Shown piece after piece: positions 1-48,249 of a stretch of DNA of 48,249 nucleotides. The notes under the pieces were generated by a model. It was not told the origin of the DNA, searched no databases, and saw nothing but the letters and a program-made list of their open reading frames with translations. This DNA is from a virus, in the IMG/VR virus record IMGVR_UViG_3300021090_000003, positions 1 to 48,249 of that record; one strand, written 5' to 3'. Numbering within the stretch: position 1 is the stretch's first letter; the number at the start of each line of letters is the position of its first letter. The position numbers and the translations under genes were made by a program.

Positions 1-57
1 CTCGGGGGGCAGCGTTCCGCGCTTCTCCAACTCGGCCATGATCGCGATTTTGTCCAT
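1..57 (-). CDS. Partial duplicate: first 19 codons of the 900-residue virion protein
   Basis: The start codon (ATG, 57-55) and the following codons (MDKIAIMAELEKRG...) are the same as at 48179-48123. This is the N-terminal end of the gene annotated in full at 45477-48179 and appears twice only because the circular genome is written with overlapping ends. It is not a separate gene. Confidence 0.9.
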   Translation of the reverse strand, partial: MDKIAIMAELEKRGTLPPE

Positions 58-127
58 GTTACTGGTTCAGCATTTGCAGCAGTTGTTCGTCACTCAGGGC
101 CGAGAAGTCTTCGCCGCTGGTAGCAGC
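1..127. repeat. Left copy of 127-bp terminal direct repeat
   Basis: These 127 bases are identical to the last 127 bases of the window. The repeat spans the junction between the gene for the 900-residue virion protein (start codon at 57-55, minus) and the stop codon of the 401-residue virion protein (61-59), so the two ends join with the same tight gene spacing as elsewhere in the late unit. A length of exactly 127 is a common maximum k-mer in short-read assemblers, so this is most likely the overlap left when a circular assembly graph is written as a line, not a packaging repeat. The real unit is 48,122 bp. Confidence 0.95.
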
Positions 128-1264
128 CGGCGGGAGAATAGCAGATTGCTTCAGGCCCGACGCCTTTTGCTGCGCTCGGTCGAGTCGGTTCTTGACCTCT
201 TCCCAAGCAACGCGAGCGTCGTCTTCGTCGATCAGCGGGTTCGTGGCTCGCGTGTACGCGGCCTGCACCTTCTGGCCTTCTGCGTTCGACAGCGCACCCA
301 GGCCCTTCATCTGTTCTATAGCCAGACCGAAGGTCTGCGCGTCGAGCGTATTCAGCCGGCCTTTTGCCTGCTGATACGACGCCGGCGCCAACCGGCCCGC
401 CAGCTCATAAGCAGAGCCCGACTTGCCGTACACCTCGGTAAAGCCAGGGTCGGCCAGGAAAGCGTCGATGTCCGCCAGGAATGTGGCGACCTTCTCTTCC
501 TTGCCCGGCAGCGCTGCAACCTGCGCGCCGCGTGCAGAGCCCTCGGCCTTGCCCTGGGCCACGGTGCCGGCATTCCGGGCCACGGTGTTCGGATCAACCA
601 CCGCCGCAGCCGGGGCCTTGCCACCGAAGCCGGTGTTCACCGGCACGCCGCCGGCCTGGACCACCACGTCGTTGCGCACGTAAGGCGTGAACCCTGCGCG
701 CTGTTCCGGGGGCAGAGCGTTGCCGTACTCGAAATTCTTGATCGCCGGCGTGCTGCCTTCGTTGGCTGCCTTCGCCGCGATTTCGGCCTCCGCGCTCGGG
801 AGCACATCCGGCACCTGGAGGTCGTCCGCCAGGTTCACATAATCGTTCGCACCGACGTTCACGAGGTCCGCGGACGGCTTGCCCTCAAGGGCCTGCAAAT
901 CGCGCAGCCGCTGTTCCGCCGGCGTGCCGACGTTCGCCACCTGGTCGGTCAGCCGGATGCCCTGCTGCGTCTTCATGCCAGTGCTGGCCTGGTTGTAGTC
1001 CGAGCCGAGGCCGCCCACAAGCAGGTTCGCCAGGGTGTTCGGGTCCGGGTTCATCAGGTTCGCGGGGTTCGCCAGCAGCTCGGTCTTCTGCTTGGTCGAC
1101 AGTTCCTGGTCAACGGCCTTGGCCTGGTTGATCCGCGCCTGCATCAGGGCGTCTTCGGTCTGCGCGCTGCGATACCGGCCTTCGTTGTAGGCTTTCTCGT
1201 AGGTCGCATGACCGCTACCACCGAGCATTTCGCCCAGGGCACCCCACCCGCTTTCGCCGGCCAT
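59..1264 (-). CDS. Putative internal virion (ejection) protein, 401 aa
   Basis: The 401-residue product is rich in Ala, Gly and Gln and predicted mainly helical, with no signal peptide or membrane span. It lies directly before the 900-residue ejection-type protein and after two other Ala/Gln-rich proteins. This is the position where podoviruses encode the internal proteins that leave the capsid with the DNA and form a channel across the envelope. The C-terminal half (about 240-345) carries a helical, terminase-adjacent-looking segment ending NPLIDEDDARVAW that I cannot assign. The start overlaps the upstream stop as TAATG (1264-1266), which indicates translational coupling. The function is inferred from context only. 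Confidence 0.6.
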   Translation of the reverse strand: MAGESGWGALGEMLGGSGHATYEKAYNEGRYRSAQTEDALMQARINQAKAVDQELSTKQKTELLANPANLMNPDPNTLANLLVGGLGSDYNQASTGMKTQQGIRLTDQVANVGTPAEQRLRDLQALEGKPSADLVNVGANDYVNLADDLQVPDVLPSAEAEIAAKAANEGSTPAIKNFEYGNALPPEQRAGFTPYVRNDVVVQAGGVPVNTGFGGKAPAAAVVDPNTVARNAGTVAQGKAEGSARGAQVAALPGKEEKVATFLADIDAFLADPGFTEVYGKSGSAYELAGRLAPASYQQAKGRLNTLDAQTFGLAIEQMKGLGALSNAEGQKVQAAYTRATNPLIDEDDARVAWEEVKNRLDRAQQKASGLKQSAILPPAATSGEDFSALSDEQLLQMLNQ

Positions 1265-1926
1265 TATCCAACCCTCCGGGGTGCGTAATTCGTGAAGGTG
1301 CTGCCGTTGTTCATGGTCACGACATCACTCGGGAGACCCGCCCCGCCACTGCCGCCATTCGCGGCCATGCCGCCGGCCGCGCCGCCGAGCACGCTTGCGC
1401 CGGCGTCGATCCAGGGGTTGCGACCGATGCCGCGCATACGGAGCTGAGTCAGGAATGCGTCGCTGCCGGCGTTGCGGGCGATCCCGCCCACCTGGCTGCC
1501 CATCCGACCCATACCGATAGATTCGTTCGCGCGCTGACGACCCGGCGCGCTGATGCGCGACAGGGTGTCGGCTGCGCGCTTGCCGAAGTCCACCACGTTC
1601 GATACGCCGCCCGCCTCGTCCGCTTTGAAGCGTTCGCTGGTCGCGCCCGCTGTGGCGCCGCCCATTGCCTGGCCTGCGGTGCGGCGCAGTTGCGTCATGA
1701 AGCCCGCATTTGCCTTCGCGCGCTCGGCTTCCGGCGACGAATTCTCCAGCGCGCCCACTTCCTGAGAAATGCGGGCGTCGACCTCGCGCTGACGGCCAGC
1801 CTGGGCCTGAATGCCTCGTGCGGCCTCCTGGTCCTGGTTCTTCGCTACGTCGTGAGTTTGTTTCGCGGATGCGCCGGCGCCTACTGCTGCCATCGCCATC
1901 GGAATCCAGATTGCTTCAGTACCCAT
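1264..1926 (-). CDS. Putative internal virion protein, 220 aa
   Basis: The protein opens with a short hydrophobic segment (about 4-20, IWIPMAMAAVGAGASA), then a charged helical region with coiled-coil character, and ends in a Gly/Ala-rich tract (about 175-200). Small membrane-active, Gly/Ala-rich proteins of this kind are typical of podovirus internal virion or DNA-transfer proteins. It overlaps both neighbours by one base in TAATG junctions (1926-1928 and 1264-1266), so it is part of a coupled set of three virion genes. No homologue is recognised with confidence. Confidence 0.55.
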   Translation of the reverse strand: MGTEAIWIPMAMAAVGAGASAKQTHDVAKNQDQEAARGIQAQAGRQREVDARISQEVGALENSSPEAERAKANAGFMTQLRRTAGQAMGGATAGATSERFKADEAGGVSNVVDFGKRAADTLSRISAPGRQRANESIGMGRMGSQVGGIARNAGSDAFLTQLRMRGIGRNPWIDAGASVLGGAAGGMAANGGSGGAGLPSDVVTMNNGSTFTNYAPRRVG

Positions 1927-2528
1927 TATTTGCCCCAGGGATTCGTGCCGTACAGGGAGCCTACCGGCGCGGTCATGCCCGCACGGCGTCCGGCCGCTTC
2001 CTGCTGCTGTTGATACGTTCGATTCGTGGCCGTGAAGATGTCACCCAGACCGCTGGCCGTCGCGTTCGCCCGCGCCGTCTGGGCGCCGGACTGGACATTC
2101 GACATGGCCCGCGCTGCGGCGGTGGTCGCGTCCATGCCGGACTGCGCCATGCCGATAAGCTGCATGCGGCTGGCTTCATCCTGGGCCTTGAGGTCGCCGA
2201 GCGAACCCTGGGCCTTGTCTTCGGCCGACAGAATGCCGCGAGTAAACTCTTCGCCAAGGGTTGTGCGAGCGTCGGCGTCTGCCGAGCCGCCCGTCAGGCC
2301 GCCACGGGCCATAGAGAATTTCAGGTTTCGGTCAGCGACTTTCTTCTGCCGGCCAGCGTCGTCGGTATAGTGCGTGCGAACGGCACTGAGGAAGTCCCCG
2401 TACTGCTTGTTGCGCTCGGGGGCGTCGTAGACGTTGTTGATCTGGGCGGTGGTATTCGCGATGCGCGCGCTGCGCTCGGCTTCCGCCTGCCGTGCCTCTT
2501 GTGCCGCGTTGTTACTTCCCGCTCCCAT
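1926..2528 (-). CDS. Putative internal virion protein, 200 aa
   Basis: The protein is highly polar, Ala/Gln/Arg-rich and helical, with an N-terminal coiled-coil-like segment (about 7-50) and a Tyr-Gln-rich segment near the C-terminus (about 165-180). It has no membrane span. The order GNAT-like virion protein, this gene, then two further Ala-rich proteins matches the internal core protein cluster of T7-like and related podoviruses. It overlaps the upstream GNAT-like gene by 17 bp and the downstream gene by 1 bp (TAATG). The role is inferred from position. Confidence 0.55.
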   Translation of the reverse strand: MGAGSNNAAQEARQAEAERSARIANTTAQINNVYDAPERNKQYGDFLSAVRTHYTDDAGRQKKVADRNLKFSMARGGLTGGSADADARTTLGEEFTRGILSAEDKAQGSLGDLKAQDEASRMQLIGMAQSGMDATTAAARAMSNVQSGAQTARANATASGLGDIFTATNRTYQQQQEAAGRRAGMTAPVGSLYGTNPWGK

Positions 2529-3012
2529 GCTGTATTTCCGTCTCGCGTGTTCTGGCGAACATTATGAAGTCCTCGCCGTTAGCTCCATAGCCTTTCAGCG
2601 TACCTTCGGGTGCGAGTCCGATTACAGCATACCACCTGTGGGCATGGATTCTGCTCGCAAGCGAGACGCATTGCAAGCGGTGCGCGTCCTGCTTCAGTAT
2701 CGCGTCCATGCAGCGCTTCGTGTGCCGGGTCATCGCGCGCCAGTGTTTTTCCCAGGCGTGGTCAGTTCCGACCATCCAATCCTGCCACACACCAGGGCGG
2801 ATGAAGTCAAATCCGGCGATACCTATGGGGTGTTCGTCCTCGCACAGCATCCAAGCCGGGCCGGTCTTCGCGGCGAGCTGCACGGCCAGAATCTCTGGGT
2901 CGTAGGGCTGGCCGGTGTAAGCCTGAACCTGTTCGCGCTCGTCGGCGCGCAGGTTGAAGCAAACTTCTATGAAATCGCAAACTTTCGGGCTTCGATATAG
3001 TGTGAGGCTCAT
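2512..3012 (-). CDS. GNAT-fold virion protein, T7 gp13 / DUF2833-like
   Basis: The 166-residue protein has an acyl-CoA N-acyltransferase (GNAT) look: alternating beta strands with a central segment reading AWMLCEDEHPIGIAGFDF, a Trp/His-rich helix, and a C-terminal strand pair ending FIMFARTRE. This pattern resembles internal virion protein A of T7 (gp13, DUF2833), which is needed for assembly of the internal core and is not shown to be an enzyme. I chose the ATG at 3012 because it forms an ATGA overlap with the upstream stop; a longer reading to 3048 would run 36 bp into that gene. The family call is from memory of the sequence pattern. Confidence 0.6.
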   Translation of the reverse strand: MSLTLYRSPKVCDFIEVCFNLRADEREQVQAYTGQPYDPEILAVQLAAKTGPAWMLCEDEHPIGIAGFDFIRPGVWQDWMVGTDHAWEKHWRAMTRHTKRCMDAILKQDAHRLQCVSLASRIHAHRWYAVIGLAPEGTLKGYGANGEDFIMFARTRETEIQHGSGK

Positions 3013-3323
3013 TTTTGGTAGTACAAGTTGGAGGCGATCCACTCCCACTTTTGATCCGCAGCGAAGGTCAGCCGCAGGTCGAACGAGGGTCCAGTAAGCG
3101 GAAAAGGTGCCGGCGTGCCGGTCAGCGAGTCCGCGATCATCGCGTACTCGGGCGTGCGCTGCGCAATGTTGCGCTGGTTGTAGCCGATACTGATGGTCAC
3201 GCCCTCGGGCGCGGTCGCTACCAGGTCCACCGCTTCGAGCGATTTGTCGCCGCCGAGCGATCCCAGGTCGAGGAACGGCCAGTGGACGATGCCGGTAAAG
3301 TCGATGCCGAAGGTTTGGGCCAT
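3009..3323 (-). CDS. Small tail-region protein, 104 aa, unknown
   Basis: Beta-rich protein with no signal peptide or membrane span. The sequence suggests a compact globular structural protein (VHWPFLDLG, VTISIGYNQR, FDLRLTFAADQKW). It sits between the nozzle-like gene (stop at 3328) and the GNAT-like virion gene, with which it shares an ATGA overlap, so it is probably a minor tail or connector component. The start at 3323 follows the upstream stop by 4 bp; reading could be extended to 3422, but that would overlap the LamG end of the upstream gene. No family recognised. Confidence 0.55.
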   Translation of the reverse strand: MAQTFGIDFTGIVHWPFLDLGSLGGDKSLEAVDLVATAPEGVTISIGYNQRNIAQRTPEYAMIADSLTGTPAPFPLTGPSFDLRLTFAADQKWEWIASNLYYQK

Positions 3324-3327
3324 GATT

Positions 3328-5805
3328 TTAGCTCGTCGGGAACGGCGCGGTTGGAGGGGTGAAGTTCGCAGTGTACCGGCAAGCCTTCGTGATGCGAATT
3401 TGATCGAAGTAGCAGTTTGCATCCGAGTTGTCGGAAGCGTGGCCGCGGCAAGCGTCCAGTGAGGACTTCGTGGGGTTCAGCGCGCCGACAATGCCCGCCT
3501 TCGTAGCCGAGGCCACCACGGTGCCGTCGATGAACAACCGAAGCACGTCCGATGCGTCGCGTGTAACCGCCAGGAAAACCCACTGGCCGAGCGGCACGTC
3601 CGTGGCCGAACTCAAGCTGCTGCCGGCAGACGAATTCCAGAACAGGAAGTGATCGCCGCCCGTGTTGTGGATCGCAAGCTGGGTGAAGCCGGCCCCCGGG
3701 AAGTTGATCGAATTTGCGAACAGATTCTCGAACGGATCGCTGTTGTAGCCGACTACGAAATACCATCCTTCGATGGTGAATTCGCCGGGGAATACGAATA
3801 GCCCTTGGCCGTTCGTCGTGTCTTCAAGGCGCACATAATCAGTGCTCTCCGCATTCGTTCCGGGGTTCAGGAACGACGCCGTGCCGAATTTTGCCTGCAC
3901 CGCTGAAATGGCGCCGTCGCCTACGACTGCGACAGTCGGAAGGCCGGACGCTTCGACGAGGGCGCCGGTGTGGGCTTGCAAAAGAACCACGACATCGCCG
4001 AAATCGGGGTCTTCCCAGACTTCAGTCGTTGTGTTCGACTCGACCGAGTAGATGCCGCGCGTATCCACGCCGACCACGCGGTAGTTGTAGGTCTGATTGC
4101 CCGATACCGTGCTGTCGGTGTAAGCCAGCGGGTCGGCGGCGTCCACCGTCGCGATCAGTACGTAAGTCGTCGAGCCTGGGCCGACCGACCGATAAAGCTC
4201 GTAGCTTTCGATGGCCGCGCCGCCTTCAACGTCAATTGCGGTCCACGATAGGTCGATGCCGCCGGGGGTTAGCTCCGAGCTGATTACCGAGGGGTTGCCC
4301 ACGGTGTACACGTCGTCTTGGGTCATGTCGTCGTCGACCTTCCACACCTTGACGCCCGAGCGCAGATACAGGTCGTTGCCCTGGAGGGTCCAATCGTCGA
4401 CTACCGAGGGGAATACGTATCGGCTCCAGCTTCGCTTCTTGGCTTCGTTGATCGTCAGGACGAACGCCTGCGCACCGAAGAAAAGCCAGTATTGCCCCTG
4501 TGCCGGCCAGAACAAGGCGAACGGGATAAGGCCCAGTTTGATCTGTTCCAGGGTAAGGCTGTCGATTGCTTCGCCGACGCCATCGGCCTGGAGGTTCGTG
4601 CTCGCGCCAGCGATGCTGACGTTGCGCACGCCTACCGGGTTCAGCAGCATCAGATCGTTCGCCACCGGCTGAAGCGACTGGTGCTCGGTCGAACCGACCG
4701 GCACGCCGTCCAGGAAGGCCATGTTCGCGGGGTCTTGGTCGACCTGCCACATCTGGAAGCCTTCCGAGTTGAAGGCCACCAGGTTGCTGCGGTATAGGCC
4801 CATCGCGGCCACCGGATTCGATCCGTAGACCTGGAGACCGAACGGGATGTACCCGGCGTCGTCCTTGGTCGACCAGTCGAGGGGGTTGGTGGTCGCGGAG
4901 AACGGGATAATGTCCTCGTCCGCGGCGAAGACCTTGGAGGCGGCGATGACCACTACCTTGGAATTCGGACACCGCTCGTCAGTGACGCGCCGGCTTACGA
5001 CCTTCCACACCACCGTGTTGTCCAGGATCGTGGCGCCCATGTCGATAGGCCAGATGGGTTCGGTCGCGCCGGAAAGCATGATCGGAGTCGCTTCCCACGT
5101 TACTTGGGACGCGATCACCGCCTCCCACGTTACCTCGTTGTCGACGACCGTCAAGCCCAGCGTGATCGGCCATACGGGCTCGGTGGAGGCCGTGAACCCG
5201 CCTGCCGCCTGCACTGCCTTGTAGACGAGCCCGGTGGGCGCTACGGGTTCGATGTAGTCCCACGAGAAGCTGTCGAAATACTGGTGATGCGATCCGCCGG
5301 TGCCGGTCTGGAACGAGCGCACGCGCGCCTGGGCGAACGCGGCAGTAGCCGGCGCAATGCCCTCCACCGAAGGGTCGTACCAGACGTTCGTGCCGCCGCC
5401 GGCCTGTTCCCAATAAGTTTCAATCGGGATCAACGCCATCGCGGCGGTGAACCAGCGGATTTCGATAGCCATAGCCTGGCGGCCGTTGACGTTCGTTTCG
5501 CGGCGATAGCGACAGCCGAGCTTGATCTTCTGGCCCGGCAGCACCGGCACCACGTTGTCGTTGTCGATGAAATACGTGCCTAGCAGCCCGTCTGGGTGCC
5601 GGATGACGTGCGTCCCCTCAAACGCAAAGCTGGCCCCAGCGTTGACGACCGTTATGGCCGCATCGCTCACGGTCCAGCCCGTCAAGTCGCCGGTCTCGAA
5701 GCCCGCGTTCGTCAATGCACTCTGGACCGCGGGCGCAGTCGTCCGCGGCTGGCGCAAGTCGCCAGGGTTGATGAACTCGCCGGGGCTCCAGAGCTTCGTT
5801 GCCAT
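3328..5805 (-). CDS. Tail nozzle-like protein with FN3 and LamG domains, 825 aa
   Basis: Domains by eye: an N-terminal carbohydrate-binding-like jelly roll (about 30-185); two repeats carrying the tail-protein motif TEPVWP/TEPIWP (209-213 and 249-253); a propeller-like central part (about 275-500) of the type seen in T7 gp12 and P22 gp10 nozzle proteins; a fibronectin type III domain (about 505-590); and a LamG/concanavalin-like domain (about 603-820) ending CYFDQIRITKACRYTANFTPP. The likely role is the distal tail nozzle, with added surface-binding domains. It overlaps the 250-residue upstream gene by one base (TGATG), and the two together look like one split nozzle. The C-terminal LamG is related to those of the tail fibre at 42.7-45.5 kb. 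Confidence 0.7.
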   Translation of the reverse strand: MATKLWSPGEFINPGDLRQPRTTAPAVQSALTNAGFETGDLTGWTVSDAAITVVNAGASFAFEGTHVIRHPDGLLGTYFIDNDNVVPVLPGQKIKLGCRYRRETNVNGRQAMAIEIRWFTAAMALIPIETYWEQAGGGTNVWYDPSVEGIAPATAAFAQARVRSFQTGTGGSHHQYFDSFSWDYIEPVAPTGLVYKAVQAAGGFTASTEPVWPITLGLTVVDNEVTWEAVIASQVTWEATPIMLSGATEPIWPIDMGATILDNTVVWKVVSRRVTDERCPNSKVVVIAASKVFAADEDIIPFSATTNPLDWSTKDDAGYIPFGLQVYGSNPVAAMGLYRSNLVAFNSEGFQMWQVDQDPANMAFLDGVPVGSTEHQSLQPVANDLMLLNPVGVRNVSIAGASTNLQADGVGEAIDSLTLEQIKLGLIPFALFWPAQGQYWLFFGAQAFVLTINEAKKRSWSRYVFPSVVDDWTLQGNDLYLRSGVKVWKVDDDMTQDDVYTVGNPSVISSELTPGGIDLSWTAIDVEGGAAIESYELYRSVGPGSTTYVLIATVDAADPLAYTDSTVSGNQTYNYRVVGVDTRGIYSVESNTTTEVWEDPDFGDVVVLLQAHTGALVEASGLPTVAVVGDGAISAVQAKFGTASFLNPGTNAESTDYVRLEDTTNGQGLFVFPGEFTIEGWYFVVGYNSDPFENLFANSINFPGAGFTQLAIHNTGGDHFLFWNSSAGSSLSSATDVPLGQWVFLAVTRDASDVLRLFIDGTVVASATKAGIVGALNPTKSSLDACRGHASDNSDANCYFDQIRITKACRYTANFTPPTAPFPTS

Positions 5806-6557
5806 CAGTAGTTATACCTGTCAGTCACATCCGATCCCGGCGTCAGCGCGGGGTCCGTTGCGGGCGTCGGCGTCGTAGTTGGCGACGTGTCCACGCTCTC
5901 AACCACGGTCGCGCCAGCCGCTTCCGGCCATACCGGCTCGGTGTCGCCCGAGGCTGGCGTCGCGCCGGCGGTGTCGATCACCGTGTAATAGAACCCGTTG
6001 TACACGGTCGGCTCCACTTTGTCACCGTTCGCACGAGGCGTGCCAGCGACCCAGACAGGGTTCGGTGCGCCTTGGCGCGTCGCTTGGTACGCCAGCCCAT
6101 TGACGATGGCCGGCTGCACCAGGGCACCCTCTTTGTACATCGTGTCGGCGGCCCAGGTCGTGCCCTGTTGAAGCCAGAAGTGGTAAACGCTGTCGTCCTC
6201 GTATTCGGCGACGACGTACAGATAGCCCAGGAAGGGCTTCGCGAAGTGAATCTTGCGTAGTTCGATGGCGTCCTCGCCGGGGTCCTGCGCGGGGTTTGCC
6301 AAGACGTGCAGCGTGAAACCCAGGGGCACCGCGAGCACCTGATGGCTGAATACATGGAACCCGCCGCGGAAGGCCACCAAGCCCTTCGTTCCCTCGGACA
6401 GCAGCGCAGTGCGCGACGTGCCCGGGCGCACAACCACGGTGCCGCTCTCGGTCAGGTGGCCGTTCAGCAGGTCGTACAGTTGGTCGGCTCGCGCACCGCC
6501 TTTCGTGCGAAGGCGGTTGATGCCGCCCTTCATCACGGTCATCGGTGCCTGGGCCAT
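5805..6557 (-). CDS. Tail nozzle N-terminal-like protein, 250 aa
   Basis: The first half (about 1-125) reads like the opening blade of a podovirus nozzle protein: MKGGINRLRTKGG, LLNGHLTESGTVVVRPGT, then short beta strands. The second half holds a variant of the EPVWP repeat (207-211), the same module found twice in the downstream 825-residue protein, and ends in a Thr/Pro/Asp-rich tail. It overlaps the upstream adaptor gene (TAATG) and the downstream nozzle gene (TGATG) by one base each. It could be a separate ring protein or one half of a split T7 gp12-type protein. Confidence 0.6.
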   Translation of the reverse strand: MAQAPMTVMKGGINRLRTKGGARADQLYDLLNGHLTESGTVVVRPGTSRTALLSEGTKGLVAFRGGFHVFSHQVLAVPLGFTLHVLANPAQDPGEDAIELRKIHFAKPFLGYLYVVAEYEDDSVYHFWLQQGTTWAADTMYKEGALVQPAIVNGLAYQATRQGAPNPVWVAGTPRANGDKVEPTVYNGFYYTVIDTAGATPASGDTEPVWPEAAGATVVESVDTSPTTTPTPATDPALTPGSDVTDRYNY

Positions 6558-7651
6558 TACGGCGTTACCAGCGGCAGGAAGACGGGCTTCGTCATCGCCG
6601 GTTCGGGGGTCACGCAGGGGATGTACCGGCGCGTGCCATGCCGGCCGTTCTTCAGATCACCCAGCAGCGCATTGGCCTCGGCCTTCACCGCGCTCGCATC
6701 GCCCTTGCCGTAGTGGTTCTTGGCGTTCGCCAGTGCCCACAGGAATACCAGCTCGCCGTTGATGCTCGTCTGGTCCTCGTCGTCGGCGAAGGGACTCAGC
6801 AGGAAATGGCCCTTGATGCGCAGCTTATACGCCTGGTCAGGGGCCGGAAACACTTCGATGCACTGACGGATTTCGTACACTTGAGGCAAACCATTCTGGG
6901 TCGCCATCGTGTAGTTCTCGGGGCGGATGCCCGAGGCCAGCGGCAGCCAGGTGCCGTTCAGGTCTTCGATACCTACCCACGACAGCTTGAGCGCGTCCAG
7001 GCGCTTCGTGCAGGCTTCCTCGTTGTCGGGGATGTCGTAAAACCGCTCGCCTACCGCCATCGTCCAAGTGAAAAAACGCTCGGTGCGAAGCTCTTTGTGC
7101 TTCTGATAGAGCACCGTCTGGGCGCTCTGGAGGAAGTCGTTCAGCAGATCGGCCATGCCCGGAGGCGGGTTGTCCTTCTGCGCAGCGTAGCCCAGGCGCA
7201 CCATCATTCGCCCGCGGAGCGTTTCCAGCGTTGGGTAGCTGTCGCCCAGTTCGTCATCGCACTCGCAGTTGTACTGCACGCCCGGCCGGACTATTTCGAC
7301 GCTGTACTCGGTCGCTACCAGGAAAATCGGGTCGTCGGTCTCAAGGTCCCAAGTCCAGGATGCGTAGGGTCCGGCGACGCTGAAAGTAGCGTCTTCCGAG
7401 TCCAAGGCAATATCCCCGTCCTCGGTGTCGCGGATCGTGATTGACGTGAACGCATCTTGAGCCAAGGACAGCGAGTCGACAGCGAGGGTGAGTGTGCTCG
7501 GCGAGCCGCCCAGATTCTGCTGCAATTGCTTGATGTCGAAGGTCAGGAATTTCGCCGGACTCACGTTCCCGATGGTCGGGGGCTGCGCGCCGATATACGT
7601 CCCGGGTGGGGCGCTCGCGGCAGCAGTCAGAACAAAGGTTTCGGTAATCAT
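6557..7651 (-). CDS. Tail adaptor, tubular protein A-like, 364 aa
   Basis: The C-terminal two thirds (about 125-360) match the pattern of podovirus head-to-tail adaptors (T7 gp11 / P22 gp4 type): a helix LRGRMMVRLGY, then LLNDFLQSAQTVLYQKH, RTERFFTWTMAVGERFYDIP, and a C-terminal helical ALANAKNHYGKGDA. This fold forms the dodecameric ring between portal and nozzle. The N-terminal 120 residues are an extra beta-rich domain not present in the shortest members. The gene starts about 95 bp after the preceding head gene, with a strong terminator between the two. Confidence 0.75.
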   Translation of the reverse strand: MITETFVLTAAASAPPGTYIGAQPPTIGNVSPAKFLTFDIKQLQQNLGGSPSTLTLAVDSLSLAQDAFTSITIRDTEDGDIALDSEDATFSVAGPYASWTWDLETDDPIFLVATEYSVEIVRPGVQYNCECDDELGDSYPTLETLRGRMMVRLGYAAQKDNPPPGMADLLNDFLQSAQTVLYQKHKELRTERFFTWTMAVGERFYDIPDNEEACTKRLDALKLSWVGIEDLNGTWLPLASGIRPENYTMATQNGLPQVYEIRQCIEVFPAPDQAYKLRIKGHFLLSPFADDEDQTSINGELVFLWALANAKNHYGKGDASAVKAEANALLGDLKNGRHGTRRYIPCVTPEPAMTKPVFLPLVTP

Positions 7652-7663
7652 GTATTCCGCTCG

Positions 7664-7704
7664 GATAAAAAGAGGGGCCGGCAGGTTTGATCCTACCGGC
7701 CCCT
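7664..7704 (-). terminator. Rho-independent terminator between head and tail genes
   Basis: A 13-bp stem with one mismatch (7673-7685 with 7692-7704, loop TTTGAT on the plus strand) is followed on the minus strand by CTCTTTTTAT. This is a standard intrinsic terminator acting on late transcription. It sits after the 177-residue head gene and before the tail adaptor, so it would lower expression of the tail genes relative to the capsid genes. Confidence 0.85.
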
Positions 7705-7747
7705 GTAACGTCCGTCAACACGGACGACCACACCACACGGAGAAAAC

Positions 7748-8281
7748 TTAGGCGTCGATTGCCAGCGGGTCAGCGGCCAGGGGGTCCGCAACTTTCACCG
7801 GGCTGGGCTTCGTGGCCTGCTTGCCGATGATCGTCTTCACGGGGGCCTTGGCGACCTTCTGCACAACCTTCGTGGCCTTCGCGGGTTTGATGGCCACTTT
7901 GGCCGGGTCAATCGCGGGGGCCGCAATCACTTCGTCCAATTCCGGGTCCTGGAAGCCGGGGCCTTCCACTGACTCGTCGCGATCCTGCTCCAGCGCGGCG
8001 TTCTTGATCGCCTGCATCAGGATACGGGCACCGCCGGGGGCCGGGCCGTAAATCTGGGAGACGTAAGACGCGCCGGTGGCCGGGTCTTCGCGGTAGCGCT
8101 TTTCCAGGCGCTCGTACTCGGCCGCGGGCGCCGGGTAGTTCTTCTCGTCCAGGGTGAAGTCCTTCACCGAGACCCGCTCGGGTCCATGAATGAGTTGAAG
8201 CAACGGGATTTCCCACTCGGGAACCGTTTCGGAAATCGTCAGCAGCTCAGTGCGCTGAATCTCGCAAGTAAATCGTCGCAT
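7748..8281 (-). CDS. Head-region protein with basic Lys/Ala/Pro tail, 177 aa
   Basis: The N-terminal part (about 1-105) looks globular (TCEIQRTELLTISETVPEWE; LLQLIHGPERV). The C-terminal 60 residues are low complexity, rich in Lys, Ala, Pro and Val (PAKATKVVQKVAKAPVKT) and strongly basic. It lies between the decoration-like protein and the tail adaptor, the place of head-completion and minor head proteins. The basic tail could contact DNA or an acidic capsid surface; that is inference. No family recognised. Confidence 0.6.
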   Translation of the reverse strand: MRRFTCEIQRTELLTISETVPEWEIPLLQLIHGPERVSVKDFTLDEKNYPAPAAEYERLEKRYREDPATGASYVSQIYGPAPGGARILMQAIKNAALEQDRDESVEGPGFQDPELDEVIAAPAIDPAKVAIKPAKATKVVQKVAKAPVKTIIGKQATKPSPVKVADPLAADPLAIDA

Positions 8282-8313
8282 TTGTCCTACCCCTAGTTTA
8301 GCGATTGAAAGGA

Positions 8314-8336
8314 AGGGGCGCCGCAGGCACGCCCCT
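8314..8336 (-). terminator. Terminator-like hairpin after decoration-like gene
   Basis: Seven-bp GC-rich inverted repeat (AGGGGCG with CGCCCCT, 8314-8320 and 8330-8336), followed on the minus strand by TCCTTTC. The U-tract is poor, so this may be a weak terminator or an mRNA 3'-end stabiliser between two head genes. Confidence 0.4.
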
Positions 8337-8350
8337 CGTGAGACCCCAGA

Positions 8351-8893
8351 TTAGGGGATCGACAGCTCGCTGTCCACCAGTTCGATGGTGATGGCGTCGG
8401 CTGCACCCGTGGTGATGTTCACACCGACGTACAATTCCTCGGCCGAATTGTCGTGCGCCGCCGAAACCGTGGTCACGTTGACAGACGGAATCTGCGCGTG
8501 GCCCGTGGCCGCCAGGTTGTGGGTCAGGGCGAAGTTGCCGACCAGGACGCCCGTGGCGCTGACCGAACGAACCACTGCCGTGATTTCGACGAAGCCTTCG
8601 TCCGCCGCTGCCGTACCGGCAGGCTTGGTGAAGGAAACGCGCGCCGTGTCGGCAGTCGTGCCGGCCACACCCACCGAAATGTCGAAGGTGCTGGTCTCGG
8701 TGCCCGCGGCAGTCTTCGCCATGTTGAAGCGCCACTTGAACTTTGAGCCGACCTTCAGGCCGCCGACCGGAACCTTGAGGGCCGAGCCGGTGATGTAGGT
8801 ACGAGTCGCAGCCACCGGGGCCTGCTGAGTTGCAGAGTAGTTCTGCACCAGAGCGCCGCGGCCCTGCTGCGAACCTTTGAGAAGAATGGTCAT
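8351..8893 (-). CDS. Putative capsid decoration/head protein, 180 aa
   Basis: Beta-strand-rich, Thr/Ser/Ala/Val-rich protein with little charge (TRTYITGSALKVPVGG, KFKWRFNMAKTAAGTETSTFDISVG), encoded directly downstream of the major capsid gene. This position and composition are typical of capsid decoration or cement proteins. It has no signal peptide or membrane segment. GC-rich hairpins flank the gene on both sides (8923-8944 and 8314-8336), which suggests its mRNA is processed or protected for high expression. Confidence 0.55.
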   Translation of the reverse strand: MTILLKGSQQGRGALVQNYSATQQAPVAATRTYITGSALKVPVGGLKVGSKFKWRFNMAKTAAGTETSTFDISVGVAGTTADTARVSFTKPAGTAAADEGFVEITAVVRSVSATGVLVGNFALTHNLAATGHAQIPSVNVTTVSAAHDNSAEELYVGVNITTGAADAITIELVDSELSIP

Positions 8894-8922
8894 GAAAATG
8901 CTCCTTGAACTTGGTCAGTGGA

Positions 8923-8944
8923 GGGCCGGTGTCAGTCCCGGCCC
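8923..8944 (-). other. Hairpin between major capsid and decoration-like genes
   Basis: Perfect 7-bp stem (GGGCCGG with CCGGCCC, 8923-8929 and 8938-8944) with an 8-base loop. No U-tract follows on either strand, so it is more likely an RNA stabilising or processing element than a terminator. Confidence 0.45.
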
Positions 8945-8957
8945 GCCTTGGTTGAGA

Positions 8958-10016
8958 TTACGCGATGCTGAGAACGGCGTGCGCGTTGCGCTTGCCGGTC
9001 GTCATGCCCGCCTTCGCGGTCAGTGCCCAGTAGTGTACATAGCGGTCGTACACGCGAGGCGGCTTGCGCGAAATCATCCAGTGGCCCTTGATCGGCCGCA
9101 GCTTCAGGAACTTCGAGTTGATGAAGTAGCAGCGTTTCGCCCACGGAGTTGCCGGTGCGTCCAGCGTGTCCAGCACGTCGAACACCGGGTCCCAAACCAG
9201 TTCGACACCCTTGAAGTAGGTCTTCGTCACGCTCGCGTCGAGCGAAACACCACCCTTCGAGTTGCCGCCGTCATTGATCTGACGGTTGATCGTCTGGCCC
9301 GCGTTCTTGCGGTAAGCGTCGAGGAAGGCACCGCCGACCAGGATGAAATCCGGGGCGCTGTTGCCGTACCGCGTGCATTCGCGCCAGGTCTCTTCCATTT
9401 CGTTGACCAGGAGGTCAGCGGTGGCCGAGTTGATCGCCAGGTTCGCCTGGTTCCGCCACCAGGTATAGGTGAGCTGGTTCAGGCCGCCCACGACGCTCGA
9501 AGCGGTCGGGTCGAGTTGAATCAGGTGATCCAGGCCGGAGATGTCGAGCGCCGAAGCCGAACCGTTGCGGTGAAGCATCAGGTCCAGACCTTCCTGGAAG
9601 CCGAGCTTCAGGGTTTCGGTGTTCTCTTCCAGCAGGTTCGTGAGCTGAACCTTCTCGGCGTCGGTCGGGACCGAAGTCTTCTCGTCCGTCATGATGATGC
9701 CGTTCTGGACCAGCTCGTCTTCGTCGAGGCCGAAACCGTCATGCACGGCGCCGTAGCTGTACTTCGCCTGCTGAAGGGTGCGCTTCCGGTTGTACGTGAC
9801 CTGGCTGTCACCGAAGTACGACTGGAAGTTGCTGTCGTTGGAGAAGCGAAGCTGCTCCACGATGTACTGGAGGGCGCCAGCGTATTCCTTCTTGCCCTCG
9901 ATCAGCTTCTTCAGCAGAGGACGTTCGGTATTGATCTGGTCGATGGGGTCGTTCTTCAGGAAATAGTCGATTGCCGCGCGACCCGCGTAGGCAAGCTGTT
10001 CAGTATTGAAAGGCAT
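8958..10016 (-). CDS. Major capsid protein, 352 aa
   Basis: A 352-residue, neutral, mixed alpha/beta protein encoded just after scaffold and staple genes. It has the look of the podovirus HK97-fold coat proteins: an N-terminal helical arm (YFLKNDPIDQINTERPLLKKLIEGKK), a long central helix (NLLEENTETLKLGFQEGLDLML), and a Tyr/Trp-rich C-terminal domain (RVYDRYVHYWALTAKAGM). The GC-rich codons are strongly biased. It has its own leader: an upstream hairpin with a consensus -35 element, and a good ribosome-binding site (TGGAG, 8 bases before ATG). Confidence 0.8.
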   Translation of the reverse strand: MPFNTEQLAYAGRAAIDYFLKNDPIDQINTERPLLKKLIEGKKEYAGALQYIVEQLRFSNDSNFQSYFGDSQVTYNRKRTLQQAKYSYGAVHDGFGLDEDELVQNGIIMTDEKTSVPTDAEKVQLTNLLEENTETLKLGFQEGLDLMLHRNGSASALDISGLDHLIQLDPTASSVVGGLNQLTYTWWRNQANLAINSATADLLVNEMEETWRECTRYGNSAPDFILVGGAFLDAYRKNAGQTINRQINDGGNSKGGVSLDASVTKTYFKGVELVWDPVFDVLDTLDAPATPWAKRCYFINSKFLKLRPIKGHWMISRKPPRVYDRYVHYWALTAKAGMTTGKRNAHAVLSIA

Positions 10017-10021
10017 GTTGA

Positions 10022-10063
10022 TTGCTCCAAGGTTGAAAGAAAAAAGTTCTTCGCCTGGAGCAA
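10022..10063 (-). promoter_or_regulatory. Possible SD-sequestering stem in capsid mRNA leader
   Basis: On the minus strand the ribosome-binding site of the capsid gene lies in GGAGCAA (10028-10022). A perfect complement, TTGCTCC (10063-10057), lies 28 bases upstream of it. The 7-bp stem would cover the Shine-Dalgarno bases. The loop contains a run of six U. This could tune capsid translation; it may also be chance. Confidence 0.35.
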
Positions 10064-10142
10064 CGAGACCAGTGGATTCTGCGGCAGTTGCGAGTCTGCC
10101 TTAACGCCTTCCCGAATCCTTAACAGTTGCTAAGTGATCGGG

Positions 10143-10171
10143 ATTCAATCAGAACGCGAAACGGGTGTCAA
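10143..10171 (-). promoter_or_regulatory. Candidate promoter for the major capsid gene
   Basis: A perfect -35 TTGACA (10171-10166, minus) is followed after 17 bp by TTGAAT (10148-10143), which matches 4 of 6 bases of the -10 consensus but lacks the key second A. The -35 lies in the loop of a 13-bp perfect hairpin. Position, 120 bp before the capsid start codon, suits a dedicated high-level capsid promoter. Confidence 0.4.
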
Positions 10172-10186
10172 GTCCGTTTCGCGTTC
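10152..10186 (-). other. Perfect 13-bp hairpin upstream of capsid gene
   Basis: GAACGCGAAACGG (10152-10164) pairs exactly with CCGTTTCGCGTTC (10174-10186), with a 9-base loop that holds TTGACA on the minus strand. No U-tract follows on either strand, so it is not a standard terminator. It lies between the staple gene stop (10194) and the capsid leader and may be an RNase processing site or a structure linked to the candidate promoter. Confidence 0.6.
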
Positions 10187-10193
10187 CCGGGAA

Positions 10194-10523
10194 CTAGACC
10201 CCCTTTAGGGCCTTGTCCACCGCCTCCTTCGCGGAGCCCCCTTCCAACTCCATCGAAGTGATCTGGAGGGAGACCGACCGGCGCTTACCGTCGTCCGAGT
10301 CTCGCGACTCGACCGAGCGAACCTTCACCTTGGCGGTGAGGGTCATCGTGTCGCCGGCCTGGGGCAGAGTATTCAAGCCGAGCTTGTCCAGAGACTCTTC
10401 CTCCAGATTCACCGTCAAGCCGTAGGGGTACTTGTCCCCGCCCATGCTGCTGCACGGCTTGTTCCAGTGTTTCTCCTTTTCCTTCCGTTCGGCCGCGGTG
10501 ACGGCCATGTTCGTGAGTGCCAT
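10194..10523 (-). CDS. Capsid staple protein, 109 aa
   Basis: The sequence fits a family of about 100 residues encoded next to the coat gene in epsilon15/BPP-1-type podoviruses and related phages: MALTNM start, an AAERKE helix, KYPYGLTVNLEEESLDKLGL, then LPQAGDTMTLTAKVKVRSVESRD and a final beta strand SVSLQITSMEL. Such proteins cross-link neighbouring capsomers from the outside. It overlaps the scaffold gene stop by one base (TAATG, 10523-10525). The family is recalled from the sequence pattern, not searched. Confidence 0.7.
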   Translation of the reverse strand: MALTNMAVTAAERKEKEKHWNKPCSSMGGDKYPYGLTVNLEEESLDKLGLNTLPQAGDTMTLTAKVKVRSVESRDSDDGKRRSVSLQITSMELEGGSAKEAVDKALKGV

Positions 10524-11644
10524 TACTGACCCGCCTGTGCCAGGGCGAAGTCGATGGCTTCCGCCATGCTACCCGGCGATTTTTGCTGCCCGCCGGCCGG
10601 GTTTCCACCGCGCAACGGCTGGTTCTTGGGGACGTTGCTCTTGACGACCGCCTTCGGCGCTGCCGGCAGCTCCAGGTTGTCATAAGCAATTTTGAACGCG
10701 CTGGCCCACTTGCGCGGATCGATTTCCGCGAATGTGCCCTTCAAGCTCTTGGTCAGGATCGCGGCCTTGCGCGCGTAGGTCGCCGGGTCCGCTGCGCGCA
10801 GCTCGTTGCCGAGCTTCGTCAGGGCGTTGCGGCCTTCCGTCACGACCCGGTTGTGCGCTTCCAGGCGCTGTTGTTCGCCGCGCGCCGCGGTCGAGTTCTC
10901 CGAGGCCACGCGAGCGCGGTCACGATGCAGGGCCAGTTCCTTCGCGGCTTCCTGGGTCATCTTGCCGGCGGTGACTTCCGCCTTGATGTCCGGGTGATTT
11001 GCCAATACGTCGACACCGGGCACATCCTTGCCCAGCATCCGGCCCAGGGCAGCCATTTCGGCCTGCATGACGCTGAATGCGCGCTCCAGTTGCGCTGGGT
11101 CGCCGCTGTTCACCATCCGCAGGTAGTCCAACGTCTGGCCGTACTGTTCCGGGGTCGCGCGGGTCTCCGTAATGAGCCCCATCACTTCCTCGAATTGGCC
11201 CTTCACCAGATCGCGCTCGGCCGTGACCGTCTTCGCGATGTCGATAAGGGCGGTGATCCGCTCGCGGGTCTGTTCCTTCAGTTGCGGCGCGATGGGATCG
11301 TTAAGTGGGTCTTTGGGCTTGGCGGCTGCCGCGGCGGCCTTGGCAGCGGCTTCATCCACAGGCTTTCCATCAGCCCCCAGAACCGGCTTTGCAGCAAGAG
11401 GCTTACCGTCAGGACCGAGTTTCGCAGCGTCGGCACCCCCCGTTTCGTCCGCACCGCCAGCATCGTCAGCATCGCCGCCTTCGCCAGCGCCTTCTGCCCC
11501 TTCGTCGAGGCTCGTATCGCCTTCGCCGCCAGTTTCAAGCGCGTCGTCATCGGGAGTTTCATTGACGGTCTCCTGGGGGGTCGTATTCGAGGCGGTATCG
11601 ACCGCGGCACTTACCGCGGCAAGAAGTTCTGCGTTATCGGCCAT
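10523..11644 (-). CDS. Head scaffolding protein, 373 aa
   Basis: The N-terminal 80 residues are very acidic and low complexity (DDDALETGGEGDTSLDEGAE), followed by an Ala/Lys segment, a long helical, coiled-coil-like middle (about 115-310) and a C-terminal end with PLRGGNP and a short amphipathic helix (AEAIDFALAQAG). This architecture, between portal and coat genes, is that of a scaffold protein that directs procapsid assembly and leaves before DNA packaging; the C-terminal helix usually binds the coat. Confidence 0.75.
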   Translation of the reverse strand: MADNAELLAAVSAAVDTASNTTPQETVNETPDDDALETGGEGDTSLDEGAEGAGEGGDADDAGGADETGGADAAKLGPDGKPLAAKPVLGADGKPVDEAAAKAAAAAAKPKDPLNDPIAPQLKEQTRERITALIDIAKTVTAERDLVKGQFEEVMGLITETRATPEQYGQTLDYLRMVNSGDPAQLERAFSVMQAEMAALGRMLGKDVPGVDVLANHPDIKAEVTAGKMTQEAAKELALHRDRARVASENSTAARGEQQRLEAHNRVVTEGRNALTKLGNELRAADPATYARKAAILTKSLKGTFAEIDPRKWASAFKIAYDNLELPAAPKAVVKSNVPKNQPLRGGNPAGGQQKSPGSMAEAIDFALAQAGQ

Positions 11645-11659
11645 GTGGTTGCTCCATTA

Positions 11660-13852
11660 TCAGACGGGTGGAAGGACTTCGGGATTCTCCAGCATCGGAG
11701 CTGGCAAAGAGGGTGCGCCGTCGCCGGCGCCGGCCGACGAAGGGGGTAGGGACGGATCAGCTCCGACGACGGGCACCGCACCCGGGGCTCCCGGCATGCC
11801 ACCTGGCTGGATCGGCAGCCCCGTAAGGGGGTCGATAGCCAGTTCGGGCATCTTCGGGATGAAGCGTTCAATGTCGGTGTCGTCGCCAAGTCGGACCATC
11901 GTCTCGCGTAGCAATTCGATCAGCGCCTTCGCCATCGACTCGTTGCCCGAGAGCATAGCCTGTTGAATTTGTACAATCGTCTCTTTAATCATGGGCATAA
12001 CCACGCCCCAGGTCTCACGGTCGCCCATCGACTTGGGCTTGCCCGTGGTGCCGGCTTCGATAGTGAGGTCCACCATCGTCAGCAGGTCTTCGATGTCCAT
12101 GCCCGCGGGCCAGAACGCCTTCGCGCCGGCGATCCGCTGTACGTCGCGCAGGGTCAGCGCGGACAGTGAGATTTCGGCGGTGTACTCGGCCAGGTCGGTC
12201 AGCATCGTTTCCAGAGTGTCGCGGTCGGCCGTGGTGCGCGAGGCAAACCCAGTCTGCTGGATTTCGGCCTCGGTCGCCGTCTTCTCGGGCGTCGTCGAAG
12301 ACTGAAGCGCTTCCTGGACACCGGCGATCTTTTCCATGTCCTGGAGGATCGGCTGGTTGTCCCAGAGGCGCATGTCCGGTCGGTCGACCGGCTTCGGGGC
12401 GAATGCGTTGCCGATAGGCTGCGTGGGGTCCGACAGCGCAATGCCGACGTACTCCATGTGTTTGCTACCGGCGAGTTTCGTCGCCTCTTCCGGCCCAACC
12501 TGGGTCGAATTGAAGATCGTGCCGGGCACGCTGCGCTCGCGCGTCAGGCGGAAGCTGGAGCGACTGGTCGCATACTCGTCCTGGAGCTTGCACAGGCGCC
12601 ATGACAGCGACTGGGAGTGCCGCGCGCCGTCGACTTCGTAGAAGGACAGCTCGAAGAACGGATAGAAACGGGTCGACGGGTAGTCCGGCTCGTAGGGGTC
12701 TTTCGCCCAGCGCTTGACGCCCTCGATCATGGTCTTCACATGGTTCGTGCGCTTGTCCCAAAGCTCCACGATCTTTACGAATTCGATACCGTCCGTGTTG
12801 ATGCCCGAGGCGGACATACTGCCGCCCCCGCCGCCCGAGCTGTACTGTTCGGCCTCTTCCGCGGCGACGCCCTGGCCCACAGCCAGTAGGTCCATGCCCA
12901 CGGGGTCCAGTTTCTGCTTGCGCTGGAAGTACGCCTTCGCGCCGGCTGCCTCTTCCTTGGTCAGGCGCGGGAACATTTCCCGAACCTCGGATTTCGGCTT
13001 GTAAATGGCGTTCGCCACCCAGTTCGCATCGCGGTAGTCGCCGACGCTGCGCACGTCCAGAGAGACCTGCACGTCTTCGGCCGAAAGGTAGTCGATTGCG
13101 AGGTACTTCCGTATGGAGACCTCGATTTTCTGCTGCAAACTCGCGATCAGCTCGTTCTGTTCGGCCAGTTTGGCGTCGTACTCTTCGGGCGACATTTCGC
13201 AGCCCGAGTAGTCCGGCATCGGCACGTCCATGATGTCGTCTGGCATGGCCTCGGGCATCGGCGCACCGGCCCATTCCGCCTCCAGTTCGACCTTCGAGGC
13301 TTCGAGCTTCGCCAGATTGTCCCGCAGATCGGCGATGTCCGACTGCATTTGCGGCAGATTCGGGCCATCGGCGACCATGATAACCTTGAGCCATCCTGGC
13401 CCCACCGAAAGGGTGCTGCGTACCTGCTTGCGCGCGGCGGCCTTCAATCGGCCGCGCTTCCAAAGCGATGAAATCACGAGTTCCATCGTCTTCGCGAAAT
13501 CGTCCTGCGTCTGCGTGCCGCGGTTGTCGACCTGGGCCGACTTGCGCACGCTCACGTCCGGGTTGCGGGCGTAGAGGAAACTGACCAGGATGTCGATGAA
13601 CGACCCGATCAGGTTCGTGCTGACGGCCCAACGCAGATCGGCGGTGCCGGCGGCGTAGCGCCGGTCGATGGCGTACTGCTTGCGCGCGCCTTCGTCGAAG
13701 GCCCGGGCTTCCTCGTACTCCTTCCACACCTTCCTGACAGTGTTCTCTTCCTTCTCGCGCGCCGCCTGTTCCTCGGGCGTCAGCTCCAGGTCGGTATCCG
13801 CGGCCTTGCTCACCGCACTGAGCATGCCAGCGCTTGGGGTGTTGCCGTTCAT
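11660..13852 (-). CDS. Portal protein, 730 aa
   Basis: At 730 residues it has the length of P22-like portals. A helical N-terminus with FDEGARKQYAIDRRYAAG is followed by NLIGSFIDILVSFLYARNPDVSVRK, a central alpha/beta region, and a long C-terminal helical part with a Pro/Gly-rich tail. It lies between terminase and scaffold. As the dodecameric vertex ring it receives DNA from the terminase and later binds the tail adaptor. The start ATG (13852-13850) overlaps the stop of a 28-residue membrane microprotein as ATGA, so portal translation is coupled to it. Confidence 0.85.
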   Translation of the reverse strand: MNGNTPSAGMLSAVSKAADTDLELTPEEQAAREKEENTVRKVWKEYEEARAFDEGARKQYAIDRRYAAGTADLRWAVSTNLIGSFIDILVSFLYARNPDVSVRKSAQVDNRGTQTQDDFAKTMELVISSLWKRGRLKAAARKQVRSTLSVGPGWLKVIMVADGPNLPQMQSDIADLRDNLAKLEASKVELEAEWAGAPMPEAMPDDIMDVPMPDYSGCEMSPEEYDAKLAEQNELIASLQQKIEVSIRKYLAIDYLSAEDVQVSLDVRSVGDYRDANWVANAIYKPKSEVREMFPRLTKEEAAGAKAYFQRKQKLDPVGMDLLAVGQGVAAEEAEQYSSGGGGGSMSASGINTDGIEFVKIVELWDKRTNHVKTMIEGVKRWAKDPYEPDYPSTRFYPFFELSFYEVDGARHSQSLSWRLCKLQDEYATSRSSFRLTRERSVPGTIFNSTQVGPEEATKLAGSKHMEYVGIALSDPTQPIGNAFAPKPVDRPDMRLWDNQPILQDMEKIAGVQEALQSSTTPEKTATEAEIQQTGFASRTTADRDTLETMLTDLAEYTAEISLSALTLRDVQRIAGAKAFWPAGMDIEDLLTMVDLTIEAGTTGKPKSMGDRETWGVVMPMIKETIVQIQQAMLSGNESMAKALIELLRETMVRLGDDTDIERFIPKMPELAIDPLTGLPIQPGGMPGAPGAVPVVGADPSLPPSSAGAGDGAPSLPAPMLENPEVLPPV

Positions 13853-13935
13853 GTATTTATCGCCCAGACAAGCGCGCCGATCATCAGCGCTACCAGGAAC
13901 AGACAGAACCCAGGGGTTGGTGCGTACTTACCCAT
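13849..13935 (-). CDS. Membrane microprotein between terminase and portal, 28 aa
   Basis: A tiny gene starting MGKYAPTPG, followed by one hydrophobic span (FCLFLVALMIGALVWAI). Its start forms a TAATG overlap with the upstream 57-residue gene (13935-13937) and its stop an ATGA overlap with the portal start (13849-13852). Two precise overlaps on both sides are strong evidence that it is translated. No function is known. It could be a membrane peptide or a leader whose translation controls portal levels. Confidence 0.65.
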   Translation of the reverse strand: MGKYAPTPGFCLFLVALMIGALVWAINT

Positions 13936-14108
13936 TAGCCGACCTGCCAGGCTTCACCAGCCGGATTGACTTGCCAGAGCGATGCACCCGCTGCCGACTC
14001 TTCGCGCAGCACCTTGCGGGCCGCGGCTTCGTCCGGCGTCCATTCGAGCGTGACGCCCGAAGAACTACGAACGTGGAAGTTGTCAGAAGTAGCGCGGTTC
14101 GTGCTCAT
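13935..14108 (-). CDS. Small protein after terminase, 57 aa
   Basis: Starts MSTNRATSDNFHV inside the end of the terminase gene (26-bp overlap). The second half contains a short pattern WTPDEAAARKVLREE followed by ASLWQVNPAGEAW, suggesting a small helix-plus-strand fold. It is linked by TAATG to the membrane microprotein and then to portal. I do not recognise a family. Confidence 0.55.
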   Translation of the reverse strand: MSTNRATSDNFHVRSSSGVTLEWTPDEAAARKVLREESAAGASLWQVNPAGEAWQVG

Positions 14109-15834
14109 AGGGGGTTTCGTTGAACTCCAGCCAGGTGCCGGTGAAGGGGATGAGTTGAGGTTTACGTTCGGCGGATGGTACATACGGCATAGCCATGTCG
14201 TCAATGCCTCGACCCAACAATCCGCACACGTCGGCGCCGTCATCGTGTCGGGCCGAAGGAAATCCGCAGAGCTGATCGACCAGTCGCGCAGCCCAGGGGC
14301 GGTTCAATGGCATGTAGACCAGACCCGCCGCGGCGCGCGCCTGGAACGAGGCGAGCTTGATGACCTTCGACTTGATCGACGGCTTCGCCTCCAGCAGAAC
14401 GTAGGTGCGCGCATCGCGCTGCGCCTTGTTCATGACCGGGGTCAACGCCTCACCGATGGGGCCGCCCTCGTGCCACCAGCGGCGGATCAGGCCGTGGCGC
14501 TTCAGCAGCATAATCCACTGGTAAATGCTGATGTCGGTTGTCTTCTGGCCGAACCACCAGTCCAGGAACCACATCGCGCTGATGGAGTCGATGCCCACGA
14601 CCCCGTGCTCGGTGAAGTCGCCTTTATCCTCCTTCGTCGCGAAGTCGGTGGCGCCGTACAGGCTCAGTGCTTTCGGCCGCCCGCCGACCTGACCGGGGCC
14701 GCCGGGCGTGCCGGGGGGCAGGTCCGGGTTGTACCACTTGAACCACTCGCGCTTGAACTCAATACCCTCGGCCGCGGTCGGGCGCTGCTGGTACAGCGAC
14801 GCCCAGGTGCGCTGGCCGCGCGGATCGTTCTTGCGGATCAGCCAGTGCTTCTCGGGGAACCACTCGGGCCACAGGAACTCGCCGGCCTTGCGGCCCAGCG
14901 GGTCGTCCGCGCGCTCGGCCTCGGCCGGGATGTTCAGCACCTCCCACACCATGCCATCGCGGCACTCAATAGGGCCGGACTGACCATCGTAGTCCTCGGG
15001 GAGGATCGTGCCGGATAGGTCGTTCTCGTTCCAGCGGGTTTGGATGATGATAACGCTGGCGTTCGGCTTCAAGCGCGAAATCAAGTCGTCGCGGTACGCC
15101 TCGTCCACGTTCTTCTGGTCTGTCGCCGAGTCCGCTTCCTGACGACCGGCCACGGGGTCGTCGACTATCGCGCAGTCGGCGCGATTGCCGGTGATACCTG
15201 CCAGCAAACCGGCGGCCATGTACGTCGATCCGTTCGACAGTGCCCAGGAGTCGACCGCGCGCTGGTCCGCGTTCAGGCTCGGGCGGTCAGCCCAGATCGC
15301 AACGCCCTTGTCCTGGCGCGCGAGCGCGCGAGCCTTTCGGGAGTGCTTCCGAGCGAGGTCCGAGCCGTAGGACGCCAGGATGATCTGGTAGCCGGGCCAC
15401 TTCTGCATGGCCCATACCGGCGCCACGACGCTGGCGTAGCTCGATTTCGCGCTGCCGGGTGGGGCGAAGATCAGCAGCCGACCGTTCGGCGTCTCCATGC
15501 ACTTCTGGATTTTCTCCATGATGATCCGGTGGTGCAGCGCCACTTTCGTTTCGATGGACTTGAACGGCTCGTCGGCGGCGTCCTCCAGTGTGTCCGAGCG
15601 CAGCGGGGCGCCGGGGATGTCTACGCTGCTGGCGTATTCCGCAAGGCTGTCGCGCGAGCGCCGGCGCCGCAGGATTTCCGCAATCGCCTGGTCGACCGAG
15701 ACCTGGGCCTCGGGTTCTGGCAGGGGTTCCTGGGCGTCGAGCGGGTCCGGGATGTCGATGCCCGAGCGGATCGGCTCGTTCATCCGCTGTTCCTGGGAAC
15801 TACGGCTGCGGCGCTTCGGCTGCGGCTTGCTCAT
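14083..15834 (-). CDS. terL: Terminase large subunit, 583 aa
   Basis: ATPase domain: Walker A APPGSAKSS (124-132) and Walker B AIVDDP (222-227). RNase H-like nuclease domain: GATDFATKEDKGD (Asp397 as first metal ligand) and HDDGADVCGLLG near residue 535. An N-terminal extension of about 95 acidic, Arg-rich residues precedes the ATPase. This motor translocates DNA through the portal and cuts concatemers. The start codon shares an ATGA overlap with the small-subunit stop (15831-15834). Confidence 0.9.
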   Translation of the reverse strand: MSKPQPKRRSRSSQEQRMNEPIRSGIDIPDPLDAQEPLPEPEAQVSVDQAIAEILRRRRSRDSLAEYASSVDIPGAPLRSDTLEDAADEPFKSIETKVALHHRIIMEKIQKCMETPNGRLLIFAPPGSAKSSYASVVAPVWAMQKWPGYQIILASYGSDLARKHSRKARALARQDKGVAIWADRPSLNADQRAVDSWALSNGSTYMAAGLLAGITGNRADCAIVDDPVAGRQEADSATDQKNVDEAYRDDLISRLKPNASVIIIQTRWNENDLSGTILPEDYDGQSGPIECRDGMVWEVLNIPAEAERADDPLGRKAGEFLWPEWFPEKHWLIRKNDPRGQRTWASLYQQRPTAAEGIEFKREWFKWYNPDLPPGTPGGPGQVGGRPKALSLYGATDFATKEDKGDFTEHGVVGIDSISAMWFLDWWFGQKTTDISIYQWIMLLKRHGLIRRWWHEGGPIGEALTPVMNKAQRDARTYVLLEAKPSIKSKVIKLASFQARAAAGLVYMPLNRPWAARLVDQLCGFPSARHDDGADVCGLLGRGIDDMAMPYVPSAERKPQLIPFTGTWLEFNETPYEHEPRYF

Positions 15835-16268
15835 GCGCTCGGGTCGTCGGGGTCGGCCTTGCGCGGCGTGATCGCGGCAAAGCGCTCGGCCAATAGCTCG
15901 TCGTCGGTCTTCTCCGTGTACTCGGCGTCCGTGACCGTGTGCCCATGCCAGCGGGCCGGCAAGTTCGGGGTCTGGGCCGTCGTCGAGTCATCGGTCGGGG
16001 CGTTGCGCTGTCGGCTCTGGAGGATCGCCATGAGCTGATCTTCACTCATGTTCGCGAGCTGCGCGGCCACGGCCCGCTTCGCCGGCACCTGCACCGAGAC
16101 CGAGGTCGGCTTGCCGTGGCCGCGGTCCAGTATGAGCTGGGCGGCCTTCAGCCGATCACCGGGGAACGCGGTCTTGTCGCGCAGCACTTCTACGGCAGCG
16201 CCTATCGCTTCCTTCGTGTGCAGTCGCGCAAGGCTTTCCGCTGATGCGTGGATGAATTCCTGAGTCAT
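15831..16268 (-). CDS. Putative terminase small subunit, 145 aa
   Basis: A helical protein with a repeat-like start (TKEAIGAAVEVLRDKTAFPGDRLKAAQLILDRGHGKP) typical of small phage proteins encoded just before terL; the middle has a helix NMSEDQLMAILQSRQR. DNA recognition for packaging is the expected role. The ATG at 16268 has no clear Shine-Dalgarno sequence; two perfect palindromes lie in the 52 bp before it. A longer reading (to 16373) would run through the tRNA gene and is rejected. Confidence 0.6.
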   Translation of the reverse strand: MTQEFIHASAESLARLHTKEAIGAAVEVLRDKTAFPGDRLKAAQLILDRGHGKPTSVSVQVPAKRAVAAQLANMSEDQLMAILQSRQRNAPTDDSTTAQTPNLPARWHGHTVTDAEYTEKTDDELLAERFAAITPRKADPDDPSA

Positions 16269-16277
16269 GCGCGGAAT

Positions 16278-16294
16278 GTACACGCAGCGTGTAC
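16278..16294. promoter_or_regulatory. Palindrome GTACACGC-A-GCGTGTAC
   Basis: A 17-bp perfect palindrome with a one-base centre, ten bases upstream of the terminase small subunit start. A one-base spacer makes it a poor RNA hairpin, so it looks like a protein-binding site on DNA. Confidence 0.5.
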
Positions 16295-16295
16295 G

Positions 16296-16314
16296 CGCGT
16301 CCAGAGTGGACGCG
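16296..16314 (-). other. Perfect 8-bp hairpin after tRNA-Trp
   Basis: CGCGTCCA-GAG-TGGACGCG (16296-16303 and 16307-16314) lies 6 bp beyond the encoded CCA end of the tRNA. There is no U-tract, so it may mark tRNA 3' processing or serve as an operator paired with the neighbouring palindrome at 16278-16294. Confidence 0.5.
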
Positions 16315-16320
16315 GGTAAG

Positions 16321-16395
16321 TGGCAGGGGGTGATGGAGTCGAACCACCGTAGCACGGTTTTGGAGACCGGCACTCTACCGCTGAGATAACCCCCT
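16321..16395 (-). tRNA. tRNA-Trp (CCA anticodon)
   Basis: A 75-nt cloverleaf on the minus strand. The acceptor stem is AGGGGGU/ACCCCCU with a G discriminator and an encoded CCA end (16323-16321). The anticodon loop CUCCAAA gives anticodon CCA (16363-16361), and the T loop reads UUCGACU. The anticodon arm resembles E. coli tRNA-Trp, but the outer pair of the anticodon stem is C-U, a mismatch, and the D loop is short. It would read UGG. It is the first gene of the late unit and the only tRNA I found. Confidence 0.9.
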
Positions 16396-16462
16396 AGATC
16401 AAGGCCCCCAGGCGTGTGACTCGCCGGTTGATGGAGCTGCGAAAGCTCCGGGCCAGGAGTGA

Positions 16463-16491
16463 ACCTTAGCGAGTGGGGGTGGGGTCGTCAA
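16463..16491 (-). promoter_or_regulatory. Candidate sigma70 promoter for tRNA-Trp and late unit
   Basis: On the minus strand TTGACG (16491-16486) is followed after 17 bp by TAAGGT (16468-16463). The -35 matches 5 of 6 and the -10 matches 3 of 6 consensus bases, including TA at the start and the final T. It lies about 70 bp before the tRNA 5' end. Confidence 0.35.
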
Positions 16492-16508
16492 GTGGGACTC
16501 CCGATTTT

Positions 16509-16792
16509 GGGTCCCCTCGCCGTGTGCGTTTTGCCGAACATAGGGTGGGGGTGCGATTTAGTGAACATTTGGGTCCCTCCGTTCGCGGTTCTCGAATTGC
16601 GAATGGGGCGGGTGCATCGCAAATGATGCAACAGACTTTAATAGCCGTGGACCTTATTAAAACTTCGCTCGCGACATACCCCCGGCACTTGCAAAGGGGA
16701 GGGCTTTGGGTCCCTCCCGCTACCAAGGCCACTTGCTAGGGGGTGCTCAGTCTCTAGGAGGGACCCGTCGCCCTACGCCCGTCGCGGGTCCC
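16509..16792. repeat. Five GGGTCCC sites (GGGTCCCTC family)
   Basis: GGGTCCC occurs at 16509-16515, 16571-16577, 16708-16714 and 16786-16792, and in reverse orientation (GGGACCC) at 16760-16766. Three copies share TTTGGGTCCC, and four continue as GGGTCCCTC. Five near-palindromic heptamers in 284 bp is far above chance, so these are candidate binding sites for a phage or host regulator. Confidence 0.7.
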
Positions 16793-16886
16793 TCGCGGGG
16801 GGTGTATACCCCCTACCCCATAGCCCCACGCCCTGGGCAAGAGCCGTGCCAAGGGGCAGTTGGTTTAACAATAAGCAATGTACCCT

Positions 16887-16917
16887 GCATTATGTGACGC
16901 AACTACACGCATTATGT
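16887..16917. repeat. Paired direct repeats GCATTATGT, 22 bp apart
   Basis: GCATTATGT at 16887-16895 and 16909-16917. The 22-bp period equals two helical turns, so both copies face the same side of DNA. On the minus strand each reads ACATAATGC and contains a -10-like CATAAT. Confidence 0.55.
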
Positions 16918-16922
16918 CGGGT

Positions 16923-17262
16923 GCTACCGATCTACCCTACTACGGTAGCGGACGGTAGCAGGAACGGTTAGCACGCAAGTGGCTGATAGTGCATGGCGTA
17001 GGGCATAGGGGCCGGGGTGCTACCGCTGCTACCCTTAGCGCCAACTACCCGTAGCCACAAGGCACTCGTAATTCCCTCACGCCTTTTGCCCTATGCCTTT
17101 GGCTATTTAACAATCGGGTATTATTTTCATTATTGTTAAATGCTCATTTCTACACTCTTTACCCTAAAAAGAAGGGTAACAAGGTAGCTCGGGGGTTAAC
17201 TCATTGAATTAGCTTGTAACCGTAGTTGCTACCTTTGCCTACCGTACTTTAGAGTACGGTAG
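16923..17262. repeat. Repeats of GCTACCG / CGGTAGC
   Basis: GCTACCG at 16923-16929 and 17019-17025, and CGGTAGC at 16943-16949 and 16953-16959. A final inverted pair, CTACCGTACT-TTAG-AGTACGGTAG (17239-17262), is a perfect 10-bp inverted repeat. The mix of orientations and clustering suggests a second family of binding sites. Confidence 0.6.
17105..17141. repeat. AT-rich inverted repeat ATTTAACAAT / ATTGTTAAAT
   Basis: Perfect 10-bp arms at 17105-17114 and 17132-17141 around a 17-bp AT-rich centre; a third TTTAACAAT occurs at about 16863-16871. This is the most AT-rich stretch of the genome. It may be a duplex-unwinding element or part of the early promoter region. A weak sigma70-like pair, TTGGCT (17099-17104) and TATTTT (17122-17127) spaced 17 bp, overlaps it. 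Confidence 0.5.
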
Positions 17263-17271
17263 CAGGCGAAC

Positions 17272-17286
17272 TGACAAAAATTGTCA
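17272..17286. promoter_or_regulatory. Operator 1: TGACAA-AAA-TTGTCA
   Basis: A 15-bp palindrome with 6-bp half-sites. An equivalent site lies at 17314-17328, 42 bp centre to centre (four helical turns), and the pair forms a larger 19-bp inverted repeat with one mismatch. This is the arrangement expected for cooperative binding of a dimeric regulator in front of the early operon. Confidence 0.65.
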
Positions 17287-17313
17287 CAATCCGACGCAAA
17301 ATAGGTCCAAAAG

Positions 17314-17328
17314 TGACAATCTTTGTCA
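17314..17328. promoter_or_regulatory. Operator 2: TGACAA-TCT-TTGTCA
   Basis: Second copy of the TGACAA-N3-TTGTCA palindrome, about 140 bp before the first early start codon. See the first copy for spacing. No repressor gene is evident in the genome; the only protein with a helix-turn-helix-like end in the early region is the one at 22636-23304. Confidence 0.65.
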
Positions 17329-17467
17329 GTTCTAGGGCAAGCCCACGCCCATATTTTGGCTATTCTCCGCGCCGTTATGCGGTTTCCCGGAGTTGGCACG
17401 CCCCCTGCATTACTCTAGGCGAGCCCGAACAATCGGGAACGCCCAGAGACCCACCGAGGATAAAGCC

Positions 17468-17605
17468 ATGCACGTAATCGAACACATTCAACCCCTGGGC
17501 GGCGAGGATAGCCGCGCCGCATTCGTCAACGCATGGTATGCGGTCACGGGTTGCCAAGCGCTAGACGCCTGCACTGTGGCCCTGTGGTGGAGCTGGCACG
17601 AATGA
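17468..17605 (+). CDS. Early protein 1, 45 aa, unknown
   Basis: First gene of the rightward early unit. ATG at 17468 is preceded by GAGGA 7 bp upstream. The product is short, with two Cys and a Trp-rich end (WWSWHE). It overlaps the next gene as ATGA (17602-17605). I do not recognise it; by position it would be among the first proteins made after infection. Confidence 0.6.
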   Translation: MHVIEHIQPLGGEDSRAAFVNAWYAVTGCQALDACTVALWWSWHE

Positions 17606-17793
17606 GCGGCTATGCAGCCGCGCGCCGGCTCACACTCGCGCGCATGGTGGACGAGATAAACGCGCACGCAAGCCACTGGTATCAGTGGGGCCGCAGTGAC
17701 CGCATGGCCGGCCTGCAAATGGCAGTGAAGGGGCGCGAAAACGTCTACTACCGCCGCGCCTATGAATCTGAACAACGGAAGGAGCTGGCATGA
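17602..17793 (+). CDS. Early protein 2, 63 aa, unknown
   Basis: A small basic, helical protein (AAARRLTLARMVDEINAHA; YYRRAYESEQRKELA). Starts in an ATGA overlap with the previous gene and ends in another with the next. No motif recognised. The net positive charge would allow nucleic-acid binding, but nothing shows it directly. Confidence 0.6.
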   Translation: MSGYAAARRLTLARMVDEINAHASHWYQWGRSDRMAGLQMAVKGRENVYYRRAYESEQRKELA

Positions 17794-18170
17794 TGAACGA
17801 ATACCAGAAAGCCACGGCGCACTTGCCCACGTCCATAGCCCTGCGCGCGACCGAACGGGGCGCCGACAATACCCTGACGGCTATGGTTCTGGGCGACCAT
17901 CGCGACGCCCACATAATGGACGAGTTGGCGCGCGCTGCGGCCTTGCGCCGTCGCGTTGTCCGGCTGCATTCATGGATTGAGCGCCCGGACGGGCGAACGG
18001 AGTGCCACCTTACGCAGCAGGTAAAGCACCAGACCAATGCGCGCGGGCAATTGCGCGTGCTTGCCTTCGGCCGATGGCGCACGGTGCGGGATGCGGCGAG
18101 ACACCCTAACCGCGCGCTGCTGATCCGTGACGACTACACCCGCACCCGCGTATCCATTTCGGAGGTTTGA
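17790..18170 (+). CDS. Early protein 3, 126 aa, unknown
   Basis: Arg-rich protein with segments HIMDELARAAALRRRVVRLHSW and a C-terminal basic beta-like part (LAFGRWRTVRDAARHPNRALL). It starts with tandem ATG codons in an ATGA overlap. The sequence is compatible with a small nucleic-acid-binding protein, but no family is recognised. Confidence 0.6.
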   Translation: MMNEYQKATAHLPTSIALRATERGADNTLTAMVLGDHRDAHIMDELARAAALRRRVVRLHSWIERPDGRTECHLTQQVKHQTNARGQLRVLAFGRWRTVRDAARHPNRALLIRDDYTRTRVSISEV

Positions 18171-18173
18171 GCC

Positions 18174-18404
18174 GTGCGTATTGTAGAACTCACCGCGCCG
18201 TCGCATTGGGCCAGCTACCTGATAAACGGGGATGCCTCGGGCTTGGATGACGAGGACGAACAGGCCGCGGACGAGTGGATAGAGTCCCTGGGCTATGGCT
18301 CGCCGGCGGACTGCCGGGACGAGGGCTTTTTGCACTTCCACGATGCGCAGGAATTCGCGATGCCTTGCGACTGCCAGCGCTACACGTTTTTGATTCAGGA
18401 GTAA
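18174..18404 (+). CDS. Early acidic protein, 76 aa, SHWASYLINGDASG type
   Basis: GTG start at 18174 with a strong GGAGG 8 bp upstream. The opening APSHWASYLINGDASGLDDE followed by an acidic helix is a pattern I have seen in small proteins of phages, plasmids and integrative elements (a DUF6926-like family); the assignment is from memory. The protein is strongly acidic, like known DNA mimics, but no function is established. Confidence 0.6.
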   Translation: MRIVELTAPSHWASYLINGDASGLDDEDEQAADEWIESLGYGSPADCRDEGFLHFHDAQEFAMPCDCQRYTFLIQE

Positions 18405-18409
18405 CGACC

Positions 18410-19147
18410 ATGCGCAAGCGGATCATTCTCACCTGCGCCGAAGACGGCGAGTTTGGCGGTTATGGTTTGTTGCTGCCCGGCATGCACGCAGGGCACGACG
18501 TAAACCCGGCGGCCGATGGCCTACTGCTGGCGCACGACCTGTTAGAGCATCAGAACGGCGTCGCGGCCATCGGTGGGATTGACGACGAGTTAGAAGCCCT
18601 GGGCGGTATCTGGTACGTGCGCGGCCAGTTTGACGACATCAGCCGCGACGGTTCAGGCTCCGCGCATACGACGCACCAGAACATCGCGGGCGACGTTGTG
18701 CGGATGTTCCGGGATTACTTCTGCGGGGTGTACGTGAACACGACCCCACCGCGCACCCGCGCCCTGCCCGAGGCAGACGACGACTTCCGGGAGATCATCG
18801 CCGAGGCGCTGAAGCAAACGCGCGGGGAGGTTGACCGGGAGGACGCGACGCCCGAAGAGATCGCCCAGAAGGAAGCGGCCTATATCGCGGTATGCCTGCC
18901 CCGCATGCGGATTGGATACCGCAAGGCCGCGCGCCGGTTCAAGGATGCCCGCACCGCTAACCGCCTGTTCTGGGATGTGACGGACGCCGTAAACCGCGCC
19001 ATCGGCGTGCGTAGCTGGCGGGACAATGACCGGGGCCGCTCCAATGGCCTGGACTATGAGGGCCAGCAGTTCGAGCTGTCTTACACCTACGATCCGCGCA
19101 CCGGCGATTGTGCCGTGCGCTGTGATGAACACTACCCCGAGGAATGA
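18410..19147 (+). CDS. Early protein, 245 aa, unknown
   Basis: The largest product of the early cluster. The middle is acidic and helical (DDFREIIAEALKQTRGEVDRED), followed by a basic helical region (MRIGYRKAARRFKDARTANRLF). No catalytic motif or membrane span is seen. ATG at 18410 follows the upstream stop by 5 bp with AGGAG before it. Possible host-takeover protein by position only. Confidence 0.6.
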   Translation: MRKRIILTCAEDGEFGGYGLLLPGMHAGHDVNPAADGLLLAHDLLEHQNGVAAIGGIDDELEALGGIWYVRGQFDDISRDGSGSAHTTHQNIAGDVVRMFRDYFCGVYVNTTPPRTRALPEADDDFREIIAEALKQTRGEVDREDATPEEIAQKEAAYIAVCLPRMRIGYRKAARRFKDARTANRLFWDVTDAVNRAIGVRSWRDNDRGRSNGLDYEGQQFELSYTYDPRTGDCAVRCDEHYPEE

Positions 19148-19150
19148 GCC

Positions 19151-19297
19151 ATGCGTTACCGATACGCCATTGCCCTGATTGTCGCCGTTGCTTTGACGTT
19201 CTTTATCATCGCCCTGGGCAACGCCACCCACAACGCCGCGGGAGGCTACCGCGACGCATGCGGCGAGCGTGCGGGCCTACTGGGGGACGACTGCTAA
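19151..19297 (+). CDS. Membrane microprotein, 48 aa
   Basis: Starts MRYRYAIALIVAVALTFFII, a clear positively charged start plus one hydrophobic span, followed by a Cys-containing tail facing the far side (YRDACGERAGLLGDDC). It could be a membrane anchor or a secreted peptide. The gene follows the 245-residue gene by 3 bp and overlaps the next as TAATG (19295-19299), which supports translation. Confidence 0.6.
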   Translation: MRYRYAIALIVAVALTFFIIALGNATHNAAGGYRDACGERAGLLGDDC

Positions 19298-19614
19298 TGA
19301 ACGCCCACAAGCGCGCCCGAGCAATGATAGACGAGGCTCTAGCCGCGGCCCATGCGGTAGCAATGGCCGAGGTGGAGCGCATGGCCCGAGCGGCCCTGCG
19401 CAACCCTAGCAGCGGGGCCGCATCCTTCTGCATGGCTATGGGCTCGGCCTCATTCCACCGGGCGGACGGGGAACCGATCATGCACCCGGGCCGCTACCCG
19501 AATTGGGCGCGACCCATACGCCATTTTCTTGAGGACTACAGCCAGCCGCTGGGCCTATACGGTACGCCTTTGCGTATCGACGGCGCCGATGCACCCGCTT
19601 TAACTGACTGGTAA
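19297..19614 (+). CDS. Early protein, 105 aa, unknown
   Basis: A helical Ala-rich N-terminus (RARAMIDEALAAAHAVAMAEVERMARAAL) followed by a more polar, Pro/Tyr-rich half. Start is coupled to the microprotein stop by TAATG. No family recognised. Confidence 0.6.
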   Translation: MNAHKRARAMIDEALAAAHAVAMAEVERMARAALRNPSSGAASFCMAMGSASFHRADGEPIMHPGRYPNWARPIRHFLEDYSQPLGLYGTPLRIDGADAPALTDW

Positions 19615-19632
19615 CACTAAGGATTTACGACC

Positions 19633-20100
19633 ATGAGCAACGTGCGAACCATAGAACGGATGATTGTGCGCAAGGTGATTGCTGACGCCCTTGCGGCGGG
19701 CTTTGCCTTGGATGTGTACGACGGCGGGGAGTTCGTGCTTACGCGCTCCACCGATCCCGCGGCCATACTGGCGGCCATGTTCTCGACTGACGAGGACTAC
19801 TTACACTACCGCGCGCCACCGGAAGGCCCCCGCAAGGGGTGGGTGCGGTTCACCTACGGCAACGGCGGATCGGATGTTGTGTCCGACTACACGACGAACC
19901 TTGAACCCGTCATGAAGGGCGCCAGCTTGCTGGCCGACGCTATCGAAGCGGGCGATGTGCCGATCCCGACGCCCGAGGGCGAGCAGACTTTCGAGCTGCT
20001 GACGCAGGCTTTCGACCTGATGCCCACGAACACACCCGCGCGCATGAAGTGGGTGATGGCCGCGGCGGCCCTGATCGAGAGCACGAGGGCGAAGACATGA
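19633..20100 (+). CDS. Early protein, 155 aa, unknown
   Basis: Mixed alpha/beta protein with a helix-strand start (MIVRKVIADALAAGFALDVYDGGEFVLTR) and VRFTYGNGGSDVVSDYT in the middle. ATG at 19633 after an 18-bp gap; it ends in an ATGA overlap with the next gene. The start resembles small phage proteins of unknown function that fuse a helix to a single-domain beta sheet. No activity can be assigned. Confidence 0.6.
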   Translation: MSNVRTIERMIVRKVIADALAAGFALDVYDGGEFVLTRSTDPAAILAAMFSTDEDYLHYRAPPEGPRKGWVRFTYGNGGSDVVSDYTTNLEPVMKGASLLADAIEAGDVPIPTPEGEQTFELLTQAFDLMPTNTPARMKWVMAAAALIESTRAKT

Positions 20101-20579
20101 GCAAGAAGCAGCTTGCATCCGGCGACATTTTCCGCCGCAAGGGGACATGGTTCCAGGTGAACCATGTGCGCGACGACCATGCAGAGGCGCCGCACAAGAC
20201 GTGCGACGGGCATGGCGTTGTTACCGACTGGATGCCCGTGCGCGACCCACAGGAGGCGAAGAACCAGGGCCTGCGGCTACTGGCGCGGGACGGTGGGCGA
20301 GCGCTGTACTACAATTACCCGTTGTCCTTGCGCCTCGCCGTCAATGACCGCTGGGGCGGCGACGGCAAGACCATGAGCACGCGCCGGCGCCATGTGCTCA
20401 AAGACTTCAACTACCTGCGCGGCTGGTACTGCGACGAATGGCAATATGTTGGCGTCATCGTCCAGGCGCTCACCGGCAAGCACAAGGGGAATAAGGCATC
20501 CCTCTGGGCCGTCGAGTCCCTAAGTACCCGCTACCTGTCCGACGTGGCGCGCGAGTTGGCCGACGAGGTGCTGCCATGA
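20097..20579 (+). CDS. Early protein, 160 aa, unknown
   Basis: Basic protein opening SGDIFRRKGTWFQVNHVRDDH, with His and Cys residues (HAEAPHKTCDGHG) that could bind metal, and a C-terminal helical part. ATGA overlaps on both sides (20097-20100; 20576-20579). Not recognised. Confidence 0.6.
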   Translation: MSKKQLASGDIFRRKGTWFQVNHVRDDHAEAPHKTCDGHGVVTDWMPVRDPQEAKNQGLRLLARDGGRALYYNYPLSLRLAVNDRWGGDGKTMSTRRRHVLKDFNYLRGWYCDEWQYVGVIVQALTGKHKGNKASLWAVESLSTRYLSDVARELADEVLP

Positions 20580-20691
20580 ACCGCACCGCACCGAACGCCT
20601 TGAGCTGGCGGCCTGCCTCACGTTGTTCGTGGCCTGCACCGTCGTGGCCCCGCTCGGTATTCTGGCACTTATCTGGGGGATTCAGCCATGA
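20576..20691 (+). pseudogene. Frameshifted membrane microprotein (5-bp duplication)
   Basis: ATG at 20576 overlaps the upstream stop as ATGA, as for neighbouring genes, but its frame runs on as an unlikely 84-residue product overlapping the next gene. In the other frame the same DNA encodes a hydrophobic span (LAACLTLFVACTVVAPLGIL) whose stop TGA (20689-20691) forms an ATGA overlap with the next start. The frames would join if one unit of the ACCGC-ACCGC-ACCG tandem repeat (20580-20593) were removed, giving a 36-residue protein starting MNRTERLELAAC. This is a gene broken by a 5-bp duplication, a phase-variable gene, or an assembly error. Confidence 0.55.
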
Positions 20692-20888
20692 TATTTGCAC
20701 CCTGCACCTTCTACTACGCCATTGCCGGGCGATTGGTGGAAGTGACGGCGGCTTTTGCCACCGTAGCCGAGGCGAACGCCTACAACGCCGCGCACCCGGA
20801 CGAGGGGTGTCTGGCCGACTTGAGCGATAGCAACGGGCTCATTCTCATGGCGAAGCTGGCGGACTTGGGCCGCCCGTTTTCGCCGTAA
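20688..20888 (+). CDS. Early paralogue A, 66 aa
   Basis: Starts MIFAPCTFYYAIAGR, then VEVTAAF and EGCLADL, ending in a hydrophobic ILMAKLADLG segment. The next gene encodes a clear paralogue with the same landmarks in the same order, so the pair arose by tandem duplication. No signal peptide. Unknown function. Confidence 0.65.
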   Translation: MIFAPCTFYYAIAGRLVEVTAAFATVAEANAYNAAHPDEGCLADLSDSNGLILMAKLADLGRPFSP

Positions 20889-20904
20889 CCCAAGGGGCAA
20901 CGTC

Positions 20905-21093
20905 ATGATATTTGCACCTGGGACGTTCTACTACGCCATAGCGGGGCGCATGGTTGAGGTGACGGCCGCGTTCACTGACATCATGGAGTTCTACGCTCAT
21001 GTGATAACCCACCTTGACGAGGGGTGTCTGGCCGACTTGGGGAGTGTCATCCTCATGGCGAAACTGGTCGACATCCCCGGCTTCTGTAACTAA
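20905..21093 (+). CDS. Early paralogue B, 62 aa
   Basis: Shares MIFAP-TFYYAIAGR, VEVTAAF, DEGCLADL and ILMAKL with the gene just upstream; the middle section differs (TDIMEFYAHVITHL against ATVAEANAYNAAHP). AAGGGG precedes the ATG. Both copies are intact, so the pair may have diverged in target. Unknown function. Confidence 0.65.
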   Translation: MIFAPGTFYYAIAGRMVEVTAAFTDIMEFYAHVITHLDEGCLADLGSVILMAKLVDIPGFCN

Positions 21094-21108
21094 CTGAGGA
21101 TTAAGGCA

Positions 21109-21537
21109 ATGGCGATGATAAACGCATTCGGGGTGAAGGTTGCGCGGGGCATGTTTTGCACGATCAGGCGGCCCCGCGGGGACCAATGGAGCGGTACGGT
21201 TACGGCCATCCGACGCGAAGGGCTGGCTACGATGGTACACATCAACAATAGCTTCAGCGGAACCCTTGACGACGTGCTGACCGCCTGGAAGTGCCCGACG
21301 CCCGCGGACATCGCCTACGCACTGGCGAGCGATACCACGAGAGACCATAAGTTCTTCAGCCGCAACAATATGAAATTCGCAGGCGACACAATGCGAAACT
21401 TCGGAACCTTCGCGGATGACACTGGTCGCATCATCCTGTACCGTCGCAAGCCGGTGAAGCACGGGCTGACCGGCCGCTGGGTGTACGACCCCGAGCGCAA
21501 GACCCTGCGCACCGTTATAAACAGTGACTATCCGTAA
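21109..21537 (+). CDS. Early protein, 142 aa, unknown
   Basis: Contains a compact beta-type start (GMFCTIRRPRGDQWSGTVTAIRREGLATMVHI) that could be a small SH3-like barrel, then a basic C-terminal half (HGLTGRWVYDPERKTLRTV). Codon use is somewhat more A/T at third positions than in its neighbours, hinting at separate origin. ATG at 21109 with AAGG upstream. Confidence 0.6.
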   Translation: MAMINAFGVKVARGMFCTIRRPRGDQWSGTVTAIRREGLATMVHINNSFSGTLDDVLTAWKCPTPADIAYALASDTTRDHKFFSRNNMKFAGDTMRNFGTFADDTGRIILYRRKPVKHGLTGRWVYDPERKTLRTVINSDYP

Positions 21538-21540
21538 ATT

Positions 21541-21571
21541 TATCGGCCACTTTTATCGGCCATATCGGCCA
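21541..21571. repeat. Three copies of TATCGGCCA
   Basis: TATCGGCCA occurs at 21541-21549, 21554-21562 and 21563-21571, in the 61-bp gap before the next gene. GGCC-centred sites repeated three times look like a regulator-binding or iteron-like element. Confidence 0.5.
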
Positions 21572-21598
21572 CATCATCAGAGACTTACAGAGAACCAC

Positions 21599-21961
21599 AT
21601 GCCAGTAATCCACGAAATGGCGCAAGCCCTCGGCCCCACAGACCCGGCAACGTGGGCGGCGGTAGCCTTCGACTACGGTAGCGTCCTGGAGAATGCGCAG
21701 GCGCGCGTCGTCTCGGGCTACCGGCTCATAGGCGGATCGGGAACGCCCATTGCCATCATCGAATGCGTGCGCAACGAAGGCGTACAAAAGGCCCTGGAGC
21801 CCGTAATGCGCTCGCCGAACGTCGCCGGCGGGCAGTCCAGGGAGGCGCGGCACATCATTCGCGCGCTGCTGAACGCCGAGGACTACACCAGCGACATCTA
21901 CAACCACATTCGGCGCGTGTACTACGCGAACGAGTTCACCACAGGAAGCGCACGCCCATGA
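21599..21961 (+). CDS. Early protein, 120 aa, unknown
   Basis: Start MPVIHEMAQAL at 21599 chosen over a GTG at 21524 because the longer form would translate the TATCGGCCA repeats. Alpha/beta protein with ARVVSGYRLIGGSGTPIAIIE. It ends in an ATGA overlap with the next gene. The function is unknown. Confidence 0.55.
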   Translation: MPVIHEMAQALGPTDPATWAAVAFDYGSVLENAQARVVSGYRLIGGSGTPIAIIECVRNEGVQKALEPVMRSPNVAGGQSREARHIIRALLNAEDYTSDIYNHIRRVYYANEFTTGSARP

Positions 21962-22458
21962 GCCAGCCCCACCCGCTTTACCTTGCGATAAAGGCCGCCC
22001 TTAGTGTCCTGGACTACACGCACCGGCGCAAGGCCGATGCCCTGCGCATTGCCGCGGCCGAGCACTTCGATATGGTCTCGGGCGAGCCGCGAATCCCGCT
22101 CCTGATTGGTGGGGAGGGCGGGCGCACTGCATTCGACCCAGCGCGCTACCAGAAGGACGCGCAATACGTCGGGCCGGTCATCGGCATGGACTTCGGCGAC
22201 AAGGACTTTACCGTAGAGGGTTGGTATCACTTCCCCTCTGCCAAGGGGCCGGCCGTGGCATGCCGGCCGCCGATAGTTCCCTTGGGAACTCTGGAGGCTG
22301 CGCAAACCGCCGTGCAGGCGAGCGAGTCCCGAGCATGGGACAAGGCGCGGCTGGAGTTGCGGACAGTCCTGGGCGCGTTGGACGGGACGCCTGTCGAACG
22401 CATTCCGCACCCTGACGACGACAAACGGCTGAACGCGCGCGGCGGGGCGAAGGAGTGA
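21958..22458 (+). CDS. Early protein, 166 aa, unknown
   Basis: A helical start (LYLAIKAALSVLDYTHRRKADALRIAAAEHF), a central beta-rich part and a helical C-terminal end. ATGA overlap at the start and GTGA at the end (22455-22458). No recognised motif. Confidence 0.6.
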   Translation: MSQPHPLYLAIKAALSVLDYTHRRKADALRIAAAEHFDMVSGEPRIPLLIGGEGGRTAFDPARYQKDAQYVGPVIGMDFGDKDFTVEGWYHFPSAKGPAVACRPPIVPLGTLEAAQTAVQASESRAWDKARLELRTVLGALDGTPVERIPHPDDDKRLNARGGAKE

Positions 22459-22634
22459 AAATCCTCCTGCTGATCCTGTTCTACACGGCGCAGCTTGGTC
22501 TGTTCATCTGGCTGGCGCGGAAGGCTTACGCCGTCCTCGTCGCGCTGCTGGCCTGGGCCAAGTTGTTCCTGCCAACGACATCCCTTTACGTCGTCGCGGC
22601 GTTCGCGGCGTTCCTAACCGCCTTGGTGTACTGA
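22455..22634 (+). CDS. Two-span membrane microprotein, 59 aa
   Basis: GTG start at 22455 with AAGGAG just upstream. Two hydrophobic segments (KILLLILFYTAQLGLFIWL and LYVVAAFAAFLTALVY) flank a short Arg/Lys segment. Pattern of a small inner-membrane hairpin protein such as a holin, superinfection-exclusion factor or membrane-disrupting early protein; none is proven. Confidence 0.6.
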   Translation: MKILLLILFYTAQLGLFIWLARKAYAVLVALLAWAKLFLPTTSLYVVAAFAAFLTALVY

Positions 22635-22635
22635 C

Positions 22636-23304
22636 ATGGCTTTCACATCCGATCAATTGCGCTTTGCCGCTGGCAGGGCGCTGAACCGATACAAACACCC
22701 ACTACAGGAGTCCTCAATGTGTACCGATAAATCTGCCTACTACACCCGCGTGCATGGCGGCATCGACGGGGGCAAGAGCGGCAGCGCGCCCATCGACTCG
22801 AAAGAGCACATCGCCATTTTCTCGGGCGAAGCTGCTGCGGTCGCCGGATACTGCCTCTACAAGCGCGACGACGCAATGCGCTCCAACTACAGCGCCGCGT
22901 CGTTCACCGAATCGCAGGAGGACGCTATGTCCTGGGTCGACCAGGGCAAGGGCTTCCATGCGCGCCTCGTGAAGCTGTGGAAGCTCGCAGACGGCAAGCT
23001 GCTGCTGACGGACCCGGGCAAAGTGACGATGCCCGTGGCGCCGCTGTACGCGCCTGCGCCCCCGACTCCCGGCCCGATGGCGTGCGTCGAAGTGGTCCTG
23101 ACGGCTGACCAGGAAACGGCGGTTGCCTCGGGCAAGAAGAACTACGGCATGCCGTGGACTACGGCGCTCGACCAGCAGCTTCGCGACATGGCCCGCTACC
23201 TGACGGTGGACCAGTTGATGGAGCACTTCGGCCGCACATCGGCCAGTATCATCTGCCGCCTTGAACGGCTGGGCACTGCGGCCCGCGATCAGGTGCAGCC
23301 GTGA
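22636..23304 (+). CDS. Early protein with C-terminal helix-turn-helix, 222 aa
   Basis: The central part (FTESQEDAMSWVDQGKGFHARLVKLWKLADGKLLLTDP) recurs as a variant in the next gene. The C-terminal 55 residues (LRDMARYLTVDQLMEHFGRTSASIICRLERLG) have the pattern of the helix-turn-helix found in many phage proteins that end in a putative DNA-binding domain. It is the best candidate in the early region for a DNA-binding regulator. Start at 22636 has no clear SD and is coupled to the stop before; a second ATG at 22717 has a better SD (CAGGAG) and would remove 27 residues. Confidence 0.6.
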   Translation: MAFTSDQLRFAAGRALNRYKHPLQESSMCTDKSAYYTRVHGGIDGGKSGSAPIDSKEHIAIFSGEAAAVAGYCLYKRDDAMRSNYSAASFTESQEDAMSWVDQGKGFHARLVKLWKLADGKLLLTDPGKVTMPVAPLYAPAPPTPGPMACVEVVLTADQETAVASGKKNYGMPWTTALDQQLRDMARYLTVDQLMEHFGRTSASIICRLERLGTAARDQVQP

Positions 23305-23627
23305 GTTTCTTCGGCAAGTACAAAGGGCCAACGCCGCCAACGCCGCCAGCGGCTGATCCCGGCATCGTGCTTATTACGTTCGACCGGAACGTGCCCGAGG
23401 CCCCCGCATATTGGCTGGTGGGCCGCGATGAAGTGCGGGGGCCGTATGGCTTTGCCACTGGCCGGTACACTGAGGACGCAGGCGAGGCGTTCAAGTGGGT
23501 GCAGGGCGGCGGTATCGCCCGATTGATGCGTCTGTGGCGCTTGCCGGATGGCCGGCTGGTGCTGAAAGACCCGCGCACCGGCGGCATCCCGCTGGCGAAG
23601 ATGCTCACCGCGGAGGACAAGCCGTGA
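23301..23627 (+). CDS. Small protein sharing a module with its upstream neighbour, 108 aa
   Basis: GTG start in a GTGA overlap. After a Pro-rich linker (PTPPTPPAADPG) it carries the pattern YTEDAGEAFKWVQ-GGGIARLMRLWRLPDGRLVLKDP, related residue by residue to the middle of the 222-residue protein. This suggests a duplicated small alpha/beta module. Function unknown. Confidence 0.6.
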   Translation: MSFFGKYKGPTPPTPPAADPGIVLITFDRNVPEAPAYWLVGRDEVRGPYGFATGRYTEDAGEAFKWVQGGGIARLMRLWRLPDGRLVLKDPRTGGIPLAKMLTAEDKP

Positions 23628-23791
23628 GCGGCCCCACGGACGACTCTGGCATGACCGAGGACCAGATCGCTGCGGAGATTAGGGACCACTTAATCCGCAA
23701 GAACGGCGGACAAGCCCCGATCAGAGTCAAGACCGACGCACCACTATCCGTCACGGGGCAGTGGAGCAACGAACCACCGGAGGCATCATGA
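23624..23791 (+). CDS. Early protein, 55 aa, unknown
   Basis: GTG start in a GTGA overlap with the previous stop and an ATGA overlap with the next start. Acidic opening (SGPTDDSGMTEDQIAAEIRDHL) followed by a polar strand-like end. Too short for any family assignment. Confidence 0.55.
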   Translation: MSGPTDDSGMTEDQIAAEIRDHLIRKNGGQAPIRVKTDAPLSVTGQWSNEPPEAS

Positions 23792-24288
23792 ACAAGACAT
23801 TGAGCCAGAAGGCCGAGAGGCTGATCGCTGCGCTGACGCAAGCCGCCCAGATGTACGGCTGGGCGAAGGACCAGGGGTCGACCCAGCAATCCGACGATAC
23901 CCAGTTAGCAGAGCAGAAGGCATTCGAGGCCCTATCGCGCTACGTGCGGGCCCTGGAGACACGGGGGGAAGCTGCGCAGACCCCGACGCCCGAGCCGGCG
24001 CTAGTCCCGTTGCCCGACCTGTCCGAGCACATCACCTGGATGAAGGACCACCTCGAATGGTTGCAGGCGATGGCCGCGGGCATGAAGGCCGCCCAGCCCA
24101 AGCCGGCCGCCTTCCTGATCGGCCAGCGGGTGCAGATCGGCGGGGAGATTGGCACCGTAACCGCGGAGAACGGCAAATCGATGGTCTGGGGCGGCATCCC
24201 CGGCGTCTGGGTACGGCTACCATCGCGTGGGTACTCGTCGTGCTACGACGCCCGCGGCGTAAAGCCCTTGCCGAACGGCCAATTGTAG
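23788..24288 (+). CDS. Coiled-coil plus SH3-like protein, 166 aa
   Basis: The N-terminal about 100 residues are helical with coiled-coil character; the C-terminal about 60 residues (FLIGQRVQIGGEIGTVTAENGKSMVW, then DARGVKPLP) resemble the small SH3-like or KOW-like barrel seen at the end of several phage and plasmid proteins. A role as a nucleic-acid- or protein-binding adaptor is possible. ATGA overlap at start. Confidence 0.55.
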   Translation: MNKTLSQKAERLIAALTQAAQMYGWAKDQGSTQQSDDTQLAEQKAFEALSRYVRALETRGEAAQTPTPEPALVPLPDLSEHITWMKDHLEWLQAMAAGMKAAQPKPAAFLIGQRVQIGGEIGTVTAENGKSMVWGGIPGVWVRLPSRGYSSCYDARGVKPLPNGQL

Positions 24289-24303
24289 GCGTAGATTCGC
24301 GAC

Positions 24304-24471
24304 ATGACGACACTGGCCTGTGGGTGCAAGTACGAGGCAGAGCGCTGGACGGCGCTCTGCCCGCCCCACGAGGCCGAATGGAAGACACGACACCAGCAGG
24401 CCGCGGCCGACTACAAGCGCGGCGGGCCTGCACCCACCACAACAGACGAGGATATAGACCCGTGGACATAA
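24304..24471 (+). CDS. Zinc-finger-like microprotein, 55 aa
   Basis: Starts MTTLACGCKYEAERWTALCPPH: Cys6, Cys8, then Cys19 and His22 form a CxC-x10-CxxH arrangement that can hold one zinc ion, followed by a helical tail. Microproteins of this type are common in phage early regions. The stop overlaps the next gene's GTG start by 10 bp. Confidence 0.6.
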   Translation: MTTLACGCKYEAERWTALCPPHEAEWKTRHQQAAADYKRGGPAPTTTDEDIDPWT

Positions 24472-24842
24472 AGACCCTGGCTCTGCTGGCGCACGCTAGC
24501 CCCCTTCTCCAGGCGGACACCTCCCTGGAGATACCGCCCCTGCGCTTCGACTACAAGCTCGACCAACACAAAGAACCAGCGGCCCCGCGCTACCTGCACG
24601 TCTCGAAGCGCCACGAGTTTCGAGACGGCAAGATTTTCGAGCAAACCAAAGGCACGACGGCCAAGCTGCGCGACGATGCGCGCGATCCTATGGAGAAGCT
24701 GAACCTCTCCGCGCGCCAGATCAAGAAGCTGCGCAAGAAGATCGCCCGTCGGCTCAAGGAGCTGGGCGTGCAGCCGGGGCAGGACGCGGAGATTCTGGGC
24801 GCTCGCGCCGATCAGGTCATCCTCGACGGCATCGAAGAATGA
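24462..24842 (+). CDS. Basic helical protein, 126 aa
   Basis: GTG at 24462 in the end of the previous gene. The C-terminal half is Lys/Arg-rich and helical (LSARQIKKLRKKIARRLKELGV), and it contains KHEFRDG-type polar motifs in the middle. Nucleic-acid binding is plausible. It ends in an ATGA overlap with the next gene. Confidence 0.6.
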   Translation: MDIKTLALLAHASPLLQADTSLEIPPLRFDYKLDQHKEPAAPRYLHVSKRHEFRDGKIFEQTKGTTAKLRDDARDPMEKLNLSARQIKKLRKKIARRLKELGVQPGQDAEILGARADQVILDGIEE

Positions 24843-24949
24843 CGCGCGTCCTCACTCTGCCGCTGACTGTCTGCGCCGGGCTGCTGGCTCTGGTAGCAGC
24901 GGCATTGTGGGGGATCGCATCCCTAATCAATTCCATAGGTGATCCATGA
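24839..24949 (+). CDS. Membrane microprotein, 36 aa
   Basis: MTRVLTLPLTVCAGLLALVA and then a hydrophobic end: one clear membrane span and nothing else. ATGA overlaps on both sides (24839-24842 and 24946-24949) strongly support translation of this gene, which is too short for usual gene finders. Confidence 0.6.
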   Translation: MTRVLTLPLTVCAGLLALVAAALWGIASLINSIGDP

Positions 24950-25170
24950 AACAGTCCCTCTTCGGCGCTCCGCACGACATCGACTTGACCGCCGTCCCCG
25001 GCATCGTCGAGACGCCGCGCACCAGCTACCGCGAGTTCGTGTACAAGCCGTTGCGCATTTACCAGACGAGCGGCAGGGAGGACTTCCTTCGGGAGCCGCA
25101 GCACCGCTTCCGGTCCTGGGAGGATCAGGCGGCCGATGATGCGGGCGTGCCGGCTCGGGGTGAGATATGA
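24946..25170 (+). CDS. Early protein, 74 aa, unknown
   Basis: Polar, Arg/Tyr-rich (TSYREFVYKPLRIYQTSGRE), with an acidic tail. ATGA overlaps on both sides. No family recognised. Confidence 0.6.
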   Translation: MKQSLFGAPHDIDLTAVPGIVETPRTSYREFVYKPLRIYQTSGREDFLREPQHRFRSWEDQAADDAGVPARGEI

Positions 25171-25526
25171 AAAAGCGCCCCAGTCATCCCCGAGTCCCAT
25201 ACTCCCTAGCGTTCGCGGGCTTCGTCGAGGCCGGTCAGCGGCAGGCGCACGGCGTATTCAAGCACCACTTCAAGAAGCTGTACGGCGAACCCGCACTGCT
25301 GCGGATGAACCCAGCCCACCCCCATCTGGTGCTGGCTCAGTTCGACAACATGGAAGGGCTGCCCTTCTGGTCGCACGGCTGGCACCCGCTGCCGGCCAGT
25401 AGCTTCGCGGACATCCACATCGCCCACGACTGGCGCTTCGACGCCTGCATTTGCAAGGCGTGCGGCATCGGCGAGTCCGAGGAACTGGCGTTGGACCTGG
25501 AAGAGATTGCGGGCTGCCGACTATGA
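25167..25526 (+). CDS. Early protein, 119 aa, unknown
   Basis: His- and Cys-rich in the second half, with a CICKAC pair that might form half of a zinc site. A basic helical start (FKHHFKKLYG). ATGA overlaps on both sides. Not recognised. Confidence 0.6.
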   Translation: MKKRPSHPRVPYSLAFAGFVEAGQRQAHGVFKHHFKKLYGEPALLRMNPAHPHLVLAQFDNMEGLPFWSHGWHPLPASSFADIHIAHDWRFDACICKACGIGESEELALDLEEIAGCRL

Positions 25527-25738
25527 GCCGCGTACCCATCTGGTGCGAGCTGGTGTGCCGGACCTGCGCGAACACCTTGATGGGGCAGTTCAGCTTCGGC
25601 GCTATTCCCCGGGCCGAGCTGAAGCGCGAAGGGCGGAATGCCGGCGTTTTGTTCAAGCACGACGAGGTGTTCTGCGATGCGGACTGCCTGGGGCGCTTCG
25701 AGCGGCAGCAAACCGGCAAGATCGGGGCCGTGTGGTAA
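25523..25738 (+). CDS. Zinc-ribbon-like protein, 71 aa
   Basis: Cys pairs at WCELVCRTC (first knuckle) and FCDADC (second knuckle) separated by about 40 residues make a likely four-Cys zinc site. Last gene of the ATGA-linked run that began at 17.5 kb; a 99-bp gap follows. Possible transcription or nucleic-acid interaction; nothing proven. Confidence 0.6.
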   Translation: MSRVPIWCELVCRTCANTLMGQFSFGAIPRAELKREGRNAGVLFKHDEVFCDADCLGRFERQQTGKIGAVW

Positions 25739-25837
25739 CTACTTACGTAAAATAGTTCAAATACAGGGAACCCCTCCCTGGGTCTGCGGGTTATGTCTGC
25801 GAGCGCTTTGCTCACCACACATAATACGGAGACTTTT

Positions 25838-26500
25838 ATGGCCCCTCAGACTCTTGCAAAGAACGGTTTCATCGCTACCGATGCTGTCCTGAAATCCCTC
25901 GCCCGCGACTACGTAGCCGGCGCCAACGCCGCCGAAGATGTCAAAGGCACCTACCTGCGCGTTCTGGTTGCCCATAGCCAGCGTGAGACCGCCAGCCTAG
26001 CCCGCAAGCGAGTCACGCAGGCCGACGCCCTGGGCGCTGTTGCAGCGGCGCATGGCGCCATGTACGCGGTCATCCTCGACGCCGTGACCACCCCCGAGAT
26101 TGCCGCCGACGACTCGTTGCCCGCGGAAGAACGCCAGCAGCGGGCGCGCGAGCGCAATCGGCGCACGACCTTCGCCCGCACGGCGAAGTCCACCCTGACG
26201 AGCTTCATCAAGGCGGGCGGGCGGCTGGTCGCACTGGAGCCAGCTACCGTCAGCAAGGAGCAGTTGCGCTCGTACTCGTCCGTGGCCCGAGAGGGTCCGC
26301 AGACGGTCGCCGATCAGGTGGCGGCTACGGAAAGCCGGCTGGAGAAGCTGATTGCAGCGCTGAAGGCAGAGAACCCCGAGGCCGCACAGGAAGCGGTCCA
26401 GTCCCTGCAAATGAAGCTCCAGGCGATTGTCACGCCGCCGAAGCGGATGGGCAGCCGCAAGCTCAAGGACATGACGCTGACGGCCCACGCGGCGCACTGA
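25838..26500 (+). CDS. Helical, basic Ala/Arg-rich protein, 220 aa
   Basis: Almost entirely helical, with an Arg-rich centre (AEERQQRARERNRRTTFARTAKSTLTSF) and a C-terminal coiled-coil-like segment rich in Glu, Ala and Lys (ATESRLEKLIAALKAENPEAAQ). Ribosome-binding site ACGGAG. It has its own 99-bp leader and may start a separate transcript. Candidate DNA-binding or nucleoid-type protein; no family recognised. Confidence 0.6.
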   Translation: MAPQTLAKNGFIATDAVLKSLARDYVAGANAAEDVKGTYLRVLVAHSQRETASLARKRVTQADALGAVAAAHGAMYAVILDAVTTPEIAADDSLPAEERQQRARERNRRTTFARTAKSTLTSFIKAGGRLVALEPATVSKEQLRSYSSVAREGPQTVADQVAATESRLEKLIAALKAENPEAAQEAVQSLQMKLQAIVTPPKRMGSRKLKDMTLTAHAAH

Positions 26501-26501
26501 C

Positions 26502-26732
26502 GTGGACACTTATTGCTCGGTAACTATCGACTGTACGCTGGCGGAATTGCGGAGTTATGAGCCGTTCTTCCGCGCAGCGGAGTTCACGCGGTACGAAAGT
26601 GTTGTCGAAATTCACTGTACCGAGTCGGGCCAGCGGATCACGGTTCGATGCAAGGTTGCTGATGCGAATTGCTATGGATGGCGGCACTTTATAAACGTCT
26701 GGCAAAGGCGTTTCGGGCCGATCACTCGCTGA
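26502..26732 (+). CDS. Small AT-richer protein before terminator, 76 aa
   Basis: GTG start one base after the previous stop. Two or three Cys, no zinc pattern, no membrane span. Its codons are clearly less GC-biased than neighbours' (for example TGCTCGGTAACTATCGACTG), and the gene is followed at once by an intrinsic terminator. This resembles a moron, a gene inserted with its own terminator; that is inference. Confidence 0.55.
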   Translation: MDTYCSVTIDCTLAELRSYEPFFRAAEFTRYESVVEIHCTESGQRITVRCKVADANCYGWRHFINVWQRRFGPITR

Positions 26733-26747
26733 TCCGCTCGCCCAAGG

Positions 26748-26777
26748 CGCCGGTCCCTGTTGACCGGCGTCTTTTTC
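26748..26777 (+). terminator. Rho-independent terminator of early unit
   Basis: CGCCGGTC (26748-26755), loop CCTGTT, GACCGGCG (26762-26769), then TCTTTTTC. A strong 8-bp GC-rich stem with a U-tract. It ends the early cluster before the replication genes. Confidence 0.9.
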
Positions 26778-26788
26778 TCGACTATGGT
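26760..26788 (+). promoter_or_regulatory. Candidate promoter for replication module
   Basis: TTGACC (26760-26765) and TATGGT (26783-26788) with the ideal 17-bp spacer; 5/6 and 4/6 consensus bases. The -35 lies inside the right arm of the terminator stem. Transcription would start near 26795. Confidence 0.5.
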
Positions 26789-26789
26789 C

Positions 26790-26813
26790 CGCTCCGTCAT
26801 CACCCACGGAGCG
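26790..26813 (+). promoter_or_regulatory. Hairpin covering the SD of the 50-aa gene
   Basis: CGCTCCGT (26790-26797) pairs with ACGGAGCG (26806-26813) in 8 bp. The right arm contains the GGAG ribosome-binding site of the gene starting at 26820. Transcripts that start at the promoter just upstream (near 26795) would lack most of the left arm, while read-through transcripts would contain the full stem. Confidence 0.5.
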
Positions 26814-26819
26814 CTTTGC

Positions 26820-26972
26820 ATGCCCGAGAATACCAACTCTCCTGCCCCTGTCCTGTCTCTGTACGACATCGGCGCCGTTCTGCGCCGCGCGATCCCCCTC
26901 CCCGAAACCCGCCTTTATCCGATCAGTCCCTCGAAAGAGCTGACGGTCGCCGACCTGCTGACCACGTTCTGA
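26820..26972 (+). CDS. Replication-module leader protein, 50 aa
   Basis: Starts MPENTNSPAPVLSLYDIGAVL and ends four bases before the primase start. It has short amphipathic helices and no metal motif. As the first gene of the replication unit it may be a small regulator or partner of the primase. Unknown. Confidence 0.55.
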   Translation: MPENTNSPAPVLSLYDIGAVLRRAIPLPETRLYPISPSKELTVADLLTTF

Positions 26973-26976
26973 CCCC

Positions 26977-29094
26977 ATGTCGTTGCTCGTCGAGTACGTC
27001 AAAAACGGCTGGGCGCTTGCGCCTATTCCAGCCGGCGAGAAGGGTCCAGTCCGAACCGGCTGGAACCTGCGGGAAAACTGCATCACAGACCCGTATATCG
27101 CGGAAGTGCTCGACGGCAACGTGGGCCTGGCCCACGCCTATAGCGGAACCTGCTGCCTGGACCTGGACGACCTGACGCAGGCGGCCGAGTGGTTCAAGCA
27201 GCGCGGCGTCGACATCAACGAATGGCTGACGGCGCCCGATGCCGTCATGATTTCCTCGGGCCGAGAGAATCGCGCGAAGCTGCTGTACCGGGTCGACAAG
27301 CCGATCCCGTCGTTCAAGCTGCCCGGCTTCGAGCTGCGGTGCGCCTCGTCGACCGGCAGTACGGTGCAGGATGTGATCCCGCCGTCGATCCACCCCGTCA
27401 CCGGCAAGCCCTACGAGTGGAAATACGGCGACGATCTGACCGGCCACTGGTCCAGCCTGCCCCAGATGCCCGGCGCCCTGGCCCTGATCTGGGGCGCGAT
27501 GGTGAAGCCGGCCAGCAAGCTGCCGAAGGTCGAGCGCACGGCGTCGGCCGATGCCAAGTACGCTCGCAAGATGCTCAAGGGCCACGACCCGGACGTGGGC
27601 TATGACGAGTGGGTAGGTGTGGGCATGGCCCTGCACCACGAGTTCGACGGGGGCGACGAGGGTCTGGTCCTGTGGAACGAGTGGAGCGCGCGGGGCAGCA
27701 AGTACGCCGGCGAAGCCGACCTCATGTCGCACTGGCGCTCGTTCTCGTCCGGTCATGCCAACCCCCGCACCCTGGGCAGTCTGCGCAAGGAAGAGGCCGC
27801 CACGGTCGACGACTTCGCCGTAGTCGACGCGGGGAAAGCCGAGCTGGAAGAGGCCCAGCGCATGCTGACCGCAGCGAAGCAGGCAACGCCGGCCACGATC
27901 CGCGAGGCCGTGAACACCCTCAAGCGCGACAAGAACGGCGTGCTTGCGGTCCTCCCCAACGTCCTGACGATCCTATCCATCGCCGAGGTCACGCAGCAGC
28001 AGATCGCATACGACTCGTTCAAGGACGGGCTGATGTGCGCGCCGGCCGGGACCGAGGAATGGCGACCGATCAGGGACACCGACTACACCGCCATGCGTAT
28101 CTGGCTGGAGAATCGAGGGAACTTTTACCCCGTCTCGAAAGATATGGTAAGGGACGCCGTACACTACCTCGGAGAACAGAATCAGATGGACACCGCACAA
28201 ACTTGGCTCGGCAGCATCCAGTGGGATGGCGTGCCACGGATCGACAGCTTCATGCCCAAGTACATGGGCACCATCGACGCCAGTTACGAGCGCTCGGTCG
28301 GCAAGTACCTGTGGACGGCCCTAGCGGGGCGCATCATGTCCCCCGGGTGCCAGGTCGACATGGTGCCGATCCTCGTGGGCAAGCAGGGCCTGGGCAAGTC
28401 CCAGGGCGTCAAGGCCCTGGTGCCGAACAAGGAGTTTTACGTCGAAATCCGCCTGGACGAACAAGACGATGCGATTGCCCGCAAGATGCGCGGCACTCTC
28501 GTGGGCGAGCTGGCCGAGCTGCGCGGGCTGCGCACCACCGACCTGGACCGCATCAAGGCGTTCGTCACCCGCACCGACGAAAAATGGACCCCGAAGTACA
28601 TGGAGTTTTCGACCACCTTCTCGCGGCGCCTGGTCATGATCGGCACCACGAACGAGGACGAATTCCTGGTCGACGACGAGAACCGCCGCTGGCTGCCGGT
28701 GCGGACGACGGGCGTCAACGTGACCGCCATCATCCGAGACCGGGACCAGCTCTGGGCCGAGGCCATGCAGCTTTGGCTGGCAGAGGGCGTCCTGTGGCAA
28801 GACGCCGAACGCCTCGCGCGCAAGGCCCAAGAGGAATACAAGTCGGACGACCCCTGGGAGTCGATGGTGCGCGACTGGCTCATGGATAACGATGCCGCTG
28901 CGTACCGCTCGCACGACATCATCCTACAAGCTATCGGCCTGGGCGTGACCCAGATCAACCGGGGCCACGAGCTGCACCTGGCGCAGGTCATGCGCAAGCT
29001 GGGCTTCACCCGCCGCGTTCTCCGTATAGGCGGACACAATACGAAGGCGTGGGCGAAGCCGGTGGCCGAGGTCGCAGAGGACATCCTGGCATGA
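26977..29094 (+). CDS. PrimPol / VapE-type primase-helicase, 705 aa
   Basis: Bifunctional replication protein. N-terminal prim-pol domain (about 1-175): DLDD (62-65) as metal-binding carboxylates and PPSIHPVTG (135-143) typical of Prim-Pol. Middle PriCT-like region (about 195-270). C-terminal VapE/D5-like P-loop helicase domain (about 405-605): Walker A GKQGLGKSQ (468-476), GELAELRG (510-517), and FVTRTDEKW. It can prime and unwind DNA for the family A polymerase encoded downstream. Confidence 0.85.
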   Translation: MSLLVEYVKNGWALAPIPAGEKGPVRTGWNLRENCITDPYIAEVLDGNVGLAHAYSGTCCLDLDDLTQAAEWFKQRGVDINEWLTAPDAVMISSGRENRAKLLYRVDKPIPSFKLPGFELRCASSTGSTVQDVIPPSIHPVTGKPYEWKYGDDLTGHWSSLPQMPGALALIWGAMVKPASKLPKVERTASADAKYARKMLKGHDPDVGYDEWVGVGMALHHEFDGGDEGLVLWNEWSARGSKYAGEADLMSHWRSFSSGHANPRTLGSLRKEEAATVDDFAVVDAGKAELEEAQRMLTAAKQATPATIREAVNTLKRDKNGVLAVLPNVLTILSIAEVTQQQIAYDSFKDGLMCAPAGTEEWRPIRDTDYTAMRIWLENRGNFYPVSKDMVRDAVHYLGEQNQMDTAQTWLGSIQWDGVPRIDSFMPKYMGTIDASYERSVGKYLWTALAGRIMSPGCQVDMVPILVGKQGLGKSQGVKALVPNKEFYVEIRLDEQDDAIARKMRGTLVGELAELRGLRTTDLDRIKAFVTRTDEKWTPKYMEFSTTFSRRLVMIGTTNEDEFLVDDENRRWLPVRTTGVNVTAIIRDRDQLWAEAMQLWLAEGVLWQDAERLARKAQEEYKSDDPWESMVRDWLMDNDAAAYRSHDIILQAIGLGVTQINRGHELHLAQVMRKLGFTRRVLRIGGHNTKAWAKPVAEVAEDILA

Positions 29095-29381
29095 TGGCCG
29101 TATGCGTCGGCGGGCCGCTCGACGGCAAGGTGATGGAGCTGCCGAAAGGCTCCAAGGTCTTTGCCCATTCCGACTGGGTATTCGCCGAGGGCGAGGAAAA
29201 GCGCCTGGTGCGCTACGTCTACATTGCCCACCGCTTTCTGCTGGACGCCGAGGACCTAATCGACGTGCCGCCGGGCTTCACCCTCTGGATGCTCGAAGAT
29301 GCCGCGCCGCTCGTCGAGTTCGTGAATTTCGCAAAGCGAAACCCGAACTGGTACAAAAAGTTCTTTACCGACTGGCTCTGA
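29091..29381 (+). CDS. Small GGPLDGK-type protein, 96 aa
   Basis: Begins MMAVCVGGPLDGKVMELPKG, a pattern seen in short phage proteins near replication genes, then VRYVYIAHRFLL. ATGA overlap with the primase gene, so the two are co-translated. Function unknown. Confidence 0.6.
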   Translation: MMAVCVGGPLDGKVMELPKGSKVFAHSDWVFAEGEEKRLVRYVYIAHRFLLDAEDLIDVPPGFTLWMLEDAAPLVEFVNFAKRNPNWYKKFFTDWL

Positions 29382-29446
29382 ACGTGCTAGTCTAATTCGC
29401 ATAGCGTGTAGCTATATCCATCAACCACGATTAAGGAACCCCATCC

Positions 29447-29947
29447 ATGTCTACCGATATTCGCATCCGTGCGCTTGAACTTGCCGTCGCAGCAGCCGCG
29501 CATAGCGGCGGTGCCGACGTTGTTACGGTCGCCGACAAGTTTCTCGCTTTCCTGACCGTAGGTACGGCCGGCACCAACGCCCTTGCCGGCGCGGGCAAGG
29601 CTGCCAACAAACCGGCCAAGCCAGCGGTCGCCGCGGCGCAGGCGTCTGTCGAAACCCCCATCGAAACCGCTGAATCCCAGGCGAAGGAACCGGCCAAAGA
29701 AGCGGCCAAGGCCATCACCCAGGACGAAATCAAGATCGCGGTCATCGCACTCGTGAACGCGGGCAACAAGGCCGCGAGCAACGAGACCACGGGCCGCGAA
29801 TACGCTGCCGGTATCCTCCAGCCGTTCGGCGCGAAGAACGTCTCCACGGTGAAGCCGGAAGACTACGCGAAGGTGCTGGAAGCGTTGAAGGCGAAGACCG
29901 TCGCCGTGCTGAAGGCTGCCGAAGCCGAAGCCGACCTCGCAGGCTGA
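29447..29947 (+). CDS. Ala-rich two-domain protein, 166 aa
   Basis: The N-terminal half is helical, then a long Ala/Lys/Pro linker (about 55-90), then a compact C-terminal domain (DEIKIAVIALVNAGNKAAS; ILQPFGAKNVSTVKPEDYAKVLEAL) that resembles a small domain found in other phage replication proteins. ATG preceded by AAGGAACC. Role unknown; it sits between the primase and the DUF2800 protein. Confidence 0.6.
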   Translation: MSTDIRIRALELAVAAAAHSGGADVVTVADKFLAFLTVGTAGTNALAGAGKAANKPAKPAVAAAQASVETPIETAESQAKEPAKEAAKAITQDEIKIAVIALVNAGNKAASNETTGREYAAGILQPFGAKNVSTVKPEDYAKVLEALKAKTVAVLKAAEAEADLAG

Positions 29948-30046
29948 TCGAATAGGGGTCGGAGCGCAAAGCCGGGGCGGACGCAAGTCACCCTCCAATA
30001 CGGCCGAGCGCTCTGCCCCCGCTGACTACAACAAGGACCGCACCAC

Positions 30047-31348
30047 ATGGCCCACGCAAAAGTCTTCTCCCCGTCCGGCGCACCGCGCTGGATGAAGTGC
30101 TTCGGGGCACCGGCCTTGGAGCAACCCTACCCCAACACGTCCAGCAAGTACGCGGACGAGGGCACCGCTGCCCACACCCTGGGATCGGACTGCCTGACTG
30201 AAAAAGTGGACGCCGCCCACTACCTCGGGCGTGTGATCCGGGTCGAGCGCGAGGACGAGCCGGGCGTGATTAGTTCCCGGGAATTCACGGTCGACGAGGA
30301 AATGGCGATGAACGTCCAGGTGTATCTGGACTATGTGCGATCTTACGTCGCCAAAGGTTACACCCTGCTGGTCGAGCAGAAGGTCTCGTACCGCGGCGCG
30401 CTTGGCGGCATCGTTGCCGCGACCGATGACAGCGACGCCTTCGGCACCTCGGACACCATCCTCATAAGCCCGGACGGCTCCCACCTGGTCGTGATCGACC
30501 TGAAGTACGGGCAGGGCGTGAAAGTGTACGTCCAGGACAACGAACAGTTGCTGACTTACGGCCTTGCCACGGTCGAGACCTTCGACCTCCTGGGCAGCTT
30601 CGACAACGTAACCCTGGTCATCTGCCAGCCGCGCCTGGACCACCTGGACGAGTGGGAGCTACCCCTGGCCCGGCTGATTCAGCACGGCGAGGACATGCGC
30701 GCTGCCGGCGCCAAGGTGCTGGAGGCTATGGCGCTGTACAACGCCGCCCAGCCTATCACCCAGTTCCTGACCCCGGGCGAGAAGCAATGCACGTTCTGCA
30801 AAGCGCACGCGAACTGCCCGGCGGCTGCGGCCGAAGTGGCGGCCTCCGTGTTCGACGACTTCCAGGCCCTGGCAGATGCCCAGGCGATGGTGCTGCGCCC
30901 GCCCCCGAAGCTACCGGACCCAGCGCTATTGGGCGCCAAGTTCTCCATGCTCGACCAGATCGAGGAATGGTGCAACGCCGTGCGCGCCGAGGCCGAGCGC
31001 CTGGTGTTCGCGGGCGTCGAGATTATAGGCCCGGACGGCCTCGCCATGAAGACGGTCGAGGGTAAGAAGGGCCACCGGGCTTGGAAAGACCCGAAAGTAG
31101 CCGAGGGGCTACTGGTCGGCGCGCTGCCGCCCGAGAAGGCTTACAAGCCGCGGGAGGTCATCACCCCCTCTGTAGCCGACAAGCTACTGAACAAGAAGAA
31201 AACCCGCGAGACCTGGGTCCAGTTTATGGACCAGATCACGCAGCCGCCGGGCAAGGCGAAGGTCGTCCTGGGCAGCCACCCGGGTGCGCCGTTCAAGGGC
31301 GAGACCACCGCCGACGACTTTGTGGACCTGTCGGACGTTGCCGAATGA
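30047..31348 (+). CDS. DUF2800 PD-(D/E)XK nuclease-like protein with Fe-S Cys, 433 aa
   Basis: A RecB/Cas4-like layout: an acidic residue in ADEGTAAH (Glu38), Asp136 in TSDTI, and IDLKYG (Asp151, Lys153) as the D...DxK nuclease core. Four Cys (18, 248, 251, 257) match the arrangement that holds an iron-sulfur cluster in Cas4-type enzymes. DUF2800 proteins lie next to DUF2815 in many phages; a role in processing replication or recombination intermediates is likely. Confidence 0.75.
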   Translation: MAHAKVFSPSGAPRWMKCFGAPALEQPYPNTSSKYADEGTAAHTLGSDCLTEKVDAAHYLGRVIRVEREDEPGVISSREFTVDEEMAMNVQVYLDYVRSYVAKGYTLLVEQKVSYRGALGGIVAATDDSDAFGTSDTILISPDGSHLVVIDLKYGQGVKVYVQDNEQLLTYGLATVETFDLLGSFDNVTLVICQPRLDHLDEWELPLARLIQHGEDMRAAGAKVLEAMALYNAAQPITQFLTPGEKQCTFCKAHANCPAAAAEVAASVFDDFQALADAQAMVLRPPPKLPDPALLGAKFSMLDQIEEWCNAVRAEAERLVFAGVEIIGPDGLAMKTVEGKKGHRAWKDPKVAEGLLVGALPPEKAYKPREVITPSVADKLLNKKKTRETWVQFMDQITQPPGKAKVVLGSHPGAPFKGETTADDFVDLSDVAE

Positions 31349-31605
31349 GCGACACCTTCGACCATGAGGGCGACGCCTGGGACTCGTTCGACGTGTCCTT
31401 CGACGAGGCGTGCCCCTATCAGTTGGAGTTCATGCACGGAGGCAAGTTTTCGTCCAAGAACCCGACGCCGGCGCGCTGCTGGAAGTGCGGCACCTGGGCG
31501 CACTGGATGCGCCTGGGCACCTACGCCGAGGGCTACCGCTGGCGCCTGGACCACATTTGCCCGGCCGAGACGGTCACGGCGGAAGAATTTCCGAGGTATG
31601 TATGA
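31345..31605 (+). CDS. Zinc-binding small protein, 86 aa
   Basis: Acidic N-terminus, then Cys23, a CWKC knuckle (45-48) and a late Cys (about 74, HICP). ATGA overlap with the DUF2800 gene and with the next gene. May be an accessory subunit of the replication or recombination proteins; unknown. Confidence 0.55.
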   Translation: MSDTFDHEGDAWDSFDVSFDEACPYQLEFMHGGKFSSKNPTPARCWKCGTWAHWMRLGTYAEGYRWRLDHICPAETVTAEEFPRYV

Positions 31606-31769
31606 TTTCCATGTTGAATAAGCCGATTCAAGTGAGATACTGTGGGCCGGTCGCCGACCCTCAACTCACATCCACCATATTGGCGAAGCTGGAAGGCGCG
31701 AAAGCGCACCTCCCGCCGCCAGTTTTCCAAGCCAAAACTGCTATTAGCTATAAGAGGAAATTCCGATGA
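31602..31769 (+). CDS. Small protein before DUF2815, 55 aa
   Basis: MISMLNKPIQVRYCG start; polar, with no recognisable motif; ATGA overlaps at both ends, the last (31766-31769) with the ssDNA-binding gene. It may be translated mainly to couple DUF2800 and DUF2815 genes. Confidence 0.55.
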   Translation: MISMLNKPIQVRYCGPVADPQLTSTILAKLEGAKAHLPPPVFQAKTAISYKRKFR

Positions 31770-32329
31770 AGATTACACTCGAAAACGTCCGCCTGGCGTT
31801 CAGCCATCCGGGCCTGTTCGTTGCGTCCAAGGTCAACGGCGAAGGCGAGGCCAAGTTCTCGTGCTCGCTGATCCTGACCCCCGGCCACAAGGCCATCAAA
31901 CTGGTCGAGGCAACGGCGCTGGCCGTCGCTCGCGAGAAGTGGGGCGCCAAGGCCGAACAGATGATCGCGGCCATGAAGGCGCAGGACAAGCACCCGCTGC
32001 ACAACGGCGACACCAAGTCGTCGTATGACGGGTTCCCCGGCAACTTCTTCGTGTCGTGCCGCTCGGTCAAGAAGCCGCTCGTCATCGACCGCGACCGCAC
32101 GCCCCTGGATATGTCCAGTCCCCGCTTGTACAGCGGCGCGATGGTGAACGCCATCATCGACCTCTGGCCGCAGGACAACAACTACGGCAAGCGCGTGAAT
32201 GCGCAGGTCATGGGCGTGCAGTTCTACGCGGACAACGATTCGTTCGGTGGCGGCGGTCAGATCGCCTCGCAGGACGACTTCGCGGACCTCGGCGTCGGCG
32301 AAGAGGTCACGGAAGACCCGTTGGCCTAG
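31766..32329 (+). CDS. DUF2815 ssDNA-binding protein, 187 aa
   Basis: The sequence follows the pattern of the DUF2815 family, regarded as phage single-stranded DNA-binding proteins: MKITLENVRLAFSHPGLF, FSCSLILTPGHK, DGFPGNFFVSCRS, MVNAIIDLWPQ and an acidic C-terminal tail (VTEDPLA). The acidic tail is typical for recruiting partners to ssDNA. It sits between DUF2800 and the polymerase. Confidence 0.8.
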   Translation: MKITLENVRLAFSHPGLFVASKVNGEGEAKFSCSLILTPGHKAIKLVEATALAVAREKWGAKAEQMIAAMKAQDKHPLHNGDTKSSYDGFPGNFFVSCRSVKKPLVIDRDRTPLDMSSPRLYSGAMVNAIIDLWPQDNNYGKRVNAQVMGVQFYADNDSFGGGGQIASQDDFADLGVGEEVTEDPLA

Positions 32330-32344
32330 CGTTCAGGAATGGTT

Positions 32345-32367
32345 GGCGTTCACCTTTCGTGAACGCC
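32345..32367 (+). terminator. Hairpin after DUF2815 gene
   Basis: GGCGTTCAC-CTTTC-GTGAACGCC forms a perfect 9-bp stem, followed by GGCTCTTTCT. The U-tract is weak, so termination may be partial. Confidence 0.5.
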
Positions 32368-32369
32368 GG

Positions 32370-32467
32370 CTCTTTCTGAACCCCTCCCCGGGGTGCTTAT
32401 AAACGGAGCCGGCCGCCCGCCGACAGACGCCACGGCCCCGGGCAAACGGGGAGGGGTTCAGAAAGAG
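32370..32467. repeat. Perfect 21-bp inverted repeat with 56-bp centre
   Basis: Left arm 32370-32390 (CTCTTTCTGAACCCC...) and right arm 32447-32467 (...GGGGTTCAGAAAGAG) are exact reverse complements. It fills most of the gap between DUF2815 and the next gene. GCCGGCTC/GAGCCGGC (32365-32372 and 32406-32413) offers an alternative pairing, so two exclusive RNA folds are possible. Confidence 0.8.
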
Positions 32468-32491
32468 TTTCACCCACCACTGGAGATTATC

Positions 32492-32734
32492 ATGGCCGAG
32501 AAAATGCTTACCCCCGACGAGGTTGCCCAGCAAATTGGCGATCTGGTCAAGTCCCTGGCGCTGAAGGCTGACGCCCGCAGCATCTTCCTTACGCTCGTAG
32601 CGAACGCCGGCGTGATCGGCGGTATGCTGATTTCCTCGGGCAAGTTCACCCACGCCGATGTGGCCGGCTTCCTGTCCGAAGCCACGTTGAAGGCCCTCGA
32701 CTCGAAAGCCCCGGCAGCCCCCACGGCGCACTGA
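32492..32734 (+). CDS. Small helical protein, 80 aa
   Basis: MAEKMLTPDEVAQQIGDLVKSL opening and a moderately hydrophobic middle (FLTLVANAGVIGGMLI) with an Ala/Pro tail. Its SD (TGGAG) follows the 21-bp inverted repeat, so its translation is a likely target of that structure. TGATG overlap with the HNH gene. Unknown. Confidence 0.55.
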   Translation: MAEKMLTPDEVAQQIGDLVKSLALKADARSIFLTLVANAGVIGGMLISSGKFTHADVAGFLSEATLKALDSKAPAAPTAH

Positions 32735-33228
32735 TGGAAGAGTGGCGCGACATCCCTGGATACCCCGGGTATCAGGCCAGCAGCTACGGGCGCGTGCGGT
32801 CCATCGACCGCACCGTGCTCACGGCCAAGGGCGCGCGTAGTTACCGCGGTAAAATCCTGCGCCCGGGCCGCGGGGTGGACAAGGGGTCCCGGCTGTCCGT
32901 TGTTTTGGGGCGCGCGAACGGAACCAAAGAAGTGCATGTACTTGTGGCGATTACGTTTATCGGCCCGAACCCCGGGGGCTTAGACGTGGCCCACGGCAAC
33001 GGGCGTAGCTCGGACAACCGGGCCGCCAATCTGAGTTACAAGACTCGGGCGGATAACAACCGGGACATCACCCGCCACGGGGGCCGCCGGTTGAAACCGG
33101 CCCAGGTTGCCGAAATCAAGACCGCGCTCCAAAAGCCGTTCCGGGGACTGCAACGGCAATTAGCCGCCCGCTACCGGGTGAAGCCCTGCTGCATTTCGGC
33201 CATAAACACCGGGCGGGAGTACGTATGA
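32734..33228 (+). CDS. NUMOD4/HNH endonuclease, 164 aa
   Basis: NUMOD4 opening (EEWRDIPGYPGYQASSYGR) followed by an HNH core (VHVLVAITFIGPNPGG, then AHGNGRSSDNRAANL) and a C-terminal helix-turn-helix-like region (LQRQLAARYRVKPCCISAI). This is a free-standing homing-type endonuclease. It is joined by a TGATG overlap upstream and an ATGA overlap to the DNA polymerase gene downstream, so it is tightly integrated rather than a loose insertion. Confidence 0.8.
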   Translation: MEEWRDIPGYPGYQASSYGRVRSIDRTVLTAKGARSYRGKILRPGRGVDKGSRLSVVLGRANGTKEVHVLVAITFIGPNPGGLDVAHGNGRSSDNRAANLSYKTRADNNRDITRHGGRRLKPAQVAEIKTALQKPFRGLQRQLAARYRVKPCCISAINTGREYV

Positions 33229-35288
33229 CCCGCAAGTTGTTCATAGACACCGAGACTTTTAGCCCGTTGTCGCTCCGCACTCACGGCACTGTGCGCTATG
33301 CAACGCAAGTCGAGGTAATGATCGTCACATGGGCGTTGGACGACGCCCCAGAGCAAACTTGGGACGTGACGCGGGGCGGCCAGATACCTGGCGCCCTGCT
33401 GGTCGACCTGGAAGAGGCCGACGAAATCTGGGCGCACAATGCGTTCTTCGACCGCACGGTGCTGAACCTCTCGAAGTGGTGGCCCAAGGCCCTGGCGCCG
33501 CTGACGAAGTGGCGCTGCACGATGGTCCAGGCGTTGCTCCACGGGCTGCCCGGCAAGCTCGACCACCTCTGCCAAATCTTCAAAGTCGACGAATCGAAGC
33601 GCAAGCTGGACGGCACCAACTACATCCAGTTGTTCTGCCAGCCACACGGCAAGAAAAAGGTCCGCAATACACGCGAGACCCACCCCGAGGAATGGAAGGG
33701 GTTCCTGAAGTACGCGGCGCGCGACATCCCGTCCATGCGCGAGGTGCATCGCCTGTGCCCGAAGTGGAACCTTATCCCCCGTGAAATCGCTCTATGGCAC
33801 CAGGACCAGCGGATCAATGACCGCGGCTTTGCGGTCGATGTCGAGTTCGCCGTAGCCGCTGTGCGCGCGACCGAGGCCGAGAAGCAGCGCCTGGGCGAGC
33901 GCACTATGGAGCTGACCGAGGGCGAGGTCGAGCGCACCACCCAGCGCGACAGGCTCCTGGCCTACCTCCTGAAGGAGTACGACGTGTCGCTGCCGGATAT
34001 GAAGGCCGACACTATCGAACGCCGACTGGAAGACCCCGAGCTGCCCGAGTTCGTCAAAGAGCTGCTACGCATCCGCCTCCAGGCGTCGAAGGCGTCCACC
34101 AGCAAATACAAGTGCATCGTGCAAATGGAGGTGGGCGGCCGGATGTACGGCGGCCTGCAATTCGCCGCGGCGAACCGCACCGGCCGCTGGGGCGGGCGCG
34201 GGTTCCAGCCGCAGAACCAGCCGCGGCCGACGCACAAGTTCCCCGTGATCCTCCAGGGGATCGAGGCCATGAAGGCCGGCTGCGAAGACCTCATAACCGA
34301 CAACGTGATGGCTCTGGCCTCCAGCGCCATCCGGTCGGTGATCGTCGCCGCCAAGGGCAAGAAGCTCTGCATCAGCGACTTGTCGAACATCGAAGGCCGG
34401 AAACTGGCCTGGCTGGCCGGCGAGGAATGGAAGCTGGACGCCTTCCGCGAGTTCGACGCCGGCGAAGGCCCCGACCTGTACAAGGTCGCCTATGCCCGGT
34501 CGTTCAACGTCTCCCCAGAGTCGGTCGAGGACGACTCGGACGAACGCCAGATCGGGAAGGTGCAGGAACTGGCTCTGGGCTACCAGGGTGGCGTGAACGC
34601 CTTCGTGACGATGGCCGCCACCTATGGCGTCGACCTGGAGGCTCTGGCCCGAGCCGTGCTGCCGAACCTGCCGACACTGGCCCTGCGGGATGCGTATAAG
34701 GTCCATGCCTGGGGCGTGCAGCAGAAGCGCACCTACGGCCTATCCAAGGAGGTGTACGTCGCCTGCGAGGCCCTGAAAGCCCTCTGGCGCCAGGCCCACC
34801 CGATGACCGAAACGCTGTGGGGCGCCTACGAGACCGCCGCACGCAACGCGATCCTGAACCCGGGCATTGACTTCCCCGCCGGCAAGTGCGTATTCAGCCG
34901 GGTCAAGGCGTGGCTGCGGATCAAGCTGCCCTCGGGCCGCTTCCTGTGCTACCCGGACCCGCGGATCGACGGTACGAAGATCAGCTACGCGAACGTCAAC
35001 GTGTACACCAAGAAGTGGCATCGGACGTACACCTACGGCGGGAAGATCGCCGAGAACATCGACCAAGCCAGCTCGCGCGACGTGATGGCTGACGCCATGC
35101 CGCGGGCCGAGGACGACGGCTACCAGATCGTGCTGACCGTCCACGATGAAATCATGTCCGAAGTGCCAGATTCGGACGACTTCAGCCACGAGGCGCTGAG
35201 TGTGATCCTGGCGACAAATAGCCCCTGGAATGCCGGTCTTCCGCTGGCAGCCAAGGGGATGACCACTTACCGATACCGCAAGGGGTAG
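33225..35288 (+). CDS. Family A DNA polymerase with 3'-5' exonuclease, 687 aa
   Basis: N-terminal exonuclease: FIDTET (Asp8, Glu10), HNAFFD (71-76) and ARDIPS (Asp167). Polymerase: motif A SDLSNIEGR (Asp385), motif B with Arg441, Lys445 and Tyr453, and motif C TVHDEIMSEV (His640, Asp641). All catalytic acids of both sites are present. It is the replicative polymerase. Confidence 0.9.
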   Translation: MTRKLFIDTETFSPLSLRTHGTVRYATQVEVMIVTWALDDAPEQTWDVTRGGQIPGALLVDLEEADEIWAHNAFFDRTVLNLSKWWPKALAPLTKWRCTMVQALLHGLPGKLDHLCQIFKVDESKRKLDGTNYIQLFCQPHGKKKVRNTRETHPEEWKGFLKYAARDIPSMREVHRLCPKWNLIPREIALWHQDQRINDRGFAVDVEFAVAAVRATEAEKQRLGERTMELTEGEVERTTQRDRLLAYLLKEYDVSLPDMKADTIERRLEDPELPEFVKELLRIRLQASKASTSKYKCIVQMEVGGRMYGGLQFAAANRTGRWGGRGFQPQNQPRPTHKFPVILQGIEAMKAGCEDLITDNVMALASSAIRSVIVAAKGKKLCISDLSNIEGRKLAWLAGEEWKLDAFREFDAGEGPDLYKVAYARSFNVSPESVEDDSDERQIGKVQELALGYQGGVNAFVTMAATYGVDLEALARAVLPNLPTLALRDAYKVHAWGVQQKRTYGLSKEVYVACEALKALWRQAHPMTETLWGAYETAARNAILNPGIDFPAGKCVFSRVKAWLRIKLPSGRFLCYPDPRIDGTKISYANVNVYTKKWHRTYTYGGKIAENIDQASSRDVMADAMPRAEDDGYQIVLTVHDEIMSEVPDSDDFSHEALSVILATNSPWNAGLPLAAKGMTTYRYRKG

Positions 35289-35291
35289 ACC

Positions 35292-35432
35292 ATGACCATC
35301 CTTATCGCATTGATCGCAGCCGGCGCCTTCGGCATTGTCCTCGTGGCGATGTACGCCAAGGGCGAGATTTCCTTCGGGCGCGCTGTGGGCCTGTTCGCTC
35401 TCACTGCGGCGCTCGCAGCGGTGCTGGCGTGA
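35292..35432 (+). CDS. Two-span membrane microprotein, 46 aa
   Basis: Starts MTILIALIAAGAFGIVLVAM, then a short loop (YAKGEISFGRA) and a second hydrophobic stretch (GLFALTAALAAVLA). Three bp after the polymerase stop; GTGA overlap with the VRR-NUC gene. It may anchor replication proteins to the membrane; not proven. Confidence 0.55.
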   Translation: MTILIALIAAGAFGIVLVAMYAKGEISFGRAVGLFALTAALAAVLA

Positions 35433-35779
35433 AGAAACCTGCCCCCATGCGCGAGGCGAAGATCGAGGCATACCTGGTCCAGCAGGTAGCAAAGCGCCGC
35501 GGCGAGGCCCAGAAGTTCGTGTCGCCCGAGCTGAACGGCGTGCCCGACCGCCTGGTGCTGTGGACCCTGGGCGACATAGATTTCGTCGAGCTGAAGGCCG
35601 AGGGCGAGGGCGCCGACGATCACCAGGTTCGGGACCACAAGCGCCGACGCGCGCGCGGGTTCAGGGTGTTCGTCCTGAACTGCTATGCCGCGGTGGACTG
35701 GTACATCGAAAAGGGCCGCCTTTTGAGCTTCGCCGAGTACATGGGCATGGTCGACATGGGGCACCCGTGGTGCGTGTGA
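35429..35779 (+). CDS. VRR-NUC nuclease, 116 aa
   Basis: Stand-alone VRR-NUC domain: an acidic residue in the first helix (MREAKIEAYLV), GVPDRLVL, then IDFVELKAEG as the PD...ExK core. VRR-NUC enzymes cut branched DNA such as Holliday junctions; here it is likely a resolvase for replication intermediates before packaging. GTG start in a GTGA overlap. Confidence 0.85.
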   Translation: MKKPAPMREAKIEAYLVQQVAKRRGEAQKFVSPELNGVPDRLVLWTLGDIDFVELKAEGEGADDHQVRDHKRRRARGFRVFVLNCYAAVDWYIEKGRLLSFAEYMGMVDMGHPWCV

Positions 35780-37236
35780 AAGCTCGAAATTGGGTGCCCA
35801 GGGCCTTTCAGCCCCAGTGCATTGAATTCATTCAAGAGCACAGTGCCCCCGGCTGCGCGCTGTGGGCGCCTCCTGGCATGGGTAAGACCAGTACCACCTT
35901 GACCGCCGTCGACAGCTTCTACCTGTCGTCGATGATGTCGCGCCCGACCCTCGCCATCGGCCCGCTGCGCGTCGCCCGCGAGGTCTGGAGCGACGACGCG
36001 GCGAAGTGGAAGCACCTTTCGCACATCCGGGTCTCCCCCATCGTCGGGACCGAGGCCGAGCGCATCTACGCCCTGCGCAAGGATGCCTCGGTATATACCA
36101 TCAACTACGAGCAAATCCCCTGGCTGGTGGACCGCCTGGGCGACCGTTGGCCGTTCGGCATGATCGTTGCCGACGAATCCACCAAGCTGAAGGGCTTCCG
36201 GCTCCAGCAGGGCGGCGTCCGAGCCCGGGCACTGAGCAAGGTGCGCGCGGTGACGGAGCGCTGGTTGAACCTGACCGGCACGCCGTCGCCCAACGGGCTC
36301 CAGGACCTCTGGGGCCAAACCTGGTTCCTCGACCGCGGCAAGCGCCTGGGGCTGTCGTACAGCGCCTTCCTGGAGCGCTACTTCTACCGGCCACCGCGGC
36401 AGGACGCCAACGCCCGCCTGGCGAAGATGAAGGCGTTCGACCACACCGAAAAGTCGGTCCAGGACCGACTGCGCGACATCTGCATGTCCCTCGACCCGGC
36501 CGATTGGTTCGACCTGGAGGTGCCGGTCCCCACTGTCATCCCGATCAAGCTGCCGCCGGCCGCGCGCAAAATATACGACGATTTCGAGCGCACGATGTTC
36601 GCGGAACTTGCGGACGGCGATAGCCTCGAAGTCTTCAACGCTGCGGCGCTCACGAACAAGTGCCTCCAGATCGCCAACGGCGCCGTATACCAGGGTAAGG
36701 CCGCTGGCGCCGCAGACGTTGAACAGATCGACAAAACCGCCTATAAGGTCATCCACGATGCAAAAATCGAAGCCCTTGAATCCATCGCCAGCGAGTCCAG
36801 CTTGCCTATCCTCGTTGCTTATAACTTCCGATCAGATAAGGAACGGATTCTCAAGGCATTTCCCGACGCGGCCTTCCTCGGTGACAAGAAAGGAATGGCG
36901 CGCTTCAAAGCGGGCGATGCAGCGATTGGTCTCGGACATGATGCCAGTGTTGGACACGGCGTCGATGGACTCCAGGATGTCACCAACGTACTTGTACGTT
37001 TCGGTCACACCTGGAACCTGGAAAATCGAATGCAAATGTTTGACCGCATCGGACCTGTACGCCAAGCCCAATCTGGGCATAAGCGCCCAGTTCTAACCTA
37101 CGACCTGGTGGCCGAGGACACCATCGACGAGACCGTATTGGCCCGCCACGAGTCTAAGCGCGAGGTCCAGGACCTGCTGATGGACGCGATGAAAATGGGC
37201 AAGTTTCAACCACATACCGAGGATATTTTCGCATGA
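35776..37236 (+). CDS. SNF2-type superfamily 2 helicase, 486 aa
   Basis: Walker A APPGMGKTS (31-39), DEST box (133-136), LTGTPSPNGLQDLWG motif III region, and a C-terminal RecA-like part with GHGVDGLQ and RIGPVRQ as motifs V and VI. GTG start at 35776 overlaps the VRR-NUC stop; an ORF that begins 441 bp earlier would run through that gene and is rejected. A stretch of about 370 bp near the end (36720-37085) has different codon use from the rest. Confidence 0.85.
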   Translation: MKARNWVPRAFQPQCIEFIQEHSAPGCALWAPPGMGKTSTTLTAVDSFYLSSMMSRPTLAIGPLRVAREVWSDDAAKWKHLSHIRVSPIVGTEAERIYALRKDASVYTINYEQIPWLVDRLGDRWPFGMIVADESTKLKGFRLQQGGVRARALSKVRAVTERWLNLTGTPSPNGLQDLWGQTWFLDRGKRLGLSYSAFLERYFYRPPRQDANARLAKMKAFDHTEKSVQDRLRDICMSLDPADWFDLEVPVPTVIPIKLPPAARKIYDDFERTMFAELADGDSLEVFNAAALTNKCLQIANGAVYQGKAAGAADVEQIDKTAYKVIHDAKIEALESIASESSLPILVAYNFRSDKERILKAFPDAAFLGDKKGMARFKAGDAAIGLGHDASVGHGVDGLQDVTNVLVRFGHTWNLENRMQMFDRIGPVRQAQSGHKRPVLTYDLVAEDTIDETVLARHESKREVQDLLMDAMKMGKFQPHTEDIFA

Positions 37237-37622
37237 CCATCGAAATGTACGACACCGTGACCGACAACCGCCCCGAGCCGTGGCCGCCCCTGCGCCCCAC
37301 CCTGGCGCAATTTTCCGCGGCCCTGAACGAACACTGGGACGCCCATGTTGCCGCGCACGGCGGCTCTTACGAGGCGACAGATTACTGCATTCCGGCGATG
37401 GGCCTCATGGGCGAGGCCGGTGAAGCTGGCGAGCACTTCAAGAAGTTCGTGCGCGACGGCAGCCCCGAGGTGTTCCGCAACCACGAGTTGGCTCTGGAGC
37501 TGGGCGACGTGATCCACTACTGGTGCCGCCTCGTCAACCTGGCGGGCTACACCCCCGGCGAAATCATGCGCCTGAACGAAGAGAAGCTGGCGGCGCGGCG
37601 CGCGGCGAAGGCGGCAAAATGA
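37233..37622 (+). CDS. MazG-like nucleotide pyrophosphohydrolase, 129 aa
   Basis: All-helical with the GLMGEAGEAGEHFKKF helix followed by LELGDVIHYWCRL: the ExxE...ExxD metal-binding pattern of MazG-type enzymes. These hydrolyse NTPs or dNTPs, including alarmones and modified nucleotides. ATGA overlaps at both ends. Confidence 0.75.
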   Translation: MTIEMYDTVTDNRPEPWPPLRPTLAQFSAALNEHWDAHVAAHGGSYEATDYCIPAMGLMGEAGEAGEHFKKFVRDGSPEVFRNHELALELGDVIHYWCRLVNLAGYTPGEIMRLNEEKLAARRAAKAAK

Positions 37623-37927
37623 CGCAGTGGATCATCTGGGGCTTCCTGCTGATTTTGCAGAACGCCGCCCACACGGCCACCAGCCGAGCGCGCAACTCCA
37701 AGGGCGCTGCGGGGCTCTGGTACAACGGCGTGGCCTCCATCTTCTCCAACGGGATATGGTTCGCGTCGCAGTTCTTCATCGTCAATATGCTGATAAACGT
37801 GAAGGACAAGCCGGTGGCGTTCGCCGGCACACTGGTTTTCTACATCCTGCTGACGGCCCTCGGGTCTGTTGGCGCCCACTGGCTTGCAATGCGCCTGGAG
37901 CGCAAAGGAAAGATCGAACATGGTTAA
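37619..37927 (+). CDS. Membrane protein with three spans, 102 aa
   Basis: Hydrophobic segments at about 4-18, 38-58 and 70-92 (WIIWGFLLILQNAAHTA; IWFASQFFIVNMLI; TLVFYILLTALGSVGAHW). It lies in the nucleotide-metabolism end of the replication unit, not in the lysis cassette. Resembles short phage membrane proteins encoded near MazG or nucleotide genes. Unknown role. Confidence 0.6.
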   Translation: MTQWIIWGFLLILQNAAHTATSRARNSKGAAGLWYNGVASIFSNGIWFASQFFIVNMLINVKDKPVAFAGTLVFYILLTALGSVGAHWLAMRLERKGKIEHG

Positions 37928-38576
37928 GCTGACCCTCCCCACCGACTCGACCGAACGCAAGAACGTCCCGATCCTGTCTGGCGTCATGAACTACTTCCCG
38001 GCGGCCCTGGCCGGTGTGGCGCGCATTTCCGTCGCCGGCAACAACAAGCACAACGCCGATCAGCCCCTGCACCATGCTCGGGGCAAGTCGATGGACCACG
38101 GCGATTGCATCATCCGCCACACGATGGACCTGGAAGATTTGAGGGCGCTGATGGTGCGGCAGGAAAAGTTCATGGACGCGGACCAGGCGGCGAGCGTCAT
38201 CAAACTGCTGCTGGAAGAAGCCCGCTGTCGCGCCTGGCGCGCTCTGGCTGATCTCCAGGAGTTGGAGGAAATCTACGGCGGTGCGCCGCTCGCGCCAGGC
38301 GCACGGCTGCCGGAAACGCAGCAAGATGCGGAACCGGATCGCTGCCAGGCTCGTGCAGATGGCTACGAACGGTGCCAGTTATCCGTCAGCCACAAGAGCG
38401 ATCACCTGTTTCCGGCCGCTGGCGGGCTGCGTCACGTCAACGAAGCCCAGACTGTACCGATGGCGAGCGCGGTAGCGCTGACGGCGTATCAGATCAAAGA
38501 GCAGCGAGCGGAGCGTGCGATGCGTAGCAGAGTTGAAGGCGAAAAGGTGCCGGCAGGACCGGACACCGGCAGATGA
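37920..38576 (+). CDS. DUF5664-type dNTP diphosphohydrolase-like protein, 218 aa
   Basis: The first 110 residues follow the phage pattern DSTERKNVPILSGVMNYFPAA...GNNKHN...MDHGDCIIRH, which I associate with the all-alpha dATP/dGTP diphosphohydrolase-like family DUF5664. The rest includes a Cys/His segment (RCQARADGYERCQLSVSHKSDH) that may bind zinc. With the MazG-like enzyme it forms a nucleotide-editing pair. The family call is from memory; no purZ is present. Last gene of the rightward unit. Confidence 0.6.
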   Translation: MVKLTLPTDSTERKNVPILSGVMNYFPAALAGVARISVAGNNKHNADQPLHHARGKSMDHGDCIIRHTMDLEDLRALMVRQEKFMDADQAASVIKLLLEEARCRAWRALADLQELEEIYGGAPLAPGARLPETQQDAEPDRCQARADGYERCQLSVSHKSDHLFPAAGGLRHVNEAQTVPMASAVALTAYQIKEQRAERAMRSRVEGEKVPAGPDTGR

Positions 38577-38581
38577 AACCC

Positions 38582-38608
38582 AGCGCCCGGACCTTCAGTC
38601 CGGGCGCT
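38582..38608. terminator. Hairpin between convergent units
   Basis: AGCGCCCGGA (38582-38591), loop of 7, TCCGGGCGCT (38599-38608). Perfect 10-bp GC-rich stem, symmetric for both strands. U-tracts are short (TTTACCTT on the plus strand, GGGTTTC on the minus), so termination may be bidirectional but incomplete. Confidence 0.6.
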
Positions 38609-39008
38609 TTACCTTGACCCCATGCTTCCGGCAGATTGCCCGGAACCCCTCGTAAGGCACCAATCGCCACCCGTGTAGGATCGCGCCGTAGTACCAGGCG
38701 AACGTCGGGCCGTGATCCTGGGCTTTCGGGTACTTCGACCAGGTGAAGTGATGGGCCAGTTCGTGCGCCAGGATAAGCCCGTTGCGGCCACTCTTCGGGT
38801 CGAGCTGGATAGCCCCTCGGTCGTGATCGTAGGACGCGCCGAAGCCGCGGACGGCCCAGACCCGGATCGTCACCGGCGGAACGCCGTAGACCCGGCAGGC
38901 GGCCCGCACCAGCCGGCGAATCTTCTTGAGCGGCAACAGGTGTGCGCGATGGCCGCGCAGCTCCTGCCGCTCCATTTCGTAGACGCGCTCTTTCTGCGCG
39001 TCCGCCAC
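38595..39008 (-). CDS. SprT-like HExxH metallopeptidase, 137 aa
   Basis: Zinc site HELAHH with a further ligand in DHGPTF (HxG-x2-F), the arrangement of SprT-like proteases. The rest is basic, in keeping with a DNA-associated enzyme; SprT-like proteases in other systems remove proteins bound to DNA. The start was set at GTG 39008, coupled to the upstream stop (TAGTG), though an ATG a few residues later is possible. Last gene of the late unit; a phage-borne SprT-like protease is unusual. Confidence 0.7.
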   Translation of the reverse strand: MADAQKERVYEMERQELRGHRAHLLPLKKIRRLVRAACRVYGVPPVTIRVWAVRGFGASYDHDRGAIQLDPKSGRNGLILAHELAHHFTWSKYPKAQDHGPTFAWYYGAILHGWRLVPYEGFRAICRKHGVKVKRPD

Positions 39009-40600
39009 TATTCGAGTCTCCAGCGGCCATTGATGACGTTCAGCAGGCTGCGCTTGCCGTTGCCGTATATGACCGTATGGGCGTTCAGCCACGACGACGG
39101 CCCAGAGTTGTACCCCAGGCGCAGGCGCGTGCTGGTGCCGTTCTGGTAGCCGCCCTCGTCGATCCCTGGGCTATGACTGTGGCCGACGATGACTTTCACG
39201 CCGATCCGGCGCAGATTCTTCAGCGATCCGCGAGCCCCATTCGGCCCCTTGTCGCCGTGCAGGCCAGTTTCGATGCCCGCGACCACATGGCTTTCGTCGT
39301 TCGCCAGGCACTTCACGTCCGGGCGCGAGCCCAGGATACGCGCCACCCAGTAGGTGAAGGCCGATAGCTTCTCGGCATTCGCATCCTTGGACTTGGCCTG
39401 GCGCACCATCGCCAGGGCCGATTCCAGGTAAAACTCTGCATTCGTGGCATCCTGGCGCCAGTCGGTGGCGATCAGGTATCGGGTCAGGAAATCGTCATGG
39501 TTGCTCGGGACGACGACCGACAACCGGCCGCCCTTCGTGCGCGCGTCCAGGAAGGCGACAGCGCGCTGCACTTCGGCCTCGGCATTGTCCATGCCGAACT
39601 GGCGCTTGTGGACGCCCAGGAACGGGTTGCCGCGGTGGTGCGGGTTGATGCTATCGCCGTCCAGCAGGTCGTGCCAGATCAGCTCTGCGGGGTTCAGCAG
39701 GTCGACGATACCGCCTTTGCCGAACGTCGCGCGGTCGACGGCCGGGTCCACCGCGTCAACGTGCGTATCACCCATATCCAGGGCCAGGGCGCGCGGCGCA
39801 GGGGCGTAGCCTTTCTTGGCCCAGTCGATGCCGTAGTACGTGTCCAGGTCGATGAAGGCGCCCGTCTTGCTCTCGGCGTTGATCTGGCGGATATGGAACT
39901 CGCGCCCACGGATTTCGACCATGCAGGCGCCCAGGGTGTGATGGAACTCGCCCAGCTTGCCGGCGCGGCTATCGGTGTAGTTGGGCTTCGTGCAGGCGCC
40001 GGTGGTGGTCATGATCTTGGGCAGCTTGCCCGAGGGGACCGGCACCGTGCGCAGTTGCAGCTTCGTGTGGCCGAAGATCGCCGATTCGCCGTGCGTAAGG
40101 CCATCGAACCCGGTCAGCGGGTTGGAGGCCGTGGGCTGAATCTTCGCGTCGCCGACGACGTGCAGGTTCTGGTTCAGCGCCTTGCGCGTATTCCAGAGGT
40201 ACGGGCTGACCTCGGGTGCCCAGGTTTCCTCGTTCTTCTGGCTCGCAGACCAACTACTGGTCGGGTTCTTGTACCGCAGCGGGATCACCAGGATTTCGGC
40301 GCTATGCTTGTTTGCGGCCACTTCCAGGGCGTTCACGAAGCCCTTATGCACCGGCGTTGCGTTCTGAGCTGCCGTGACAAGGAACCTTTCGACCTTGCCG
40401 AGCGTTCGCTTGAATATGGGCGCTTTACTAGACCGCTTCCCCGCACGATCCGTCGCCGGTGTCCCCGGGTTGGTGGTCGAGAAACAGTACGTCTTGTGGC
40501 TACCAGAGTACGTCGAGCACTCCCAGCGGCGCTTGCCGCTCTGGGCCATCGACCCTTTGACCATGTTCTTACCGCATTTCGGGCAGGCGTGGTTCGGCAT
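39008..40600 (-). CDS. Metallophosphoesterase with N-terminal zinc ribbon, 530 aa
   Basis: N-terminal zinc ribbon (Cys 6, 9, 28, 39). Metallophosphoesterase motifs: GDTH (277-280), HD (310-311), SNHDD (366-370) and GHSHS (473-477). The layout resembles the T5 A1-type proteins, which combine this domain with other parts and take part in early DNA transfer or degradation, but I cannot prove homology. It follows the spanin genes by 7 bp and precedes the metallopeptidase with a TAGTG overlap. Confidence 0.7.
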   Translation of the reverse strand: MPNHACPKCGKNMVKGSMAQSGKRRWECSTYSGSHKTYCFSTTNPGTPATDRAGKRSSKAPIFKRTLGKVERFLVTAAQNATPVHKGFVNALEVAANKHSAEILVIPLRYKNPTSSWSASQKNEETWAPEVSPYLWNTRKALNQNLHVVGDAKIQPTASNPLTGFDGLTHGESAIFGHTKLQLRTVPVPSGKLPKIMTTTGACTKPNYTDSRAGKLGEFHHTLGACMVEIRGREFHIRQINAESKTGAFIDLDTYYGIDWAKKGYAPAPRALALDMGDTHVDAVDPAVDRATFGKGGIVDLLNPAELIWHDLLDGDSINPHHRGNPFLGVHKRQFGMDNAEAEVQRAVAFLDARTKGGRLSVVVPSNHDDFLTRYLIATDWRQDATNAEFYLESALAMVRQAKSKDANAEKLSAFTYWVARILGSRPDVKCLANDESHVVAGIETGLHGDKGPNGARGSLKNLRRIGVKVIVGHSHSPGIDEGGYQNGTSTRLRLGYNSGPSSWLNAHTVIYGNGKRSLLNVINGRWRLE

Positions 40601-40607
40601 ATTTGTT

Positions 40608-40898
40608 CTACTTGATGGAGCGGAGTTCGGTCAGTTGGCCGCGGCAGACGGCAAGGGCCTCTTCCACCGCCGCGAGTCGGCGCAGCACCGTTTCCACGGG
40701 CAGCGGGCCGGTGCTGGATACGTCAAAGCGTGGTTCGCAGTCCAGCGTCAGCCGCGGGTCGATTGGCGTCCGCACTGGGACCGGCACCTCGATTGTCCGA
40801 TCCTGGTAGAGCACCGGCGCGGAAGCGCACCCCGTCAGCATAGCCAGGGCAGATGCCAAGATCAGCGCGGAGAAGGGCTTCACAGTCGGGGAGTGCAT
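40608..40898 (-). CDS. o-spanin (Rz1-like) lipoprotein, 96 aa
   Basis: Signal sequence with a lipobox (FSALILASALAMLTGC) so that Cys can be lipid-anchored in the outer membrane, then a Pro/Val-rich region and a helical tail. It starts inside the Rz gene in another reading frame and extends beyond its end, the usual embedded spanin arrangement. Together with Rz it fuses inner and outer membranes at lysis. Confidence 0.8.
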   Translation of the reverse strand: MHSPTVKPFSALILASALAMLTGCASAPVLYQDRTIEVPVPVRTPIDPRLTLDCEPRFDVSSTGPLPVETVLRRLAAVEEALAVCRGQLTELRSIK

Positions 40899-41226
40899 GG
40901 TCGGTGTCCTCTTTGGCGCGCAGCAATGCGCGGGTGGTTGCAATCTGTTTCGCCAGGGTCGTTGCGCGCGCTGCCGCGGCGTCGAGCTGGGTCTTCTGGT
41001 CATCTGAAATCGCCTTGGCGGCCTTCGTCGCCGCGTCGCACTGAGCTGCAATGCGGTTGCTGACCACCAGCGTACCCGTGAGACTAGCGACTTGCTGGAC
41101 GGCAATCGCCTTTTCTGCTTTAAGGGTTTTGACCGTCTGGTGGCTGAACGCCAGAGCTGTTAACGACAGTAGAAGCGCTGTAGACAGGTACAGCAGGGGC
41201 GACCGGAGCAGGGTTGTCCACAGCAT
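40723..41226 (-). CDS. i-spanin (Rz-like), 167 aa
   Basis: N-terminal membrane anchor (LLYLSTALLLSLTALAF) followed by a long helical periplasmic coiled coil (TLKAEKAIAVQQVASL; LDAAAARATTLAKQIATTRALL). The Rz1 gene overlaps its 3' half in a different frame. Its start lies 107 bp inside the upstream 99-residue gene, so three proteins share overlapping DNA here. Confidence 0.8.
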   Translation of the reverse strand: MLWTTLLRSPLLYLSTALLLSLTALAFSHQTVKTLKAEKAIAVQQVASLTGTLVVSNRIAAQCDAATKAAKAISDDQKTQLDAAAARATTLAKQIATTRALLRAKEDTDHALPDCEALLRADLGICPGYADGVRFRAGALPGSDNRGAGPSADANRPAADAGLRTTL

Positions 41227-41419
41227 GGTTTTTCACCGTTTGGTAGGTGGCCCCGAGGATGTACGCTCCCACGGTGCCGAGAATGAGGTTCTGGAAAATG
41301 TCTTCGCTGATCCGGCTGGCAATCACCAGTCCAGTGTTCACCAAGCCCGAGCCCAAGGTAAGCAAAAAGCGCCGGCCGCCCAGCGCTTCTCGCCACGCTA
41401 TGAACTCCTTCGGGGTCAC
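41120..41419 (-). CDS. Second holin-like membrane protein, 99 aa
   Basis: GTG start (41419) coupled to the upstream stop by GTGA. Starts (M)TPKEFIAWREALGGRRFLL and carries two hydrophobic helices (LTLGSGLVNTGLVIA; NLILGTVGAYILGATY), then a Pro/Ser/Thr-rich tail. Small two-span proteins of this kind occur in the lysis cassettes of many podoviruses and siphoviruses and are often called holin-like. Its tail is encoded by DNA shared with the start of Rz. Confidence 0.65.
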   Translation of the reverse strand: MTPKEFIAWREALGGRRFLLTLGSGLVNTGLVIASRISEDIFQNLILGTVGAYILGATYQTVKNHAVDNPAPVAPAVPVYSASTVVNSSGVQPPDGQNP

Positions 41420-42021
41420 GCGCAAGCCGCCACAACGTAGTCCTGGGGGTTGGCCGTGAAGGCCACCGCTGCCTTCGGCACGCGGTACAGGTCGGTGCCG
41501 TAGATGCGTTGCCGAGCCGTGCATAGGGCGTTGACCTTCAGCGTGCCGACGATCCCGCCGCGCTGCATTGGGCCGAAGCCGGTGTAATCGGGTTTGATCG
41601 CGTAGGCCGTCGCACCAGCCAGGGCCGTAAGGCCAGTCGGGGGCTTCGGCGTCGGTGCCACGATAGTCTTCAAGGCGACGTTCGACGCAATCGACTCGTT
41701 CGTGTAGTCGTTGCGCGCGAAGGCCCGGAAGCAGAACATCTGGGGCACCAGGTTGTTCACGATGGCCGCCTGGCCGGGCGCCGGGACCATGATTTCGCCC
41801 ACCTTCGTACCGAAGGCCGTACCCGAGCACGAACCGTATTCCATGCGGGTGAAGGTCAGCTTGCCGCACTGAGTCTGCCCGGCCGGACACGTCGCCGGGA
41901 TGCCCGTGTTGTCGGTGTTCGTCGTGGGGTTGACCCACGTCAATGACGCTTCGCCGGCTAGTACCGCGAACGTCAGTGAAAAGGTCAGCAGGAAAGCCGC
42001 GATCCGGGTCAAGTAGCGCAT
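41416..42021 (-). CDS. Exported FN3-like protein in lysis cassette, 201 aa
   Basis: Clear signal peptide (MRYLTRIAAFLLTFSLTFAVLAGEA), then a beta-rich domain with paired Cys and the strand pattern of fibronectin type III (SLTWVNPTTNTD; FCFRAFARNDYTNES), then a second part ending in Cys. It lies between endolysin and the second holin-like gene, 10 bp after the endolysin stop. It may act in the periplasm or on the cell surface, for example in lysis control or late surface modification; unknown. Confidence 0.65.
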   Translation of the reverse strand: MRYLTRIAAFLLTFSLTFAVLAGEASLTWVNPTTNTDNTGIPATCPAGQTQCGKLTFTRMEYGSCSGTAFGTKVGEIMVPAPGQAAIVNNLVPQMFCFRAFARNDYTNESIASNVALKTIVAPTPKPPTGLTALAGATAYAIKPDYTGFGPMQRGGIVGTLKVNALCTARQRIYGTDLYRVPKAAVAFTANPQDYVVAACA

Positions 42022-42031
42022 TGTCGTATCC

Positions 42032-42469
42032 TCAGTGCAAAATCGGGAGAAGAAACAGATGGCGCTCGTCGGAACGTCGCGCAACCAGGCCGTCGAGCTT
42101 CACGCCCTTCGCGAACACCCACCGGCCGAACTGATCCGCGGCCGACGCGAAGTCGCCGCCATTCACCAGCTTCAGCAGAGTGGAGCCCGCAAATTGTGGT
42201 CCGCCGAGATTGTAGACGAATGAAACCAGCGCGTCGAACTGATTCTGGTTGATGCCAGCCCGAACGTGCCGGGCGACCGCGCGCTCGGCTTCGAGCAAGT
42301 CTTCCTCCAACCACTTATCCGCTTGCGCTTGGGTGCAGGTATCGCCGGATTTCACGCCGTTCGTGTGGCCCCAGCCGATAGTCCAGATGTTGGCGGGGCA
42401 GAGGTAGGCTTTGAGTCGGCACTGTTCGTAGTGCTTGATGATCCCGAGACCGTGGCTCGCGGTCTTCAT
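42032..42469 (-). CDS. Endolysin, GH24 lysozyme, 145 aa
   Basis: Phage T4/P22-type lysozyme: catalytic Glu15 in KHYEQCRLKAY, Cys24 at the place of the usual Asp, and Thr30 in WTIGWGHT, the E-8-(D/C)-5-T triad. No signal sequence, so it depends on the holin for release. ATG at 42469 overlaps the holin stop as ATGA; a longer reading to 42598 is rejected. Confidence 0.9.
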   Translation of the reverse strand: MKTASHGLGIIKHYEQCRLKAYLCPANIWTIGWGHTNGVKSGDTCTQAQADKWLEEDLLEAERAVARHVRAGINQNQFDALVSFVYNLGGPQFAGSTLLKLVNGGDFASAADQFGRWVFAKGVKLDGLVARRSDERHLFLLPILH

Positions 42470-42663
42470 GGGTGGTTCTTTTCGCGGGCCTTGACGTAGT
42501 AATAGCGGGCTGCGCAGCCGGCTGCGATCATGCCGACGATGAAGGAGATTGCTTGCAAGTATTCGTTGATCTGACCGATGGAAACACCGAAGGTCCACGA
42601 CCCTACAGCTAGGCCCACGCCGGTGTCGGCGATTCGTTCAGATACTTGCGCGGAAATGTGCAT
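42466..42663 (-). CDS. Holin, 65 aa
   Basis: Two hydrophobic helices (GVGLAVGSWTFGVSI; AISFIVGMIAAGCAARYY) joined by a short loop and a charged C-terminal tail (VKAREKNHP), a class II-like holin. Upstream of the endolysin with an ATGA overlap. It would make the membrane lesion at the set time of lysis. Confidence 0.75.
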   Translation of the reverse strand: MHISAQVSERIADTGVGLAVGSWTFGVSIGQINEYLQAISFIVGMIAAGCAARYYYVKAREKNHP

Positions 42664-42697
42664 AGGGGCGGACAGTAGCACTGCCCGCCGCCTCAGA

Positions 42698-45490
42698 TCA
42701 AGGGTTAGTAATCGGTTGCGTGGGCTGCGTGAACGCCGACACGTATTTCGCATGGCCCTTCGTGATGCACATTTCGTCTACGTAGCCGATAAACCCGAAT
42801 CCGCCGCTCGGGTTGTCGCCGGCTACGCCGAACAACACGCGGCTCGGGGTCTCGTAGCTGTTGGCGTCAGTGTATGTGCTGCCCACTTGGGCGCCGTTGA
42901 CGAACATCTTAGTGCTGCCGTTGTACCGGCACACAACGACGTGATACCAGTTGTTGACCGCAATGGTGCTCGCTGCTGCTGTGATCCTGGCCGCGCCGTT
43001 TACATAGTAGATCAAATCCCCGCCGCCGGACGTGAAGATCGTCGGGCGCACTTGAGTACCCGATGTCCGCTGGTCGTAAATGAGCTGCGCAGCGCCGGTT
43101 AGGGTGGTCGGACGAATCCAGAACTCAATAGTGAAATCCCCGGTGCCGTAGCCGAAATCGGCATGCGCAGGCGTGTCGATGTACGAGTTCGCAGTCGGGT
43201 CTGTCATGCTGGCAGCGCCAAACTTGAACTGAGCCGTGCTGATTGTCGCCGTCCCGCTGGCGGTCCACGTCTTACCCGTCTCGTCGGTGAATGTCGTGCT
43301 GCCGTTTGAGCCTTCCATGTGCAGCAGCGAGACGATGGCACTGGTCACGTCCGGGTCGTCGAATTCGGCGCTCGGGGGCGTGAAGTTCGAAGTGTACAGG
43401 GCCGAAGTGGTGACGCGGAATTCGTCGATCCAGCCCGTCATACGGTTGGTGCCCGAGGGCGACGAGCCCAAGTAAATCGGGTTGCTGGCGAAGTTCGTCG
43501 TGTTGGACGCCGAGCCAATCGAAGTGCCGTCCACGAACAGGCGAATGGTGCTACCCGAGCGGCAGAGGGCGACGTGATACCAGGTGTCGTCTGCGGTCGT
43601 ACCGCCGAGGATTGGGTTACTGGACACGCCGTCGAACAACGCCCACTGGTTCGTGAAGGTGTAAACGGCCCAGCCGCCGCCGAAGCTGAACATGAAATTG
43701 TTGCCGCTGCGCGTGTCGTAACGGACCCAGCCTTCGATGGTAAAATCCGCCGTGCCGAAGATGAAGTCCGCGTCGGTCATGGAGACGACGTGATCGCCGG
43801 TGCCGTCGAGCAACAGGGACGACGTACCGAACTTGAACTGCGCCGTGTCGAGCTGCGCATCACCAGCGGTTGCCCAGCTCTTGCCGGTCATGTCGAGCAT
43901 GAGTGTAGTTGCGTCTACGCCGTTGAAGTGCAGCAATGCGACGACCGGAGGCGGCGGAACAACGGCTGTACGCTCCAGGTTAACCAGGAATTGGCGCACG
44001 GTGATGGTGTTGTCCGCGTCTGCGGTGCCCCATTGCGCAGTGAGAACGATGGACGTAACGGCGCTCAGATCGACGCTCACCGGCGCGGCGTTTGGCATGT
44101 GGACGATTGCCGCCGTCGTCGCGCCGGTGGAGAACGACGCCTTGGCCTGCGCTTCTACTTCCCCGCCGACTCCATCGTCTGTAACCATGATTTCCGCGTC
44201 CAGTTCCCAGCCGCGGTTGGTGAGGCTGCCGGTCGTCGTGAACGCCGTCGTGTCGGCAACCAAAGTGCTGTTGAGTTTCAGCTTGAGCCGCAAGGTCGGC
44301 GGCGTTGCGTCGGTGCCGTAAACGCCCTGTGCTTTCACCCGCAAAGCGGTGCCGGCGGTCAGGTCCGCCACAGCTACACTGTACGACGAGGCAAACGCGC
44401 TTTCGGTAACGGTGTTCGCCACCGTGTTGCCGACCGGCACGCTCGCGTCACCGTAAACCAGGGAGGATGCCGCCAGCACTGCCCATTGTGGGTTTGCGCC
44501 GGGGCCTCGGGTCTGGAGCACGTACAGGTCGGTGCCGGCGGGCAGACGCGCCCACGTCGCAGAGCCACGATACAGGATGTCGCCCTGCGCGGCCGAGCCT
44601 ACGAAGTCGAGCACCGCAGAAAGGGTCAGTTCCTCGCCGGCGCCGGCGCCGGTCGTGTCGCGGCCCATGATCCGGTCGGTGGTCGCGAAAGTGGTCGACG
44701 CCGGCGGGATCAGCCCGAACCCGAGCGAAGTACCAGAACGGCGCAGGACGAAATTGTCGGTGCCGGCGGCGATGTCCGCAGGGTCGCCAGTGCTGTTTGC
44801 GCTGCGGCCGATGACCGACAGGGCCGCGCTGTTGCGCAGCTTGCCGTCCGTGATCGCATCGTCGGCGACGCCAGCGGTCGCGACAGTGCCGAAGCCCACG
44901 GTGGCGCCAGAGCGGCGCAGCACATGGCCGTCCGAGGCTGCCAGGATGTCTGCCGGATCGCCGGTCGTGCTCGCGCTGCGGCCGATGACCGAGAGGCCAG
45001 CGCTGTCCCGCAGCTTGGCGTCGGTGACGGCGTTGTTGCTGATCGTGACGTTCAGCGTCGCGTTGCCGAGGTTCGTGAACGTCGTGTTGCCCGTTGCGTC
45101 GGTGCCCAGAGTGAGCACCGGCGACAGTGTGACCCAGACCAGATCAGTGCCGTCCGACCGCAGAAGCTGGTTGGCCGTGCCGCGCGCCAGTCGTTGGACC
45201 GTCGTCGCGCCGCGGACGTAGATGTCGCCGCGCGTCGTGAGCGTGTCTTTGCGCAGGTACTGGGGATGGTCGTCGCCGGCCGTCAACCCCTGGAGCAATT
45301 TGTGGTTCGTTGGGTTCGTAGCAGTGCTGGCTAGAGCGGAAGCCAGGTACACATTCAGCTTGGCAGCCGTCGCGAGCGAACCGTCCGACATAAGGAAATT
45401 GACGCCAATCTGTGCGCCTACAGTCGCGTCCTTCTCTATGAAGATGACGCGACCGATATTGTCCTGTAGCCGAACCTTACTCCGTGACAT
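42698..45490 (-). CDS. Tail fibre / receptor-binding protein with two LamG domains, 930 aa
   Basis: N-terminal attachment part with DDHPQYLR (73-80), then two about 50-residue repeats (about 153-203 and 211-259) sharing KLR-SA-LSVIGRSA and GDPADI, a beta-rich shaft, and two LamG-like domains (about 516-715 and 722-928), each ending in a D(E)-beta strand-NFTPP-type pattern. This is the likely main host-recognition protein. The LamG domains are related to the one at the end of the nozzle protein. It overlaps the 900-residue gene by 14 bp. Confidence 0.75.
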   Translation of the reverse strand: MSRSKVRLQDNIGRVIFIEKDATVGAQIGVNFLMSDGSLATAAKLNVYLASALASTATNPTNHKLLQGLTAGDDHPQYLRKDTLTTRGDIYVRGATTVQRLARGTANQLLRSDGTDLVWVTLSPVLTLGTDATGNTTFTNLGNATLNVTISNNAVTDAKLRDSAGLSVIGRSASTTGDPADILAASDGHVLRRSGATVGFGTVATAGVADDAITDGKLRNSAALSVIGRSANSTGDPADIAAGTDNFVLRRSGTSLGFGLIPPASTTFATTDRIMGRDTTGAGAGEELTLSAVLDFVGSAAQGDILYRGSATWARLPAGTDLYVLQTRGPGANPQWAVLAASSLVYGDASVPVGNTVANTVTESAFASSYSVAVADLTAGTALRVKAQGVYGTDATPPTLRLKLKLNSTLVADTTAFTTTGSLTNRGWELDAEIMVTDDGVGGEVEAQAKASFSTGATTAAIVHMPNAAPVSVDLSAVTSIVLTAQWGTADADNTITVRQFLVNLERTAVVPPPPVVALLHFNGVDATTLMLDMTGKSWATAGDAQLDTAQFKFGTSSLLLDGTGDHVVSMTDADFIFGTADFTIEGWVRYDTRSGNNFMFSFGGGWAVYTFTNQWALFDGVSSNPILGGTTADDTWYHVALCRSGSTIRLFVDGTSIGSASNTTNFASNPIYLGSSPSGTNRMTGWIDEFRVTTSALYTSNFTPPSAEFDDPDVTSAIVSLLHMEGSNGSTTFTDETGKTWTASGTATISTAQFKFGAASMTDPTANSYIDTPAHADFGYGTGDFTIEFWIRPTTLTGAAQLIYDQRTSGTQVRPTIFTSGGGDLIYYVNGAARITAAASTIAVNNWYHVVVCRYNGSTKMFVNGAQVGSTYTDANSYETPSRVLFGVAGDNPSGGFGFIGYVDEMCITKGHAKYVSAFTQPTQPITNP

Positions 45491-48179
45491 CTACCACTTC
45501 CTCAAACGGGCGAATGTTGACGATTACGGGCTTGCCGCCCGCTTTCGCGATTGTGCCAGATTTGAGGGCTTCCGCAGCAGCTTTCGCATCGGAGTAGTCG
45601 AAATCGATCAAACCGGCCTTCTTGGCCGACTCGTAGGCCCGCAATTGGGCCGCGGTCACGGACACGTCCGAGTTCAGCTTATCGCCGGCGACAGCCGCTT
45701 CCTCGGCGAGCTTCGCCAGGTTCTTCTGGCCGATCTTCTTGCCGCGCGCCTCGGGCTTCACGAAGGCATCGTTGATCGTGCGGACCTTGCCTTTCTGTTC
45801 GTAGGCAATGTACCCGTCGCCCTTCGACGCGCTGACGCGCTTCGAGCCGGGGACCATGTAGCGATCCGCGAACGGGTCGGCTTCCTTGGCCGCAGTGGCC
45901 TTCGGTTTCGCCTTGGGCTCGTCGGACAGGCCCAAGCCCTCGGCCAGGTCATCGACCGCCGGGCCTTTGCCGGGGGCGCCAGTCGCAGCGTAGTTCCCGG
46001 GAACGGCGTCATCGGGCATCAAGCCCAGGTCGCCGGCCAGGTTCACCGACGCGCCGCGCTGCACGCCGACTTTCGGCCGTTCTTCCGTGAGCGGCAAATT
46101 TGTGTTCGGGCCGCGGTACGGACCCTCGGGCGGGGTCGGATCGAATTCGATCACGTCCGGGTCCACTGGGGCGCCCGTGCGCCGCGCCGGGCCGGCTTTC
46201 ACCGGGGCATCCTCGACCAAGCCCAGCTCCGACGACAGATCGCGGAACGGGGGCAGTGAATCGCGTGCGCCGATGTCTTCCTCCAGCGCCAGGTCGCCCG
46301 TGTCGATTTCGCGCGGGCCGCGACCCGTGCCGTTCGGCTGCGGGATCGGTAGGCCATCGCGAGGCGTCGCCGGCGGCACCAGGGCGTCCAGTGGGTCGGT
46401 ATCCACGTTCGGCAGTTCCTGGGCGTTCGGCACAGGGTCCGGCGCCAGTTCCAGGTTGCCTGCGCGCTTGTTCGCTTCGATGGCCGAGCGGCCCGTCGCC
46501 GGGGGCAACGCTTCGTAGTTCGGTGCGGCGGCCGGCGGGAAGTCCGGGCCGGGGGTCTGGAAGTGTTCGCTCATGCCGCCCACGGGGCCGAGCGGCATCT
46601 TCTTGCCGAAGCTGTTCTGGTACATATCGGATTGCAGGAACTTCGAGACCGCCGGGGCGATCATGTCCTGAATCCAGTTGTGCGGGTTGATCGCGTCGGT
46701 GCCTACCATCGGGCGACTGGTCGACACGGGGAACGCCTCGCCGGCGTCCGCCACGACGCCCAGTTCCTCGGACAGGGGCACGTCGCGGTCCATCTGCTTG
46801 GACAGCTCAGACGCCTGCACCTTTCGGCCCACGGTCGCCTGCTGCACCGAATTGATCTTCGCCAGGTCTTTGCGCGCCTGCCGATACCGGGTTGCCACCT
46901 CGGGCTGCCCCATCGCCGTCGCATTGCGCTCCAGGAGGTCGTCCAGGGCGTCCGCGATCTGGCGCTGGGCCTTGCCCAGGTTCATCTTCTTGGGATTCGC
47001 CTGCTTGCCGCCGGCGGGCGGCGTTTGGTTGAACGTCGCCTGCTGGCGCAATTCCTTGACCGACTCGACGACCTTCGCCGCGTCCGCATCCTTCTCCAGT
47101 ACGGCCAGGTACTTGTTGACCTCGGCCGCGATTTCCGGGTTGCGCATCAGGGCCTTGTCCGCGCTGATGGAGCCGATGGCGTTATGCACGTCGGTATCTG
47201 CAACCACCTTGCCGATGGTCTTCATCGCTTCGTAGGCCGCATTCTTGGGCTCTTTCAGCTTCGAGAACTGCTTCGAGCCGAGCTGTTCGGGGTCCGCACC
47301 GATGGGCTTCGAGGCCAGTTCGGTAGCCGTTGCCTCGTTCTTCTTGTTGAAGCGGCGACGCACGTTCTGGCTGCCGCCTACGCCTTCAAGAAACTCGCCG
47401 AACGGCGCTTTGCCGTGCTCGGACGGGATGATGTCGAAGCCAGCGGCGCGGGTACGCTCCACATCGGTCTTCGGCACCTTGGGGTCTAGTTCCGGCACAT
47501 CGCGGACACCAGGCAGGCCCGGGTCCAGGTGGGCAGGCGTGTTGACCGGCGCATGGATGCGCTTCGGCACCTTGACACCGGCCACTGCGCCCATGATGTC
47601 GGGGGCGCCCCCGACCAGGGTCTGCCCCAGGGACGCCAGCAACGGGGAATCCGTCGCTTCCATGATCGAGTCGCCAGTCGTTTCACTGGCCGCACCGCCC
47701 ATGTACTTGTGCATCTTCTCGCCAACGGCCGACAGCATGTCCGAGCCGCCCTGCGTCACCGGCTTGTAGCCGAAGCCGCGGACCTGATCCATCTGCACCT
47801 CGGGGTCCAGGTTGCGCCCTTCCACCAGTTTGTTCACGCCCAGGGCGTTGTTGATGGTCGTACCAAACCCCTGGAGGCCGGCCAAAGGCTCCGTGACCGC
47901 GCTCGAAAGCACCGTCGCAGCGGCATCGGCCGTGTCCAGCAGGCCGGTGGGCGACGCCAGTACGTCGAGCACACCAGGCGCTTTCGCGGGGCTCGGCGTA
48001 TTGTCGTAACCTTCCTCGCCGGGCAGCCGCGGCGGGTCCACCATCGGATCGTAGGCTTTCTTTGGAGCGACACCGCCGCCCACAAGCCCGCGCTTGCGCG
48101 CCTCGGCCAGTAACCCCGCCTTCTCGGGGGGCAGCGTTCCGCGCTTCTCCAACTCGGCCATGATCGCGATTTTGTCCAT
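45477..48179 (-). CDS. Large internal virion/ejection protein with C-terminal GNAT domain, 900 aa
   Basis: A long, polar protein with helical coiled-coil parts (about 330-480), a low-complexity Pro/Asp-rich middle (about 540-740) and a C-terminal GNAT-like domain (about 780-865) with VKPEARGKKIG (motif A), followed by AYESAKKAGLIDFDYSD. Size and place after the other internal virion genes suggest a DNA-ejection protein. The acetyltransferase-like end is unusual and could be enzymatic in the host. The N-terminal start is duplicated at 1-57 by the circular overlap. Confidence 0.65.
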   Translation of the reverse strand: MDKIAIMAELEKRGTLPPEKAGLLAEARKRGLVGGGVAPKKAYDPMVDPPRLPGEEGYDNTPSPAKAPGVLDVLASPTGLLDTADAAATVLSSAVTEPLAGLQGFGTTINNALGVNKLVEGRNLDPEVQMDQVRGFGYKPVTQGGSDMLSAVGEKMHKYMGGAASETTGDSIMEATDSPLLASLGQTLVGGAPDIMGAVAGVKVPKRIHAPVNTPAHLDPGLPGVRDVPELDPKVPKTDVERTRAAGFDIIPSEHGKAPFGEFLEGVGGSQNVRRRFNKKNEATATELASKPIGADPEQLGSKQFSKLKEPKNAAYEAMKTIGKVVADTDVHNAIGSISADKALMRNPEIAAEVNKYLAVLEKDADAAKVVESVKELRQQATFNQTPPAGGKQANPKKMNLGKAQRQIADALDDLLERNATAMGQPEVATRYRQARKDLAKINSVQQATVGRKVQASELSKQMDRDVPLSEELGVVADAGEAFPVSTSRPMVGTDAINPHNWIQDMIAPAVSKFLQSDMYQNSFGKKMPLGPVGGMSEHFQTPGPDFPPAAAPNYEALPPATGRSAIEANKRAGNLELAPDPVPNAQELPNVDTDPLDALVPPATPRDGLPIPQPNGTGRGPREIDTGDLALEEDIGARDSLPPFRDLSSELGLVEDAPVKAGPARRTGAPVDPDVIEFDPTPPEGPYRGPNTNLPLTEERPKVGVQRGASVNLAGDLGLMPDDAVPGNYAATGAPGKGPAVDDLAEGLGLSDEPKAKPKATAAKEADPFADRYMVPGSKRVSASKGDGYIAYEQKGKVRTINDAFVKPEARGKKIGQKNLAKLAEEAAVAGDKLNSDVSVTAAQLRAYESAKKAGLIDFDYSDAKAAAEALKSGTIAKAGGKPVIVNIRPFEEVVDVTE

Positions 48180-48249
48180 GTTACTGGTTCAGCATTTGCA
48201 GCAGTTGTTCGTCACTCAGGGCCGAGAAGTCTTCGCCGCTGGTAGCAGC
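48123..48249. repeat. Right copy of 127-bp terminal direct repeat
   Basis: Identical to positions 1-127. It holds the start of the 900-residue gene (48179-48123) and the C-terminal end of the 401-residue gene (48249-48181). Confidence 0.95.
48181..48249 (-). CDS. Partial duplicate: last codons of the 401-residue virion protein
   Basis: Same sequence as 59-127: the C-terminal 22 codons and stop of the internal virion protein annotated in full at 59-1264. It is present only because the circular genome is written with overlapping ends. Confidence 0.9.
   Translation of the reverse strand, partial: AATSGEDFSALSDEQLLQMLNQ

Follow-up and report, generated by a model that had tools for sequence, protein, structure and literature searches.

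Do the two metal-dependent hydrolases at the end of this phage's late unit form a coupled system that acts on host nucleoprotein, or do they merely lie side by side? The window, which is the whole stretch of DNA analyzed here, is an entire IMG/VR record of 48,249 bases, and the record is probably near complete because its late unit exits the left end and seems to resume from the right end. The two genes lie on the minus strand at the terminus of the late gene block, and an early operon converges on them from the opposite strand. The first gene (39008–40600) encodes a T5 A1-family metallophosphoesterase of 530 amino acids and the second (38595–39008) a SprT-like zinc metallopeptidase of 137 amino acids. 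They overlap in a TAGTG (39006–39010, minus strand), in which the stop codon of the A1 gene (TAG, 39010–39008) runs into the start codon of the SprT-like gene (GTG, 39008–39006). A Shine-Dalgarno-like CTGGAG is found upstream of this GTG. The open reading frame lister picked a further upstream GTG at 39092, and the Shine-Dalgarno-like motif and the homologues favor 39008. A sequence-only reading had described the reading frames, coordinates and overlap in this way and placed the run just after the spanins, all of which held.

The run begins 7 nt after the stop of an Rz1-like outer spanin with an LTGC lipobox (40608 to about 40898, minus strand). The inner, Rz-like spanin (40723–41226, minus strand; PHROG 312, E 0.004) and a phage lysozyme (42032–42598, minus strand; Pfam Phage_lysozyme, E 2e-45) belong to the same late unit. 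Two other minus-strand genes can be mentioned. One (42698–45490) encodes a tail-fibre-like protein of 930 aa, which has two stretches resembling each other in its C-terminal part and matches several baseplate and structural PHROGs, and the other (59–1264), also in the late unit, encodes a candidate ejected protein with a match to PHROG 2534, described as "released from the phage upon host infection". On the other side of the junction, the final gene of the convergent early unit (37869–38576, plus strand) has a relative, L226:3188–3853, with a dATP/dGTP diphosphohydrolase N-terminal domain (PF18909), and the window gene may encode a nucleotide-pool enzyme beside the pair. Between the two units is a 12-bp GC-rich hairpin (38586–38612, minus strand; fold −27.4 kcal/mol, z −3.55) that contains the SprT-like stop codon and is a possible bidirectional terminator. 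The hairpin has no long T run and was missed by the T-run terminator scan; the scans for sigma-70 promoters and T-run terminators gave results at chance level.

The identity of the larger protein was examined at the level of profile, ligands and fold. Residues 54–528 aligned with positions 72–541 of the 542 in PHROG 1745 (T5 A1 "DNA transfer protein") at E 3e-148, which bore out the proposed likeness to T5 A1, and a tblastn search with the protein matched 1124 phage records. T5 A1 is of the same family over these residues with all phosphoesterase ligands kept, and the T5-like homologues compared are 28–29% identical to the window protein. The protein consists of a 4-Cys zinc ribbon (residues ~6–39), an A1-specific middle part (~60–265) and a calcineurin-like phosphoesterase domain (268–529). 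The ligands of the latter (D278, H280, D311, N367, H368, H448, H474 and H476) were invariant in an alignment of 12 diverse sequences and in one of 41 sequences, mostly from viral contigs and including the window. The motifs DxH, D, NHD, H and HxH were kept in the 41-sequence alignment, in which positions of the H448/H474 type, set apart from the other ligands, were also checked.

In the AlphaFold2 model of this protein (mean pLDDT 88.7), the VIA comparison found a calcineurin-like metallophosphoesterase fold for residues 268–529, with matches to YfcE (Z 12.6), PolD DP1 (Z 11.7), Mre11 (Z 11.6) and SbcD (Z 10.7), and also to LpxH and Vps29. The scores of nucleases and non-nucleases differed by no more than about 2 Z units. 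The modeled fold settles the superfamily and leaves the substrate unfixed, as YfcE, LpxH, Vps29, PolD DP1 and Mre11 score alike. The predicted zinc ribbon (CPKCGK..C..C) was found at residues 6–39; its weak profile matches were to 4-Cys zinc domains only, among them a transposase-type zinc-binding model (E 0.009). The ribbon is common to the roughly 18 closest A1 relatives on viral contigs, whereas more distant members in the 12-sequence comparison carry other, unrelated and often HTH-like, N-termini. A sequence search of the PDB gave no credible relative for this protein or for its SprT-like neighbor, and scanning viral contigs and phages with the single sequence of either one gave few matches.

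The smaller protein carries the HELAHH...HGP pattern at residues 82–101 (H82, E83, H86 and H99), as the HELAHH...HxG pattern of the earlier reading had implied. The HExxH motif and third histidine were invariant in 18 SprT-like sequences from the window and viral contigs; the third histidine was mostly in an HGPxF-like context, and most of the 18 had an N-terminal DPQxxxVYxxE-like motif. Key metal ligands are therefore kept in both alignments, of 41 A1 and 18 SprT-like sequences, although their loss had been named as a possible refutation. The window protein matched Pfam SprT-like (PF10263) at E 6e-4 with 20.1 bits, below the gathering score of 25.6, and all three members of set A2 matched it (best E 5e-5). 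Since the Pfam score alone is below the cut-off, membership was based on the family alignment together with the fold, and by these the protein is properly called SprT-like and not a curated PF10263 member. The AlphaFold2 model (pLDDT 92.6) had as its top VIA match the SprT domain of human Spartan (6MDX, Spartan residues 33–148; Z 7.3, rmsd 4.4 over 100 residues). Spartan was within 1 Z unit of minigluzincins and ArdC (Z 6.4), Wss1 scored Z 6.2, and no match reached Z 8; taken by itself, the fold match is therefore not decisive. Viral SprT-like models were among the matches of a BFVD search, and a scan of the genome contigs with the SprT-like protein gave no matches.

Compared to known SprT-like proteases of PF10263 (Spartan, Wss1, GCNA and bacterial SprT), the window protein has the same HExxH motif, the third histidine in H-G-P-x-F and, in its model, a core that aligns with the metalloprotease core of Spartan; the N-terminal DPQxxxVYxxE-like motif is its own feature. 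Spartan (SPRTN) differs in having a C-terminal zinc-binding subdomain and partner-binding motifs. The window protein, by its sequence and its AlphaFold2 model, has a helix with a basic tail at its C-terminus and no four-ligand zinc subdomain. An apparently related metalloprotease fold is found in ArdC of plasmid R388, an anti-restriction protein that binds ssDNA and has a SprT/Spartan-like domain. However, ArdC uses a glutamate as third ligand and has an N-terminal ssDNA-binding domain, whereas the window protein uses a histidine and has no N-terminal domain. In conjugation, ArdC was reported to exert its effect independently of its protease activity (PMC7213743). The window protein is basic (pI about 10.2); conserved basic charge was considered as evidence of DNA binding and rejected, as pI ranges from 5.3 to 10.3 across the SprT-like family.

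Is the pair more than a coincidence of one genome? An A1 gene was scored as paired when a SprT-like gene lay downstream of it in the same orientation, separated from it by no more than about one gene. By this definition, six independent contigs from three A1 lineages carry the pair (the window, L014, L024, L102, G008 and G009; L014 stands for two near-identical contigs), which answers the call for co-occurrence in relatives. The order is always A1 and then SprT-like, at or near the end of a late run, and the genes overlap in several cases. In L014, a small predicted membrane protein of 79–83 aa is encoded between the two (L014:7572–7811). Giant proteins of about 1400 aa are encoded directly upstream of the pair in two contigs (L024:195–4268 and L102:2–4345), with the polyvalent-protein domain LPD39, above cut-off in L024, and an HExxH-like stretch in L102; polyvalent proteins are thought to be injected together with DNA (PMC5512222).

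Most A1 genes and most SprT-like genes, on the other hand, stand apart from each other. On the A1 tree, paired genes occur at three places among solo A1 genes (solo being judged within the fetched neighborhood only), and no fewer than three switches between paired and solo are needed given its strongly supported branches. The SprT tree needs no fewer than two such switches. The pairing has thus been gained or lost repeatedly; a single ancient pair with many losses may still lie behind this pattern. Nine of 12 other A1 phages, including two T5-like phages, had no match to PF10263. In G036, G041, G042 and G043, the two genes are 6–9 kb apart in opposing operons: the SprT-like gene is the final gene after the lysis genes and faces a SNF2 helicase gene, and A1 in most of these genomes is among early replication genes. 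These solo genes and opposing operons led us to reject an obligate two-gene system. Of the coupled two-enzyme system proposed at the outset, the recurrent adjacency and fixed order are upheld and the obligate coupling is not; the two genes look like a loose partnership and not a fixed new machine.

SprT-like genes without an adjacent A1 are found in the head module, beside scaffold and capsid genes, in L101 (5968–6396), L104/L105 (L105:5953–6426), G026, G027, G029 and others; L167, L175 and L180 also have head-module copies. Such a location between scaffold and major capsid genes, seen in many relatives, would suit a protease that processes the scaffold or another virion protein. We consider this reading highly improbable; in the window, the gene is far from the head genes. 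As a general role, head maturation is disfavored, as no SprT-like gene could be detected in 18 of the 28 related genomes even though these carry the same capsid gene.

These 28 genomes also revealed what stands at the junction when A1 does not. A scan with the capsid protein yielded 80 related contigs, and 28 larger records were searched whole for A1, the SprT-like family and a further junction phosphoesterase. In most of the 28, the lysozyme gene at the late end and the SNF2 helicase gene at the early end face each other. The further enzyme, a phosphoesterase of ~358–466 aa with an N-terminal HTH in most cases, belongs to PHROG 704 ("DNA repair exonuclease") or PHROG 284 ("exonuclease"); its junction loci are L232, L223, L230, L231, L235 and L237–L239 (in G016, G007, G014, G015, G019, G021, G023 and G031). 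A1 was found in eight genomes, the PHROG 704/284 enzyme in 14, both in none and neither in six. This exclusion gave a Fisher p of 0.002, or 0.004 without the window and G002, in tests that, like all co-occurrence tests here, ignore phylogeny and record completeness (several of the 28 records may be incomplete). Both enzymes are found preferentially where the convergent early and late operons meet, and the replacement resembles A1 in its slot, its metallophosphoesterase motifs and its DNA-binding-type N-terminal domain. The two differ in that, besides never occurring together, they have no detectable profile similarity (hhalign probability 1.9).

The alternation suggests that the PHROG 704/284 enzyme serves a function of the same kind as A1. 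The simplest function for the two to share would be cleavage of DNA phosphoesters, since the replacement carries the annotation of a DNA exonuclease and both N-terminal domains are of a DNA-binding type. The same junction can also be viewed as a hotspot that collects cargo between the lysis genes and the SNF2 helicase gene, with A1 and the SprT-like protein doing separate jobs as unrelated accessory genes. This is a real possibility, if short of an even chance. The length of the junction ranges from about 1.8 to 10.5 kb between genomes, many unrelated small genes lie within it, A1 and SprT-like genes are apart in most genomes with the latter often between scaffold and capsid genes, and their co-presence in the 28 genomes gave p 0.09, or 0.33 without the window and G002, with phylogeny ignored. 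A chance gathering of cargo, however, accounts less readily for an order that is constant in three lineages, with overlap in several, or for G016, in which the replacement phosphoesterase is immediately followed by a SprT-like gene. Moreover, SprT-like genes were present in 10 of the 22 genomes with either phosphoesterase and in none of the six without (p 0.06).

The best explanation in our opinion, held tentatively, is that these are accessory late genes of an uncultured phage group, encoding a phosphoesterase that acts on DNA and can be replaced and, as an optional helper, a protease that cuts proteins bound to DNA. The A1-family protein would be a DNA-directed phosphodiesterase that is carried to DNA by its N-terminal domain and breaks down or inactivates the DNA or nucleoprotein of the host. 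The SprT-like protease would clip DNA-bound proteins, or one host protein, in the manner of Wss1 and of Spartan, a protease of DNA-protein crosslinks, and would aid the phosphoesterase without being required for its action. Because both genes are late here, the enzymes would work at a late stage of infection, or be packaged for delivery into the next host. Judged from the sequences, action on host nucleoprotein, as originally proposed, is plausible. Against this explanation, the modeled protease lacks the zinc-binding subdomain of Spartan, and Spartan is tied in Z with minigluzincins.

The role of A1 in host DNA degradation and second-step transfer is known for T5 only (PMC13250531, PMC8541194). 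T5 A1, a host-takeover protein, is reported to be essential for host DNA degradation (PMC13250531); according to a published summary, it binds RNA polymerase and no nuclease activity of it had been reported (PMC8541194). The T5 gene lies in the pre-early region, whereas the window gene is at the end of a late unit and is followed by a SprT-like gene.

A different role has been predicted for A1 orthologs, which were listed alongside phage enzymes that counter cyclic-nucleotide signals, and SprT-like phage proteases have been suggested to cleave varied host proteins (PMC7824862). The pair could accordingly serve in counter-defence, the phosphoesterase destroying cyclic-nucleotide alarm signals and the protease cleaving a host defence protein, and the patchy presence of the genes fits an arms-race role. 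Nevertheless, DNA-binding-type N-termini (the zinc ribbon here and the HTH in the replacement enzyme) suit DNA over small molecules, and a late gene position is late for such a role unless the proteins are packaged. A search of a defence-protein library gave no matches, which is weak evidence. On balance, we regard counter-defence as unlikely.

The preferred reading of a DNA-acting phosphoesterase with an optional protease can be extended to the whole group, whose members would then carry an exchangeable set of enzymes for clearing nucleoprotein: either of two unrelated phosphoesterases targeted to DNA and, optionally, a SprT-like protease that strips DNA-bound proteins in front of the phosphoesterase. 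As these are often late genes, the set would be packaged and enter the next host together with the DNA. In this full form the proposal is a long shot.

Neither enzyme family is new, and both enzymes are of known kinds. What is new is that the pairing recurs, that a ribbon-type A1 is encoded late, and that A1 and an exonuclease-type enzyme exclude each other. A literature search found no paper on an A1/SprT-like pair, and the alternation and recurrent pairing appear to be undescribed in the literature searched. That A1 alternates with a PHROG-annotated exonuclease-type phosphoesterase in this group points to A1 acting by cleaving phosphoesters, likely in DNA, and offers a direct swap test of A1 function. 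Furthermore, the recurring SprT-like neighbor is a candidate phage counterpart of the proteases that act on DNA-protein crosslinks.
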